From a virus: DNA of 45,034 nt. Where the stretch lies: positions 1 to 45,034 of IMG/VR virus record IMGVR_UViG_3300019776_000074; one strand, written 5' to 3'. Under the pieces are notes generated by a model. It did no database searches, was not told the origin of the DNA, and was given only the letters and a program-made list of their open reading frames with translations. The translations under genes and the position numbers were made by a program. Positions 1 through 45,034 of this stretch are shown here, piece by piece; within the stretch, counting starts at the first letter, position 1; each line of letters starts with the position of its first letter.

Positions 1-312
1 ATCGTTGAACAGGAAACGCAGGCTATTATTGTTGCTAGTTTTGGTACTTTTAGCACTGGCATCAATATTAGAAATCTGCACAACATTATATTTGCTAGTC
101 CATCTAAGTCTCGGATAAGAAACTTGCAGTCTATTGGTCGTGGGCTTCGTACCAGCGAAACAAAAGACTCAGCAACTCTATATGATATCGCAGATGATAT
201 GCGCTACAAAAAGCATGAGAACTATACATTAAAGCATTTCGCAGAGAGGTTGAAAGTATATGGTGAGGAAAAGTTCAAGTTCAAGATTTACAAGATTGAC
301 CTAAAAGGATAA
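1..312 (+). CDS. uvsW: UvsW-type helicase, C-terminal part (5' end outside window)
   Basis: The gene is open from the first base in frame 1, so only the last 103 residues are present. It is the C-terminal RecA-like domain of an SF2 helicase. Visible motifs are VASFGTFSTGINI (motif V region, which T4 UvsW has as a very similar VASYG.FSTG) and QSIGRGLR (motif VI with the arginine fingers). T4 UvsW is a branch-migrating helicase that unwinds R-loops and remodels recombination intermediates, helping the switch from origin-dependent to recombination-dependent replication. Its position just upstream of gene 55 matches cyanophage-type T4 genomes. The family call is firm; nothing can be said about the N-terminus. 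Confidence 0.9.
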   Translation: MVEQETQAIIVASFGTFSTGINIRNLHNIIFASPSKSRIRNLQSIGRGLRTSETKDSATLYDIADDMRYKKHENYTLKHFAERLKVYGEEKFKFKIYKIDLKG

Positions 313-319
313 CATTATC

Positions 320-787
320 ATGGAAATATATCACATAAGACTAAACACAGGTGAAGACTTGATATCGCAAGTTGTCTGGCCTGAAACTAAACCAGGAAAC
401 GAAGGACACATCATTCTGGTAAATCCAATGAAGATACTATGTATACCTTCTAGTAAGCCAGGATTCGTTACGTTGTCACTTATGCAGTGGATATTTGCCA
501 AGATAACAGAAGACCAAGAATTCAACATCTTCAACAGAGACATTCTAACAATGTCTAAGCCTAATCCTAATCTAAAAGAATACTACAACGAGACTGTTGA
601 GTATTTCAACAGACGGAATACAAACAGCAACATCGAACTATATCTTGATGACTTAGAAAAGGAAATACAGGCAATAGAGGATTCTGATAAAGCAGTAGAC
701 GAAGGAGAAGTAAATCCTGAATTAGAAAAGCTCATCTCTGACTTGCTTACTTCATTCTCATCCAATAACAGAGGAACATTACACTGA
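320..787 (+). CDS. Sm-like-fold candidate protein, acidic C-terminal tail
   Basis: This 155-residue protein starts with a short beta-rich module (IRLNTGEDLISQV, then a VNPMKI strand and SLMQWIF). The same lay-out occurs in the 101-residue protein at 36228, which begins IKLINGEELLAETV. This pattern is common in small proteins of marine T4-like phages that are suspected to adopt an Sm/Lsm fold and so bind RNA. The last 60 residues are rich in Glu and Asp and look disordered. The gene sits 7 bases after uvsW, and its stop overlaps the next ATG (TGATG). The coding status is well supported. The fold is an inference from pattern and I cannot assign a role. Confidence 0.7.
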   Translation: MEIYHIRLNTGEDLISQVVWPETKPGNEGHIILVNPMKILCIPSSKPGFVTLSLMQWIFAKITEDQEFNIFNRDILTMSKPNPNLKEYYNETVEYFNRRNTNSNIELYLDDLEKEIQAIEDSDKAVDEGEVNPELEKLISDLLTSFSSNNRGTLH

Positions 788-1056
788 TGGCCACAACAAA
801 AGATACAATAATGGAACTAGATGATGACAATGACTTTGGATTTTCATTTCATGATGAGGAAGAGATTGTTACATCATCAGGCGTAACAGATGAGGTGGAA
901 GTATTGAAGAATAGACTTAGAACTGTAAGAAAAACATATCTTCCATTGCTTCAGCATCTATCAAAAGATCCTGATAAGCCGATGATTAAGTGGCCTAATA
1001 GGAAAGATATACTAGATAAGCAGATTAAGAAGATGATTGAGTTAACTGAGGTATAA
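787..1056 (+). CDS. conserved small phage protein of unknown function
   Basis: An 89-residue protein with an acidic N-terminal third (ELDDDNDFGFSF) and a basic helical C-terminal half containing KPMIKWPNRKDILDKQIKK. Small proteins with an IKWPNR-like segment are, as far as I recall, common next to uvsW or 55 in marine T4-like phages. No catalytic motif is visible. The start overlaps the preceding stop as TGATG, so it is probably translationally coupled. A gap of 75 bases without an obvious promoter follows before gene 55. Confidence 0.7.
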   Translation: MATTKDTIMELDDDNDFGFSFHDEEEIVTSSGVTDEVEVLKNRLRTVRKTYLPLLQHLSKDPDKPMIKWPNRKDILDKQIKKMIELTEV

Positions 1057-1131
1057 TTAAAGTTATTCATATCATCGCAGGCATAGCCTTTATACCACGT
1101 TGTCAACCATTAGTCAAGAGAAAAGTGCATT

Positions 1132-1722
1132 ATGAGTAATAATAAAACTACCAAGGTACACTATGTAGATAATCAGAAGTTCTATCAGGAAATATTGAAT
1201 CACAAGAAAAAAGTTTCAGAAGCAAGAGAAAAAGGTCTTGAAGATCCTAGACTTCCGAACTATATAGGTGAGTGTATATGGAAGATAGCCTCAAAGCTGG
1301 CAAACAAGCCATGCTTTATGAACTACTCTTACAGAGATGAGATGATATCTGATGGAATAGAAAACTGTATTCTGTATTTCAACGATTATGATCCTGCGAT
1401 TGGTAAAAATCCATTTGCATACTTTACACAGGTAATATACTTTGCTTTCCTTAGACGCATTAACAAGGAAGAAAAGAACAGATACATAATCTATAAAAAT
1501 TTCCAAGAGACAATAGTAAACAATGGTCATGCAGGCTTTCTTGTGGACGGTGATGACAATCACTTGATGACTGTCAATCTCTATGATAACATTAACGACT
1601 TCTTGGAAAGATTTGAAAAGAAAGAGGCAGTCAAAAAGGAAAAGAGAAAGATTGCCAAAGAAGGTTTAACCAAGTTTTACGAGGAAGAAAACGATGAGCA
1701 ACGAAGTGCCGTTTCAAATTGA
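1132..1722 (+). CDS. 55: late-transcription sigma factor gp55
   Basis: The 196-residue protein matches T4 gp55, the small sigma-70-family factor that binds host RNA polymerase core and recognises late promoters when loaded with the gp45 clamp. The diagnostic block is MISDGIENCILYFNDYDP followed by KNPFAYFTQVIYFAFLRRI (region 2, binding core and the -10-like element). Upstream, PRLPNYIGECIWKIA aligns with the T4 N-terminal region. Length is close to T4 gp55 (185 residues). A purine-rich stretch (AAGAGAAAAG) precedes the ATG. Its clamp partner gp45 is at 13023. Confidence 0.96.
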   Translation: MSNNKTTKVHYVDNQKFYQEILNHKKKVSEAREKGLEDPRLPNYIGECIWKIASKLANKPCFMNYSYRDEMISDGIENCILYFNDYDPAIGKNPFAYFTQVIYFAFLRRINKEEKNRYIIYKNFQETIVNNGHAGFLVDGDDNHLMTVNLYDNINDFLERFEKKEAVKKEKRKIAKEGLTKFYEEENDEQRSAVSN

Positions 1723-1885
1723 ACATTTGATTAACAGTCTTCTAAACAAAAATGAAAGTGTTTACATTCGCGGAAATTATAGACAGCGTATGGTAAACAT
1801 ACAGGAAGCACTTGACAAAGCAATCAAAAAGTACGATAATGAACTCTATATAGCTAATACTCAAGGAAAGAAAAAGAGAGCGTGA
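1694..1885 (+). CDS. small protein of unknown function
   Basis: A 63-residue basic protein that overlaps the 3' end of gene 55 by 29 bases in another frame. The start is supported by the purine-rich GAGGAAGAAAACG just before the ATG. The sequence is mostly helical (LINSLLNKNESVYIRGNYRQRMVNIQEALDK, given here only as its general character) and ends in a lysine-rich tail. No known domain is recognised. It begins a chain of overlapping short genes that leads to gene 47. Confidence 0.6.
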   Translation: MSNEVPFQIEHLINSLLNKNESVYIRGNYRQRMVNIQEALDKAIKKYDNELYIANTQGKKKRA

Positions 1886-2070
1886 ACGAGAAACATTTGT
1901 TATGGCATATGTTCAACTATATGGAACCATATGCTGTTGAAAATATGATTGGTTGTATGGAAGGCAATAAAGCATCTTTCTCAAAAGAACCTCAGCAAGG
2001 CGAAATCACTGTTGCGACAGCCTTCAAAGAAAGATACGAAGCATACAAGAAAGCGAAACAGAATGGATAA
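1882..2070 (+). CDS. small protein of unknown function, GTG start
   Basis: A 62-residue protein beginning with GTG, whose first bases overlap the preceding stop (GTGA). It is preceded by AAGAAAAAGAGAG, a plausible ribosome-binding region. Composition is ordinary, with a Lys-rich C-terminus (YEAYKKAKQ). No domain is recognised. Its 3' end overlaps the next ATG by eight bases. Support is contextual: it is the only frame that continues the chain without a gap. Confidence 0.5.
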   Translation: MNEKHLLWHMFNYMEPYAVENMIGCMEGNKASFSKEPQQGEITVATAFKERYEAYKKAKQNG

Positions 2071-2350
2071 AGAGTATCTTGTGTGGTTAAAACACTCTAA
2101 ACTAGAATGGAAAAAATATCCAGATGAAAAACCGATAGAACGAGGTTATTACTATACATCATATTTCAATATTGATGAAAATCAAGAATATATGAAATGT
2201 ATTTGGTGGGATCCGAATACACAAAAATGGTCTCCATGGAGACCAAATGGAACACCGCAGTTGAGAGTTTTGATGTTTGCTCCTTCAACTCGCTCAGGAT
2301 ATTATGGAGAATGTATGAACTATCAACGTGAGGATGAGATATATGGCTAA
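2063..2350 (+). CDS. small Trp-rich protein of unknown function
   Basis: A 95-residue protein. The frame stays open upstream to 1949, but that stretch overlaps the preceding gene; ATG 2063 keeps the usual short overlap and begins MDKEYLVWLKHSKLEWKKYP. The middle part (GYYYTSYFNID and CIWWDPNTQKWSPWRPNG) looks like a small beta-sheet domain with exposed aromatics. I do not recognise it. It overlaps the start of gene 47 by eight bases. Confidence 0.6.
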   Translation: MDKEYLVWLKHSKLEWKKYPDEKPIERGYYYTSYFNIDENQEYMKCIWWDPNTQKWSPWRPNGTPQLRVLMFAPSTRSGYYGECMNYQREDEIYG

Positions 2351-3425
2351 GGTACTAATTCTTACCGATACTCACTGGGGAGTCAGAAATGATTCCCCAG
2401 TTTTTCTAGATTACTTTAAGAAGACGATGGATGAGTTTGTGCTTCCGTACATTCGGGAACACAACATCAAGCATGTGATCCACGCTGGTGACCTTGTAGA
2501 CAGGCGCAAGTATATCAACGTGAACACAGCGCATCGCCTTCGTCATGACTTTCTTATTCCATTGAATGACATGGATGTAGAAACTCACATCATTGCAGGT
2601 AATCATGATGAGTATTACAAAGATACGTATCGTGTAAACTCTCTCACTGAGTTTGTTGCTGGGCGCTATAAGAACATTCACACCTATTCTAGCCCAACCA
2701 CAATTACCATTGATGGGTTTGATATCTTTCTACTACCATGGATTACCAAGGAAGCAGAGAAAGAGTGTTATGATGCCGTAGAGAAATCTAAGGCTGCTGT
2801 TTGTATTGCTCACCTTGAACTTGATGGCTTTGAGATGCAGAAAGGAATGTTATCAGACCATGGATGGAATCACAAAATTTTTGGAAGGTTTGATAGTGTT
2901 CTTACTGGCCATTATCATCACCGCAGTAATCGGGACAATATTCATTATATTGGTGCTTTGTGCGAGCATATATGGTCTGACTATAATGACCCTAGGGGTT
3001 TTGTTACGTTTGATACAGAAACCCGTGTTCTGGATTTTCATCGCAATCCTTTTCGCATATTTCATATGGTCGCATACGATGATGTGAAGAACCCAGACAT
3101 TCTTGAAAAGATTGCCGCAACAGACTATTCCAAGTATAAGGATTGTTATGTAAAGATTGTTTGTGTGAACAAGACTAATCCATATGCATTTGATATGTTG
3201 TTGGACAAGTTGTACAAGGAACAGCCGGCAGATATTTCCATTGTTGAAGATGTGAATAGCTTCATAGATAACAATGTGGATGAACTGGTAGACGAAGCGC
3301 AAGACACACTTACCATTCTAGATAACTACATTCAAGGCTTGACTTTGCCTGTTGAATCTGATAAGATGAAACATTACATGCGTGAAATCTATACCGAAGC
3401 AATGTCATTGGAAAACATAGAATGA
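2343..3425 (+). CDS. 47: gp47, Mre11-like recombination nuclease subunit
   Basis: This 360-residue protein is the calcineurin-like phosphoesterase subunit of the T4 gp46/gp47 complex, which resects DNA ends for recombination-dependent replication. The metal-binding motifs are in order: DTHWG (D9, H11), HAGDLVD, GNHDEYY and GHYHHRS. GTG 2328 and ATG 2334 are possible earlier starts. ATG 2343 is preferred because it begins directly with the beta-strand AKVLILTDTHWG and has AGGATGAG upstream. Length is near T4 gp47 (339). Its partner gp46 lies four small genes downstream, a wider separation than in T4. Confidence 0.95.
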   Translation: MAKVLILTDTHWGVRNDSPVFLDYFKKTMDEFVLPYIREHNIKHVIHAGDLVDRRKYINVNTAHRLRHDFLIPLNDMDVETHIIAGNHDEYYKDTYRVNSLTEFVAGRYKNIHTYSSPTTITIDGFDIFLLPWITKEAEKECYDAVEKSKAAVCIAHLELDGFEMQKGMLSDHGWNHKIFGRFDSVLTGHYHHRSNRDNIHYIGALCEHIWSDYNDPRGFVTFDTETRVLDFHRNPFRIFHMVAYDDVKNPDILEKIAATDYSKYKDCYVKIVCVNKTNPYAFDMLLDKLYKEQPADISIVEDVNSFIDNNVDELVDEAQDTLTILDNYIQGLTLPVESDKMKHYMREIYTEAMSLENIE

Positions 3426-3796
3426 GTGAAGAGCCGTATCTAACATACAACATTGGTGATAAGTTCTGGGTTCTGAATGTTATGAAGAACTGGAACTCTG
3501 AAAAAGTTAAGATGGTTGATGCTGATGGCAATGAATGGTATCGTTATCCTGACGGCAAAAATACTTACAAGATTGATGAGTTTGAGATTGTGGGTAAACT
3601 TTTCTTTACGATTGAAGGTGAGGGCGCACTTTGGAACGAAGAAGAATATGTTGACCGATATGCTGTAAGAGTGAATGGTGAACATCTTGACGAAGTATGG
3701 CAAGAAGATTTAGACGGTGAACGTGGATATCCTTATTACTTCCGTACCCGTGAAGAAGCGGAAGCAAAGGTTGCTGAGTTGAAAGCCGCTGAATGA
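3422..3796 (+). CDS. hypothetical protein
   Basis: A 124-residue acidic protein starting within an ATGA overlap with the stop of gene 47. It is rich in Tyr, Trp and Glu and appears mostly beta until a helical, Ala/Glu-rich end (RTREEAEAKVAELKAAE). That ending resembles the last helix of many small phage proteins that annotate sequence-display properties rather than catalysis. No active-site motif is visible. It probably shares the gene 47 transcript. Confidence 0.65.
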   Translation: MSEEPYLTYNIGDKFWVLNVMKNWNSEKVKMVDADGNEWYRYPDGKNTYKIDEFEIVGKLFFTIEGEGALWNEEEYVDRYAVRVNGEHLDEVWQEDLDGERGYPYYFRTREEAEAKVAELKAAE

Positions 3797-3975
3797 TCAT
3801 AACCGATGAACCGTTCGACCTTGAGCTTATGTACGATCTGCATGGACTTGTAGGCATTGATGCAGTTACCGAATACTTCAATCTTATTGAGAAAGAATGC
3901 CCAGATAGAGTTGCTGAATATAGAAGAGTGTTGAAAGAGTATTACGACACTCGTTATTGGGAAAAGTATGAATGA
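3793..3975 (+). CDS. hypothetical protein
   Basis: A 60-residue acidic protein with an ATGA overlap to the previous stop. It looks all-helical (VTEYFNLIEKECPDRVAEYR). No domain is recognised. The overlap architecture and continuity of the operon are the evidence for coding. Confidence 0.6.
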   Translation: MIITDEPFDLELMYDLHGLVGIDAVTEYFNLIEKECPDRVAEYRRVLKEYYDTRYWEKYE

Positions 3976-4103
3976 AATACTACTTTGCGATTGCCGCATT
4001 CTTGATTATCATTGGCTTTGCATTCTATATTGAGATAGCCACATGGCGCGAATGTCTCACCGACAATAGTTTCTTTTATTGTATGAGGATTATGTCAAGA
4101 TGA
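3972..4103 (+). CDS. small membrane protein, 43 aa
   Basis: A short frame that starts at ATG 3972 in an ATGA overlap and ends at TGA 4101-4103. The first 20 residues are a hydrophobic segment (YYFAIAAFLIIIGFAFYI), enough for one membrane span, followed by a short hydrophilic tail with two cysteines. Small single-span proteins are frequent between T4 replication genes, but I cannot name it. It might act at the inner membrane in host takeover or lysis timing; this is a guess from topology only. Confidence 0.55.
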   Translation: MKYYFAIAAFLIIIGFAFYIEIATWRECLTDNSFFYCMRIMSR

Positions 4104-4252
4104 AGAAGATTGAAGTCGTTTTTCCTGGTGTAGACCGTAAAGCAGAACCTGAACTTGATCGGAAGTTGCAAGAGTTAGAAAAAAAGATGCAAGAGGATTT
4201 TGAGAGATTCTTGAAGGAAGAAGATGAAGAGTTGAAGAATGATAACATTTGA
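4100..4252 (+). CDS. small charged helical protein, 50 aa
   Basis: The frame runs from ATG 4100 (overlapping the previous stop) to TGA 4250-4252, overlapping the start of gene 46 by 14 bases. After a short beta-like start (KKIEVVFPGVD) almost the whole protein is Lys/Glu-rich with a heptad-like pattern (LQELEKKMQEDFERFLKEE), suggesting a coiled coil. No known family is recognised. Its place directly before gene 46 might mean co-translation with it. Confidence 0.55.
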   Translation: MKKIEVVFPGVDRKAEPELDRKLQELEKKMQEDFERFLKEEDEELKNDNI

Positions 4253-5954
4253 AGTGATTAGATGGAAGAATCTTCTATCAACTGGTAATGCGTGGACTGA
4301 AATTGAACTAAACGCAAACAAGACAAATCTGATTGTAGGTGCGAACGGGCATGGTAAGTCTACCATTCTTGACGCACTTACTTTTGTTTTGTTTGGTAAG
4401 CCATTTCGTAAGATCAATAAGCCTATGTTGGTCAATAGCGTGAATGGTAAAGACTGCCGTGTAGAGATTGAGTTTAGTGCATACGGCAAGAAGTACAAGA
4501 TCATCCGTGGCATCAAGCCGAACATCTTTGAAATCTATGTTGATGATACTCTCTTGAATCAAGACTCGGCTTCGCGCGACTATCAGGAATATCTTGAAAA
4601 CTTTATCCTCAAGATGAACATGAAGTCATTCTGTCAGATTGTCATTCTTGGTTCAGCATCATTCACTCCTTTCATGCAGTTGACTCCTGCTGACCGTAGA
4701 GCCATCATTGAAGACTTGCTGGACATTCAAATCTTCTCAGTGATGAATCTTCTAGTGAAGCAGCGTTGGCAAGAGAACAAGGAACGCCTTGAACAGCTTC
4801 GCATTCTGTTAAAGTCTGCGGAAGACAAGAAGACATATGTTGAGCGCACACTGGCTAGTCTCAAACAAAACAACGATGACCGTCTTACTGAACTGCAAAG
4901 GCAGCACGATGACCTTGCACAACAAAAGAAGAATTTGTTAGACAAGGTAAAAGGTCTGGCCGAAGAGAAAGAAAAGCTGCTTGAAGAAGTTGCTGATATG
5001 TCTACTCTACGCCAAACATATGAGCTAGCTATCAGACAGATTGCTTCTTGGGACAATGAAGCAAAGCGCAATGAAAAGGAACGAGAGTTCCTTCAATCAT
5101 CGGATAATTGCCCAACGTGTAAGCAAAACATTGATGATTATTTTAAGAGGGCGCGCATCTCTCATTTATTGAATGAGGCCACTTCTACACTTGTTGCCGC
5201 ACAGAAGATGGAAAATGAATCAAACACTATTCTAGAACAGATAAACGACAAAGAACAAAAGTCTAAGCGCATTCAGGCTATCAATGCTGAAATCAAAGCA
5301 GACAAGCAGACGATGATGCATTTCGTGTCCACGATGAATGATATTGAGGATAGCATTGCCAAGATTACAAATGCTGACAAGCTAGTTCAGGACAGTGAAA
5401 CAGAATTGAAGTCTGCTATCACTGATATCTCAACATTAAGTAACGGCATTCAACATCGCTTGAATGAAAGAAAGCTAATTGATACGGCTATGTCTCTACT
5501 CAAGGACGGCGGCATCAAGACAAAGATTATCAAGCAGTATGTGCCAATTATCAATAAGCTGGTAAACAAGTACCTAGATAGAATGGGTTTCTTCGTTAAC
5601 TTTAACATTGATGAGAACTTCAATGAGGTCATCAAGTCTAGATATCGTGATGAGTTTGCTTATGCCAATTTCTCAGAAGGCGAGAAGACACGTATTGATT
5701 TGGCATTGATGTTTACCTGGCGTTCCATTGCCAAGATGAAGAACAGCGTGAATACCAATCTGTTGATACTGGATGAAATCTTAGATGGAAGTTTAGATGC
5801 AAATGGCACTGACGAATTCCTAAAGATCATTCAGACCTTGACAGACGATACAAATACGTTTATTATATCACACAAGACTGATACGATTGCCGATAAGTTC
5901 GATAAGACTTACCGATTTGAGAAGATTAGAAACTTTAGCAGGTTGATGACATGA
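4239..5954 (+). CDS. 46: gp46, Rad50-like recombination ATPase subunit
   Basis: This 571-residue SMC/Rad50-type ATPase pairs with gp47. Walker A is GANGHGKST (residues 34-42). Long coiled-coil arms flank a zinc-hook CPTC (C291, C294). The ABC signature is FSEGEKTR near residue 478, and Walker B is LLILDE (D512, E513), followed by a D-loop GSLD. The length matches T4 gp46 (560). The complex degrades DNA ends and also host DNA, feeding strand invasion by UvsX (40280). The last bases overlap the next gene as ATGA. Confidence 0.96.
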   Translation: MITFEVIRWKNLLSTGNAWTEIELNANKTNLIVGANGHGKSTILDALTFVLFGKPFRKINKPMLVNSVNGKDCRVEIEFSAYGKKYKIIRGIKPNIFEIYVDDTLLNQDSASRDYQEYLENFILKMNMKSFCQIVILGSASFTPFMQLTPADRRAIIEDLLDIQIFSVMNLLVKQRWQENKERLEQLRILLKSAEDKKTYVERTLASLKQNNDDRLTELQRQHDDLAQQKKNLLDKVKGLAEEKEKLLEEVADMSTLRQTYELAIRQIASWDNEAKRNEKEREFLQSSDNCPTCKQNIDDYFKRARISHLLNEATSTLVAAQKMENESNTILEQINDKEQKSKRIQAINAEIKADKQTMMHFVSTMNDIEDSIAKITNADKLVQDSETELKSAITDISTLSNGIQHRLNERKLIDTAMSLLKDGGIKTKIIKQYVPIINKLVNKYLDRMGFFVNFNIDENFNEVIKSRYRDEFAYANFSEGEKTRIDLALMFTWRSIAKMKNSVNTNLLILDEILDGSLDANGTDEFLKIIQTLTDDTNTFIISHKTDTIADKFDKTYRFEKIRNFSRLMT

Positions 5955-6277
5955 CAGTAAAAGAGACGACTGAATATGATAACTTTCTAGGCAAGAAGGA
6001 AGAGATTGCAAAGCCAGCAGCACTCTTTGAGATTGAAGAGACTGAGGAAAGCGAACGCGAAAAGCTTTGGGTAGGAATGCCAGAGTTTGAACAGAAGGAC
6101 AATCCTCCGTTCAAGACAATCTATCTTCACTTCCGTTCAAAAGAAGACTTTGATGAATTTGTCTCAAAGTATAAGAATATGGATGAAGAGCAGAACATTA
6201 CACCCAAGACTAAGAGCATGTGGTATCCACATCTCGACAAGGACGAAAACTCATTGAAGCGTTGGTTTGAAGAATGA
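5951..6277 (+). CDS. phage protein with TKSMWYP domain, function unknown
   Basis: A 108-residue acidic protein. The second half has a beta-alpha element (TIYLHFRSKEDFDEFVSKY) ending in TKSMWYPHLD. This TKS-W(Y/F)P element is, from memory, a recurrent C-terminal module in phage proteins, sometimes attached to ParB-like nucleases or DNA methylases. Here it stands alone. It overlaps both neighbours as ATGA, lying between gp46 and a DNA-glycosyltransferase-like gene, so a role near DNA is possible but unproven. Confidence 0.65.
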   Translation: MTVKETTEYDNFLGKKEEIAKPAALFEIEETEESEREKLWVGMPEFEQKDNPPFKTIYLHFRSKEDFDEFVSKYKNMDEEQNITPKTKSMWYPHLDKDENSLKRWFEE

Positions 6278-7248
6278 CGAACCCGACTCATCCAGTTTAT
6301 ATTATTTCTAAGGGTAGACATGATACAATGTATACCTCGCGCTCACTCGCGCGTATGAAGATTCCGCATTACATTGCCATTGAGCCACAAGATGAAAAAC
6401 TATATGATGAAGCTCTGGATGCATTTAACATTCGTGAGTACGTTACCTTACTTGTTGCTCCTTTTTCTAATCATGGCGACGGTCCTGGTCGCGCTAGAAA
6501 TTGGTGCTGGGATCATTCAATGTCAATTGGTGCAACCTCTCATTGGGTGCTAGACGATAACATTTCTGACTTCTATCGTTTGCATAAGAACCAACGCATT
6601 CGTGTGGAGTCTGGTGTAATCTTCAAGGCCGCAGAAGACTTTGTTGACCGCTTTGAGAATGTTCCTATCTCAGGCTTTCAATATCGGTTCTTCATTGCGC
6701 CCAATCAGGCATATTATCCTTTTACACCAAACACTCGTATCTATTCTACTCTACTCATTCGCAACGATTGTAAACATCGTTGGCGTGGTAGATACAACGA
6801 AGACACGGATATTTGCCTCAGAGTTTTGAAAGATGGTGATTGCACAATTCAGTTCAATGCATTTTTACAAGGAAAGTCTGCAACACAAACCGTCAAGGGT
6901 GGCAACACTGCTGAGTTCTATCACGCTGAAGGTGATCTAGATAAGAGCAAGTGGCGTGACGGTCAGTTGAATGCAACTGGTACAGTGAACAAGTCTCAGA
7001 TGCTAGTTGATATGCACCCTGATGTAGCCAAGCTAGTTTGGAAGTACGGGCGTTGGCATCATCATGTTGACTACCTTCCGTTCCAGAAGCCAGAGCGGGA
7101 ATTGAATCCAGAACAGTTACAGATCCGCAGAAACCTTGGACTCGGGCCAGATGATAACCGTTTGAGACTGAAACCAGGCGTTGATCTTTCAAAGTTACCT
7201 AAGGTCAACAATTACGGGATGGTTCTCAAAAAGATATCAAAGACTTAG
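6274..7248 (+). CDS. TET-associated-type glycosyltransferase (DNA base glycosylation candidate)
   Basis: A 324-residue GT-A-like enzyme. Diagnostic features are PVYIISKGR at the N-terminus, GPGRARNWCWDHS near residue 75, the metal-binding HWVLDDNISDF, and RGRYNEDTDICLR near residue 170. This combination fits the TAGT family, described computationally as phage glycosyltransferases that decorate oxidised or hydroxymethylated bases. No TET/JBP oxygenase or hydroxymethylase is in the window, so the base would come from genes elsewhere. The dNMP kinase at 12340 would suit handling of modified nucleotides. Sugar donor and substrate are unknown. A glycan-modifying role is the alternative. The gene ends in a repeated ACTTAGCC motif and is followed by a terminator. 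Confidence 0.68.
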   Translation: MTNPTHPVYIISKGRHDTMYTSRSLARMKIPHYIAIEPQDEKLYDEALDAFNIREYVTLLVAPFSNHGDGPGRARNWCWDHSMSIGATSHWVLDDNISDFYRLHKNQRIRVESGVIFKAAEDFVDRFENVPISGFQYRFFIAPNQAYYPFTPNTRIYSTLLIRNDCKHRWRGRYNEDTDICLRVLKDGDCTIQFNAFLQGKSATQTVKGGNTAEFYHAEGDLDKSKWRDGQLNATGTVNKSQMLVDMHPDVAKLVWKYGRWHHHVDYLPFQKPERELNPEQLQIRRNLGLGPDDNRLRLKPGVDLSKLPKVNNYGMVLKKISKT

Positions 7249-7363
7249 CCGAACCCAATAAAATCAATCACTTAGCCACCAGCCATGCGTCCAGCGTATG
7301 GCTGGTATGCTTTTTAAGACATTGTAAATCCGACTTGCCATCCCCATATCTAGTATATGATGA
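7243..7363. repeat. intergenic module, copy A (two shared blocks around a hairpin)
   Basis: Two blocks recur at 43561-43691. The first (7252-7277) is 26 bases, identical in both copies. The second (7329-7363) is 35 bases with one mismatch and contains TTGCCA and TCTAGTATATGATGA. Between them each copy has a hairpin ending in GGTATGC and about 25 unrelated bases. ACTTAGCC occurs twice in each copy (here 7243-7250 and 7270-7277). The second block ends on the ATGATG of a small reading frame in both places. A shared promoter module is the simplest reading. Confidence 0.8.
7278..7315 (+). terminator. Rho-independent terminator after the glycosyltransferase
   Basis: ACCAGCCATGCG (7278-7289) pairs with CGTATGGCTGGT (7295-7306) through 12 pairs including one G-U, around a five-base loop. 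Four bases later comes a run of five T (7311-7315). It would end the transcript that runs from gene 55 through the glycosyltransferase. Confidence 0.75.
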
Positions 7364-7470
7364 CATTCATTAAGAGGTTCCGCGCCTTCTGGTCAAAGCT
7401 TGAAAAGCTTCATCGGAAGAAGTGGTTAGAAAATTGCCGTATTCATCGGAAGATGATGGGTGAAGAATAA
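7357..7470 (+). CDS. small basic protein, 37 aa, possible
   Basis: The frame runs from ATG 7357 (or 7360) to TAA 7468-7470. It encodes a strongly basic helix (FIKRFRAFWSKLEKLHRKKW). There is no ribosome-binding site; the start lies inside the conserved block of the repeated module, as does the start of the unrelated frame at 43685. A leaderless start or a regulatory non-coding leader are both possible. Evidence for coding is limited. Confidence 0.35.
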   Translation: MMTFIKRFRAFWSKLEKLHRKKWLENCRIHRKMMGEE

Positions 7471-7472
7471 GA

Positions 7473-7501
7473 TTGACCTCAGCCGCATATTCGTATAAGA
7501 T
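7473..7501 (+). promoter_or_regulatory. sigma70-like promoter for the HExxH-VWA gene
   Basis: TTGACC (7473-7478) and TAAGAT (7496-7501) are spaced by 17 bases, with TATAAG overlapping the -10. A leader of about 17 bases including AAGAGGAC precedes the ATG at 7525. Confidence 0.6.
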
Positions 7502-7524
7502 AAGTCCATAATCAAGAGGACATA

Positions 7525-9768
7525 ATGGAAGTAACACATAATCATAGTGCTAAGAGTCAGCTGGCTAAGCTGCTAGCTACGGAAAATATTACTGTACAGC
7601 ACAGTCCGTCGGCCAAGACTGCTTGGTTTGACGTTAAGAATCGTGTTTTGATGCTGCCCCTGTGGCGCGAAATGTCGGAAGACTTGTACGATATGCTGGT
7701 TGTCCATGAGGTCGGCCATGCTCTTGATACTCCTCCCGAGGGTTGGATGGATGCTATCACTGACATTGCAAAGCGCATTGCTGGTTCTACTTCCAATCGT
7801 GCTGTCGGTGCGGTCAAGGGTTTTCTGAACGTCATTGAAGACGCCCGCATTGACAAGCGCCAGAAGCGCCGCTTCCCTGGTTCCCGTCGAAACTATGTCA
7901 AGGGCTATGCTGAACTAATTCAGAAGGATTTCTTCGGCACTCTTACCCGTGACGTTAACTCTATGTCATTTATTGACCGCCTGAATATCTATTGTAAGGG
8001 CGGCGCAATGCTTGGTATCAAGTTCAATGCCGAAGAAAAGGTTTGGCTTGCTAAGGTTGAAGCGGCCGAAACTTTTGATGAGGTCATGACTCTCACTGAG
8101 GAAATCTTCGCTTGGTCTAAGCAAAAGCAGGAAGAGCAAGAACAGGAAATAAATGACTTCCGCACCGAGTTTGATGAGACTGGTGATGAGGAAGACGATT
8201 CTGAGTATGATTACGGCGATGATGATGCCGATGAGGACGAGGACGAAAACACCACGTCTGGTTCTGGTTCTTCTGATTATGAAGACGAGGACGAGGATGA
8301 GGACGAGGGTGAAGATGAGGACGAAGATTCCGATTCTTCGGAAAGTGGTGACGCCTCTGGTGCAAAGGATGATAATCCTCTAGACGTTGGTGCTAAGAGT
8401 GAAACAGACATTCCTGAGTCTGAGACCGAAAAGGCTTGGCAGGAACGTCAGAATGACCTTGTGCTAGACTCGGATGATGAGTATATCTATACAAAGATTC
8501 CGCGTCCGATTGATTACGATAAGGTTGTTTATGACTATAAAATTGTGCTGGCTGACCAGCGCAAGTGTGTCGCTAAGTTCCAGAACCAGGAATGGCTGAA
8601 GGAAGTTCGTGCTGACCTGCAAAAGTTCAAGTCGGACGAAGCCGCTTCGCTTTCCTTCATGGTGAAGGAATTTGAAATGCGGAAGTCGGCTGATGAATAT
8701 GCTCGGACTTCAGTGTCTAAGACTGGTGTGATTGATACCAACAAGCTTCATTCATACAAGTATAATGACGACCTGTTCCGTCGTATCACTTCGGTTGCAA
8801 CTGGTAAGAATCATGGCTTTGTCATGTTCATTGACTGGTCTGGCTCCATGGATGTCCATCTAAAAAAGACTGTAAAGCAGTTGATTTCCCTGACCATGTT
8901 CTGCAAGCGGGTTCAGATTCCGTTTGAAGTATATTCATTCCGTTCTAGTAACACCTATGACATGGAAAATGGCCGAGTGTCCGAACACTCTCGTCTTTTC
9001 ACCAGCAATCCTAACGAGTTTGAATTTGATGACTTTGTTGCTCGGAACCTTCTGTCTTCGCGGATGAATGTTGCCGAATACAATGACGCAATGTTCAATC
9101 TTTATGTTATGGCTTGCGGCGGTCGACTCAAGTGTGACGGCATGTCTTCTACTCCTCTCAATGAGTGTATCGGCACTGCCGATCTTATCATCAATCGGTT
9201 CAAGGCTCGGTCTAAGGTTCAGATTGTTAACACAATCTTCCTGACTGACGGCGAATCTGATCCGATTGGTTCGGTTCACGGCGTTCCTACTTTTTCTGTA
9301 AAGAAGAACCGAAAGTTCATTCTTCAGGACGAGATTACGAAAAAGAACTACGATGTCCGTCCGTCAGGAGATAGCTGGTATCGTAATGCTCCGTATGGTC
9401 AGAGAGACATGACCAGTCTTCTTCTCCGAGTTCTCAAGGAACGGACTGGTTGTAATCTGATTGGCTTCTATATCTCTTCTTACGGCTTTGATTCCATGTA
9501 CCGCCAGTTCTACGGTTATGGTAACAATGATGCCTTCAAGAAGTGCCAGACCGACTGGAAGTCTAATGGGTTCTTCGGCGTTACTACTGCTGGATATGAT
9601 GAATACTATATCCTCAATCCGAAGTCCATGAACGTGTCTTCTGGAAATCTTAATGTCAACTCCGATATGAGCAAGCGCAAGATTGCTTCGGAATTCATCA
9701 AGTTTTCGGAAAAGAAGGCTGTGTCCCGTGTTCTACTCTCTCGGTTTGTCAAGCGAATTGCCGCTTGA
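7525..9768 (+). CDS. HExxH metallopeptidase-like plus VWA domain protein (CobT/DUF2201-like)
   Basis: A 747-residue multidomain protein. Near the N-terminus is HEVGHALDTP (H61, E62, H65), the zinc-metallopeptidase signature, followed by a helical region with EDARIDKRQKRRFPGSRR. Residues about 210-280 are a run of Asp, Glu and Ser (a disordered acidic linker). The C-terminal part is a von Willebrand A domain with a complete MIDAS: DWSGS (D437), T near 543 and TDG (D575). The overall plan (N-domain, acidic linker, VWA) resembles CobT of aerobic cobaltochelatase and MoxR-associated VWA proteins. The AAA+ partner follows at 9828. I infer a protein-remodelling or maturation machine, not cobalt chelation, because no cobalamin genes are nearby. 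It ends in an 11-bp hairpin that carries the next promoter's -35. Confidence 0.8.
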   Translation: MEVTHNHSAKSQLAKLLATENITVQHSPSAKTAWFDVKNRVLMLPLWREMSEDLYDMLVVHEVGHALDTPPEGWMDAITDIAKRIAGSTSNRAVGAVKGFLNVIEDARIDKRQKRRFPGSRRNYVKGYAELIQKDFFGTLTRDVNSMSFIDRLNIYCKGGAMLGIKFNAEEKVWLAKVEAAETFDEVMTLTEEIFAWSKQKQEEQEQEINDFRTEFDETGDEEDDSEYDYGDDDADEDEDENTTSGSGSSDYEDEDEDEDEGEDEDEDSDSSESGDASGAKDDNPLDVGAKSETDIPESETEKAWQERQNDLVLDSDDEYIYTKIPRPIDYDKVVYDYKIVLADQRKCVAKFQNQEWLKEVRADLQKFKSDEAASLSFMVKEFEMRKSADEYARTSVSKTGVIDTNKLHSYKYNDDLFRRITSVATGKNHGFVMFIDWSGSMDVHLKKTVKQLISLTMFCKRVQIPFEVYSFRSSNTYDMENGRVSEHSRLFTSNPNEFEFDDFVARNLLSSRMNVAEYNDAMFNLYVMACGGRLKCDGMSSTPLNECIGTADLIINRFKARSKVQIVNTIFLTDGESDPIGSVHGVPTFSVKKNRKFILQDEITKKNYDVRPSGDSWYRNAPYGQRDMTSLLLRVLKERTGCNLIGFYISSYGFDSMYRQFYGYGNNDAFKKCQTDWKSNGFFGVTTAGYDEYYILNPKSMNVSSGNLNVNSDMSKRKIASEFIKFSEKKAVSRVLLSRFVKRIAA

Positions 9769-9792
9769 CAAATCATCCTATCCATGTATAAT
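9745..9792 (+). promoter_or_regulatory. promoter for the AAA+ gene, -35 inside an 11-bp inverted repeat
   Basis: TTGACA (9765-9770) and TATAAT (9787-9792) are spaced by 16 bases, a near-consensus sigma70 promoter. The -35 is in the right arm of a perfect inverted repeat, TTTGTCAAGC (9745-9754) with GCTTGACAAA (9763-9772), extended by one G-C pair inside. The repeat covers the last codons of the VWA gene. No T-run follows, so an operator is as likely as a terminator. Confidence 0.75.
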
Positions 9793-9827
9793 ATCCAAGT
9801 AAACTGAGAAACAAGGAAAGATACCTA

Positions 9828-11057
9828 ATGGCTAAGCGCCCTGTTGATAAGACCCCGTTCCTTAACGCTATCCGTGCGGAATTCGGGGATATCAAGACCA
9901 TCACTCGCCAGCAGATTGTCCAGATCATGTCTGACTACAATCTGAAGGATCCTCTGTGGCTTACCAAGAATGATGCTGTCCGCGTTGGTCGCGGTGTTTA
10001 TTCTCTTGATGACACTGCCGCGGTTGCTCCTGTGGCTAAGGCTGTCAAGGCCGTGAAGTCTGCTAAGACCATTGCTGCCTCTGAGATTGCTTCGGCTGTT
10101 CCTGTTTCTCAGGTTACCGAAGTTGCCAATCACGCAGATATGGCGATGGCTCTTCATGCTAGCACCGAGATGATTTCTCTGGTGCCGACTAAGGCCAGCG
10201 GCTACGTTCCCTTCGGTCACTTCCCTGATGTTCGCATGATTATCAAGTCTGGTAAGTTCTATCCGACTTATGTGACTGGTCTCTCTGGCAACGGTAAGAC
10301 CATGATGATTGAACAGATTTGCGCCCAAGAAAATCGTGAGCTGGTTCGCGCCAACATTACCAAGGAAACTGATGAGGACGACCTGATCGGTGGCTTCCGT
10401 CTCATTGACGGTAAGACTGTCTGGCAGAACGGCCCTGTCATTGTTGCCATGGAACGCGGTGCAATTCTACTGCTGGACGAGGTTGACCTTGGCGATGCCA
10501 AGCTTATGTGTCTCCAGCCGATCCTCGAAGGTAAGCCGATCTACCTCAAGAAGATCAACCGAGTTGTAACGCCTGCTCCTGGCTTTAACATCCTTGCTAC
10601 CGCTAATACCAAGGGTAAGGGTTCCGACGATGGTCGCTTCATCGGTACCAACGTCATGAACGAAGCCTTCCTCGAGCGTTTCTCTATCACGTTTGAGCAG
10701 GAATATCCGCCCGTCAAGACCGAAGCCAAGATCCTCAACAATGTCCTCAAGTCTTCTGGTCTTGAAGACAAGGACTTTGCCGACAAGCTGGTCAACTGGG
10801 CTGACATGATCCGTAAGGCGTTCTACGATGGTGCCGTGTCTGATATCATCTCCACTCGCCGACTGGTTCATATCTGCGAAGCCTATGCCATCTTCGGTCA
10901 GGATCGTGAGAAGGCAATCAAGCTTTGTCTGAACCGCTTCGACGTGGATACCAAGAACGGCTTCTTTGACCTCTACACCAAGCTGGATGAAACTATCGCT
11001 CCGAAGACTGATGAAACGATCACCAATGTTGTTGATGGTGAAGAGGTGCCTTTCTAA
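9828..11057 (+). CDS. MoxR/CobS-like AAA+ ATPase
   Basis: A 409-residue protein. Residues about 5-65 form a small domain (ITRQQIVQIMSDYNLKDP, VGRGVYSL) that looks like a DNA-binding or adaptor module often preceding CobS-like ATPases in phages. An Ala/Lys/Val linker follows. The AAA+ core has Walker A GLSGNGKTMM (about 150-159), Walker B AILLLDEVD (about 213-221) and a sensor-1 LATANTKGKG. The enzyme belongs to the MoxR/CobS clade, which works with VWA-domain partners, and such a partner lies directly upstream. Phage homologues are often labelled cobaltochelatase CobS. Nothing here supports a cobalamin role. It has its own near-consensus promoter and ends at a promoter-terminator hybrid. Confidence 0.88.
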   Translation: MAKRPVDKTPFLNAIRAEFGDIKTITRQQIVQIMSDYNLKDPLWLTKNDAVRVGRGVYSLDDTAAVAPVAKAVKAVKSAKTIAASEIASAVPVSQVTEVANHADMAMALHASTEMISLVPTKASGYVPFGHFPDVRMIIKSGKFYPTYVTGLSGNGKTMMIEQICAQENRELVRANITKETDEDDLIGGFRLIDGKTVWQNGPVIVAMERGAILLLDEVDLGDAKLMCLQPILEGKPIYLKKINRVVTPAPGFNILATANTKGKGSDDGRFIGTNVMNEAFLERFSITFEQEYPPVKTEAKILNNVLKSSGLEDKDFADKLVNWADMIRKAFYDGAVSDIISTRRLVHICEAYAIFGQDREKAIKLCLNRFDVDTKNGFFDLYTKLDETIAPKTDETITNVVDGEEVPF

Positions 11058-11086
11058 TTGACATTAGGTAAAGCCTGATGTATAAT
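11058..11086 (+). promoter_or_regulatory. near-consensus promoter for the small HTH gene
   Basis: TTGACA (11058-11063) and TATAAT (11081-11086) are spaced by exactly 17 bases and overlap the very end of the AAA+ gene. The predicted start of transcription (about 11093) falls inside the left arm of the terminator hairpin that follows. Confidence 0.8.
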
Positions 11087-11127
11087 GCAGGCAGTGTGGT
11101 AAAGAACCGCCCACACTGCCTGCTTTT
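11087..11127 (+). terminator. Rho-independent terminator overlapping the promoter start site
   Basis: GCAGGCAGTGTGG (11087-11099) pairs perfectly over 13 bp with CCACACTGCCTGC (11111-11123), loop 11 bases, followed by TTTTCT. RNA from upstream carries the complete stem. RNA begun at the promoter at 11058 would lack the first six bases and form only about 7 bp. Confidence 0.85.
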
Positions 11128-11162
11128 CTATCCAATCGGTTCGTTTATTATGGAGTTATTGA

Positions 11163-11375
11163 ATGTCTCAGATTCGTAAGGTTGCTAAGGTTCTCCGTCA
11201 GAACAATAAGGGCGCTGGTATTACCGTTGCTCAGATTGCTCGTTTGACCGGAGTGCCTAAGGCTAGCGTTAGTAAGCGAGTCTATGACCTCCGCACCATG
11301 GAAGGTCATACGATTTATAGCAACTACCGCAAGGTCAACGGCAAGCGTAAGATGTTTTATCGTTTTGCTGCCTAA
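11163..11375 (+). CDS. small winged helix-turn-helix protein
   Basis: A 70-residue basic protein. VAQIARLTGVPKASVSKRVY is a textbook helix-turn-helix in which the second helix would enter the major groove, and the C-terminal strands (YSNYRKVNGKRKMFYRF) form the wing. It is preceded by TATGGAG and its own promoter. A DNA-binding regulator acting on phage or host promoters is likely; targets are unknown. The inverted repeats at 9745 and 11087 are candidate sites close by, which is speculation. Confidence 0.75.
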   Translation: MSQIRKVAKVLRQNNKGAGITVAQIARLTGVPKASVSKRVYDLRTMEGHTIYSNYRKVNGKRKMFYRFAA

Positions 11376-11380
11376 TTGAC

Positions 11381-11408
11381 TTGACTCTATCAGGAGGGAT
11401 ACTATATA
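11381..11408 (+). promoter_or_regulatory. promoter for glycosyltransferase gene
   Basis: TTGACT (11381-11386) and TATATA (11403-11408) are spaced by 16 bases. The segment from the spacer end to +10 closely matches the promoter at 22234 (19 of 21 bases), including the shared TAGTGTCCT just downstream of the -10. Both serve GT-A-type glycosyltransferase genes. Confidence 0.65.
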
Positions 11409-11446
11409 CTAGTGTCCTTCCTTATTTTTTATCATGGAGTTTTATA

Positions 11447-12340
11447 ATGCAATTACAGGTCAAAGTTGAAGATTTGAGAAAGTGTAAGCTATTCGTTGCT
11501 ACACCTATGTATGGCGGCCAGTGTCACGGTATGTATGCGAAGGCTGCATTAGATTTGCAGGGTCTTTGTATGCAATATGGCATTGATGTTCGCTTTTCAT
11601 TTCTCTTCAATGAATCACTAATCACTCGCGCAAGAAACTATTTGGTTGATGAATTTCTGCGTTCAGACTTTACACACCTACTCTTCATCGACTCCGACAT
11701 TTGTTTTGATCCTCAGGATGTTTTGGCCCTTATTGCTCTCGACAAGGAAGTAATTGGTGCACCATATCCTAAGAAGTCTATCAACTGGCGCAACATCGCA
11801 CAAGCTCTCGTTAAGAATCCAACTACTTCTGCTGGAGAGTTAGATGCTTTGACTGGCGATTATGTCTTCAATCCAGTTCCTGGCACAAAGTCTTTCCGCG
11901 TGACTGAACCTCTTGAGGTTATGGAAATCGGCACAGGCTATATGCTAATCAAGCGTGAAGTCTTTGATAAGTTTAAGGATGCTTATCCTAATCTCACGTA
12001 TAAGCCAGATCATGTCGGTCAGGCTAACTTTGATGGCTCTCGTTACATTCACGCATACTTTGATACTGTCATTGATCGCGGTGAACCTTTTGACAAGGTA
12101 CATCTACTTCTTGAAGCAGCAGCAAAGGGAGAGAATGTTGAAGAGTTGGCAAAGACTCTCCTAGATAAGGAAGTCAATTCATCTCATCGTTATCTTTCTG
12201 AGGACTATATGTTCTGCCAGTATTGGAGAAAGATTGGCGGTTCAATTTGGTTGTGTCCTTGGATGAGAACCACTCACATGGGAACATATGCATTCACAGG
12301 CAACATGCCAAAGATTGCAGAACTTACAGGAAATCTCTAA
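11447..12340 (+). CDS. GT-A-type glycosyltransferase
   Basis: A 297-residue protein. ATG 11447 is chosen because it follows the promoter at 11381 and the ATGGAG ribosome-binding site; the open frame upstream contains the promoter itself. The fold is suggested by KLFVATPMYGGQ (first strand), ESLITRARNYLVDEFL and HLLFIDSDICF with a DxD-type metal site. Further on, EVIGAPYPKK and EIGTGYMLIKR are typical of this phage-borne family. It would transfer a sugar from an NDP-sugar to an unknown acceptor (glycan or DNA). It overlaps the next gene as TAATG. Confidence 0.8.
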   Translation: MQLQVKVEDLRKCKLFVATPMYGGQCHGMYAKAALDLQGLCMQYGIDVRFSFLFNESLITRARNYLVDEFLRSDFTHLLFIDSDICFDPQDVLALIALDKEVIGAPYPKKSINWRNIAQALVKNPTTSAGELDALTGDYVFNPVPGTKSFRVTEPLEVMEIGTGYMLIKREVFDKFKDAYPNLTYKPDHVGQANFDGSRYIHAYFDTVIDRGEPFDKVHLLLEAAAKGENVEELAKTLLDKEVNSSHRYLSEDYMFCQYWRKIGGSIWLCPWMRTTHMGTYAFTGNMPKIAELTGNL

Positions 12341-12999
12341 TGATTATTGGTACTATTGGTTTTATCGGTTCAGGTAAAGGCACTGTCGCTGATATTCTAG
12401 TAGAGAAGAAGGGCTTTACCAAGCTTGCATTTGCAGACGCGGTAAAGGATGCTACAGCGGCCATCTTCGGATGGCCGCGGGCCCTTCTTGAAGGCGATAC
12501 AGAAGAGAGTAGAGTGTTCCGCGAGACCAAGGATGAATGGTGGTCTGCAAAGACTGGCAAGCATATTACTCCTCGCAACATGCTGCAAATCATGGGCACC
12601 GAAGCTGGTCGAGATACTTTTCATCCTGACCTGTGGATTCTTGCTCTTGAAAAGAAGTTAGGTATGTACCAGAATGTGGTCATCTCTGATGTTCGTTTTC
12701 CTAATGAGATTGATTTCATCCAGCGTATGGGTGGATTCGTTGTGCGTGTCAAGCGAGGTGATGATCCTGAGTGGTATGAAACTGCTCGTTATAGCAATGT
12801 CGATCAGTTCAACTATTCAGGCACACCGAAGATGGTGGAAGATTATCCTCATGTACACTATTCCGAATGGGCATGGATTGGTTCGCCTACTGATTATCAG
12901 CTAGACAACATTTCTACTATCTCTTCATTGGAAGCTGATATTGAACACATGCTAAAAGTCTTTACAGGTCCGCAAAAGCCTGTTATACTAGCAGCGTAA
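12340..12999 (+). CDS. 1: deoxynucleoside monophosphate kinase (gp1-like)
   Basis: A 219-residue P-loop kinase. The start at 12340 gives MIIGTIGFIGSGKGT, with the P-loop GFIGSGKGT at residues 7-15. Other family features are KLAFADAVKDA, ITPRNMLQIMGTEAGRD and VVISDVRFPNEID. T4 gp1 phosphorylates dTMP, dGMP and hydroxymethyl-dCMP, so this enzyme feeds the dNTP pool and could accept a modified nucleotide. The open frame upstream (from 12223) is overlap with the glycosyltransferase. The gene contains a perfect 9-bp hairpin with a UUCG loop at 12457-12478, and its end contains the gene 45 promoter. Confidence 0.88.
   Translation: MIIGTIGFIGSGKGTVADILVEKKGFTKLAFADAVKDATAAIFGWPRALLEGDTEESRVFRETKDEWWSAKTGKHITPRNMLQIMGTEAGRDTFHPDLWILALEKKLGMYQNVVISDVRFPNEIDFIQRMGGFVVRVKRGDDPEWYETARYSNVDQFNYSGTPKMVEDYPHVHYSEWAWIGSPTDYQLDNISTISSLEADIEHMLKVFTGPQKPVILAA
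12961..12989 (+). promoter_or_regulatory. promoter for gene 45
   Basis: TTTACA (12961-12966) and TATACT (12984-12989) with a 17-base spacer lie inside the last codons of the dNMP kinase gene. A TTGGAG ribosome-binding site precedes the gene 45 ATG. Confidence 0.65.
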
Positions 13000-13022
13000 A
13001 CTAAACTATTGGAGATTATATT

Positions 13023-13688
13023 ATGAAGCTTAGTGAAAACACCCTGAGTGTATTGAAGAACTTTTCTGCAATCAACTCTGGACTTGTCTTGCAGAAGGGC
13101 AATGTTCAAAAGACTATCTCTCCCGAAAAGTCTATTCTGGTCGAAGCTGAACTGGAAGATGCCATTCCAAATCAGTTTGGTATTTATGACCTAAATCAGT
13201 TCCTTGGTAATGTCACTACCCTGGAAAATCCCGACCTCACGTTTGATGATAAGGCTGTTACCATGAATGATGGTAACATCACGTTTAATTATTATTCGTG
13301 TTCTCCTAATCTTATTGTTTCTCCGCCTGACAAGGAATTGAAGTTGAAGCAGACTGATGTTAGCTTCACTCTCACAAATACTCTACTCTCAAAGCTTCTC
13401 AAGCTTGCGTCAATGAACAATCTGACTCATCTTTCCGTTGTTGGTAAGAATGGTGAGATTCGTTTGCAGACGCATGAGAAGGCAAATGATACTTCTAACT
13501 ATGCTTCATTCAAGCTGAATGATTATAACGGTGAAGATTTCATTGCGTCATTCAAGGTTGAGAATATCAAGCTTGTTCCTGGCGACTATGATATTGAACT
13601 TCAGCTTGGTGCATTTGCCAAGTTTGTTTTGACAAGCGGTGTATTCAAGAACAAGATTAAGTATTTCATTGCACTGGAGACTAAGTGA
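13023..13688 (+). CDS. 45: sliding clamp gp45
   Basis: A 221-residue protein that matches T4 gp45 in length (228) and at its N-terminus (MKLSENTLSVLKNFSAINSG). IYDLNQFLGNVTTL follows in the place of the T4 IYDLNGFLG strand. The trimeric clamp tethers DNA polymerase gp43 and, with gp55, activates late promoters. A plausible promoter lies in the end of the preceding gene. The stop overlaps the next start as TGATG. Confidence 0.95.
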   Translation: MKLSENTLSVLKNFSAINSGLVLQKGNVQKTISPEKSILVEAELEDAIPNQFGIYDLNQFLGNVTTLENPDLTFDDKAVTMNDGNITFNYYSCSPNLIVSPPDKELKLKQTDVSFTLTNTLLSKLLKLASMNNLTHLSVVGKNGEIRLQTHEKANDTSNYASFKLNDYNGEDFIASFKVENIKLVPGDYDIELQLGAFAKFVLTSGVFKNKIKYFIALETK

Positions 13689-13972
13689 TGGCTGGTATTG
13701 GACACAATAAGCCTTTTGTTAGTATCAACTCTCTGACTGAGATTCAGAAGACAGAGTTGAAGAATGCTATTCGTGAAATGAATGATAGCATGACGCGCGT
13801 GGCTTCTGAGCGCGACTTTCAAAAGGAAGCACTTAACAATGTTGCTGACAAGACTGGTGTGGACAAGAAGATTATTCGCCGCATGGCTAAGGTTTACTTC
13901 AAGTCCAACTATGCAGAAGAGCAAGAAGAGAACCGTCAGTTTGAAGAGTTCTATGATGGAGTTATGAAGTAA
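13688..13972 (+). CDS. DsbA-like / GapR-like double-stranded DNA-binding protein
   Basis: A 94-residue helical protein; ATG 13688 is preferred over GTG 13685. After a GIGHN tag, one long helix (TELKNAIREMNDSMTRVASE) is followed by GVDKKIIRRMAKVYFKSN and an end FEEFYDGVMK. T4 DsbA, a dsDNA-binding protein linked to late promoters, has the same plan (GVDGKMFNRLLALYHKDN, ending ELYDTVFSK). The bacterial DUF2312/GapR family has it too, and alphaproteobacterial members often start with a GIGHN-like tag. It lies between genes 45 and 44, both used in late transcription and replication. The call rests on pattern recall. Confidence 0.6.
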   Translation: MAGIGHNKPFVSINSLTEIQKTELKNAIREMNDSMTRVASERDFQKEALNNVADKTGVDKKIIRRMAKVYFKSNYAEEQEENRQFEEFYDGVMK

Positions 13973-14907
13973 TGTCAGAGTTTTTGTGGGTAGAGAAGTA
14001 TCGTCCACATATTGTCGCTGACTGCATTCTTCCTGATCGTTTGAAGAAGACGTTTCAGGAATATGTAGATACCAACTCTATTCCTAATCTCATGCTCACT
14101 GGTTCAGCGGGTGTTGGTAAGACAACCGTTGCTGTTGCCATGTGTGAAGAGATTGGTATCAATCATCTCTTCATTAACTCTTCTGAGGAACGCGGTATTG
14201 ATATGCTGCGAACCAAGATCAAGGGTTATGCGTCTACTGTGTCTTTGACTGGTGGTCGCAAGGTCATCATTCTAGACGAAGCTGACTATCTGACTCCTGA
14301 AGCGCAGGCAGGTTTGCGTGGTGCAATCGAAGAGTTCTCTCAGAATTGTACATTCATCTTTACCTGTAACTTCAAGTCTCGTCTAATCGAAGCTTTACAT
14401 TCTCGTTGTTCTGTGATAGACTTCGCATTGAAGAATGATGAGAAAGCAAAGATGGCCATGCAGTTGATGAAGCGCATGGAAAATATCCTAACTCAGGAAA
14501 AGGTAACATATGATAAAGCAGTTCTTGCTAAGATCATTGAGAAATACTTCCCCGATTATCGTCGTACTCTTAATGAGCTTCAGCGTTATTCTAGCTCTGG
14601 CTCTCTTGACGCTGGCATTGTAGCGCAGCTTTCGGATGTAAGAAAGATTGGTGATCTTGTCAAGCATCTAAAGGATAAGAACTTTGGCGATATGCGTAAG
14701 TGGTGTGTAGCTAACTCTGACATTGAGCCTGCGCGTATCTATCGCAAAATCTACGATAGTTTGTACGAGTATTTCAAGCCTGAGAGTATTCCGCAAGCGG
14801 TTGTAATCATCTCTAGGTATCAGTATCAGGCTGCGTTTGTTGCCGATCAAGAAATCAATCTAGTTGCTTGCTTAACAGAACTTATGGTTGACTGTGAGTA
14901 TAATTGA
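13972..14907 (+). CDS. 44: clamp loader large subunit gp44
   Basis: A 311-residue AAA+ protein. Features are FLWVEKYRPHIVADCILP (T4 gp44 has the same opening), Walker A GSAGVGKT (44-51), Walker B VIILDEAD and the SRC arginine-finger motif LHSRCSVIDF. T4 gp44 (319 residues) forms the ATPase of the gp44/gp62 loader. It starts within a TAATG overlap. Its partner gene 62 is not next but is separated by two inserted genes. A promoter for those lies in its last codons. Confidence 0.95.
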   Translation: MSEFLWVEKYRPHIVADCILPDRLKKTFQEYVDTNSIPNLMLTGSAGVGKTTVAVAMCEEIGINHLFINSSEERGIDMLRTKIKGYASTVSLTGGRKVIILDEADYLTPEAQAGLRGAIEEFSQNCTFIFTCNFKSRLIEALHSRCSVIDFALKNDEKAKMAMQLMKRMENILTQEKVTYDKAVLAKIIEKYFPDYRRTLNELQRYSSSGSLDAGIVAQLSDVRKIGDLVKHLKDKNFGDMRKWCVANSDIEPARIYRKIYDSLYEYFKPESIPQAVVIISRYQYQAAFVADQEINLVACLTELMVDCEYN

Positions 14908-14916
14908 TGCTATGCT
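14888..14916 (+). promoter_or_regulatory. promoter inside the end of gene 44
   Basis: TTGACT (14888-14893) and TATGCT (14911-14916) are spaced by 17 bases; a TATAAT (14899-14904) also lies between them. It would start RNA about 20 bases before the good ribosome-binding site (AGAGGAAAAC) of the gene at 14943. Confidence 0.5.
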
Positions 14917-14942
14917 TTGAAGATAATGCAGTAGAGGAAAAC

Positions 14943-15548
14943 ATGACAAACGTTTCTAAAAATTTTAAAGAGTTCATCAAGAGTACCTTTAGTAATATCA
15001 GATCAAATGTCAGAACTATTCAGATGCATTCGGCAGTTTTGGAAGAGTTTCTTAATAACTATCCAGAATACAAAGACTATGAATGGAAACACGAATGGAT
15101 TCTACGAAAAGATGGAATCAACGGCACTTTCAAAATTGATATCGTGGGTTTCAAGAACGGCAAGGCAAAAGTTTTTATGCTTTGTAAAAGCATCAATTCT
15201 TCCTTTGCAAAGAATGCTAAGAATTATGCTAGTGGTATGATAGGCGAAATTCATCGCATTATGGATTCTTCTATCGTTAATCCCGAACTTCTTCTGTTTG
15301 TTAACATCTATCCTCGTATTGTTCCTGTTTTTGATGGATCAGGAAAAGTAACAAATTATAATGATGTTGGTAAAAGTAAAGATCGCGCGAATGTTAATAT
15401 AGTTATAGAAAAGTATTTTAAGAACAAGGTCTTTGAGGTTAACATCTCTTATGACATTGAAGGCATTCGTTCTAAAACACATAGAGACGATTTTCAAGTT
15501 ATTAATCCAAAGAATATCACTAAGTTTGAGATTGGTCATGCAAACTAA
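14943..15548 (+). CDS. PD-(D/E)XK-nuclease-like protein, possibly degenerate
   Basis: A 201-residue protein. ATG 14943 is preferred for its ribosome-binding site (GAGGAAAAC) over 14904/14907, which sit in the promoter. Residues 49-100 look like a PD-(D/E)XK core: KHEWIL (E51), FKIDIVGF (D66) and, after a beta-turn, KVFMLCKSINSS. The canonical E-x-K would fall at 80-82, but residue 80 is Leu (L80-C81-K82), so catalysis is doubtful. A DNA methylase overlaps its 3' end by 11 bases, which resembles a restriction-modification pair. Both are wedged between genes 44 and 62. The nuclease fold is inferred from motifs only. Confidence 0.5.
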   Translation: MTNVSKNFKEFIKSTFSNIRSNVRTIQMHSAVLEEFLNNYPEYKDYEWKHEWILRKDGINGTFKIDIVGFKNGKAKVFMLCKSINSSFAKNAKNYASGMIGEIHRIMDSSIVNPELLLFVNIYPRIVPVFDGSGKVTNYNDVGKSKDRANVNIVIEKYFKNKVFEVNISYDIEGIRSKTHRDDFQVINPKNITKFEIGHAN

Positions 15549-16344
15549 TGTTACATATCTGGGCAACTGTTTAGATGTGATGAAAGATTTTCCTGATAAC
15601 TCGATTGACATGGTATTCTGTGATCTGCCTTATGGTACAACTCAGAATCCTTGGGACATTATAATTCCTTTCGATGATCTTTGGAAAAACTATAATCGTA
15701 TCGTTAAGTCTGACGGCGCAATTGTTCTTACAGCGCAGTTTCCTTTCGATAAGGTACTTGCATGTTCTAATCTTAAAAACTTTCGTTATGAATGGATTTG
15801 GGAAAAAAACAAAGCGACAGGGCATTTAAATGCGAAGAAGATGCCCATGAAGTGTCATGAACATGTTCTGATATTTTATCGAAAGCTTCCTGTCTATAAT
15901 CCTCAGATGACAGATGGTCACAAGCCGATGAATGCTGTATCTCCCAAGAACAATGTGCCTGCGCCAAAGGTAAAAAGAAACTATAACCATATAGAAAATC
16001 ATTTAGGAAATCCAGGTGGATCTACGATAAGATATCCAAGAGATGTTCTTCATTTTCCTGTTACTAACAATGATGATCCTAAGAAGTTTCATCCAACTCA
16101 AAAACCTATTCCTATGATCGAATACTTCATTAAGACGTATACAAATCCAGGAGAAGTTGTTCTTGATAACTGTATGGGTTCTGGATCAACATGTATTGCT
16201 GCCGAAAACTTAGGTAGAAAATTTGTGGGTATAGAGATGACAGAAGAATATTATAAAAAAGCAAACGAGTGGATCAAAGAAGAACGATCAGTAAGAAACT
16301 CCAAGATTACGTTGGATAGTTTCTATGAGAATTCAAATGCCTGA
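15538..16344 (+). CDS. DNA methyltransferase, beta-class N6-adenine or N4-cytosine
   Basis: A 268-residue enzyme starting at ATG 15538, which overlaps the preceding gene. The catalytic motif IV is CDLPYGTT (D29-Y32), a variant of DPPY. Motif I comes late, VVLDNCMGSGSTCIAAENLGRKFVGIE, shown here only as its DNCMGSGST core near residue 212. The order IV then I makes it class beta, like CcrM. FHPTQKP is a further family mark. The target sequence is not readable. It may protect phage DNA against host restriction, or from the neighbouring nuclease-like protein. The stop overlaps gene 62. Confidence 0.9.
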   Translation: MQTNVTYLGNCLDVMKDFPDNSIDMVFCDLPYGTTQNPWDIIIPFDDLWKNYNRIVKSDGAIVLTAQFPFDKVLACSNLKNFRYEWIWEKNKATGHLNAKKMPMKCHEHVLIFYRKLPVYNPQMTDGHKPMNAVSPKNNVPAPKVKRNYNHIENHLGNPGGSTIRYPRDVLHFPVTNNDDPKKFHPTQKPIPMIEYFIKTYTNPGEVVLDNCMGSGSTCIAAENLGRKFVGIEMTEEYYKKANEWIKEERSVRNSKITLDSFYENSNA

Positions 16345-16756
16345 CCTCTTTAAAGATATCATACCTTCTATTCAGCAGACCAAGAAGATAGTTATTACCG
16401 CTGAGAACGAACGGGATTATGTCCCGTTCGTCGTTAACCGTTCCATATCCTTTCATCTGGATATGGTCATGGACGCAAATCAGATGAACATGCTGCCTTC
16501 AGCAGATCCTCTTCTTCAATACCACTATTTGCTAAATAAAGTAAGGGCGTATAAAAGACCCTTCCAGAAATGGCAAAAGCGTGAGACTCTTGAAAACTTG
16601 GATTTGGTAAAAGAGTATTACAATTACTCAAATGAAAAGGCCAAAGAAGCCTTGTCCATTTTGTCTAACGCTCAGATCGAACAGATCAAAAAGAATTTAA
16701 ATAAAGGTGGTTTGAATGTTAGACATAAACGAATTAGTGGAGGTGCTACTACCTGA
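16337..16756 (+). CDS. 62: clamp loader small subunit gp62
   Basis: A 139-residue protein. ATG 16337 gives MPDLFKDIIPSIQQTKK, the usual start of marine-type gp62; ATG 16325 is also in frame. YVPFVVNRSISFHLD and SADPLLQYHYLLNKVR are characteristic of the cyanophage-type form, which is shorter than T4 gp62 (187). It is the non-ATPase subunit that completes the gp44/62 loader. A perfect 10-bp hairpin (16407-16431) lies in its early coding part. Its 3' end overlaps regA by 41 bases. Confidence 0.85.
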   Translation: MPDLFKDIIPSIQQTKKIVITAENERDYVPFVVNRSISFHLDMVMDANQMNMLPSADPLLQYHYLLNKVRAYKRPFQKWQKRETLENLDLVKEYYNYSNEKAKEALSILSNAQIEQIKKNLNKGGLNVRHKRISGGATT

Positions 16757-17120
16757 TCCAGACAACTTTCTAAAAGTTCGTGAAACGCTATCACGTATTG
16801 GAGTAGCATCTAAAAAAGACAAGACGCTTTATCAATCTTGTCATATACTTCATAAGCAAGGTAGATATTATATAGTCCATTTCAAGCAACTCTTTCTATT
16901 AGACGGAAAGCAGTCTGACTTTACAGATGATGACAAGGGTCGTCTTAATACCATAGCAAATCTTCTACATGAGTGGGAACTAGTCGGTCTGGTAGACAAG
17001 AGCAAGAGCGCAAATCCAGTTGCTCCTCTGTCCCAGATTAAGATTATTTCACATAAAGAAAAGAACGAGTGGAACCTTGTAGCTAAATACAACATAGGTA
17101 AGAAGCGCAAGGAAGACTAA
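16716..17120 (+). CDS. regA: translational repressor RegA
   Basis: A 134-residue protein matching T4 RegA (122). Conserved blocks are FLKVRETLSRIGVASKKDK, TLYQSCHILHKQGRYYIVH and a Trp-containing end EKNEWNLVAKYNI. RegA binds the initiation region of many early mRNAs and blocks ribosome loading, including its own and clamp-loader messages in T4. It lies directly after gene 62, as in T4, with AAAGGTGG as ribosome-binding site inside gene 62. Confidence 0.95.
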   Translation: MLDINELVEVLLPDPDNFLKVRETLSRIGVASKKDKTLYQSCHILHKQGRYYIVHFKQLFLLDGKQSDFTDDDKGRLNTIANLLHEWELVGLVDKSKSANPVAPLSQIKIISHKEKNEWNLVAKYNIGKKRKED

Positions 17121-17123
17121 ACT

Positions 17124-18464
17124 ATGGCTCAGTTCCGTAAAGATACCAATACATATCTACCACAAGAAAAGACACTTTTTGAAGTTGTTATGTTGGCCGA
17201 TCAATACGGTAACGTCATCGGTCCAGCCAATCCATCAGGTATGGCAGTAGACGCTTTCGGCCGCGCAAGAGTATCACAACCTCTTACCCTGTTCGATTCA
17301 TTTCACAGATATCAAGACAACGGTAAGATTGGTACATCAAATTCAGCAGGTACAACTGTTACACATGATGCAAACTCATCTTCTGTATTATGTTCTGTAG
17401 GTACAGCTAACGGTAATTATGTATACCGTGAATCCAATCGCGTGTTTGCATATCAACCTGGTAAGTCTCTCCAGATTTTACAGACATTTGTTATGGCTGC
17501 ACCTCAGACAGGATTAAGACAGAGATATGGATATTTTGGTTCAGAAAATGGTGTATACCTAGAACAAGACGGATACGATATCTATTTTGTTAGACGATCT
17601 AAATCTAATGGTACAGTGACGGAAACAAGAGTCGCACAATCCGATTGGAATATAGACACATTAGATGGATCGAATACTGGCCCAGCATCGGATGGAACTC
17701 CAGTTGCTAATAGAAATCCATCAGGTCTTACTTTAGACCTAACAAAAGCACAAATTCTTTTTCATGATATCGAATGGCTTGGCGTTGGTTCAGTCCGCGC
17801 TGGATTTGTTATTGATGGCAAACTCATTCATTGTCATACCTGGAATCATGCAAACATAATAGACAACACCTATATGACAACGGCATGTTTACCTATCCGT
17901 TGTGAAATTCAAAATACATCCGCAACAACAAATAACAGCAATCTTCGTATCATTTGTGCTTCTGTAATGTCGGAAGGCGGATACGAACTACGCGGAAGAC
18001 CAAAAACAGCAGGTCAAAATCCAAATACATCATATACGTTAGCAACAGCCGGTGATTTTTATCCTGTCGTAGCTTTACGCTTGAAATCTGAAAGAGCCGA
18101 TGCTATAGTTGTACCGAAAAATATTAGTGTTCTTGGATTAACAGGAAACGGAACAAGAATCGCTTATAGAATTATAACTGGAGCAAATGTTGTTGGTGGC
18201 ACATGGGTAAGTGCTGGTTCAGATTCGGCCGTACAATATAATACAAATGCTGCTTCAATGATTGGCGGCACATCACACGTAAACGGATTTGCATATGTCG
18301 CTCAACAGGGCGGTAATGCCATTCAGCTATCAGATAACGAGTTCCAATTCCAGCTTGAAAGAAACAGCTTTACAGGAACAAACACAACATTCGTATTAGC
18401 TGTTGCGGGTTATGGCAACGGCGACACTTGCATCGGCTCTATCGACTGGGAAGAAGTAACTTAA
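17124..18464 (+). CDS. virion structural protein (marine-phage type)
   Basis: A 446-residue beta-rich protein with many Asn, Thr, Gly and Ser and no transmembrane segment. The central region (SLQILQTFVMAAPQTGLRQR, YGYFGSENGVYLEQDGY) belongs to a family that recurs among structural or tail-associated proteins of marine phages, from memory. I cannot say whether it is a fibre, decoration or neck protein. It starts 3 bases after regA with AAGGAAG upstream. The composition differs from the replication genes around it, and no late promoter is obvious in front of it. Confidence 0.7.
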   Translation: MAQFRKDTNTYLPQEKTLFEVVMLADQYGNVIGPANPSGMAVDAFGRARVSQPLTLFDSFHRYQDNGKIGTSNSAGTTVTHDANSSSVLCSVGTANGNYVYRESNRVFAYQPGKSLQILQTFVMAAPQTGLRQRYGYFGSENGVYLEQDGYDIYFVRRSKSNGTVTETRVAQSDWNIDTLDGSNTGPASDGTPVANRNPSGLTLDLTKAQILFHDIEWLGVGSVRAGFVIDGKLIHCHTWNHANIIDNTYMTTACLPIRCEIQNTSATTNNSNLRIICASVMSEGGYELRGRPKTAGQNPNTSYTLATAGDFYPVVALRLKSERADAIVVPKNISVLGLTGNGTRIAYRIITGANVVGGTWVSAGSDSAVQYNTNAASMIGGTSHVNGFAYVAQQGGNAIQLSDNEFQFQLERNSFTGTNTTFVLAVAGYGNGDTCIGSIDWEEVT

Positions 18465-18488
18465 TAATAGATGACAACGGAGTATATC

Positions 18489-19058
18489 ATGAATAGATTG
18501 AACATTTATAAGACAGACCCTAATATCGTATTGCCAAAGTTTGCTACAAAGCAATCAGCTTGTTTTGACATTTCATTTCAAGCTGAGGGTAAGAGCGAAT
18601 ATGCAGGCTACAATAAGTACAACGCGCCCTTCACAAGACCTTTGTCTACTGGTGTTATTCGTATTATGCCAGGTGATCGCATTCTAGTTCCTACAGGACT
18701 TATCTTTGACATTCCAGAAGGATATTCAGTTCGCATTCATCCGCGTTCTGGCCTTTCTTACAAGCAAGGTCTGGTTCTAGCTAATCTTGAAGCTGTCATT
18801 GATTCCGACTACATACAAGAGACATTCATTCTCCTTACAAACAATTCAGATGTAAACCAGTCTATTCAGCACGGCGACCGTATCGCACAGGCCGAACTTG
18901 TAAAGAAGGAAGAGTATGTGCTTTGGGAAATTGATGAAGCGCCAACTCAGAAGACAGACCGCGCTGGCGGTTTAGGTTCAACAGGTATAAATACAATGCC
19001 TTCTACTGACGCTGTTATTGAGAAGCGCGGTAGAGGAAGACCAAGAAAGGTAGCATAA
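18489..19058 (+). CDS. dut: dUTPase with C-terminal AT-hook-like tail
   Basis: A 189-residue trimeric-type dUTPase. ATG 18489 has ACGGAG at a good distance; ATG 18471 has no ribosome-binding site. The five motifs are present: ACFDIS (1), HPRSGLSYKQGL (2), NLEAVIDSDYIQE (3), HGDRIAQAE (4) and DRAGGLGSTG (5, with Leu where Phe is usual). An insertion of about 25 residues follows motif 1. After motif 5 the protein continues for about 27 residues and ends KRGRGRPRKVA, a canonical AT-hook core. It would lower dUTP and supply dUMP. It sits among virion genes, which is odd for a nucleotide enzyme. Confidence 0.93.
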   Translation: MNRLNIYKTDPNIVLPKFATKQSACFDISFQAEGKSEYAGYNKYNAPFTRPLSTGVIRIMPGDRILVPTGLIFDIPEGYSVRIHPRSGLSYKQGLVLANLEAVIDSDYIQETFILLTNNSDVNQSIQHGDRIAQAELVKKEEYVLWEIDEAPTQKTDRAGGLGSTGINTMPSTDAVIEKRGRGRPRKVA

Positions 19059-19059
19059 C

Positions 19060-19383
19060 ATGCCACAAGCCCATAGACATAATGACGAAAGATTTTGTGG
19101 AGCAAAAACAAAAGTTATTGGTCAATCTACCGTATTTGTTAACGGTATTTTATGGGCTGTCGAAGGCGACATAGATACTCACTGTGATCTAGGAGCATTA
19201 TCTGCTGTAACGGGCGCATCAAATATATATGTTGAAAACAAAAAAGCTATATGTGCAGTAGGAGATATTGCCGCTGACGATTTGGCAGGATGTTTTGTAA
19301 TACATCTTACTGGCTCTACAAATCCATCAGGACACTCTCCTGACGTTTATATGTATGGTGGTGGAGCAGGCGGCGGTTCATGA
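19060..19383 (+). CDS. PAAR-domain spike-tip protein (gp5.4-like)
   Basis: A 107-residue protein with the compact beta-prism pattern of PAAR proteins: VIGQSTVFVNGILWAVEGD, SNIYVENKKAICAVGD, then HSPDVYMYGG with a Gly-rich end. Spaced His and Cys residues (H5, H7, C13, H40, C41 region) could bind the zinc or iron at the tip. PAAR proteins cap the gp5-like spike of contractile tails and help pierce the outer membrane. The stop overlaps the next gene (ATGA), so it belongs with the tail genes. Confidence 0.85.
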   Translation: MPQAHRHNDERFCGAKTKVIGQSTVFVNGILWAVEGDIDTHCDLGALSAVTGASNIYVENKKAICAVGDIAADDLAGCFVIHLTGSTNPSGHSPDVYMYGGGAGGGS

Positions 19384-19742
19384 CCTGGAAGTTCAACGAG
19401 ATAGTTCGTTCTGGCAATTCACAAGCCAGAGTGAAGAACTATTACGCAGCTAATGGACTTATCATACTGATTGATATAAGAGGCAGTATCGGAGTCGGAT
19501 CAACTATCGTTGGTGATGATTCTGGTACTGTTCTTACTCTAACAAACTTTGAGATAGCAGATAAGTACGATTCTGATTTTAATCCTACTTATTGGGACGA
19601 TCCTTTATTTAACAGACAATCTATATTAGACAGTGTTGTTTATGATGAAGGTGAATATGGAAATTGGCTAGCACTAGATGAACATTTCACAGGGCAGCCA
19701 ACCCAAGATTATCAGATAGATTACTTAGTGGTAGTAGACTAA
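19380..19742 (+). CDS. tail-associated protein of unknown function
   Basis: A 120-residue acidic, mostly beta protein (LIILIDIRGSIGVGSTIVG, then SGTVLTLTNFEIADKYDSD). Such small beta proteins often follow PAAR genes in marine myoviruses and may be baseplate or fibre-attachment parts; this is contextual. It overlaps both neighbours by a few bases, so is part of the same translation unit. Confidence 0.6.
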   Translation: MTWKFNEIVRSGNSQARVKNYYAANGLIILIDIRGSIGVGSTIVGDDSGTVLTLTNFEIADKYDSDFNPTYWDDPLFNRQSILDSVVYDEGEYGNWLALDEHFTGQPTQDYQIDYLVVVD

Positions 19743-20401
19743 TGGCAGTAGCATTATCAAATCTCTCAGCAAGATGGGCAGCAAGTGCAAGTGCAGTAAA
19801 CACTGCTATCAAGATGAAAGTCACCGACACAACATCAGCGGCCAACTCAAAACTCATAGAATTCACAGTCAATGATGTTAGCAAGTTTGCTGTTGAGAAA
19901 TCAGGAAATGTCCATGCAAATTTTGTTATAGCAGATAGTGTATATGCCAATACACTAAACGTAATCACATCTACCGTTATAAATGAAACGGAAATCAACG
20001 TTACTTCGACCAAGATTACAGCAAACTCTATTGCGACAAGTAATCTATCTCTAGGTGGAGTGAACGCAATAACATGGATATCTTCTTCTTATGACCAAGC
20101 TAACACATCTAGAAACAGCGCGAATGCAGTTTCAGATTCCGCAAGTGCTGGTTATAATCAAGCCAATACCGCCAGAACTCACGCAAATTCTGCTTTTGCT
20201 AAGGCTAATGCTGCCTTACCTAATACGACTACCACTTTAGGAGGTAGTCTGACTATGCAAAGCATAAGACTGACCAGCAATACTACTGTTCCTACTGCGG
20301 CAACTGCTGGATCTGCTGGTCAGATTTATTGGGATGGCGAATATTTGTATGTTTGCGTAGCTACAAATCAGTGGAAAAGAGTTGCGATTTCTTCTTGGTA
20401 G
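19742..20401 (+). CDS. tail-fibre-like protein with Asn/Ala repeats
   Basis: A 219-residue protein. Residues about 110-165 hold imperfect repeats (SSYDQANTSRNSANAVSDSA, GYNQANTARTHANSAF, KANAALPNTT), a pattern typical of marine phage fibres and thought to form a trimeric coiled coil or beta-helix neck. The C-terminus (AGQIYWDGEYLYVCVATNQW) resembles the short tip domain found at the end of many fibre proteins. It probably contacts the host or links to a longer fibre encoded elsewhere. Confidence 0.75.
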   Translation: MAVALSNLSARWAASASAVNTAIKMKVTDTTSAANSKLIEFTVNDVSKFAVEKSGNVHANFVIADSVYANTLNVITSTVINETEINVTSTKITANSIATSNLSLGGVNAITWISSSYDQANTSRNSANAVSDSASAGYNQANTARTHANSAFAKANAALPNTTTTLGGSLTMQSIRLTSNTTVPTAATAGSAGQIYWDGEYLYVCVATNQWKRVAISSW

Positions 20402-20404
20402 CAC

Positions 20405-20433
20405 TTGACATTTCAGCTATGAAGTATTATATA
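20405..20433 (+). promoter_or_regulatory. promoter for the hsp20 gene
   Basis: TTGACA (20405-20410) and TATATA (20428-20433) are spaced by 17 bases. The predicted first base of RNA is about 20440, directly before a hairpin. Confidence 0.75.
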
Positions 20434-20440
20434 TAGTATT

Positions 20441-20491
20441 GTGGGGATCATGTATTGCGTACCCCACGCTCTCTTCGCCTAATGGGAAGAG
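20441..20491 (+). promoter_or_regulatory. structured 5' leader of hsp20 mRNA (two hairpins)
   Basis: GTGGGG (20441-20446) pairs with CCCCAC (20462-20467), and CTCTTC (20471-20476) pairs with GAAGAG (20486-20491). The first would be the 5' end of the transcript. The AGGAG ribosome-binding site at 20514 is outside both stems. They may stabilise the RNA. A thermosensor is possible only if they also pair with the start region, which I do not see. Confidence 0.5.
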
Positions 20492-20524
20492 TTACATAAA
20501 CAACTTGCTTAATAGGAGTTAACC

Positions 20525-21016
20525 ATGCACAAGTTAAACTACGATCCTTTCTCTTTTGCCAAGCAGCTTAACACGACTATCGGTTTCGAGCCAATGCTTA
20601 AAAAGTTCAATGAACTTGCAGAATCCATGCCTAAGATTCCAACCTATCCTCCATACAATATCAAGCAGACTGGTGAAAACACCTACGTTATTGAGATTGC
20701 TGTTGCTGGTTTTGGCAAGCAAGACCTTGAACTTGAATTGCAGGACGGTAAGCTCACCGTCAAAGGCAACATTCAGACCAACGATACCGATGACAATTAC
20801 ATCTTCAAGGGTATTGCTGACCGCGCTTTCACTCGCCAGTTCACTCTTGCCGATACTGTTGAAATCAAGAATGCAGACTTGATTAATGGTATGCTGAAGA
20901 TTTGGCTTGAACGTTTCATTCCAGAAGATAAGAAGCCTAAGAAGATTAATATCGGTGAAGCTGCACCAGAATCTTCTACAAAGCAGTTTCTAACAGAAAA
21001 ATACGACGACAAGTGA
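20525..21016 (+). CDS. hsp20: small heat-shock protein, Hsp20/IbpA type
   Basis: A 163-residue protein with the alpha-crystallin domain. YPPYNIKQTGENTYVIEIAV marks its beginning; then GKLTVKGN, FKGIADRAFTRQFTLAD and the conserved NGMLKIWLERFIPEDKKP follow. It is a holdase chaperone common in cyanophage-type T4 phages, probably protecting virion proteins or the host during infection. It has its own promoter and a structured leader. AATAGGAG precedes the start. Confidence 0.93.
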   Translation: MHKLNYDPFSFAKQLNTTIGFEPMLKKFNELAESMPKIPTYPPYNIKQTGENTYVIEIAVAGFGKQDLELELQDGKLTVKGNIQTNDTDDNYIFKGIADRAFTRQFTLADTVEIKNADLINGMLKIWLERFIPEDKKPKKINIGEAAPESSTKQFLTEKYDDK

Positions 21017-21165
21017 TGCTCAACTCTTTAAAGAAACTATTCACTCGTAAGAGTGAACAAGATCGCATGTATGATTATCTTTGTCAAGCAACCGATCAAG
21101 TTCACTTAGAATGGCTTCAACGTGAGTGGGATCGCAAATCCTATTATGATAGGAGACATTGGTAA
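21016..21165 (+). CDS. small protein, 49 aa
   Basis: The frame runs from ATG 21016 (TGATG overlap with hsp20) to TAA 21163-21165. The protein is basic with several aromatics (YDYLCQATDQVHLEWLQREW). It recalls the small DUF3563-like helical proteins of Proteobacteria in size and in the pattern YLxxAxDxxxLE, but the similarity is weak. A 7-bp inverted repeat, TTCACTC with GAGTGAA (21040-21057), lies within it. Confidence 0.5.
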   Translation: MLNSLKKLFTRKSEQDRMYDYLCQATDQVHLEWLQREWDRKSYYDRRHW

Positions 21166-21212
21166 TGATACCTTATACTAATGAAGAAGCAGACTGGCTA
21201 GCCGGTCAATAA
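21165..21212 (+). CDS. possible 15-residue peptide
   Basis: ATG 21165 overlaps the previous stop (TAATG) and is preceded by TAGGAGA. The frame ends at TAA 21210 just before a strong terminator. It encodes MIPYTNEEADWLAGQ. A leader peptide role in attenuation at the terminator would be conceivable, but nothing else supports it. Confidence 0.25.
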   Translation: MIPYTNEEADWLAGQ

Positions 21213-21220
21213 CACTATTA

Positions 21221-21254
21221 TCTGAGGCAGAAATGGGTCTGCCTCAGATTTTTT
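21221..21254 (+). terminator. strong Rho-independent terminator between hsp20 and pstS
   Basis: TCTGAGGCAGA (21221-21231) pairs perfectly with TCTGCCTCAGA (21238-21248) around a six-base loop, followed by six T. It is the clearest terminator in the window. It lies directly before the pstS ribosome-binding site. Confidence 0.93.
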
Positions 21255-21266
21255 ATGGAGAAGTGT

Positions 21267-22229
21267 ATGAAGAAGATTATGACTATTGCTGTTGCTTTAG
21301 GTTTAGCTATTGCACCAGCGTATGCAGCCCGCGACCAAATACGTATCGTTGGCTCGTCTACTGTCTATCCATTTACCACTATCGTTGCAGAACAGTTTGG
21401 TAACAAGACTGGTGCTAAGACACCAATCGTTGAAGCAACTGGTACTGGCGGCGGCATGAAGATGTTTTGTGAGGGTGCTGGTGAAGATACGCCAGATGCA
21501 GTGAATGCATCTCGTAAAATCAAGCCAGATGAACTTGAAACTTGCACAAAGAATGGTGTAACACCTGTCGAAGTCAAGATTGGTTATGATGCTATTGTTC
21601 TTGCAATGGCAAAAGAACATGATGATATGGCTTTGACAACTGAGATGATATACAAGGCATTAGCTAAGTATATCATCATTGATGGAGAGATTGTTGAAAA
21701 TCCAGTAATCAACTGGAGTGATATTGATCCGTCTCTACCCAATGCAAAGATTGAAGTTCTAGGTCCTCCGCCAACGTCAGGTACACGCGACTCGTTCGTT
21801 GAGCTTGTCATCGAAAAGGAATGTAAGGCTGCTGCAAAGAATGCGGGTCTTACATTATCCGCAGATGATGAAAAGAAGGTATGTAAGTCTGTTCGCGAAG
21901 ACGGTGCATACATCGAAGCAGGTGAGAATGATAACTTGATTGTGCAAAAGCTTCAAGCTAATCCTAACGCTCTAGGTATCTTTGGCTTCTCTTTCCTTGA
22001 AGAGAATACCAATGCTATCAAGGGTGCTACTATAAACGGCATTGCTCCTGAATATGATGCAATCAAGGGCGGTAATTATCCTATCTCTCGCCCACTGTTT
22101 GTCTATTTCAAGAAAGAACACTTTGACGTTATTCCTAACTTGAAAGAGTTCATGGAAGAATATCAGAGTGAAGATGCTCTTGGTGAAGAAGGCTATTTGG
22201 TTGAAAAAGGTCTGATTTCACTAAACTAA
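21267..22229 (+). CDS. pstS: periplasmic phosphate-binding protein PstS
   Basis: A 320-residue protein. ATG 21267, after TGGAGAAG, gives a standard signal peptide: KK, a hydrophobic core (MTIAVALGLAIAP) and cleavage after AYA. The phosphate-binding loops are IVGSSTVYPF, TGTGGGM and TSGTRDSF. Four or more Cys may form disulphides in the periplasm. PstS delivers phosphate to the host PstCAB transporter, and phage copies are thought to keep phosphate uptake high during infection. No promoter or Pho-box is visible between the terminator and this start, which is unusual for such a gene. Confidence 0.95.
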   Translation: MKKIMTIAVALGLAIAPAYAARDQIRIVGSSTVYPFTTIVAEQFGNKTGAKTPIVEATGTGGGMKMFCEGAGEDTPDAVNASRKIKPDELETCTKNGVTPVEVKIGYDAIVLAMAKEHDDMALTTEMIYKALAKYIIIDGEIVENPVINWSDIDPSLPNAKIEVLGPPPTSGTRDSFVELVIEKECKAAAKNAGLTLSADDEKKVCKSVREDGAYIEAGENDNLIVQKLQANPNALGIFGFSFLEENTNAIKGATINGIAPEYDAIKGGNYPISRPLFVYFKKEHFDVIPNLKEFMEEYQSEDALGEEGYLVEKGLISLN

Positions 22230-22233
22230 AATG

Positions 22234-22262
22234 TTGACGTTGCGGAGAGGATGCTATATAAT
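22234..22262 (+). promoter_or_regulatory. promoter of the glycan island
   Basis: TTGACG (22234-22239) and TATAAT (22257-22262) are spaced by 17 bases. It shares the TAGTGTCCT downstream element with the promoter at 11381. It can drive the long overlapping gene chain from 22292. Confidence 0.8.
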
Positions 22263-22291
22263 AGTGTCCTCTCTTTCATTATGGATATAAC

Positions 22292-23035
22292 ATGAAACTC
22301 ATTATTGAAAAATCTGTGGTAGTTATTACCCCCACAATCGGTTCTCCAAAACTGGCTGATGCTGCCGAAAGCGTTCAAAAGCAGACATATAAAAACATCA
22401 ATCATTTGATTGTTATAGATGGAATTGATTATTTTAATACTGTCGTCAATCATATTCCTTTTGGCTTAGAAAGCAACATACATCTTTTGCCTTTGCCATA
22501 CAACACAGGTAAAGCTGGCGGAGATTTCTACGGCCATCGTATCTATGCTGGTGTTCCTCATCTTCTCAATGCTGATTACATCTTCTTCCTTGATGAAGAT
22601 AACTGGTATGAGCCAGACCATGTTGCCTCTCTTGTAGAGGTACTTGATCGCGGTAATGACTTTGCTTATTCATTTCGTAAGATTTTCAATCCTGACAAGT
22701 CTTATGTCTGTGATGACAACTGCGAGGCACTCGGTAAGTGGCCAATCTATTTCTCACACAATGATCCACAATATCTTGTAGACACATCATCATTTGCTTT
22801 CAACAGAAAGTTCTTAGAGAAGACCTGTCATCTTTGGCATTCTGGTTGGGGCGGTGATCGCAGATATCTTTATAGTGTCCTGGCACAAAATCCAAAGTGG
22901 GATACAAATCGCAAACATACTCTTTGCTATCGTCTAGATGGAAATCCAGGTTCAGTAAATGCTGATTTCTTTATCAAGGGCAATGCAGAACAACTTAATC
23001 ATTATAATGGAGAACTACCTTGGCAAAAGACTTAA
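22292..23035 (+). CDS. family-2-like glycosyltransferase
   Basis: A 247-residue GT-A enzyme. VVVITPTIGSPKLADAAESV is the typical first strand and helix, and YIFFLDEDNWYEPDHV contains the DxD-type metal site. WHSGWGGDRRYLY near the end is the acceptor-side region with a possible catalytic base. It transfers a sugar to an unknown acceptor, probably a surface glycan precursor. It is the first gene of the glycan island and overlaps the next gene by 16 bases. Confidence 0.85.
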   Translation: MKLIIEKSVVVITPTIGSPKLADAAESVQKQTYKNINHLIVIDGIDYFNTVVNHIPFGLESNIHLLPLPYNTGKAGGDFYGHRIYAGVPHLLNADYIFFLDEDNWYEPDHVASLVEVLDRGNDFAYSFRKIFNPDKSYVCDDNCEALGKWPIYFSHNDPQYLVDTSSFAFNRKFLEKTCHLWHSGWGGDRRYLYSVLAQNPKWDTNRKHTLCYRLDGNPGSVNADFFIKGNAEQLNHYNGELPWQKT

Positions 23036-23910
23036 TCATAGGCGGAGCATCGGGATACAAGTATGATGATGTGAAGTATTGGATCAACTCTATTCAGAAG
23101 AGCGGATTTGATGGCGATATCACACTTGTTGCAACCAACATCACAGTAGAAGAACTGAATAAGATAGCCGAGAAGGGCGTAAACATCCTTGCTTATGGAC
23201 AAAAAGATGAAGAAGGAAACTATTCATCTAACAGTAAGATGCCTCCACATGTCGAACGTTTCTTTCATATCTGGAATGTGCTGAACGAAACTAAGGAAGA
23301 TTATGATTACGTTATCGCAACAGATGTTCGTGATGTTGTATTTCAAATGAACCCGCAGACTTTCTTGCATATGGATGATACACTCGATCTTGTTGCTGCT
23401 GGTGAAGGTCTTAAGTATAAGGACGAACCATGGGGCAACAACAACTATCTGCAAGCTTTTGGTCCATTCTTTCATAATCAAATGAAGGATAATGAAATCA
23501 ATAATGTCGGTGTAATTGCAGGCAAGCACAAAACTGTCAGAGACTTGATGCTGCTTCTACTACAGTTGAGTACCAATCGTCCAATTCCAATCGTAGATCA
23601 AGCGGTGTATAATTTCTTGTTAAATATTGAAACGTTCAAAGACAATACAATGTTCACGACAAACGATTCAGGCTGGGCAGTAAATCTAGGCACGACTCTT
23701 GGAGCTATTGCTTCTGGTTCAGGTGATATCGGCCAGAAAAATGATCCGACTGCACAGCTTCTTTATCAGACCAAGTATCTTTGCAATCAGCCAAAGATTG
23801 ACGATGATGGTGTTGTGACGACCAGTCTGGGTATTCCATTCCGTATTGTTCATCAATATGACCGTGTTGCAGGTCTAGCAGAGAAGGTTAGAGAAAAGTA
23901 CGATGACTAA
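23020..23910 (+). CDS. GT-A-like glycosyltransferase, TTG start
   Basis: A 296-residue protein. It begins with TTG 23020, supported by ATGGAG placed seven to eight bases upstream and by the absence of a better start. DLIIGGASGYKYDDVKYW and DYVIATDVRDVVFQ (DxR/D metal-site region) suggest a nucleotide-diphospho-sugar transferase fold; IVDQAVYNFLL and a C-terminal IVHQYDR fit. No family number can be fixed from the sequence alone. It overlaps the next gene as ATGA-type (eight bases). Confidence 0.7.
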   Translation: MAKDLIIGGASGYKYDDVKYWINSIQKSGFDGDITLVATNITVEELNKIAEKGVNILAYGQKDEEGNYSSNSKMPPHVERFFHIWNVLNETKEDYDYVIATDVRDVVFQMNPQTFLHMDDTLDLVAAGEGLKYKDEPWGNNNYLQAFGPFFHNQMKDNEINNVGVIAGKHKTVRDLMLLLLQLSTNRPIPIVDQAVYNFLLNIETFKDNTMFTTNDSGWAVNLGTTLGAIASGSGDIGQKNDPTAQLLYQTKYLCNQPKIDDDGVVTTSLGIPFRIVHQYDRVAGLAEKVREKYDD

Positions 23911-24784
23911 GCCCAAGCTGAAGCTAGGATTTACTGACTACTATAATACCATGGACGACTTCTTCATGGACACATTGTCTATGACGTTTGACATTGAACG
24001 AGATGATAAGTTTCCTGATTATCTAATCTTTGCAGATGAAACGTATGGTAGGAACAATCTTGACTACAATCCTGAACATGTGGTCAAGATTTTCTTCACA
24101 GGCGAAAACAGACGACCATGGAATTATGTGGCACACCATGCTATCTCCTTTGACCACATGGACGGACCACAATTCTATCGTTTGCCTTTGTATGTTTTGG
24201 ACAATTGGGTGCAGAAGAAAAACAATGTGCCTGATATGCTATCACAAAACCGATATAATGAAAATTATGTTAAGTATGAAGATAAAGCATGGTTCTGTGG
24301 CTTTGTGGCAGGCAATGGCGCATCCGAATATCGTAACAAGATGTTTCATATGTTGAACGAGTATAAGCCTGTCATGTCTGGTGGTCCTCTATTCAATAAC
24401 ATTGGCGGTGTGCTGCCGCGTGATGTGAAGTCTAAGATCGACTTCTTTCGTCAGTGCCGTTTCTCATTGTGTTTCGAGAACAGTTCTTATCCTGGCTATT
24501 GTACCGAGAAGATTATGCATGGTATTATTGCTAGAACAGTCCCAATCTATTGGGGTTCACCAACAGTGACGTTAGATTTCCAAGAAGGCTCATACATCTC
24601 AAGGCACGACTATGTGAGTGATAATAGCTTTATGGATGCCATCATTGAAGTTGATAAGAGTCCTATTACTTGGGAACTCATCGCAAATTGTGATCCTCTT
24701 CCATACACATATGAAAAGGTTTGGGATCTAAATCGTTTCAATCAATGGTTTTTACAGAATGTGTATAGAGGAAAACGTACATGA
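23903..24784 (+). CDS. GT10-type alpha-1,3-fucosyltransferase-like enzyme
   Basis: A 293-residue protein. The C-terminal half has the GT10 signature: FRQCRFSLCFENSS, then YCTEKIMHGIIARTVPIYWG. Before it, KVFFTGENRRPW-like and GPLFNNIGG segments match. GT10 enzymes use GDP-L-fucose. The neighbours Gmd, Fcl/ColC-like and ColD-like suggest it may use GDP-colitose or GDP-fucose as donor. Location is the cytoplasmic face of the inner membrane or cytosol. It overlaps the next gene as ATGA. Confidence 0.88.
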   Translation: MTKPKLKLGFTDYYNTMDDFFMDTLSMTFDIERDDKFPDYLIFADETYGRNNLDYNPEHVVKIFFTGENRRPWNYVAHHAISFDHMDGPQFYRLPLYVLDNWVQKKNNVPDMLSQNRYNENYVKYEDKAWFCGFVAGNGASEYRNKMFHMLNEYKPVMSGGPLFNNIGGVLPRDVKSKIDFFRQCRFSLCFENSSYPGYCTEKIMHGIIARTVPIYWGSPTVTLDFQEGSYISRHDYVSDNSFMDAIIEVDKSPITWELIANCDPLPYTYEKVWDLNRFNQWFLQNVYRGKRT

Positions 24785-25494
24785 AGATTGCAGTTTGTAT
24801 TTCAGGTCAGCCTCGCGCATACGCGCAGGGATACGAGTACATGAAGCGCAATCTGTTAGACCATTATGATTGTGATATCTTCATTCATACTTGGATCAAT
24901 CCTGTATATAAAACGGATGATGTTATCAAGCTGTACAATCCTAAAGGTTGGGTTGCTGAGAAACCTTTTCCAGATTGGGCAAAAAAGAAGCACGACGAAA
25001 CGTATACTAATACTCCAAATGCAAAGGGATGGCCGCCTCATGCAACGGTATCTATGTTCTATTCAATGTTCCATTCTTTACAAAAAAAGAACGAATATGA
25101 ACTATTGAACGAAAAGTACAATTGGGTTGTGAAGACTCGTTTTGACTACGCTATCAATGGAGTGATTCCGTTTGAGCAGTTAGATAAAAACAGACTGTAT
25201 ATTCCAAACTGTCGTATGACTCCAATGAGAGATTTTGGTAATGACCAGTTTGCATTTGGTAGCAACGGTATCATGACAGACTACATGTCTACATATCTAT
25301 ATCTACGCTTCTACTATGAAGGCGGTGTGTCGATGATTGGTGAAGATATGATGAGCGCAAATCTGCATCGTCATGGGTTAACTGGTGAGAATTTGGTATA
25401 TGTTGATATGAAGAATCCATTCCCGCCTGGTCTATATAATGGTACGCCTCATTCGCTCATTCGTGATGATATGAAACTATGGAAAAACTCTTAA
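24781..25494 (+). CDS. putative glycosyltransferase (CISGQPR family)
   Basis: A 237-residue protein. KIAVCISGQPRAYAQGYEY at the start and VVKTRFDYAING in the middle are hallmarks of a family of GT-A-like proteins in capsule or lipopolysaccharide clusters, where TRFD plays the DxD role. FAFGSNGIMTDYMSTY fits too. No experimental role is known to me. It overlaps its neighbours at both ends and probably adds one residue to the same glycan. Confidence 0.65.
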   Translation: MKIAVCISGQPRAYAQGYEYMKRNLLDHYDCDIFIHTWINPVYKTDDVIKLYNPKGWVAEKPFPDWAKKKHDETYTNTPNAKGWPPHATVSMFYSMFHSLQKKNEYELLNEKYNWVVKTRFDYAINGVIPFEQLDKNRLYIPNCRMTPMRDFGNDQFAFGSNGIMTDYMSTYLYLRFYYEGGVSMIGEDMMSANLHRHGLTGENLVYVDMKNPFPPGLYNGTPHSLIRDDMKLWKNS

Positions 25495-26216
25495 AGAAAC
25501 TAAGCGGACATTCTGGCTCAACTGTGGCTCTAATGCAGTCGGATGTTATGTTTGTTCGCAAGATAGAGAATGTTCAGCGTAACTATGAAAGACTTTCAGC
25601 CCTCGTAGGTTACGTTGACGTTCCTAAAATTTATCACTATGATGGCACTATCATGGACATGGAATATATCCATGGAACAGATATGCGAAACTATCTTCTC
25701 AATAATCCAATTAAAGACTTGAACGAGTTCCTTGTCAATACACTTACCATGTTTGCGTCGAAAAGCGTTGACAAAGACTATACAAACATCTATAATGAGA
25801 TGTTGTCATGGATAGAACCAGGTATGTTTCCTTTCACTAAGGAAGAGTTGATAGACAAGCTACCAAAGGTATTGCCCAAGTCTGTCTATCACGGCGATAT
25901 GACATTAGAAAACATCATTCATTCAACTTCAGGACGTTTCTATTTTATAGATGCTGTAACGTTGAAGTATGATTCTTGGGTATTTGATATTGCGAAGCTG
26001 AGACAAGACCTAGAGTGTAAGTGGTTTCTTCGTCGTGATCCTGTGATGCTGGATGTGAAACTGCTGAACATACAGGAACATATATTGAAGAAGTTCCCGA
26101 TTGCGAATGATGATTATCTATTGATACTCATGTTGCTTCGCGTCTATTTGCATTGTGAGAAAGATTCATTGGAATATAACTTCATTATGAAGGAGATTAA
26201 GAGACTATGGAAGTGA
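25479..26216 (+). CDS. APH/choline-kinase-like phosphotransferase
   Basis: A 245-residue protein of the aminoglycoside-phosphotransferase/LicA fold. The catalytic loop is YHGDMTLENII (HGDxxxxN), and the metal-binding IDAV stands for the usual IDP/IDW. SWVFDIAKLRQDL is typical of capsule-cluster members. It likely phosphorylates a small polyol, amino alcohol or sugar. The next gene is a nucleotidyltransferase, so the product may be activated as a CDP- or UDP-derivative, like LicA/LicC or AmgK/MurU. The substrate is unknown. Confidence 0.72.
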   Translation: MEKLLKKLSGHSGSTVALMQSDVMFVRKIENVQRNYERLSALVGYVDVPKIYHYDGTIMDMEYIHGTDMRNYLLNNPIKDLNEFLVNTLTMFASKSVDKDYTNIYNEMLSWIEPGMFPFTKEELIDKLPKVLPKSVYHGDMTLENIIHSTSGRFYFIDAVTLKYDSWVFDIAKLRQDLECKWFLRRDPVMLDVKLLNIQEHILKKFPIANDDYLLILMLLRVYLHCEKDSLEYNFIMKEIKRLWK

Positions 26217-27244
26217 TTGTGCCAGCCGCTGGTCTGTCTACCAGATTTCCGAATGTAAAGCCAAAGTATCTACACTTCGGCTATGATAACAAGATGATGC
26301 TGGTAAAGGCTGTTGAGCCGTACATCGGCAAGCACGATATCACAGTTGTCATTCTGCAAGAGCATGTAGAAAAGTATAACGCTCTGGAGTTTGTTCGCGG
26401 TGAACTTCCTGGTGCTTATATCGTTATTGTAGAAAAGCCAACTTCTGGCCCCGCTGAGACAGTCAAGGTTGCTCTTCGCGATATCATGTTGCTGAAGGAT
26501 GATGTTGACTTTGAGTTTATCGTAAAAGATTGTGACTCATTCTTCGATCATGTGCCTGTTGCTGGAAACTATGTCTGTGTGTCCAACATTGGTGATCATG
26601 AACAGTTGAATAAGCTTGCATCTAAGAGCTTCGTGAGATATAATGACCAAGACATTATTACCAACATCATTGAAAAGGCCGTAGTGTCTGATTCTTTCTG
26701 TGTTGGCGCTTACAAGTTTGAGAGTGCAAATAAGTACCTTGAGACATACGAGAAGATACGGCATCGAAATGGAGAATTCTTTGTTTCTCACATCATTCAA
26801 GATATGTTATATTCAGGCGAAATCTTCAAGAAAGTGTCTGTCACAAACTACGTAGATGTTGGTACTGCTGCTGATTGGCACAAGTATAACGACATGCCCG
26901 TTATCTTCTGTGATATTGATGGCACAATCATCAAGGCACAATCTCGTTATGGTAATAATAGCTACTACAAGTCTCCTGTAGTTCTAGAAGAAAACGTTAA
27001 GCGCATTCGTGAATATCACGACAAGGGCTGTCAGATTTGGTTTACAACTGCTCGTCATCCTGATCATGCAGAAGTTACAGACAAGATGCTCAAGTCTCTT
27101 GGCTTCTATAACTACAATCTATGCATGGGACTACATAATGCAAGACGGGTATTGATTAACGACTACAACTCTTCTAATCCATACCCGCGCGCGGAAGCGA
27201 TAAATATTCATCGTGATAATGATAACTTGAAGGATTTTCTATGA
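26207..27244 (+). CDS. nucleotidyltransferase-HAD phosphatase fusion
   Basis: A 345-residue two-domain protein. Residues 1-230 are a sugar-phosphate nucleotidyltransferase: [20 protein letters not shown] is the nucleotide-binding loop and [12 protein letters not shown] holds the metal Asp. Residues about 232-345 are a HAD phosphatase with FCDIDGTII (motif I) and WFTTARHP (motif II). The upstream kinase gene overlaps it, so kinase, nucleotidyltransferase and phosphatase are co-produced. This set occurs in capsule clusters for making activated head groups. The loop is not that of ManC, so it is not a clear GDP-mannose pyrophosphorylase. Confidence 0.82.
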
Positions 27245-28242
27245 GATTTGTGGCATTAATTACAGGTATTACAGGACAAGACGGCTCATATCTAGCCGAG
27301 CTTCTTCTAGAAAAGGGTTACGATGTTCACGGAATTATTCGCAGATCCAGTTCTATCAATACTGATCGTATCGACCATATTTACCCTCGTATTAATTTAC
27401 ATTACGGGGATTTAACCGATAGTTCATCTCTCATTCGCTTGATTCAAGAAATCAAGCCAACTGAGATTTACAATCTTGCTGCTCAGTCTCATGTCAAGGT
27501 ATCGTTTGAGATTCCTGAATACACTGGGCAGGTTGATGCTATTGGTACTCTTCGTATCCTTGAAGCCGTAAGACTTCTTGGTATGGAGAAGGACGTTCGT
27601 ATCTATCAAGCTTCTACATCTGAGCTTTATGGTCTTGTGCAGCAAACTCCTCAGAGTGAAACGACTCCATTCTATCCTCGTTCTCCATACGGTGTAGCAA
27701 AGCTTTACGGCTTCTGGATTGTTAAGAACTATCGTGAGGCATACAATATGCATTGCTCATCAGGTATTCTATTCAATCATGAAAGCCCTCGCAGAGGTGA
27801 GACATTCGTAACACGTAAGATTACGCGCGGTCTTTCTCGCATTTCTACTGGATATCAATCTTGTATTGAACTCGGCAATCTCAATGCAAAGCGTGATTGG
27901 GGTCATGCCAAGGACTTCGTTGAAGCTATGTGGTTGATGCTGCAAGAGCCAGAGCCAGATGATTATGTTATCGCAACTGGTGAACAATATTCTGTTAGAC
28001 AATTTGTAGAAACTGCCGCTCCATATTTTGGAATTCGCATCACATGGGAAGGTGAAGGTCTAAACGAAGTTGGTGTCGATCAAGACGGAATTGTCCGCAT
28101 TCGCGTAAATGAGCGTTACTTCCGTCCAGCAGAAGTAGAAACGCTACTTGGTGATAGCAGCAAAGCCAGAAAGAAGCTGGGCTGGAAACCAAAGTTTACG
28201 TTTGAAAAGCTTGTAGAGGATATGTGTATCAATGGACAATAA
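27241..28242 (+). CDS. gmd: GDP-mannose 4,6-dehydratase
   Basis: A 333-residue short-chain dehydrogenase. [20 protein letters not shown] is the NADP-binding Rossmann motif; [12 protein letters not shown] binds the coenzyme phosphate; STSELYG and [12 protein letters not shown] contain the Ser/Thr-Tyr-Lys catalytic set; [16 protein letters not shown] is the GDP-mannose loop. It makes GDP-4-keto-6-deoxy-mannose, the common precursor of GDP-fucose, colitose and perosamine. Both following genes act on that product. Confidence 0.96.
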
Positions 28243-29170
28243 TAGCAAGATTTACATAGCAGGGCATAAAGGTCTTGTTGGCTCTGCATTGATGAGGCAG
28301 TTGAAGAAGAATGGTTATGATTATATAACGACTTCTGATAACCTTGATTTGAGAAATCAAAAACAAGTCAACGAATTCTTTCGTTACGAAAAGCCCGATT
28401 ATGTTTTTCTAGCCGCAGCAAAGGTTGGCGGTATCGGATACAATAAGACATATCCAGCAGACTTTATTCGTGACAATCTGCTTATACAAACAAACGTCAT
28501 TGATGCTGCTAATCAGTATCTCACTAAGAAGCTGATGTTTTTAGGCACAGCATGTATCTATCCTAAACATGCACCCGTGCCGATCAAAGAAGAATACTTG
28601 ATGACTGGTCCGCTAGAAGAGACTAACATTGGTTACGCTCTGGCGAAGATTGCTGGTCTCACCATGTGCCAGAAGTACACTGAGCAGTATGGTATGAAAA
28701 CCGTTTCCGTCATGCCAAATAATCTCTATGGCATTTTCGATAACTTCAAACTGGATGAGTGTCATGTCATTCCTGCATTCATCCGTAGATTTATTGACGC
28801 GAAGGAAAGAGGTTTGTCGCGTGTGGTCTGCTTTGGTGACGGCACACCCACGCGAGAGTTTCTTTTTGCCGATGATTTGGCTGACGGACTAATTTTCCTT
28901 ATGAACAACTATGAAGATCCTAAGCCAATCAACATCGGCCCAAATCGTGAAGTATCAATTAGTGATCTTGCATATCTTATTGCCGCTCTTGTCGGATATG
29001 AAGGAGAAATAGTTTGGGATACTTCACAGCCAAATGGCACACCAAGACGCGCACTAGATACTAGCAAGATGGACGCTCTTGGTTGGAAAGCAAAGACTTC
29101 GCTTGAAGATGGATTGAAGATAACCATTGATTGGTTCCTGGAAAACAGAGGTACATATGATCGTATATGA
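28232..29170 (+). CDS. GDP-L-fucose synthase or GDP-colitose synthase (Fcl/ColC)
   Basis: A 312-residue SDR epimerase-reductase. [18 protein letters not shown] is the NADP-binding motif. LGTACIYPK aligns with E. coli Fcl GSSCIYP, with Thr replacing the catalytic Ser and the epimerase Cys kept; YALAKIAG gives Tyr and Lys. Fcl makes GDP-L-fucose from the Gmd product. ColC, a close homologue, does the same chemistry on the 3-deoxy sugar to yield GDP-L-colitose. The ColD-like enzyme that follows makes ColC the more attractive reading, but sequence alone cannot decide. Confidence 0.85.
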
Positions 29171-30335
29171 TTGGCCGTTGATGAAAGATACACTGACTTG
29201 GAGTGATCGCTTCAAGCTGGCCAAGTTTGTGATGACTTCTAATCAGTTCACACAAGGTAAAAAGGTTGAAGAGTTTGAGCGCGAGTGGTCTAAGTGGCTC
29301 GGCACCAAGTATTCGTTGTTTGTTACTTCAGGAAGTACCGCAAACTTTCTATTACTTGACGCTGTAAAACAGAAATACTTTACAAACAAAAAGAAGATTA
29401 AGGTGCTTGTTCCTACGTGTACTTGGGTAACAAATATCAATCCTGTATTTCAGCTTGGCATGGAACCTGTGTTCTGTGATATCAATCTGTATGATTATAG
29501 CTTTGATCTAACAAATGCGGTTGAAATTGCAAAGCATCATGATATTGATATCGTATTCACGACACATCTTCTAGGTCTGCCGGCAAACACTTATGGTCTT
29601 CGTTCTATTTTTCCTAAAGCGATAATGCTTGAAGATGTGTGTGAGAGTCATGGTGCTTTGGATGATTTAGGATATAAAGTTGGTTCTAAGTCTACTGGTT
29701 CAACGTTTAGCTTTTACTTCGGTCATCATATGTCTACAATCGAAGGCGGCATGATTTCTACAAATGATGTTGTTCTATATGATCTGATGCGTATGAAGCG
29801 TTCACATGGCATGTCGCGAGTATCTATAACTCCTCAAGATTATACTTCTGTATATCCAGATATTGATCCTCAGTTTCTATTTGTGACTGCTGGTTATAAC
29901 TTTCGCAATACAGAACTCGGTGCAGTTCTTGGATTGTCACAGTTGCCTAAGCTTGACGGCTTCATTGAGAGGCGCAGAAAGAACTATGCACGGTTCATAG
30001 AAATCATGAAGATATATGGAAATGATAAGTTCTTCATTCCTGGTGATGGATATGCAGAAGAGGGCAACAGTTCATTCTGTTTCCCATTAATCGCGAAAAC
30101 TTCTCTGGTCAAGGAAGCTCTTGTTCGTAGGTTGAAAGTTCGTTTTATTGAGTATCGCCCAGTTGTTGGTGGTAACCTGTTGCGTCAACCATACATGCAG
30201 GGGTACGAGATTGCATGTAAGGGCGGTCCTTACAATGTCGATATCGTTCATGAGAATGGTGTATACATAGGTAATAACCAATTCGTTGGTAATAGAGAAT
30301 TGAATATACTTGAAGATATTATTAGGAGTTTATAA
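29157..30335 (+). CDS. ColD-like PLP-dependent GDP-4-keto-6-deoxymannose 3-dehydratase
   Basis: A 392-residue DegT/DnrJ-family protein. ATG 29157 follows CAGAGG; 29127 would give a needless overlap. SLFVTSGSTANFLL binds PLP phosphate and MLEDVCESHGA holds the PLP-pyridine Asp. At the lysine position it reads FGHHMSTIEGGM. Aminotransferases have Lys in that place, while the 3-dehydratases RfbH/E1 and ColD have His in a matching HH-x4-EGG pattern. So it should remove the C3 hydroxyl and not add an amino group. With Gmd and Fcl/ColC-like next door, the product would be GDP-colitose. Confidence 0.8.
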   Translation: MIVYDWPLMKDTLTWSDRFKLAKFVMTSNQFTQGKKVEEFEREWSKWLGTKYSLFVTSGSTANFLLLDAVKQKYFTNKKKIKVLVPTCTWVTNINPVFQLGMEPVFCDINLYDYSFDLTNAVEIAKHHDIDIVFTTHLLGLPANTYGLRSIFPKAIMLEDVCESHGALDDLGYKVGSKSTGSTFSFYFGHHMSTIEGGMISTNDVVLYDLMRMKRSHGMSRVSITPQDYTSVYPDIDPQFLFVTAGYNFRNTELGAVLGLSQLPKLDGFIERRRKNYARFIEIMKIYGNDKFFIPGDGYAEEGNSSFCFPLIAKTSLVKEALVRRLKVRFIEYRPVVGGNLLRQPYMQGYEIACKGGPYNVDIVHENGVYIGNNQFVGNRELNILEDIIRSL

Positions 30336-30685
30336 TGTTAGCATCTGTGCTTGATACTATTATTCGTGAGCATGTAAATGCCATTCTTGACAAGAAAGAT
30401 ATCACATACGTTGAGCCGCCTGACTATGCTGCATCAGATAGTTTTGGTGAAGTGTTAGAGAAGTTGGCTATTCTACACATTCGCACATGGCATCTTGAAG
30501 ACGCTATGCAGTCAGCTAAAACTGATAGTGAATTGGCAGACTTGAAGCGCAAGGTAGATATCTGCTTCAAGGTCAAGAGACCAAAATTGGTTGCAGCACT
30601 GAATGCTATGATTGATGATGCCATCATTAAGGAAAAGTCAATGCGTGAAGATTCTGTTAAGTTGTATAAGGGCATTAATCAATGA
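30335..30685 (+). CDS. DUF4254-like protein
   Basis: A 116-residue helical protein. LAILHIRTWHLEDAM followed by SELADLKRKVDICFKVKRPKL follows the DUF4254 pattern (a WHxED core then a K-x-x-I helix and basic RN-type segment). In bacteria this family accompanies lipopolysaccharide core glycosyltransferases; its role is not known. TTAGGAG precedes the start. The next gene is a GT-B-like transferase, the usual neighbour type. Confidence 0.7.
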   Translation: MLASVLDTIIREHVNAILDKKDITYVEPPDYAASDSFGEVLEKLAILHIRTWHLEDAMQSAKTDSELADLKRKVDICFKVKRPKLVAALNAMIDDAIIKEKSMREDSVKLYKGINQ

Positions 30686-31551
30686 AGAAACTGTGTTTCT
30701 TTAATTTTTTCCATAACGGCGACTTGATTCACTCTAAACCATTTGTGCGAGAGACTATAAAGCATCTTGGCAAAGAACGTGTTATGTACGCACACAACAA
30801 AGATTCTGTTGTGGTCGCTGACCTTGACATTCCTGTTGTGAGACTGGAAGGCATTTCGCACAAAACTAAAATCATCAACATGAATGAACCAGATATTATG
30901 TTTGTTAATACTTGGATTGGATCATATTTTGATGGATTCAAAGGCGAGTGTACGCTCAACTTTAATATGAAAATGTGGAACGTTATCTATCAAGATATTA
31001 ACACAGTCTTTGGTAAGAAGATGAAACTTGGACCAGTAGAAAACTATTTGCCATATGTAGACTATGCTAAGTTTGATTTAGCAAATGTTCGTTCTTATAT
31101 TGATTCCGATTCACAGAAAAAGATATTGTTCTGTAATGGTCCAGCTATGTCTGGTCAGTGTGAGTATAATGGAGATATGGAAGAAATCATCATTCCTCTT
31201 GCAGTAAACCATCCCGAAATCACATTCATCACGACCAAAGAGTTAGAGAAGACCCCACCAAATGTCAAATATACTGGCAACATTATACGTTCGGAACGTT
31301 GTGATCTAAATGAGATTGCCTACCTCTCTAAGTATTGTAGTCTCATTATTGGTCGCAACTCAGGACCATTTTGCTTTGCATCTACTGGTGAGAACTTGAA
31401 TGACCCGTCCAAGACTTTCTATGCTTTCGGTCATCAAGAAAGTGATTGTTTCGCTATGGGAATTCCAATCAAGAGCAACTACATATTCGAGAAATATGAA
31501 AGTCCTGACCAACTACACAATTCAATCAAGCAACTAGTAGAGAAGGTATGA
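30682..31551 (+). CDS. GT-B-type glycosyltransferase-like protein (GT9-like)
   Basis: A 289-residue protein. FFNFFHNGDLIHSKPFV resembles the N-terminal loop of heptosyltransferase-like enzymes (a GDxI-x-x-S/T type). The C-terminal domain has ITFITTKELE, then DLNEIAYLSKYCSLIIGRNSGP, the donor-binding GxNSG/P stretch. It would add a sugar, possibly to a core oligosaccharide. The DUF4254-like gene immediately upstream fits. It overlaps the next gene as ATGA. Confidence 0.7.
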   Translation: MKKLCFFNFFHNGDLIHSKPFVRETIKHLGKERVMYAHNKDSVVVADLDIPVVRLEGISHKTKIINMNEPDIMFVNTWIGSYFDGFKGECTLNFNMKMWNVIYQDINTVFGKKMKLGPVENYLPYVDYAKFDLANVRSYIDSDSQKKILFCNGPAMSGQCEYNGDMEEIIIPLAVNHPEITFITTKELEKTPPNVKYTGNIIRSERCDLNEIAYLSKYCSLIIGRNSGPFCFASTGENLNDPSKTFYAFGHQESDCFAMGIPIKSNYIFEKYESPDQLHNSIKQLVEKV

Positions 31552-31754
31552 CCAACTCAATTTGTACAAAGGTGTGTGAATATGACAGTGAAGAATCATA
31601 TAGAAGCGACGAAGAAAAGACTTGCCGAGGCTGCGGCCGCACGGCGTCAGAAATCACAGAATGGTTCTACGCCGACAAAGAACGAAAAATTGAAATTGCC
31701 AAAGCCGCAAGGGCTCGTACAAAAGCCAAACGTGAGGCCAACAGGCAGAGGTAG
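31548..31754 (+). CDS. DUF1289-like small Cys-rich protein
   Basis: A 68-residue protein. CTKVCEYDSEE then TCRGCGRTASEITEWF matches the DUF1289 pattern (CxxxC ... CxGCGRTxxEIxxW) of Proteobacteria. The cysteines may bind zinc or an iron-sulphur cluster. The C-terminal third is a basic Ala/Arg/Lys tail. The family has no established role. The alternative frame 31576-31758 is discounted because it has no motif. Confidence 0.75.
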   Translation: MTNSICTKVCEYDSEESYRSDEEKTCRGCGRTASEITEWFYADKERKIEIAKAARARTKAKREANRQR

Positions 31755-31764
31755 ATAATACTAG

Positions 31765-33462
31765 ATGAATGACTTCACTCTCGTAACTGGGTTGTGGGAT
31801 ATAAAGCGCGGTGAACTGAAAGATTTTTACCGCGCTTTTGATCATTATCTAGAATCTTTTTCAAAACTGCTGACACTAGATTTCAACATGGTCATCTATG
31901 TTCCAAAAGAACTGGAACAGTTTGTTCATAATAAGAGAGACTTTACCAAAACAAAGATAGTCGTTCGTGAACTATCAGATTTTCGTAAGAGTTTTGATTT
32001 CTTTAAAGAAGTTCAGCACATCCGTGAGAATCAATCTTGGAATCAAAGGGCAGACTGGCTAGCTAACTCACCGCAAGCTAAACTCGAATACTATAATCCT
32101 ATTGTCATGTCAAAGTTCTTCATGTTGCATGACGCTAAGATTTTGGATCCATTCAATTCGAAGTATTTCTTTTGGATAGATGCGGGTCTAACTAATACTG
32201 TTGATATTGGTTCATTGCAAAACATGATCAAACTTTCTTCGTATATGCAAAAGACGAAGAAGAAGTTTTTAATGTTGTCTTTTCCATACATCAACGATAA
32301 TGAAGTTCATGGATTTGAGAGCAAAGCTTTTGCTGAGTTTTGTGATGTAGAACGAACTGAATATGTCTGTCGAGGAGGTTTCTTCGGCGGCACAAAAGAA
32401 CAGATACACAAGTTCAACTTTCATTACTATGATTATCTCAAAGCAACTTTAAAGAAAGGCTTAATGGGTACAGAAGAAAACATTCTGACCATTCTATCAC
32501 ATAAGCTTTCTAATGAGGTGCAAAGATTTGAGCTAGAAGGTAACGGTCTAGTATATCCCTTCTTTGATTACCTAAAAACACTTAAAGAAGAAGATTTGAT
32601 AGTACACAATTCAGACTTGATACAGTGGTCAAAACGTAAGCCAATAGAAGATATAAAAACATCTTTGTATGTCCTAACGTTCAATAGTCCTAGACAGTTT
32701 GAAGCTTTAGTACAATCTTATGCTCGTAATGCGCCTGCGTTTTTACAAAACACACGCAAGATACTGGTAGACAATTCTACTGACAAAGACCTCTACGAAG
32801 AATATAACAAACTGTGTCGCACGTATCAGTTTGAGCATATCAAGAAAGAGGACAATATAGGTATTTGTGGAGCCAGACAGTTTGTTGCCGAACACTTCAA
32901 TGAAAGTGACTCAGAGTATTATATCTTCCTAGAAGACGACATGAATGCGAGTGATAATATGGAAAACTTGTGTGAGTCTGGCTATAAAAAACATGATGAA
33001 AATCTCTATGAAAAATCACTTGCAATCGCTCATCTAAACCAGTATGATTACCTTAAGCTTTCGTTTTCAGAGTTCTATGGAAACAATGCTACGCAGTGGG
33101 CATGGTATAATATTCCACAGAAGTTGCGTACACAATGGTTTCCAGAAAAACCAAATCTGCCAGAAGAGGGATTGGATCCTGATGCTCCTAAAACGGAAAT
33201 CTTTCAAGAGAAGCGGCACAAAGGATTGAAATATTACGAGGGTGAATTCCATTACTGTAATTGGCCTTTATGGTTTTCAAGAAAAGGAAATCGTAAGGTC
33301 TTTCTTGATACAAAGTGGTCTTATCCAAACGAACAAACATGGATGAGTAATGTTTTCCAAATGCAAAAAGAAGGCAAGATCAAATGCGCTGTCTTGGCAT
33401 TAAGTCCTATTTTCCATCATCGCTTTGATTTTTATCCCGCAGAGGATAGAAAAGAGAGTTGA
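31765..33462 (+). CDS. two-domain glycosyltransferase: HtrL/YibB-like plus GT2-like
   Basis: A 565-residue protein. Residues 1-290 follow the HtrL/YibB family: VTGLWDIKRGELKDFYRAF, KFFMLHDAKI, YFFWIDAGLTN (metal site), and CRGGFFGGTKEQI. Residues about 295-565 are a second transferase: LYVLTFNSPRQFEALVQSY, KEDNIGICGARQFVAEHF and YYIFLEDDMNAS (DxD site). The fusion would transfer two sugars in turn. It closes the glycan island; the next promoter begins inside its last codons. Confidence 0.8.
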   Translation: MNDFTLVTGLWDIKRGELKDFYRAFDHYLESFSKLLTLDFNMVIYVPKELEQFVHNKRDFTKTKIVVRELSDFRKSFDFFKEVQHIRENQSWNQRADWLANSPQAKLEYYNPIVMSKFFMLHDAKILDPFNSKYFFWIDAGLTNTVDIGSLQNMIKLSSYMQKTKKKFLMLSFPYINDNEVHGFESKAFAEFCDVERTEYVCRGGFFGGTKEQIHKFNFHYYDYLKATLKKGLMGTEENILTILSHKLSNEVQRFELEGNGLVYPFFDYLKTLKEEDLIVHNSDLIQWSKRKPIEDIKTSLYVLTFNSPRQFEALVQSYARNAPAFLQNTRKILVDNSTDKDLYEEYNKLCRTYQFEHIKKEDNIGICGARQFVAEHFNESDSEYYIFLEDDMNASDNMENLCESGYKKHDENLYEKSLAIAHLNQYDYLKLSFSEFYGNNATQWAWYNIPQKLRTQWFPEKPNLPEEGLDPDAPKTEIFQEKRHKGLKYYEGEFHYCNWPLWFSRKGNRKVFLDTKWSYPNEQTWMSNVFQMQKEGKIKCAVLALSPIFHHRFDFYPAEDRKES

Positions 33463-33486
33463 CATTTCTGTCCAGTATGCTAGTAT
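33459..33486 (+). promoter_or_regulatory. promoter for the 33517 gene
   Basis: TTGACA (33459-33464) and TAGTAT (33481-33486) are spaced by 16 bases. AGTATG and CATACT form an inverted repeat around the -10 (33474-33494), so a dimeric regulator could bind here. Confidence 0.6.
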
Positions 33487-33516
33487 ATACATACTAACAA
33501 ACACACAGAGGAATAT

Positions 33517-33741
33517 ATGAGTAGTACCAAGTACATTGAAACCGAAGTTGAAGTCGGTCTTGAGGAATGGAACGATGAGGAACTTATTAAGGAAATCAAG
33601 ATGCGCGGCTACAAGGTTGATGAACCTGAAGACCTGGTTGAGGCAGAGTGGCGCTGGCGCCGTGGTGATAAGAAGGAAACGCTCATTCTTCTTGAACGAG
33701 AATTTCCAGAGTTGATTGGAATCTCTAAGCTTTTAGACTAA
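33517..33741 (+). CDS. hypothetical acidic protein
   Basis: A 74-residue protein rich in Glu (VEVGLEEWNDEELIKEIKMR) with a Trp/Arg patch (EAEWRWRRGDKKETL). It looks helical and may bind a partner protein. GAGGAATAT precedes the ATG and it has its own promoter. No known domain. Possible early host-takeover protein, judged only from size, charge and promoter. Confidence 0.65.
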   Translation: MSSTKYIETEVEVGLEEWNDEELIKEIKMRGYKVDEPEDLVEAEWRWRRGDKKETLILLEREFPELIGISKLLD

Positions 33742-33752
33742 ATACAAATATC

Positions 33753-33826
33753 GCGGGATTGGTATATGGGTTGTGCCCTAGCCTTCCAAGCTAGTGAAAC
33801 GAGTTCGAATCTCGTATCCCGCTCCA
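33753..33826 (+). tRNA. tRNA-Gly (anticodon UCC)
   Basis: The full cloverleaf can be drawn. Acceptor GCGGGAT pairs with ATCCCGC; D-stem GTAT with GTGC (two G-U pairs); anticodon stem CTAGC with GCTAG around loop CTTCCAA, giving anticodon TCC; T-stem ACGAG with CTCGT around TTCGAAT. The discriminator base is T and CCA is encoded. It would read GGA codons, which are frequent in AT-rich phage genes. Confidence 0.96.
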
Positions 33827-33847
33827 ACATTATTATGAGGTATAAAC

Positions 33848-34087
33848 ATGATTTGGTTTATCGTTTTGAATATCGTAATGAGCAACGGTGATGTTTATGC
33901 CGATGTTCACTTCCCCAACAAGCCAGAATACAACAATGAAAAGTCCTGTAATGAGGCCGGTCAAGCCTTAGTTGATGCCAAGCAGATTGAGATTGGCACC
34001 ACAAACGGCAAGACTTACTTTGTTTGTAAGGCTATCACTCCTGAAGAAATCAACAAGGCAACAGGAAAGTTCGGCAGCAATTCATGA
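33848..34087 (+). CDS. small protein with hydrophobic N-terminus
   Basis: A 79-residue protein. The first ten residues are hydrophobic (IWFIVLNIVM), too short for a convincing signal peptide, followed by a soluble part with two Cys (SCNEAGQALVDAK, YFVCKAI) that could form a disulphide. It may be an anchored or exported protein. GAGGTATAAAC precedes the start, and the stop overlaps the PMM gene as ATGA. Confidence 0.6.
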   Translation: MIWFIVLNIVMSNGDVYADVHFPNKPEYNNEKSCNEAGQALVDAKQIEIGTTNGKTYFVCKAITPEEINKATGKFGSNS

Positions 34088-34809
34088 ACTTCGTCTTTGA
34101 CGTTGATGGCACTCTAACGCCATCGCGCAGTAAGATTGATTCTTACTTCGAACAGTTCTTTATTGATTTCTGTCTTAGACATGATGTTTATCTTGTCACA
34201 GGCTCGGATCTTCCGAAGACACAAGAACAGCTTGGTGTTGATGTTTTTAGATCCGTGAGAGGTATCTTCGCATGTTCTGGTAATCAATATATAAAAGCTG
34301 CATACCTTGTGCAAAGCATCAAGATTGCTCCTGCATTTGAATATGTCTATCAGAATGACTTTGAACTGACAGAAGACGAAGAGACTGCACTAGAAGAGGA
34401 ACTGAAGCGTTCTGGATTCTCAGTTAGAACTGGCAATCATATCGAAAAGCGTATCGGCATGGTCAACTTCTCCATCGTTGGTCGCAATGCTAGCTGGGAT
34501 GAACGTAAGCTATACGTTGTTTGGGATAACGCTATCAATGAGCGCGCGGAAATCTGCAAACGATTGAACAGCAAGTTTCCGAGACTTGAATGTGTCATTG
34601 GTGGAGAAACTGGTATCGACATTTCTCTTATCGGGCATAATAAGTCACAAGTCAGAAAGCATCTAGAAGGTTCAATCACATTCTTTGGTGATAGATGTGA
34701 ACCTGGTGGTAATGATTATCCTCTTGCAAAAATATCTGATGTAGTCTATAATGTTAAAGACTGGCAAGAAACTGAATACATACTGAGGATGAAATATGCG
34801 AAAGTTTGA
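34084..34809 (+). CDS. phosphomannomutase, eukaryotic (PMM/HAD) type
   Basis: A 241-residue HAD-superfamily protein. FDVDGTLTPSRSKI (D6 nucleophile, D8) and VTGSDLPKTQEQLG are PMM signatures. ERK-type residues follow with RIGMVNFSIVGRNA and GGETGIDISLIGHNK, which bind the sugar phosphate. Length is typical for PMM2-like enzymes (about 245). It interconverts mannose-6-P and mannose-1-P, feeding GDP-mannose. Bacteria usually use an unrelated enzyme (ManB), so this form is distinctive. It fits with Gmd at 27241 and the PMI-type cupin at 39621. Confidence 0.9.
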   Translation: MNFVFDVDGTLTPSRSKIDSYFEQFFIDFCLRHDVYLVTGSDLPKTQEQLGVDVFRSVRGIFACSGNQYIKAAYLVQSIKIAPAFEYVYQNDFELTEDEETALEEELKRSGFSVRTGNHIEKRIGMVNFSIVGRNASWDERKLYVVWDNAINERAEICKRLNSKFPRLECVIGGETGIDISLIGHNKSQVRKHLEGSITFFGDRCEPGGNDYPLAKISDVVYNVKDWQETEYILRMKYAKV

Positions 34810-34999
34810 AGTCAACGACATTATTGAAAATGAAGATGGCTCTTCTGATATTACCGTAACAATGGACTATGATACTCTTGTGATGTTTGCGCGAAAGGGT
34901 ATCCTAGCTGCACTTACTGAAGCTGCTGATAAGATTCTCGAAGTAAACGTACCAGAAGCAGATATCAAAGATTGGGTTTCAGAGGCATTAGAAGAATGA
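34796..34999 (+). CDS. hypothetical acidic protein
   Basis: A 67-residue protein (FEVNDIIENEDGSSDITVTM then helix MFARKGILAALTEAADKIL). Similar small proteins occur widely in T4-like phages as far as I recall, without known role. It overlaps PMM by 14 bases and the next gene by four (ATGA). Confidence 0.6.
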   Translation: MRKFEVNDIIENEDGSSDITVTMDYDTLVMFARKGILAALTEAADKILEVNVPEADIKDWVSEALEE

Positions 35000-35568
35000 A
35001 AGTTTATATCGGCCCATATCGTAATTGGATCGGCCCATACCAGATTGCAGAAAAGCTGCTGTTCTGGATGGACAAAGAAGATGATCGTATCACTAACTTT
35101 GGGGATTGGCTAGCCAAGAATAAGACCGTTTGTCGTATCTGCGACTGGCTTGATTCTAAGAAGAATCGTAAGACTAAGATCCATATTGATCGTTACGATA
35201 CTTGGAATATGGATCACACTCTTGCGCTTATTGTTCTTCCAATGCTGAAACAGCTTAAAGCTACCAAGCACGGTTCTCCTGCTACTGATGACGAAGATGT
35301 GCCTGAGCATCTTCGCTCTACTGTTGCCGGCCCCAAAGAGAATGAGTGGGATACCGATGATCTTTGGTCCGAGCGTTGGGATTGGATCATGGATGAAATG
35401 ATCTATGCATTTGAAATGGAACTGGATGAAGACTGGGATCTAAGAATCTATCAGCGTGAGCCCAAAGGTTGGGACGATGCAAAGTTTGCAGAACGTAAAG
35501 TTATCGCTGATCGCATCGCAAATGGCTTTCGTCTCTTTGGCAAATATTATCAAGGATTGTGGGACTGA
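34996..35568 (+). CDS. conserved phage protein, Trp/Asp-rich
   Basis: A 190-residue protein from ATG 34996 (the frame opens at 34972 inside the previous gene). Features are MKVYIGPYRNWIGPYQIAE, RYDTWNMDHTLALIVLPML and DDEDVPEHLRS. This core is recognisable from many cyanophage and other T4-like genomes, always unannotated. No catalytic motif is evident. It overlaps the next gene as TGATG. Confidence 0.75.
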   Translation: MKVYIGPYRNWIGPYQIAEKLLFWMDKEDDRITNFGDWLAKNKTVCRICDWLDSKKNRKTKIHIDRYDTWNMDHTLALIVLPMLKQLKATKHGSPATDDEDVPEHLRSTVAGPKENEWDTDDLWSERWDWIMDEMIYAFEMELDEDWDLRIYQREPKGWDDAKFAERKVIADRIANGFRLFGKYYQGLWD

Positions 35569-35816
35569 TGAAGTGTAATAACTGCAATATGGAGTTTGAA
35601 GATATATCTGGCCGTAATCAAGCGGGTGGTTGTGCTGCGACTCTTTACCTTCTTGACGGCAATTATTATGTTCTTGCTCACTATGGTTCAAAGCATGACA
35701 TGCAAAGATTTGCTCTCAAAATGGATAAATATAAGACAGGCAATATCTGCGATGACTGCATAGACAAACTTATTGAAAATGGAAAAGCCTGGGTTATAGA
35801 AGACGGAGTATGGTAA
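35568..35816 (+). CDS. small zinc-ribbon-like protein
   Basis: An 82-residue protein starting at ATG 35568 (GTG 35559 is less likely). KCNNCNMEF and ICDDCIDKL give two CxxC knuckles separated by about 55 residues, a zinc-ribbon arrangement. The middle part is beta (TLYLLDGNYYVLAHYG). It may bind nucleic acid or protein; its target is unknown. Confidence 0.65.
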   Translation: MKCNNCNMEFEDISGRNQAGGCAATLYLLDGNYYVLAHYGSKHDMQRFALKMDKYKTGNICDDCIDKLIENGKAWVIEDGVW

Positions 35817-35838
35817 TCATTTAAAAAGGAATAGAACT

Positions 35839-36039
35839 ATGGCATACAAGACTATTTCCGAAGAAATCATAAGACAAGCAGCCGAAATCATAGGACCCGA
35901 CAGCAACTTTCACACAGCATTAAAATGGGCAGATGATTATAGACAAGCAGGATTAAACCCTGTATACTATACTGACGAAGACGAAAAGATGGTATTTGTT
36001 ACCACCGAAGAGAAGATGAGCGGCACAATATTTCATTAA
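35839..36039 (+). CDS. hypothetical protein
   Basis: A 66-residue protein preceded by AAAAAGGAATAG. The first part is helical (SEEIIRQAAEIIGPDSNFHTALKWADDY, in general outline) and the second beta (PVYYTDEDEKMVFVTTEE). No domain is recognised. Confidence 0.55.
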   Translation: MAYKTISEEIIRQAAEIIGPDSNFHTALKWADDYRQAGLNPVYYTDEDEKMVFVTTEEKMSGTIFH

Positions 36040-36048
36040 GGAGAGACT

Positions 36049-36231
36049 ATGAACATTATTGAAACTCAGTTTAAGCAGCGCGCCTACGATGGCAAGTGGG
36101 AAAAGATTGTCCAGATTTGGGACCATGAGAACAAGTATGTGTATAAGTCGGACTCAGGTTCGAACATCGCGTACATCCCAACTAAGTGGGTTACCGTTGG
36201 CGTGTTTGATTATGTTGGGGAACTGGCATGA
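36049..36231 (+). CDS. hypothetical protein
   Basis: A 60-residue protein with a strong ribosome-binding site (AAGGAGAG) before the ATG. It has a beta-sheet character (RAYDGKWEKIVQIWDHENKY). The segment AYDGKW recurs in the small protein at 43685, so the two may be related. An overlapping frame (36059-36256) has no support and is left out. The end overlaps the next start as ATGA. Confidence 0.6.
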   Translation: MNIIETQFKQRAYDGKWEKIVQIWDHENKYVYKSDSGSNIAYIPTKWVTVGVFDYVGELA

Positions 36232-36533
36232 GTATAAAGATTATCAAGTTAATTAACGGTGAAGAACTCCTGGCTGAAACTGTTGATACAGGAGCAACTC
36301 TCAGGATTAAGAATCCTGTTCGCATTGTTGTTATGCCAAACAAGATTGATCCGAAGACGCCAAATATTGGTTTTGCGCCTTGGGCAGAATTTAGTGATGA
36401 CAAAGAAATTGTTGTTGACATGCGACACGTTCTTACTATAATGACACCTATCATTGAGTTTGTCAATCAGTATAATTCCATGTTCGGCAAACTCGTTGTA
36501 CCTTCTAGTAATCTTATTATGCCAGGAAAATAA
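36228..36533 (+). CDS. Sm-like-fold candidate protein
   Basis: A 101-residue protein. KIIKLINGEELLAETVDTGA followed by a KNPVRIVV strand, WAEFSDDKEIVVDMRHVLTI and a final helix matches the small Sm-like module of marine T4-like phages. It resembles the first 90 residues of the protein at 320. It overlaps the DNA polymerase start by one base (TAATG). Possible RNA-binding function is an inference. Confidence 0.7.
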   Translation: MSIKIIKLINGEELLAETVDTGATLRIKNPVRIVVMPNKIDPKTPNIGFAPWAEFSDDKEIVVDMRHVLTIMTPIIEFVNQYNSMFGKLVVPSSNLIMPGK

Positions 36534-39088
36534 TGACTTCTTTTTACACTAACGTTCAGGTTTATGGTTCTCGTATCCTGTATCGCGGTGTAGAAGACGG
36601 AAGAAAAGTCAAGCGAAAGATTGACTATTATCCAACCCTGTATGTTCCCTCAAAAGTTCGTACAGGGTTTACTTCCGTTTCTGGTGATGCTATGGCCGAA
36701 ATGAAGCCAGGCAACATCCGCGAGACTCGGGACTTTGTTGAACAATACAAAGACGTAGAGAACTTCAAAATCTACGGCAATCAAAAGTATGAGTATGCTT
36801 TTATCTCAGACCATTTCAGCGATGACGTGGACTGGGAGTTGAAGCATATCAATGTGACCAACATCGACATTGAGGTTGGCTCTGAGAATGGTTTCCCTGA
36901 GCCAGAACATGCCAATGAGCCAATCACAGCAATCACTTTCAAAAACAATCAAGGTCGCTTTATCGTTCTCGGTTGCGGTAAGTTCAACAATGTCCGCGAC
37001 GATGTTTGGTATATTCAGTGTCGTGATGAATTTGACCTAATCAAGAGATTTCTTGATGAGTGGACTTCTGACTATCCAGATATCGTCACTGGTTGGAATG
37101 TCGAGGGCTTCGATATTCCTTATCTCGTAAATCGCATTCATAAGATTCTTGGAGAAGATGCTGCAAGGCGTTTGTCTCCTTGGAATATCGTGAATGAGCG
37201 CCGCATTAAGAACCAACATGGTCTTGACCAGCAGCTATATGATGTGCTGGGTATCGCATGTCTAGACTATATTGCATTGTATAGAAAGTTTGCTCCTGGT
37301 GGACAGTCACAGGAATCATACAAGCTTGATGCCATCGCTAACGTAGAAGTTGGTGAGCGTAAGCTTTCGTATGAAGAGTATGGCAATCTTCATACACTTT
37401 ACAAAGACAACTATCAGCTATTCATTGAATACAACATCAAAGACGTTGAACTTGTGGAGAAGATTGATGACAAGTTGAAGCTGATTGAACTTGCACTAAC
37501 TCTTGCATATGATTCCAAGACAAACTATATGGACGCATTTTCTCAGGTGCGTATGTGGGATGCTATTGTATACAATCATCTTCGCAAGAAGAACATTGTT
37601 GTTGATCCAATCGTAAAGCACTCTAAGGACTCTGCTTACGAAGGTGCATTCGTCAAAGATCCAATTCTTGGTATGCACAAGTGGGTAGCATCTTTTGACT
37701 TGAACAGTCTGTATCCACATCTTATCATGCAGTACAATATCAGTCCAGACACAATCATTGAACCGAAGGATTATAAAGATGAACACAGAAAAATACTTAG
37801 CAACGGCATTGGCGTTGATTCTCTTCTTCGGATGGATGTCGATCTTGTTTGTCTTACCAATCTTAATTGCACAGTAACGCCAAACGGTCAGTTCTTCACA
37901 AAAGAACGCCATGGGTTCTTGCCTGAAATCATGGAGACAATGTACAATGACCGCTCTGCGTACAAGAAGAAGGCTATTGCGGCTAAGAAAGAACTTGAAA
38001 AAGAAACCGACCCTACGAAACGCTATGAGATTGAGAAGCGCATTGCACGATATAACAATCTTCAACTTGCGAAGAAGGTGTCTCTCAATTCGGCTTACGG
38101 CGCTCTCGGCAATCAATACTTCCGATACTTTGATGTTCGACAGGCCTCAGGCATTACCACCGCCGGCCAGCTATCTATTAGATGGATAGAAAATAAGATG
38201 AACGAGTATCTGAACAAGCTACTCAAAACAAAGGATGAAGATTATGTCATTGCGTCAGATACGGATAGCATTTACCTCTCTCTTGATAAATTGGTCAGCA
38301 AGACTATTATTGAGCAGAAGCCTCATGCTGATACAAGAGAAGTCATCAAGTTCATGGATAAGGCGTGTGAAGATCGGATCCAACCGTTTATTGACAAGGC
38401 TTATGCTGATCTTGCTGGATATGTTAACGCCTACGAACAAAAGATGCAAATGAAGCGTGAGGCTCTTGCAGACAAGGGTATCTGGACTGCCAAGAAGCGT
38501 TACATTCTGAATGTGTATAACAACGAAGGCGTTGAGTATGCAAAGCCGAAGGTAAAGGTGATGGGTCTTGAAATGATTAAGTCATCAACGCCATCTTTCT
38601 GCCGTGAAAAGCTTTGGCAAGCAATCGACGTTGTTCTGTCTGGTACAGAAGATGATATTGTGGCGTTCATTGAGAATACCAAAGAACAGTTTAAGTCCGT
38701 CTCTGTTTCAGAGATTGCATTTCCTCGAGGAGTGAATGGACTTGAAAAGTTTGCAGATGCCAAGAATGTATTTGGCAAAGGTTGTCCGATTCATGTTCGT
38801 GGTTCTCTGTTGTACAATCATCTTATCAAGGCAAAGAAGCTAGAAAAAAAACATCAGCTTATTAAAGAGGGTGAAAAGATTAAGTTCATCTATCTCTCTG
38901 AGCCGAATACGATTCAGTCTAATGTAATTTCTTTTCCTCAGATTTTGCCTGAACAACTTGACATTGTTAAGTACATTGACTACAATACACAGTTTGAAAA
39001 GTCTTTTGTAGAACCGTTGAAGATCATTCTTGATAGCATTGGTTGGAAGACTGAGCATGTCTCATCATTGGAAGATTTCTTCGCATGA
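36533..39088 (+). CDS. 43: family B DNA polymerase gp43
   Basis: An 851-residue replicative polymerase. Exonuclease motifs: NIDIEVGSENG (D112, E114), GWNVEGFDIPYL and YNIKDVELVEKI. Polymerase motifs: DLNSLYPHLI (389-398), KVSLNSAYGALGN and ASDTDSIYLS (D576, D578). KKRYI follows the last. T4 gp43 is 898 residues, so the enzyme is complete. It uses the gp45 clamp and the gp41 helicase. The stop overlaps the next gene as ATGA. Confidence 0.97.
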   Translation: MTSFYTNVQVYGSRILYRGVEDGRKVKRKIDYYPTLYVPSKVRTGFTSVSGDAMAEMKPGNIRETRDFVEQYKDVENFKIYGNQKYEYAFISDHFSDDVDWELKHINVTNIDIEVGSENGFPEPEHANEPITAITFKNNQGRFIVLGCGKFNNVRDDVWYIQCRDEFDLIKRFLDEWTSDYPDIVTGWNVEGFDIPYLVNRIHKILGEDAARRLSPWNIVNERRIKNQHGLDQQLYDVLGIACLDYIALYRKFAPGGQSQESYKLDAIANVEVGERKLSYEEYGNLHTLYKDNYQLFIEYNIKDVELVEKIDDKLKLIELALTLAYDSKTNYMDAFSQVRMWDAIVYNHLRKKNIVVDPIVKHSKDSAYEGAFVKDPILGMHKWVASFDLNSLYPHLIMQYNISPDTIIEPKDYKDEHRKILSNGIGVDSLLRMDVDLVCLTNLNCTVTPNGQFFTKERHGFLPEIMETMYNDRSAYKKKAIAAKKELEKETDPTKRYEIEKRIARYNNLQLAKKVSLNSAYGALGNQYFRYFDVRQASGITTAGQLSIRWIENKMNEYLNKLLKTKDEDYVIASDTDSIYLSLDKLVSKTIIEQKPHADTREVIKFMDKACEDRIQPFIDKAYADLAGYVNAYEQKMQMKREALADKGIWTAKKRYILNVYNNEGVEYAKPKVKVMGLEMIKSSTPSFCREKLWQAIDVVLSGTEDDIVAFIENTKEQFKSVSVSEIAFPRGVNGLEKFADAKNVFGKGCPIHVRGSLLYNHLIKAKKLEKKHQLIKEGEKIKFIYLSEPNTIQSNVISFPQILPEQLDIVKYIDYNTQFEKSFVEPLKIILDSIGWKTEHVSSLEDFFA

Positions 39089-39624
39089 GTTTAGAACAGT
39101 TCACAAGACTCGCTGGTTCAGGTAATCCTGAACGAGAGAAGGATGACTTCTATGCGACACCAGATTGGGCAATCGACGCATTGCTTGATAGGGAAAACTT
39201 TCATGGAGAAATCTGGGAACCTGCATGTGGTGATGGCGCTATTAGTAAGAGGTTACAGCGATATGGATATACTTCTGTTTATTCTACTGATCTTGTCAAT
39301 CGTGGTTACGGCGACGATCATTTCGACTTTCTGAATAGTAGACGAGAGACAGACAACATCATTACCAATCCACCATTCAAGATTGGAACAAAGTTTACTC
39401 TTCACGCACTGAACTTGGCAAAACGCAAGGTTGCCATCTTCAACAAACTATCTTTTCTTGAAGGGAAAGAAAGAAGAGATAGACTTTTCTCTCAGAATAA
39501 GCTAGAATGTGTCTATGTATTCGGAGAACGAGTTGGATTTAATGGAGGTGGCGGTATGTTGGCCTTCGCTTGGTTCGTCTTCCACAAAGAACATAATGAT
39601 AGACCTAGACTGGAGTGGATATGA
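39085..39624 (+). CDS. SAM-dependent methyltransferase-like protein (N6-adenine type)
   Basis: A 179-residue protein. DFYATPDWAIDALL leads to WEPACGDGAISKRL (motif I, E46-G52) and IITNPPFKIG (motif IV NPPF, 95-98). This order and the short length fit the small phage adenine methylases often called DNA N-6-adenine-methyltransferase. No target-recognition domain is visible, so DNA or protein could be the substrate. It overlaps the polymerase and the next gene by four bases each. Confidence 0.78.
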   Translation: MSLEQFTRLAGSGNPEREKDDFYATPDWAIDALLDRENFHGEIWEPACGDGAISKRLQRYGYTSVYSTDLVNRGYGDDHFDFLNSRRETDNIITNPPFKIGTKFTLHALNLAKRKVAIFNKLSFLEGKERRDRLFSQNKLECVYVFGERVGFNGGGGMLAFAWFVFHKEHNDRPRLEWI

Positions 39625-40229
39625 ACTATCAAGTATGTGATTGTGATCCACTAGATTACTGCGAACATAAGCAGAAATGGGATGCCGCCCTTTTTGCGGC
39701 ACATAAAGAGAACATTCAAAAAGAATGGGTCAAAGCAGCTGGTAAAGTAATAGAGGAACAAAGAATGGCAAAGTATGATCACGGCGGCGGATGCCCGTGT
39801 GGACTATACAAAGAATGTGAACCGAGTTGTAGAGAATATAAAGGAGATAAAATGGGTAATCAATGGGTAGACGCACATCCGAGTTTGTATGACGCACCGC
39901 TTAAACAGGTAAGCGCAACTCGCCCGTGGGGAGAATGGCACGTACTTGATGTTGATCAGGGCTATAAGGTAAAGCGTTTGCATATTTTGCCTGACCAAGC
40001 AATCTCACTTCAATACCATAATCATCGCTCAGAACACTGGACGATTGTACAGGGTGAAGGCAAGGTCATCGTTGATGGCAACATCTTCAAGGTGGTGAAG
40101 GGTGAATCTTTCTTTGTTCCTAAGCAGTCCATTCACAAGATTACGAATACTCACCTACATGAAACTCTCATTGCAATTGAGGTTCAGATGGGTGAGATAT
40201 GCAGCGAAGACGATATAGTTCGCTGCTAA
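39621..40229 (+). CDS. mannose-6-phosphate isomerase type II-like cupin with extra Cys-rich N-terminus
   Basis: A 202-residue protein. Residues about 78-202 match the PMI domain of ManC/AlgA-type proteins: RPWGEWHVLDVDQGYKVKRL, SLQYHNHRSEHWTIVQGEG and a final EDDIVR. It should convert fructose-6-P to mannose-6-P. Residues 1-77 are unrelated and carry Cys pairs (VCDCDPLDYCEHK, GGCPCGLYKECEPSC). A strong site AAGGAG (39841-39846) precedes an in-frame ATG at 39852, so a separate 125-residue cupin could also be made. The nucleotidyltransferase half of ManC is absent. Confidence 0.82.
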   Translation: MNYQVCDCDPLDYCEHKQKWDAALFAAHKENIQKEWVKAAGKVIEEQRMAKYDHGGGCPCGLYKECEPSCREYKGDKMGNQWVDAHPSLYDAPLKQVSATRPWGEWHVLDVDQGYKVKRLHILPDQAISLQYHNHRSEHWTIVQGEGKVIVDGNIFKVVKGESFFVPKQSIHKITNTHLHETLIAIEVQMGEICSEDDIVRC

Positions 40230-40254
40230 ATACCTCGCTACGGAGATTCGTAGC
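40201..40254 (+). promoter_or_regulatory. tandem hairpins before uvsX
   Basis: GCAGCGAA (40201-40208) pairs with TTCGCTGC (40219-40226), and GCTACG (40237-40242) with CGTAGC (40249-40254). The first covers the end of the cupin gene. No T-run follows either. CTAAATAC lies between (40226-40233), a possible late-promoter-like sequence. They may protect or process the uvsX message. Confidence 0.45.
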
Positions 40255-40279
40255 ATTCACATAATATTGGAGAATCAAT

Positions 40280-41329
40280 ATGTCAAATATGTTTAACTCC
40301 CTACTAAAGGAGATTGATAATGAGTATGCGGGTATCGCAGATGATGGGGTGGAAGCTGGCGATGTTACTGGCTTCATTGGTACCGGGAGTTATAGTCTTA
40401 ACGCTCTGCTTTCTGGTAGCATATACGGTGGTCTCCCTGCTAATAAAGTTACCGCTCTTGCCGGAGAGCCTTCAACTGGCAAGACCTTTTACGCAATCAA
40501 CATTGTTAGACAATTCCTCAGAGACAACGACAACGGCTTCGTCTTCTACTTTGAATCCGAATCCGCTATATCTAAGCAGATGCTGGCAGATAGAGGCGTT
40601 GACACAAAGCGAGTTGCAGTTGTGCCAGTCGCAACTATCCAAGAGTTCCGCACTCAGGCAGTAAAAATCCTCGACAAGTATATTGAAGACAAGGCAAACA
40701 AGGAACGTCCTCCTATGTTGTTTGTCCTCGACTCGCTTGGCAATCTCTCAACAGATAAAGAAATGGCCGATATCGCAGACGGCAAGGACACGCGCGATAT
40801 GACACGCGCACAGCTTGTTCGTGGTGCATTCCGTGTTCTTACTCTCAAGCTTGGCAAGGCTAAGGTGCCTCTCATCGTAACCAATCACGTTTATGATGTA
40901 GTTGGTTCTTATGTGCCGACCAAGAAGATGGGTGGTGGTTCTGGTCTAGAATATGCTGCATCTGGTATTCTTTTCTTGTCTAAGAAGAAGGACAAGGACA
41001 AGGACAATCAGGTCACTGGTGCTATCATCACCGTCAATCTCAAAAAGTCTCGTTTGACGATTGAGAATAAGAAGGTAGAAACGCTGCTTGATTATACTGA
41101 CGGTCTTGATCCGTATTACGGACTTGTAGACTTGGCAGAAAAGTTTGATATCATCAAGAAGGTATCAACTCGTTATGAGTTGCCTAATGGCACCAAGGTA
41201 TTTGAGTCTGCTATTCTCAAGGAACCAGAAAAGTATTTCACAAAGGACATTCTGGATCTCATTGATGAGAAGTGTAAGGACGAATTCCTCTACGGTAAGT
41301 CTAACGTCACTTCGGAGGATGAAGAATGA
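40280..41329 (+). CDS. uvsX: UvsX, RecA-like recombinase
   Basis: A 349-residue RecA-family ATPase. Walker A is GEPSTGKT (62-69), Walker B is [11 protein letters not shown], and [12 protein letters not shown] holds the catalytic Glu region. [23 protein letters not shown] is the L2/DNA-binding stretch, given in shortened terms as KKMGGGSG. UvsX (T4: 391 residues) pairs strands for recombination-dependent replication. TTGGAG precedes the start. It is followed by an unknown gene and gene 41, the T4 order. Confidence 0.96.
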
Positions 41330-41643
41330 TTTTGGGCATAGACTTTCGTTTCAGCAATGTATATAATACTGACACTTCTGCAATTGAACTGTTGACAGAA
41401 GCATATAAAGGTGTTATATTTCGCTTTACAAATGTTGGTGTGCGGGAGAACGATAACTCTACCGCCACTCTAAGATTTGCATATGAAATTCTTTCACCAG
41501 GAAAGTTCAAGGAAGAGTTGCTTAGACAAGACAAGTATTTTGAACAACACCTTGGTCTCATTCTTAATACTTTAATTATAGATATCGCGGAGTTAGATGG
41601 TGCAGCTAGAGAAAACGATTCTAAGGAATTTACTGAAGAATGA
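41326..41643 (+). CDS. conserved protein between uvsX and 41
   Basis: A 105-residue protein. [20 protein letters not shown] and [15 protein letters not shown] appear in unannotated proteins at the same place in cyanophages, from memory. In T4 the position is held by gene 40 (head-vertex chaperone), but this protein lacks the hydrophobic stretch I would expect, so only the location is similar. It overlaps gene 41 by 47 bases. Confidence 0.7.
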
Positions 41644-42991
41644 AGACTACACTCGCAAGGTTCTTCCTTTCATCAAGGACGAATATTTCAGTGTAGAAGA
41701 GGATCGTGTTCTCTACAAGGAAATCAGAGAGTTTGTTTTAAAGTATAACAAGTCTCCTACTCTTGATGCATTACAGATTGAAGTTGATTCTCTTGCTAGT
41801 CTGAAAGAAGATCAAGTAAAATCAATTGCCACCACAATCAACGACTTTCGTACCAATACAGACGATACGAATATTGATTGGTTGATTGATAGCACAGAAA
41901 AGTTCTGTCAAGAAAAGGCATTGTATCATGCCATCATGACCTCAATCGAAATCATGAACAACAAGAAGGGCGCCCTAACCACGGGCGCCATTCCCTCTAT
42001 TCTATCTGATGCTCTGGCAGTATCGTTTGATCCAAACGTTGGTCACGACTATCTGGAAGATTTCGACAAGCGATATGACTACTATCATCGGGTGCTTGAA
42101 AAGATTCCGTTTGACCTTGAGTTCTTCAATAAGATTACAAAAGATGGTCTGCCAAAGAAGACGCTGAACATTGCACTTGCTGGTACTGGTGTCGGTAAGT
42201 CTCTATTCATGTGTCATGTTGCTGCCTCTGCTCTCAATCAAGGCAAGAATGTATTGTACATCACTCTTGAATTGGCCGAAGAAGAAGTTGCAAAGCGTAT
42301 TGATGCCAATCTCATGAACATCACATTTGAAGACTTGATGGCTCTTCCAAAAGAAATGTACGAGAAGAAAGCTTTACAGTTGAAGTCTAAGACAAACGGT
42401 AAACTGATTGTCAAGGAGTATCCAACTGCTGGCGCATCTTCAATGCATTTCAAGGCTCTACTAAATGAATTGAACTTGAAGAAGTCTTTCAAGCCTGATA
42501 TCATCTTTGTTGATTATCTCAACATCTGTATGTCCTCGCGCGTGAAGCCAGGTTCAAATATCAATTCATATACATATGTGAAGTCTATTGCAGAAGAGTT
42601 GCGCGGTCTTGCGGTTGAGTTTGAAGTGCCGCTTGTTTCTGCAACACAGACGACGAGAACCGGCTTTACATCTTCCGATGTTGGTCTTGAAGATACTTCC
42701 GAATCATTTGGTCTGCCCGCAACAGCAGACTTCATGTTCGCTCTTATCTCTACCGAAGAATTGCAGCAGCTTGGTCAGATTATGGTAAAGCAGTTGAAGA
42801 ACCGATATAATGATCCCACTCTGAACAAGCGATTCGTTCTAGGTATTGACAGATCCAAGATGAAGCTATATGATGTAGAGAACACTGCACAAATTGATAT
42901 TGTGGACAGTGGACAGAGGCAAGGTGCTGATGATAGAGCGGTAAACAATATCATGAAGAAGACAGATAAGTTCAAAGGGTTCAAGGTATGA
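41597..42991 (+). CDS. 41: replicative DNA helicase gp41 (DnaB-like)
   Basis: A 464-residue helicase. The N-terminal domain runs to about residue 150; the RecA-like core has Walker A AGTGVGKS near residue 197, LYITLELAEEEVAKR, Walker B IIFVDYLNIC and a later SATQTTR. T4 gp41 (475) encircles the lagging-strand template. GGAG precedes the ATG inside the previous gene. A very stable 7-bp GC hairpin (41969-41989) falls at about codons 125-131. Confidence 0.94.
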   Translation: MVQLEKTILRNLLKNEDYTRKVLPFIKDEYFSVEEDRVLYKEIREFVLKYNKSPTLDALQIEVDSLASLKEDQVKSIATTINDFRTNTDDTNIDWLIDSTEKFCQEKALYHAIMTSIEIMNNKKGALTTGAIPSILSDALAVSFDPNVGHDYLEDFDKRYDYYHRVLEKIPFDLEFFNKITKDGLPKKTLNIALAGTGVGKSLFMCHVAASALNQGKNVLYITLELAEEEVAKRIDANLMNITFEDLMALPKEMYEKKALQLKSKTNGKLIVKEYPTAGASSMHFKALLNELNLKKSFKPDIIFVDYLNICMSSRVKPGSNINSYTYVKSIAEELRGLAVEFEVPLVSATQTTRTGFTSSDVGLEDTSESFGLPATADFMFALISTEELQQLGQIMVKQLKNRYNDPTLNKRFVLGIDRSKMKLYDVENTAQIDIVDSGQRQGADDRAVNNIMKKTDKFKGFKV

Positions 42992-43227
42992 CAAACGATA
43001 AGATTGAACTGAGACAAAAGTTTGAAGATGTAGACATATCAGATCCGTCTAAGCTAACAGAAGAAGACTTTACCAAGATTTGGGTAAAAGATTGCTTTCG
43101 TTGGCATGACAAAGTTCTAACTGGAGATAAGTGTCACTATTGTCCAGATTGGGACTATCTACCGATAGATGAAACTTGCATGGAATTTGAAGCTTGCACT
43201 TGTAACTGGAAGGAAGAAAATGTCTAA
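42988..43227 (+). CDS. small Cys-containing protein
   Basis: A 79-residue protein. KCHYCPDWDYLPID and CMEFEACTCNW give several Cys that could hold zinc. The rest is acidic. It overlaps gene 41 as ATGA and the next gene by eight bases. No family is recognised. Confidence 0.65.
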   Translation: MTNDKIELRQKFEDVDISDPSKLTEEDFTKIWVKDCFRWHDKVLTGDKCHYCPDWDYLPIDETCMEFEACTCNWKEENV

Positions 43228-43456
43228 CTATCATATATTACCTCTCAATGTTGAAAATGACTTTATCTGGTGCGTGATAGAGAATAAGACCGAACAGCTT
43301 ATAAGAGCGTTTGCGTTTGAAGATGAAGCCGAGGACTACTGGGAGTTTCTGGAAGACGGCGGTGCATTCGCAGGTTTTACTCCGTCGTTTATTCTACAAG
43401 AAGTTGCAGTCCCGATAAACGTCAACCATGAGTTTGCCGACTTCATTTCTGAGTAG
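43220..43456 (+). CDS. hypothetical protein
   Basis: A 78-residue protein from ATG 43220, which follows GGAAGAAA; the frame extends to 43169 but only over the previous gene. A beta N-terminal half (YHILPLNVENDFIWCVIEN) is followed by a helix with Asp/Glu (FEDEAEDYWEFLEDGG). No known motif. It is the last gene before a structured intergenic region. Confidence 0.6.
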   Translation: MSNYHILPLNVENDFIWCVIENKTEQLIRAFAFEDEAEDYWEFLEDGGAFAGFTPSFILQEVAVPINVNHEFADFISE

Positions 43457-43464
43457 CAAGACGG

Positions 43465-43555
43465 CCAGAAGCGGCTGGAAAGGGGTCTGGAAAGGGGTTG
43501 GTGCGATTATATGTCGGCGCTGGATCCCTCTCCAACCGCTTCCTACCGCTTCTGG
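43465..43555. repeat. long inverted repeat with internal tandem repeat
   Basis: CCAGAAGCGG (43465-43474) is the exact reverse complement of CCGCTTCTGG (43546-43555), and GGTTGG (43496-43501) of CCAACC (43532-43537). In the left arm CTGGAAAGGGGT occurs twice in tandem (43475-43498). In the right arm CCGCTTC occurs twice. It could form a branched RNA or DNA stem-loop. No T-run follows. Confidence 0.65.
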
Positions 43556-43560
43556 AATCA

Positions 43561-43691
43561 AACCCAATAAAATCAATCACTTAGCCCTCCATATGAATCA
43601 ATGACTTAGCCTATGCGCTGGCCGCATGGCAGGTATGCGATATCTCACATTGAAATTCCGACTTGCCAACCCCATATCTAGTATATGATGA
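43561..43691. repeat. intergenic module, copy B
   Basis: This is the second copy of the module at 7252-7363. The 26-base block is at 43561-43586 and the 35-base block at 43657-43691. ACTTAGCC occurs at 43579-43586 and 43604-43611. The intervening hairpin (CTATGCG with CGCATGG) lacks the T-run of copy A, so it is probably not a terminator here. It ends at the ATG cluster of the next frame. Confidence 0.8.
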
Positions 43692-43867
43692 TGACAAAGA
43701 CCTATCCCGAGTTCTACGCCCACGTTCGCAAGGCTTATGACGGCAAGTGGGCGGCCGATGTTTTCTATGCTGACGGGCGAGTTTTCATGCGAAACTACCT
43801 GTACAACTACAAGACGAAGATCAAGCTGCTTCTTGAACTTCAGGCTGTAGGTGTGGAGTTACGCTAA
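43685..43867 (+). CDS. small basic protein
   Basis: A 60-residue protein beginning with three ATG codons in a row inside the repeated module. KAYDGKWAADVFYADGRVFM is beta-like, then a Lys/Leu helix (YKTKIKLLLELQAVG). AYDGKW also occurs at 36049. There is no ribosome-binding site, so translation may be leaderless or begin at the inner ATG. Codon use looks like neighbouring genes. Confidence 0.5.
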   Translation: MMMTKTYPEFYAHVRKAYDGKWAADVFYADGRVFMRNYLYNYKTKIKLLLELQAVGVELR

Positions 43868-43897
43868 AAACGCATGGCAGACATGCTTGGGCTGCTC

Positions 43898-43926
43898 TTG
43901 ATAAACTGATAGACCGACACTATATT
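43898..43926 (+). promoter_or_regulatory. promoter giving a possibly leaderless mRNA
   Basis: TTGATA (43898-43903) and TATATT (43921-43926) are spaced by 17 bases. The -10 touches the first ATG at 43927, and the expected RNA start (about 43933) falls on the second in-frame ATG. Confidence 0.65.
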
Positions 43927-44151
43927 ATGAGTATGACAATGACAATTCTTACCGCAGTAAAGATGCCGAACGGCATGTTCAAGATTGCATATGATGGTCG
44001 CATTCTTGGTGATGACCGCGCGTTTTCTTCTGAGCGTCTTGCGCTTCAAGAGATTCGCAAGCGCCTAGATAAAGATACCCGCGAGGCTGTGATCTACAAT
44101 CGCCCGCTTCTTTACACTGCTGAACTTAACAAGGAGTTTCCCTATGTCTAA
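43927..44151 (+). CDS. hypothetical protein
   Basis: A 74-residue protein with ATG codons at 43927, 43933 and 43939. From the promoter position the real start may be 43933 or 43939. MFKIAYDGRILGDDRAFSS then ERLALQEIRKRLDKDTREA form a beta hairpin and helix. No family is recognised. It overlaps the next gene by eight bases. Confidence 0.6.
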   Translation: MSMTMTILTAVKMPNGMFKIAYDGRILGDDRAFSSERLALQEIRKRLDKDTREAVIYNRPLLYTAELNKEFPYV

Positions 44152-44572
44152 GTCCCTCGCTGAATATCTGGCCGAACGCAACGCCGCGACCCGCGCTTGG
44201 GTTGCTGAAGATCCCGACAATCGTTGGGCTGGCATGTACACCGAAGACTTGGCTCACTGGGCTGAGATTGGTGTGCTGACCGTGCGTGACTTCATGCGTT
44301 ACGAGATGGAAACTCAGTATTCGGACCTCTACAAGGATGTGTATGGTTGTCGCCCGCGCGTCAATCTCTCTGAGATGTCCTACGAGGAACTGGCAGACGA
44401 AACCGACTATCTCATGACTCAGCTTGAAAATCAGGCTGCGTATGAGGCCGAGTATCAGGCTCGACAGGCTGAGATTGACGCCGAGCAGGAACGTGAACGT
44501 CTTGCGTGGCTGGCTGAACAGCCTGAACAGATTGACTATGTGGCCTGTAAGCATCAGGATGGGTGGCTCTAA
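44144..44572 (+). CDS. conserved phage protein with YKDVYGCRPR motif
   Basis: A 142-residue acidic, mostly helical protein. ETQYSDLYKDVYGCRPRVNL is, from memory, a segment that recurs in small proteins of many unrelated tailed phages. The C-terminal half is a long Glu/Ala/Gln helix (AEYQARQAEIDAEQERERLA), likely a coiled coil. AAGGAG precedes the ATG. Function is unknown. The stop overlaps the next start as TAATG. Confidence 0.75.
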   Translation: MSKSLAEYLAERNAATRAWVAEDPDNRWAGMYTEDLAHWAEIGVLTVRDFMRYEMETQYSDLYKDVYGCRPRVNLSEMSYEELADETDYLMTQLENQAAYEAEYQARQAEIDAEQERERLAWLAEQPEQIDYVACKHQDGWL

Positions 44573-44763
44573 TGCTTAAAATCTTCAAGTTGGTTGGTTG
44601 GTCTGCTCGAATTGACTGGGCTTCCAGTTCTACGACTCATGATCTTGGATTTTTCATGTCTCGCGCTAGCGCAGAGGCTGAGATTGCCAAAATCAAAAAG
44701 CAGAAAGATTGGCGTATGTCGTGGTCAGAGTTTCAGATTTGGGATATTGAGGTGCTGCCGTGA
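44572..44763 (+). CDS. hypothetical protein
   Basis: A 63-residue protein starting at ATG 44572 (TAATG overlap; GTG/CTG codons further upstream are unlikely). It resembles small phage proteins with a Trp-rich sheet (WSARIDWASSSTTHDLGFF) and a helix with a RASAEAEIAKI pattern. No function is known. It overlaps the next gene by four bases. Confidence 0.6.
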   Translation: MLKIFKLVGWSARIDWASSSTTHDLGFFMSRASAEAEIAKIKKQKDWRMSWSEFQIWDIEVLP

Positions 44764-44942
44764 AATATAAACTCTATCAGATGGTGCGCGTCAAGGGTGT
44801 CCCGAAAGGTGACCCGGATGAGTTCGCCCATATTCGTGGCATCTACAAGGATGGCACCTACTGGATCTCTAACCTCAACATGCCCTTTATGGGCACTATT
44901 AGCGCCGTTGTGACGGCTCAGGAGATTGAACGTCTTGCTTAA
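44760..44942 (+). CDS. hypothetical protein, GTG start
   Basis: A 60-residue protein beginning with GTG that overlaps the previous stop (GTGA). It is basic and beta-rich (KLYQMVRVKGVPKGDPDEF, YWISNLNMPFMG). No family recognised. Confidence 0.55.
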   Translation: MKYKLYQMVRVKGVPKGDPDEFAHIRGIYKDGTYWISNLNMPFMGTISAVVTAQEIERLA

Positions 44943-45034
44943 GCATGAAGACGAAATTGTGGTTCGCATTAAGAACCGTATCGCTCTCACCAAGCTGTGT
45001 ATTGCTCGGCGCAATGCTAATGAGGACACTCTTG
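44935..45034 (+). CDS. hypothetical protein, start only (3' end outside window)
   Basis: An open frame from TTG 44935, overlapping the previous stop, with GGAG about ten bases upstream. The 33 visible residues are basic and helical (EDEIVVRIKNRIALTKLCIA). An ATG at 44945 in another frame gives a less convincing hydrophobic sequence. Nothing else can be said. Confidence 0.4.
   Translation, partial: MLKHEDEIVVRIKNRIALTKLCIARRNANEDTL

Follow-up and report, generated by a model that had tools for sequence, protein, structure and literature searches.

A CobT-related phage protein with an apparently intact zinc-peptidase site, and its CobS-like AAA+ partner, in a T4-like phage

Vitamin B12 auxiliary metabolic genes are widely taken to include the cobS and cobT genes of phages, and T4-like cyanophages have cobS in their core gene set. 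What such genes do is the question raised by a gene pair in a 45-kb IMG/VR record of a T4-like phage (the window, that is, the whole stretch of DNA analysed). The larger protein, of 747 residues, matches phrog_459 ('peptidase') over residues 6-746 (E=9e-204), and its 409-residue AAA+ neighbour matches phrog_249 ('porphyrin biosynthesis', 'cobS'; E=4e-115). The phage pair has been read as the cobaltochelatase CobST (PMC8651126), and jumbo phages have been described that encode a MoxR AAA+ protein and a vWA protein bearing a metallopeptidase at its N-terminus, with a proposed role in virion assembly (PMC7824862). Neither the pair nor the protease idea is new, both having been published (PMC8651126, PMC7824862).

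The three open reading frames of the locus, encoding the 747-residue protein, the AAA+ protein and a small HTH protein, were confirmed as the original prediction had placed them (Table 1). The two phrog families are adjacent in the window and sit among replication genes (gp46/47, gp45, gp44 and gp62). Upstream of the pair lie gp47/gp46; then come the sliding clamp, the clamp loader, RegA, DNA polymerase, UvsX and a DnaB-like helicase. The gp46-gp45 placement is the same in Pelagibacter phage HTVC008M and Prochlorococcus phage P-RSM4.

Table 1. Features of the pair and its surroundings in the window.
Feature	Position	Strand	Basis and remarks
Zincin-VWA protein gene	7525..9768	+	ORF, ATG start, 747 aa; phrog_459 'peptidase', CobT-like architecture
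N-terminal zincin-like domain (predicted), residues 1-212	7525..8160	+	AF2 model and PDB structural alignments
HEVGH, H61-E62-V63-G64-H65	7705..7719	+	H61, E62 and H65 invariant in 95 relatives
Second motif, N102-V-I-E105-D106-A-R108-I-D110	7828..7854	+	N102, E105, D106 and R108 invariant
Acidic disordered linker, about residues 213-291	8161..8397	+	Translation; pLDDT <50 at 216-291
VWA domain, about residues 425-747, complete MIDAS	8797..9765	+	Invariant MIDAS residues; structural matches
CobS/MoxR-like AAA+ ATPase gene	9828..11057	+	ORF, 409 aa; phrog_249
HTH protein gene	11163..11375	+	ORF, 70 aa
Promoter-like site before peptidase gene	7473..7501	+	TTGACC-17-TAAGAT, 9/12, best site there
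Perfect sigma70-type promoter before AAA+ gene	9765..9792	+	TTGACA-16-TATAAT, 12/12
Perfect sigma70-type promoter before HTH gene	11058..11086	+	TTGACA-17-TATAAT, 12/12

Relatives of the 747-residue protein were found by tblastn in 463 phage records, nearly all of them marine cyanophages. By a strict count, the AAA+ gene lies at most 2.5 kb downstream of the peptidase gene in 90 of the 119 relative loci with enough sequence, and in three further loci it overlaps the peptidase-gene stop by a few bases. One clade (L095, L124 and L132) has a peptidase gene with no adjoining AAA+ gene. The AAA+ gene stands elsewhere in an 87-kb record (L114), away from the peptidase gene, and it was not found in several fragment records of the non-adjacent clade. 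Relatives assigned to bacterial chromosomes numbered 18 loci; almost all of these lie on contigs of marine MAGs or single cells that may be binned phage sequences. The window pair is a member of an already known phage family, core in marine T4-like phages. It shares families, order, strand and the usual gp46-gp45 place with the pairs of T4-like cyanophages and pelagiphages, but identity between the window protein and the cyanophage peptidase proteins reaches about 35-37% at most, and in the window the AAA+ gene is followed by an HTH gene that has a promoter of its own. A PADLOC scan gave no convincing match.

The fusion of an HEVGH motif, an acidic linker and a VWA domain with complete MIDAS in one protein, noticed in the original prediction, was confirmed. 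The MIDAS comprises D437-W-S439-G-S441, T543 and D575. Its five numbered residues, together with H61, E62 and H65 of HEVGH and N102, E105, D106 and R108 of the second motif, are identical in 95 of 95 non-redundant relatives, a set fetched in part with a pattern that includes HExxH. The same residues are invariant in the 33 relatives of the first scan, fetched with patterns free of HExxH, and the motifs are thus not due to chance. The closest structural matches of the VWA domain were the NorD VWA (Z 15.9) and the Rea1 MIDAS domain (Z 14.4). The protein had no Pfam match with an E of 1 or below, PF06213 included, and none in NCBIfam; when PDB sequences were searched using the family profile, chance matches alone came back. 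Profile searches with the 33 relatives gave scattered weak matches, among them that of a single member to DUF2201_N, of the DUF2201 metallopeptidase-VWA family (PF13203; E=0.087); a search of 120 genomes for DUF2201_N sequences to compare with yielded one weak bacterial locus.

Since the whole-protein structure search probed only the VWA half, the N-domain (residues 1-212) was modelled alone with AF2 from 102 sequences, giving a pLDDT of 91.8 and a pTM of 0.87. The model runs from a helix through three strands to the HExxH helix and then a helix with N-x-x-E-D. In the PDB comparison its top ranks are taken by zinc metallopeptidases or zincin-fold proteins: ZMPSTE24 (Z 7.1, 145 residues, 4.4 A), BlaR1 (6.3), ArdC (5.8), Ste24p (5.6), selecase (5.3) and IrrE (5.1). 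Because each Z is modest, at 5-7, and the Foldseek E-values (>0.1) are not significant, a zincin fold is likely for this model, not proven. The predicted domain does resemble zincins, and a fold unable to hold a metal site at H61 and H65 did not emerge. Among viral models, matches beyond close relatives were CobT-like and VWFA phage proteins. The zincin peptidases of M48/M56, ArdC and IrrE have the HExxH-helix fold in common with the N-domain at these Z values, but they lack a VWA domain or AAA+ partner and are of low similarity to the window protein.

A relation to CobT was reached through SSU5-type phage-plasmids, which encode a 788-residue protein adjoining an AAA+ gene. The SSU5-type protein (P0001) matches the Pfam families CobT (PF06213; 131 bits, cut-off 26.1) and CobT_C (PF11775; 380 bits), and besides these domains it carries D-HEVAH and N-ALED. 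In profile comparisons, SSU5-type proteins align with bacterial CobT along the full length (E=6e-48, 579 columns), and the window family aligns with SSU5-type proteins over the N-domain (E=5.9e-19), placing HEVGH on HEVAH and NVIEDARID on NALEDVFIE. The window family also matches CobT directly (E=8e-7), over the helices before the VWA domain and the first part of that domain. Compared alone, the N-domain and CobT gave a weak match (P=0.005) in which the HExxH helix is three residues off the bridged register; this was too weak to use, and the SSU5-type bridge was used instead. On these alignments the window protein is a CobT homologue and the AAA+ protein a CobS relative, so that the separation of the pair from cobaltochelatase, as originally put, was not borne out.

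The zinc site distinguishes the two branches. In a joint alignment, HExxH is present in 17 of 19 SSU5-type proteins and in none of 25 bacterial CobT sequences, nearly all of which have [SA]-[hydrophobic]-x-x-[RK] at these positions; the D preceding the HExxH position is kept in all proteins. The phage protein thus apparently retains an intact peptidase site, unlike CobT. Bacterial CobT is most aptly described as a relative without the zinc site, a pseudo-peptidase relation that rests on the alignment; the comparison is unrooted and gives neither the ancestral state nor the direction of change. With CobT homology and a peptidase-type site in one phage protein, both annotations are half right. 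Our literature search found no account of CobT as a metallopeptidase relative. A sequence search turned up the solved CobT chain 9uka_G, which is absent from the fold lists, an absence that proves nothing.

The same alignment bears on the third metal ligand, for which D106 and E105 are the candidates. The SSU5-type residue E109 (E105 in the window) is kept in 24 of the 25 CobT sequences, whereas none of the 25 keeps D110 (D106 in the window), nor do the two SSU5-type members without HExxH. D106 co-varies with the zinc site across the alignment while the glutamate stays, and D106 is therefore the best candidate ligand, ahead of E105. By eye, an ICP2 protein (HECYH ... VVDHNIE) agrees with this choice.

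Also as predicted, the neighbour is a MoxR/CobS-like AAA+ protein with all catalytic motifs kept. Walker A (GLSGNGKT, 151-158), Walker B (LLLDE, 214-218), sensor-1 N260 and R284 are invariant in 27 relatives. Besides phrog_249, the protein matches Pfam AAA_5 (E=7e-19) and, far below the cut-off, the CobS equivalog model TIGR01650 (E=3e-29; 102 bits against 558.6), and its family profile matches midasin and CobS chains in the PDB. Its first 60 residues (9828-10010; conserved ...P-WL...R-GRGVYSL) have the look of a winged-HTH extension and gave no family match.

The cobalamin-raising role proposed for archaeal and cyanobacterial viruses (PMC8651126) could operate if the pair replaced host CobS/CobT (or ChlI/ChlD) and drove host CobN, raising cobalamin for nucleotide synthesis. 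The homology of the pair to CobT and CobS is real and the proposal is already in print; CobN/Mg-chelatase-type proteins do exist in cyanobacteria, as the Synechococcus elongatus control in our PF02514 search confirmed. That search, however, found no CobN/Mg-chelatase in any of 19 phage or plasmid records, several of them fragments: neither in the window nor in the 18 others, HTVC008M and P-RSM4 included. No cob genes were seen as neighbours either, in keeping with the original remark that no corrin genes are near. The zinc site kept in the phage proteins and absent from 25 of 25 CobT sequences, the CobS cut-off missed by far and the missing PF06213 match of the window protein also speak against cobalt insertion, as do relatives encoded on enterobacterial phage-plasmids and by a phage of SAR11. 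The latter is HTVC008M, whose protein carries HExxH and whose host clade is B12-auxotrophic (PMC9296465), so that no corrin ring to metallate is expected there. In other hosts the pair could use host CobN. These results lower the cobaltochelatase reading, which we now regard as very improbable, without closing it. In comparison with the aerobic cobaltochelatase, the phage pair has the three-part architecture and the AAA+ partner in common, but CobT has no zinc site and the phage pair no CobN.

When the pair is expressed also matters. The original claim that each gene has its own strong promoter stood for the AAA+ and HTH genes, each preceded by a perfect sigma70-type site, but not for the peptidase gene, whose best site scores 9 of 12. 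Of 112 relatives, 60 have a 12/12 sigma70-type site ahead of the AAA+ gene, as against 1.2% of background 150-b stretches. The 150 b preceding the peptidase gene contained the late motif ATAAATA in none of 147 relatives, and the stretch before the AAA+ gene contained it in 6 of 112; many of the loci are closely related, and these counts are therefore not independent. A literature search on the expression timing of phage cobS or peptidase genes returned no paper naming them. The sigma70-type sites, the lack of a late motif before the peptidase gene and the replication-gene setting together favour early expression, and with it an early role over one in virion assembly.

An assembly machine of the kind suggested for jumbo phages, in which the pair would be a chaperone and a protease that processes structural proteins, draws on a published comparison to MoxR-vWA chaperones in Acidianus two-tailed virus (PMC7824862), and early genes can act late. 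The position with gp46/47, gp45, gp44 and gp62, the early-type promoters and the 0 of 147 count nevertheless make it unlikely, and the part of the original guess that pointed to virion assembly fits poorly. Compared by description only, group 2.2 jumbo phages have the same MoxR AAA+/vWA-metallopeptidase architecture and pairing (PMC7824862); the window's relatives, in contrast, are not jumbo phages, and their expression looks early, not late.

We consider it probable that the pair, a member of the CobS-CobT superfamily, is expressed early and is a zinc protease or a remodelling machine of AAA+-VWA type, with predicted activity. The proteolytic or remodelling machine suggested at the outset gains from the intact zincin-type site, the VWA domain, the AAA+ partner and the lack of CobN; proteolysis itself remains a prediction. 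By analogy with CobS-CobT and NorQ-NorD, the AAA+ protein would form a ring and dock the VWA domain via its MIDAS. Ring and MIDAS domain would serve as the motor, with the zincin on a flexible acidic arm that may let it reach the substrate. Shortly after infection the complex might then act on a host protein or an early phage protein, by unfolding and cleaving it or by cleaving it in the course of remodelling. The complex itself, its binding of zinc, the cleavage and the substrate are all inferred along these lines.

A purely structural zinc site would make the pair a MoxR-type chaperone that remodels a protein complex without cleaving it. CobT works without the site, and so do or persist two phage or phage-plasmid lineages: Pseudomonas phage nickie has SExxK in place of HExxH (L214, 4010-6094) and an Acinetobacter plasmid has QExxK (L218, 4004-5926), apparently through separate losses. 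The activity is thus not always needed, and the scaffold can persist without the site. The VWA domain is moreover closest to NorD and Rea1 MIDAS domains, which belong to remodelling AAA+ systems. Against this, the general-base glutamate E62, superfluous for a purely structural site, is invariant in 95 of 95 relatives, and we think a pseudo-enzyme scaffold quite unlikely. NorQ-NorD and Rea1/Midasin have the VWA/MIDAS fold (Z 14-16) and AAA+ relatedness in common with the window pair, but they serve dedicated substrates and have no known zincin domain. SSU5-type proteins ('porphyrin biosynthesis protein' or CobT-like) have in common with the window protein HExxH, the E-D motif, an acidic linker, a VWA domain and a downstream AAA+ gene; they differ in a VWA domain closer to CobT and in having dnaE, not gp46/gp45, as neighbour.

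The full reading, in which the phage machine is a widespread early ATP-driven VWA-coupled zinc protease and CobT a relative that lost the protease site, its scaffold being reused for cobalt insertion, is a tentative one, to which we give a little under an even chance. If true, phage 'cobS/cobT' genes would not be vitamin B12 auxiliary genes. Should the pair be an early protease, many ecological inferences on viral B12 metabolism would need revision, and it would become possible to test a conserved route that very common marine phages use to alter proteins of the host or of the phage. The zinc site present in phage proteins and absent from CobT offers a likely origin for the unexplained CobT N-domain, and the same contrast accounts for the split among annotators over 'peptidase' and 'CobT'. 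The use of the result lies in reconciling two conflicting annotations and in a testable claim on the real role of phage cobS/cobT genes.

The small third protein had been called a winged-HTH protein. An HTH assignment is consistent with its matches, but weak: MarR_2 (E=1e-4) lies below the Pfam cut-off, as do other HTH models. About 50 relative loci have a homologue of the gene, in most cases immediately behind the AAA+ gene. In the window, the -10 box of the HTH-gene promoter is immediately followed by a 13-bp inverted repeat with an 11-nt loop (11087-11123), a putative operator for the HTH protein or RNA leader. Of 70 distinct relatives, 28 have a stem of at least 12 bp after the AAA+ gene, compared with 19 of 1500 random stretches; the pairing is preserved although the sequence has changed almost completely. 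The repeat had no meaningful match in Rfam.

Upstream of the pair, a gene at 6274-7248 encodes a TET-associated glycosyltransferase (TAGT; PF20691, E=9e-44; phrog_842), which suggests hypermodified phage DNA. A 565-residue protein (31765-33462) gives a second, weak match to the phrog_842 glucosyltransferase (E=2e-4). Between the glycosyltransferase and peptidase genes lies a strong terminator-like hairpin of 13 pairs with a T run (7278-7306).
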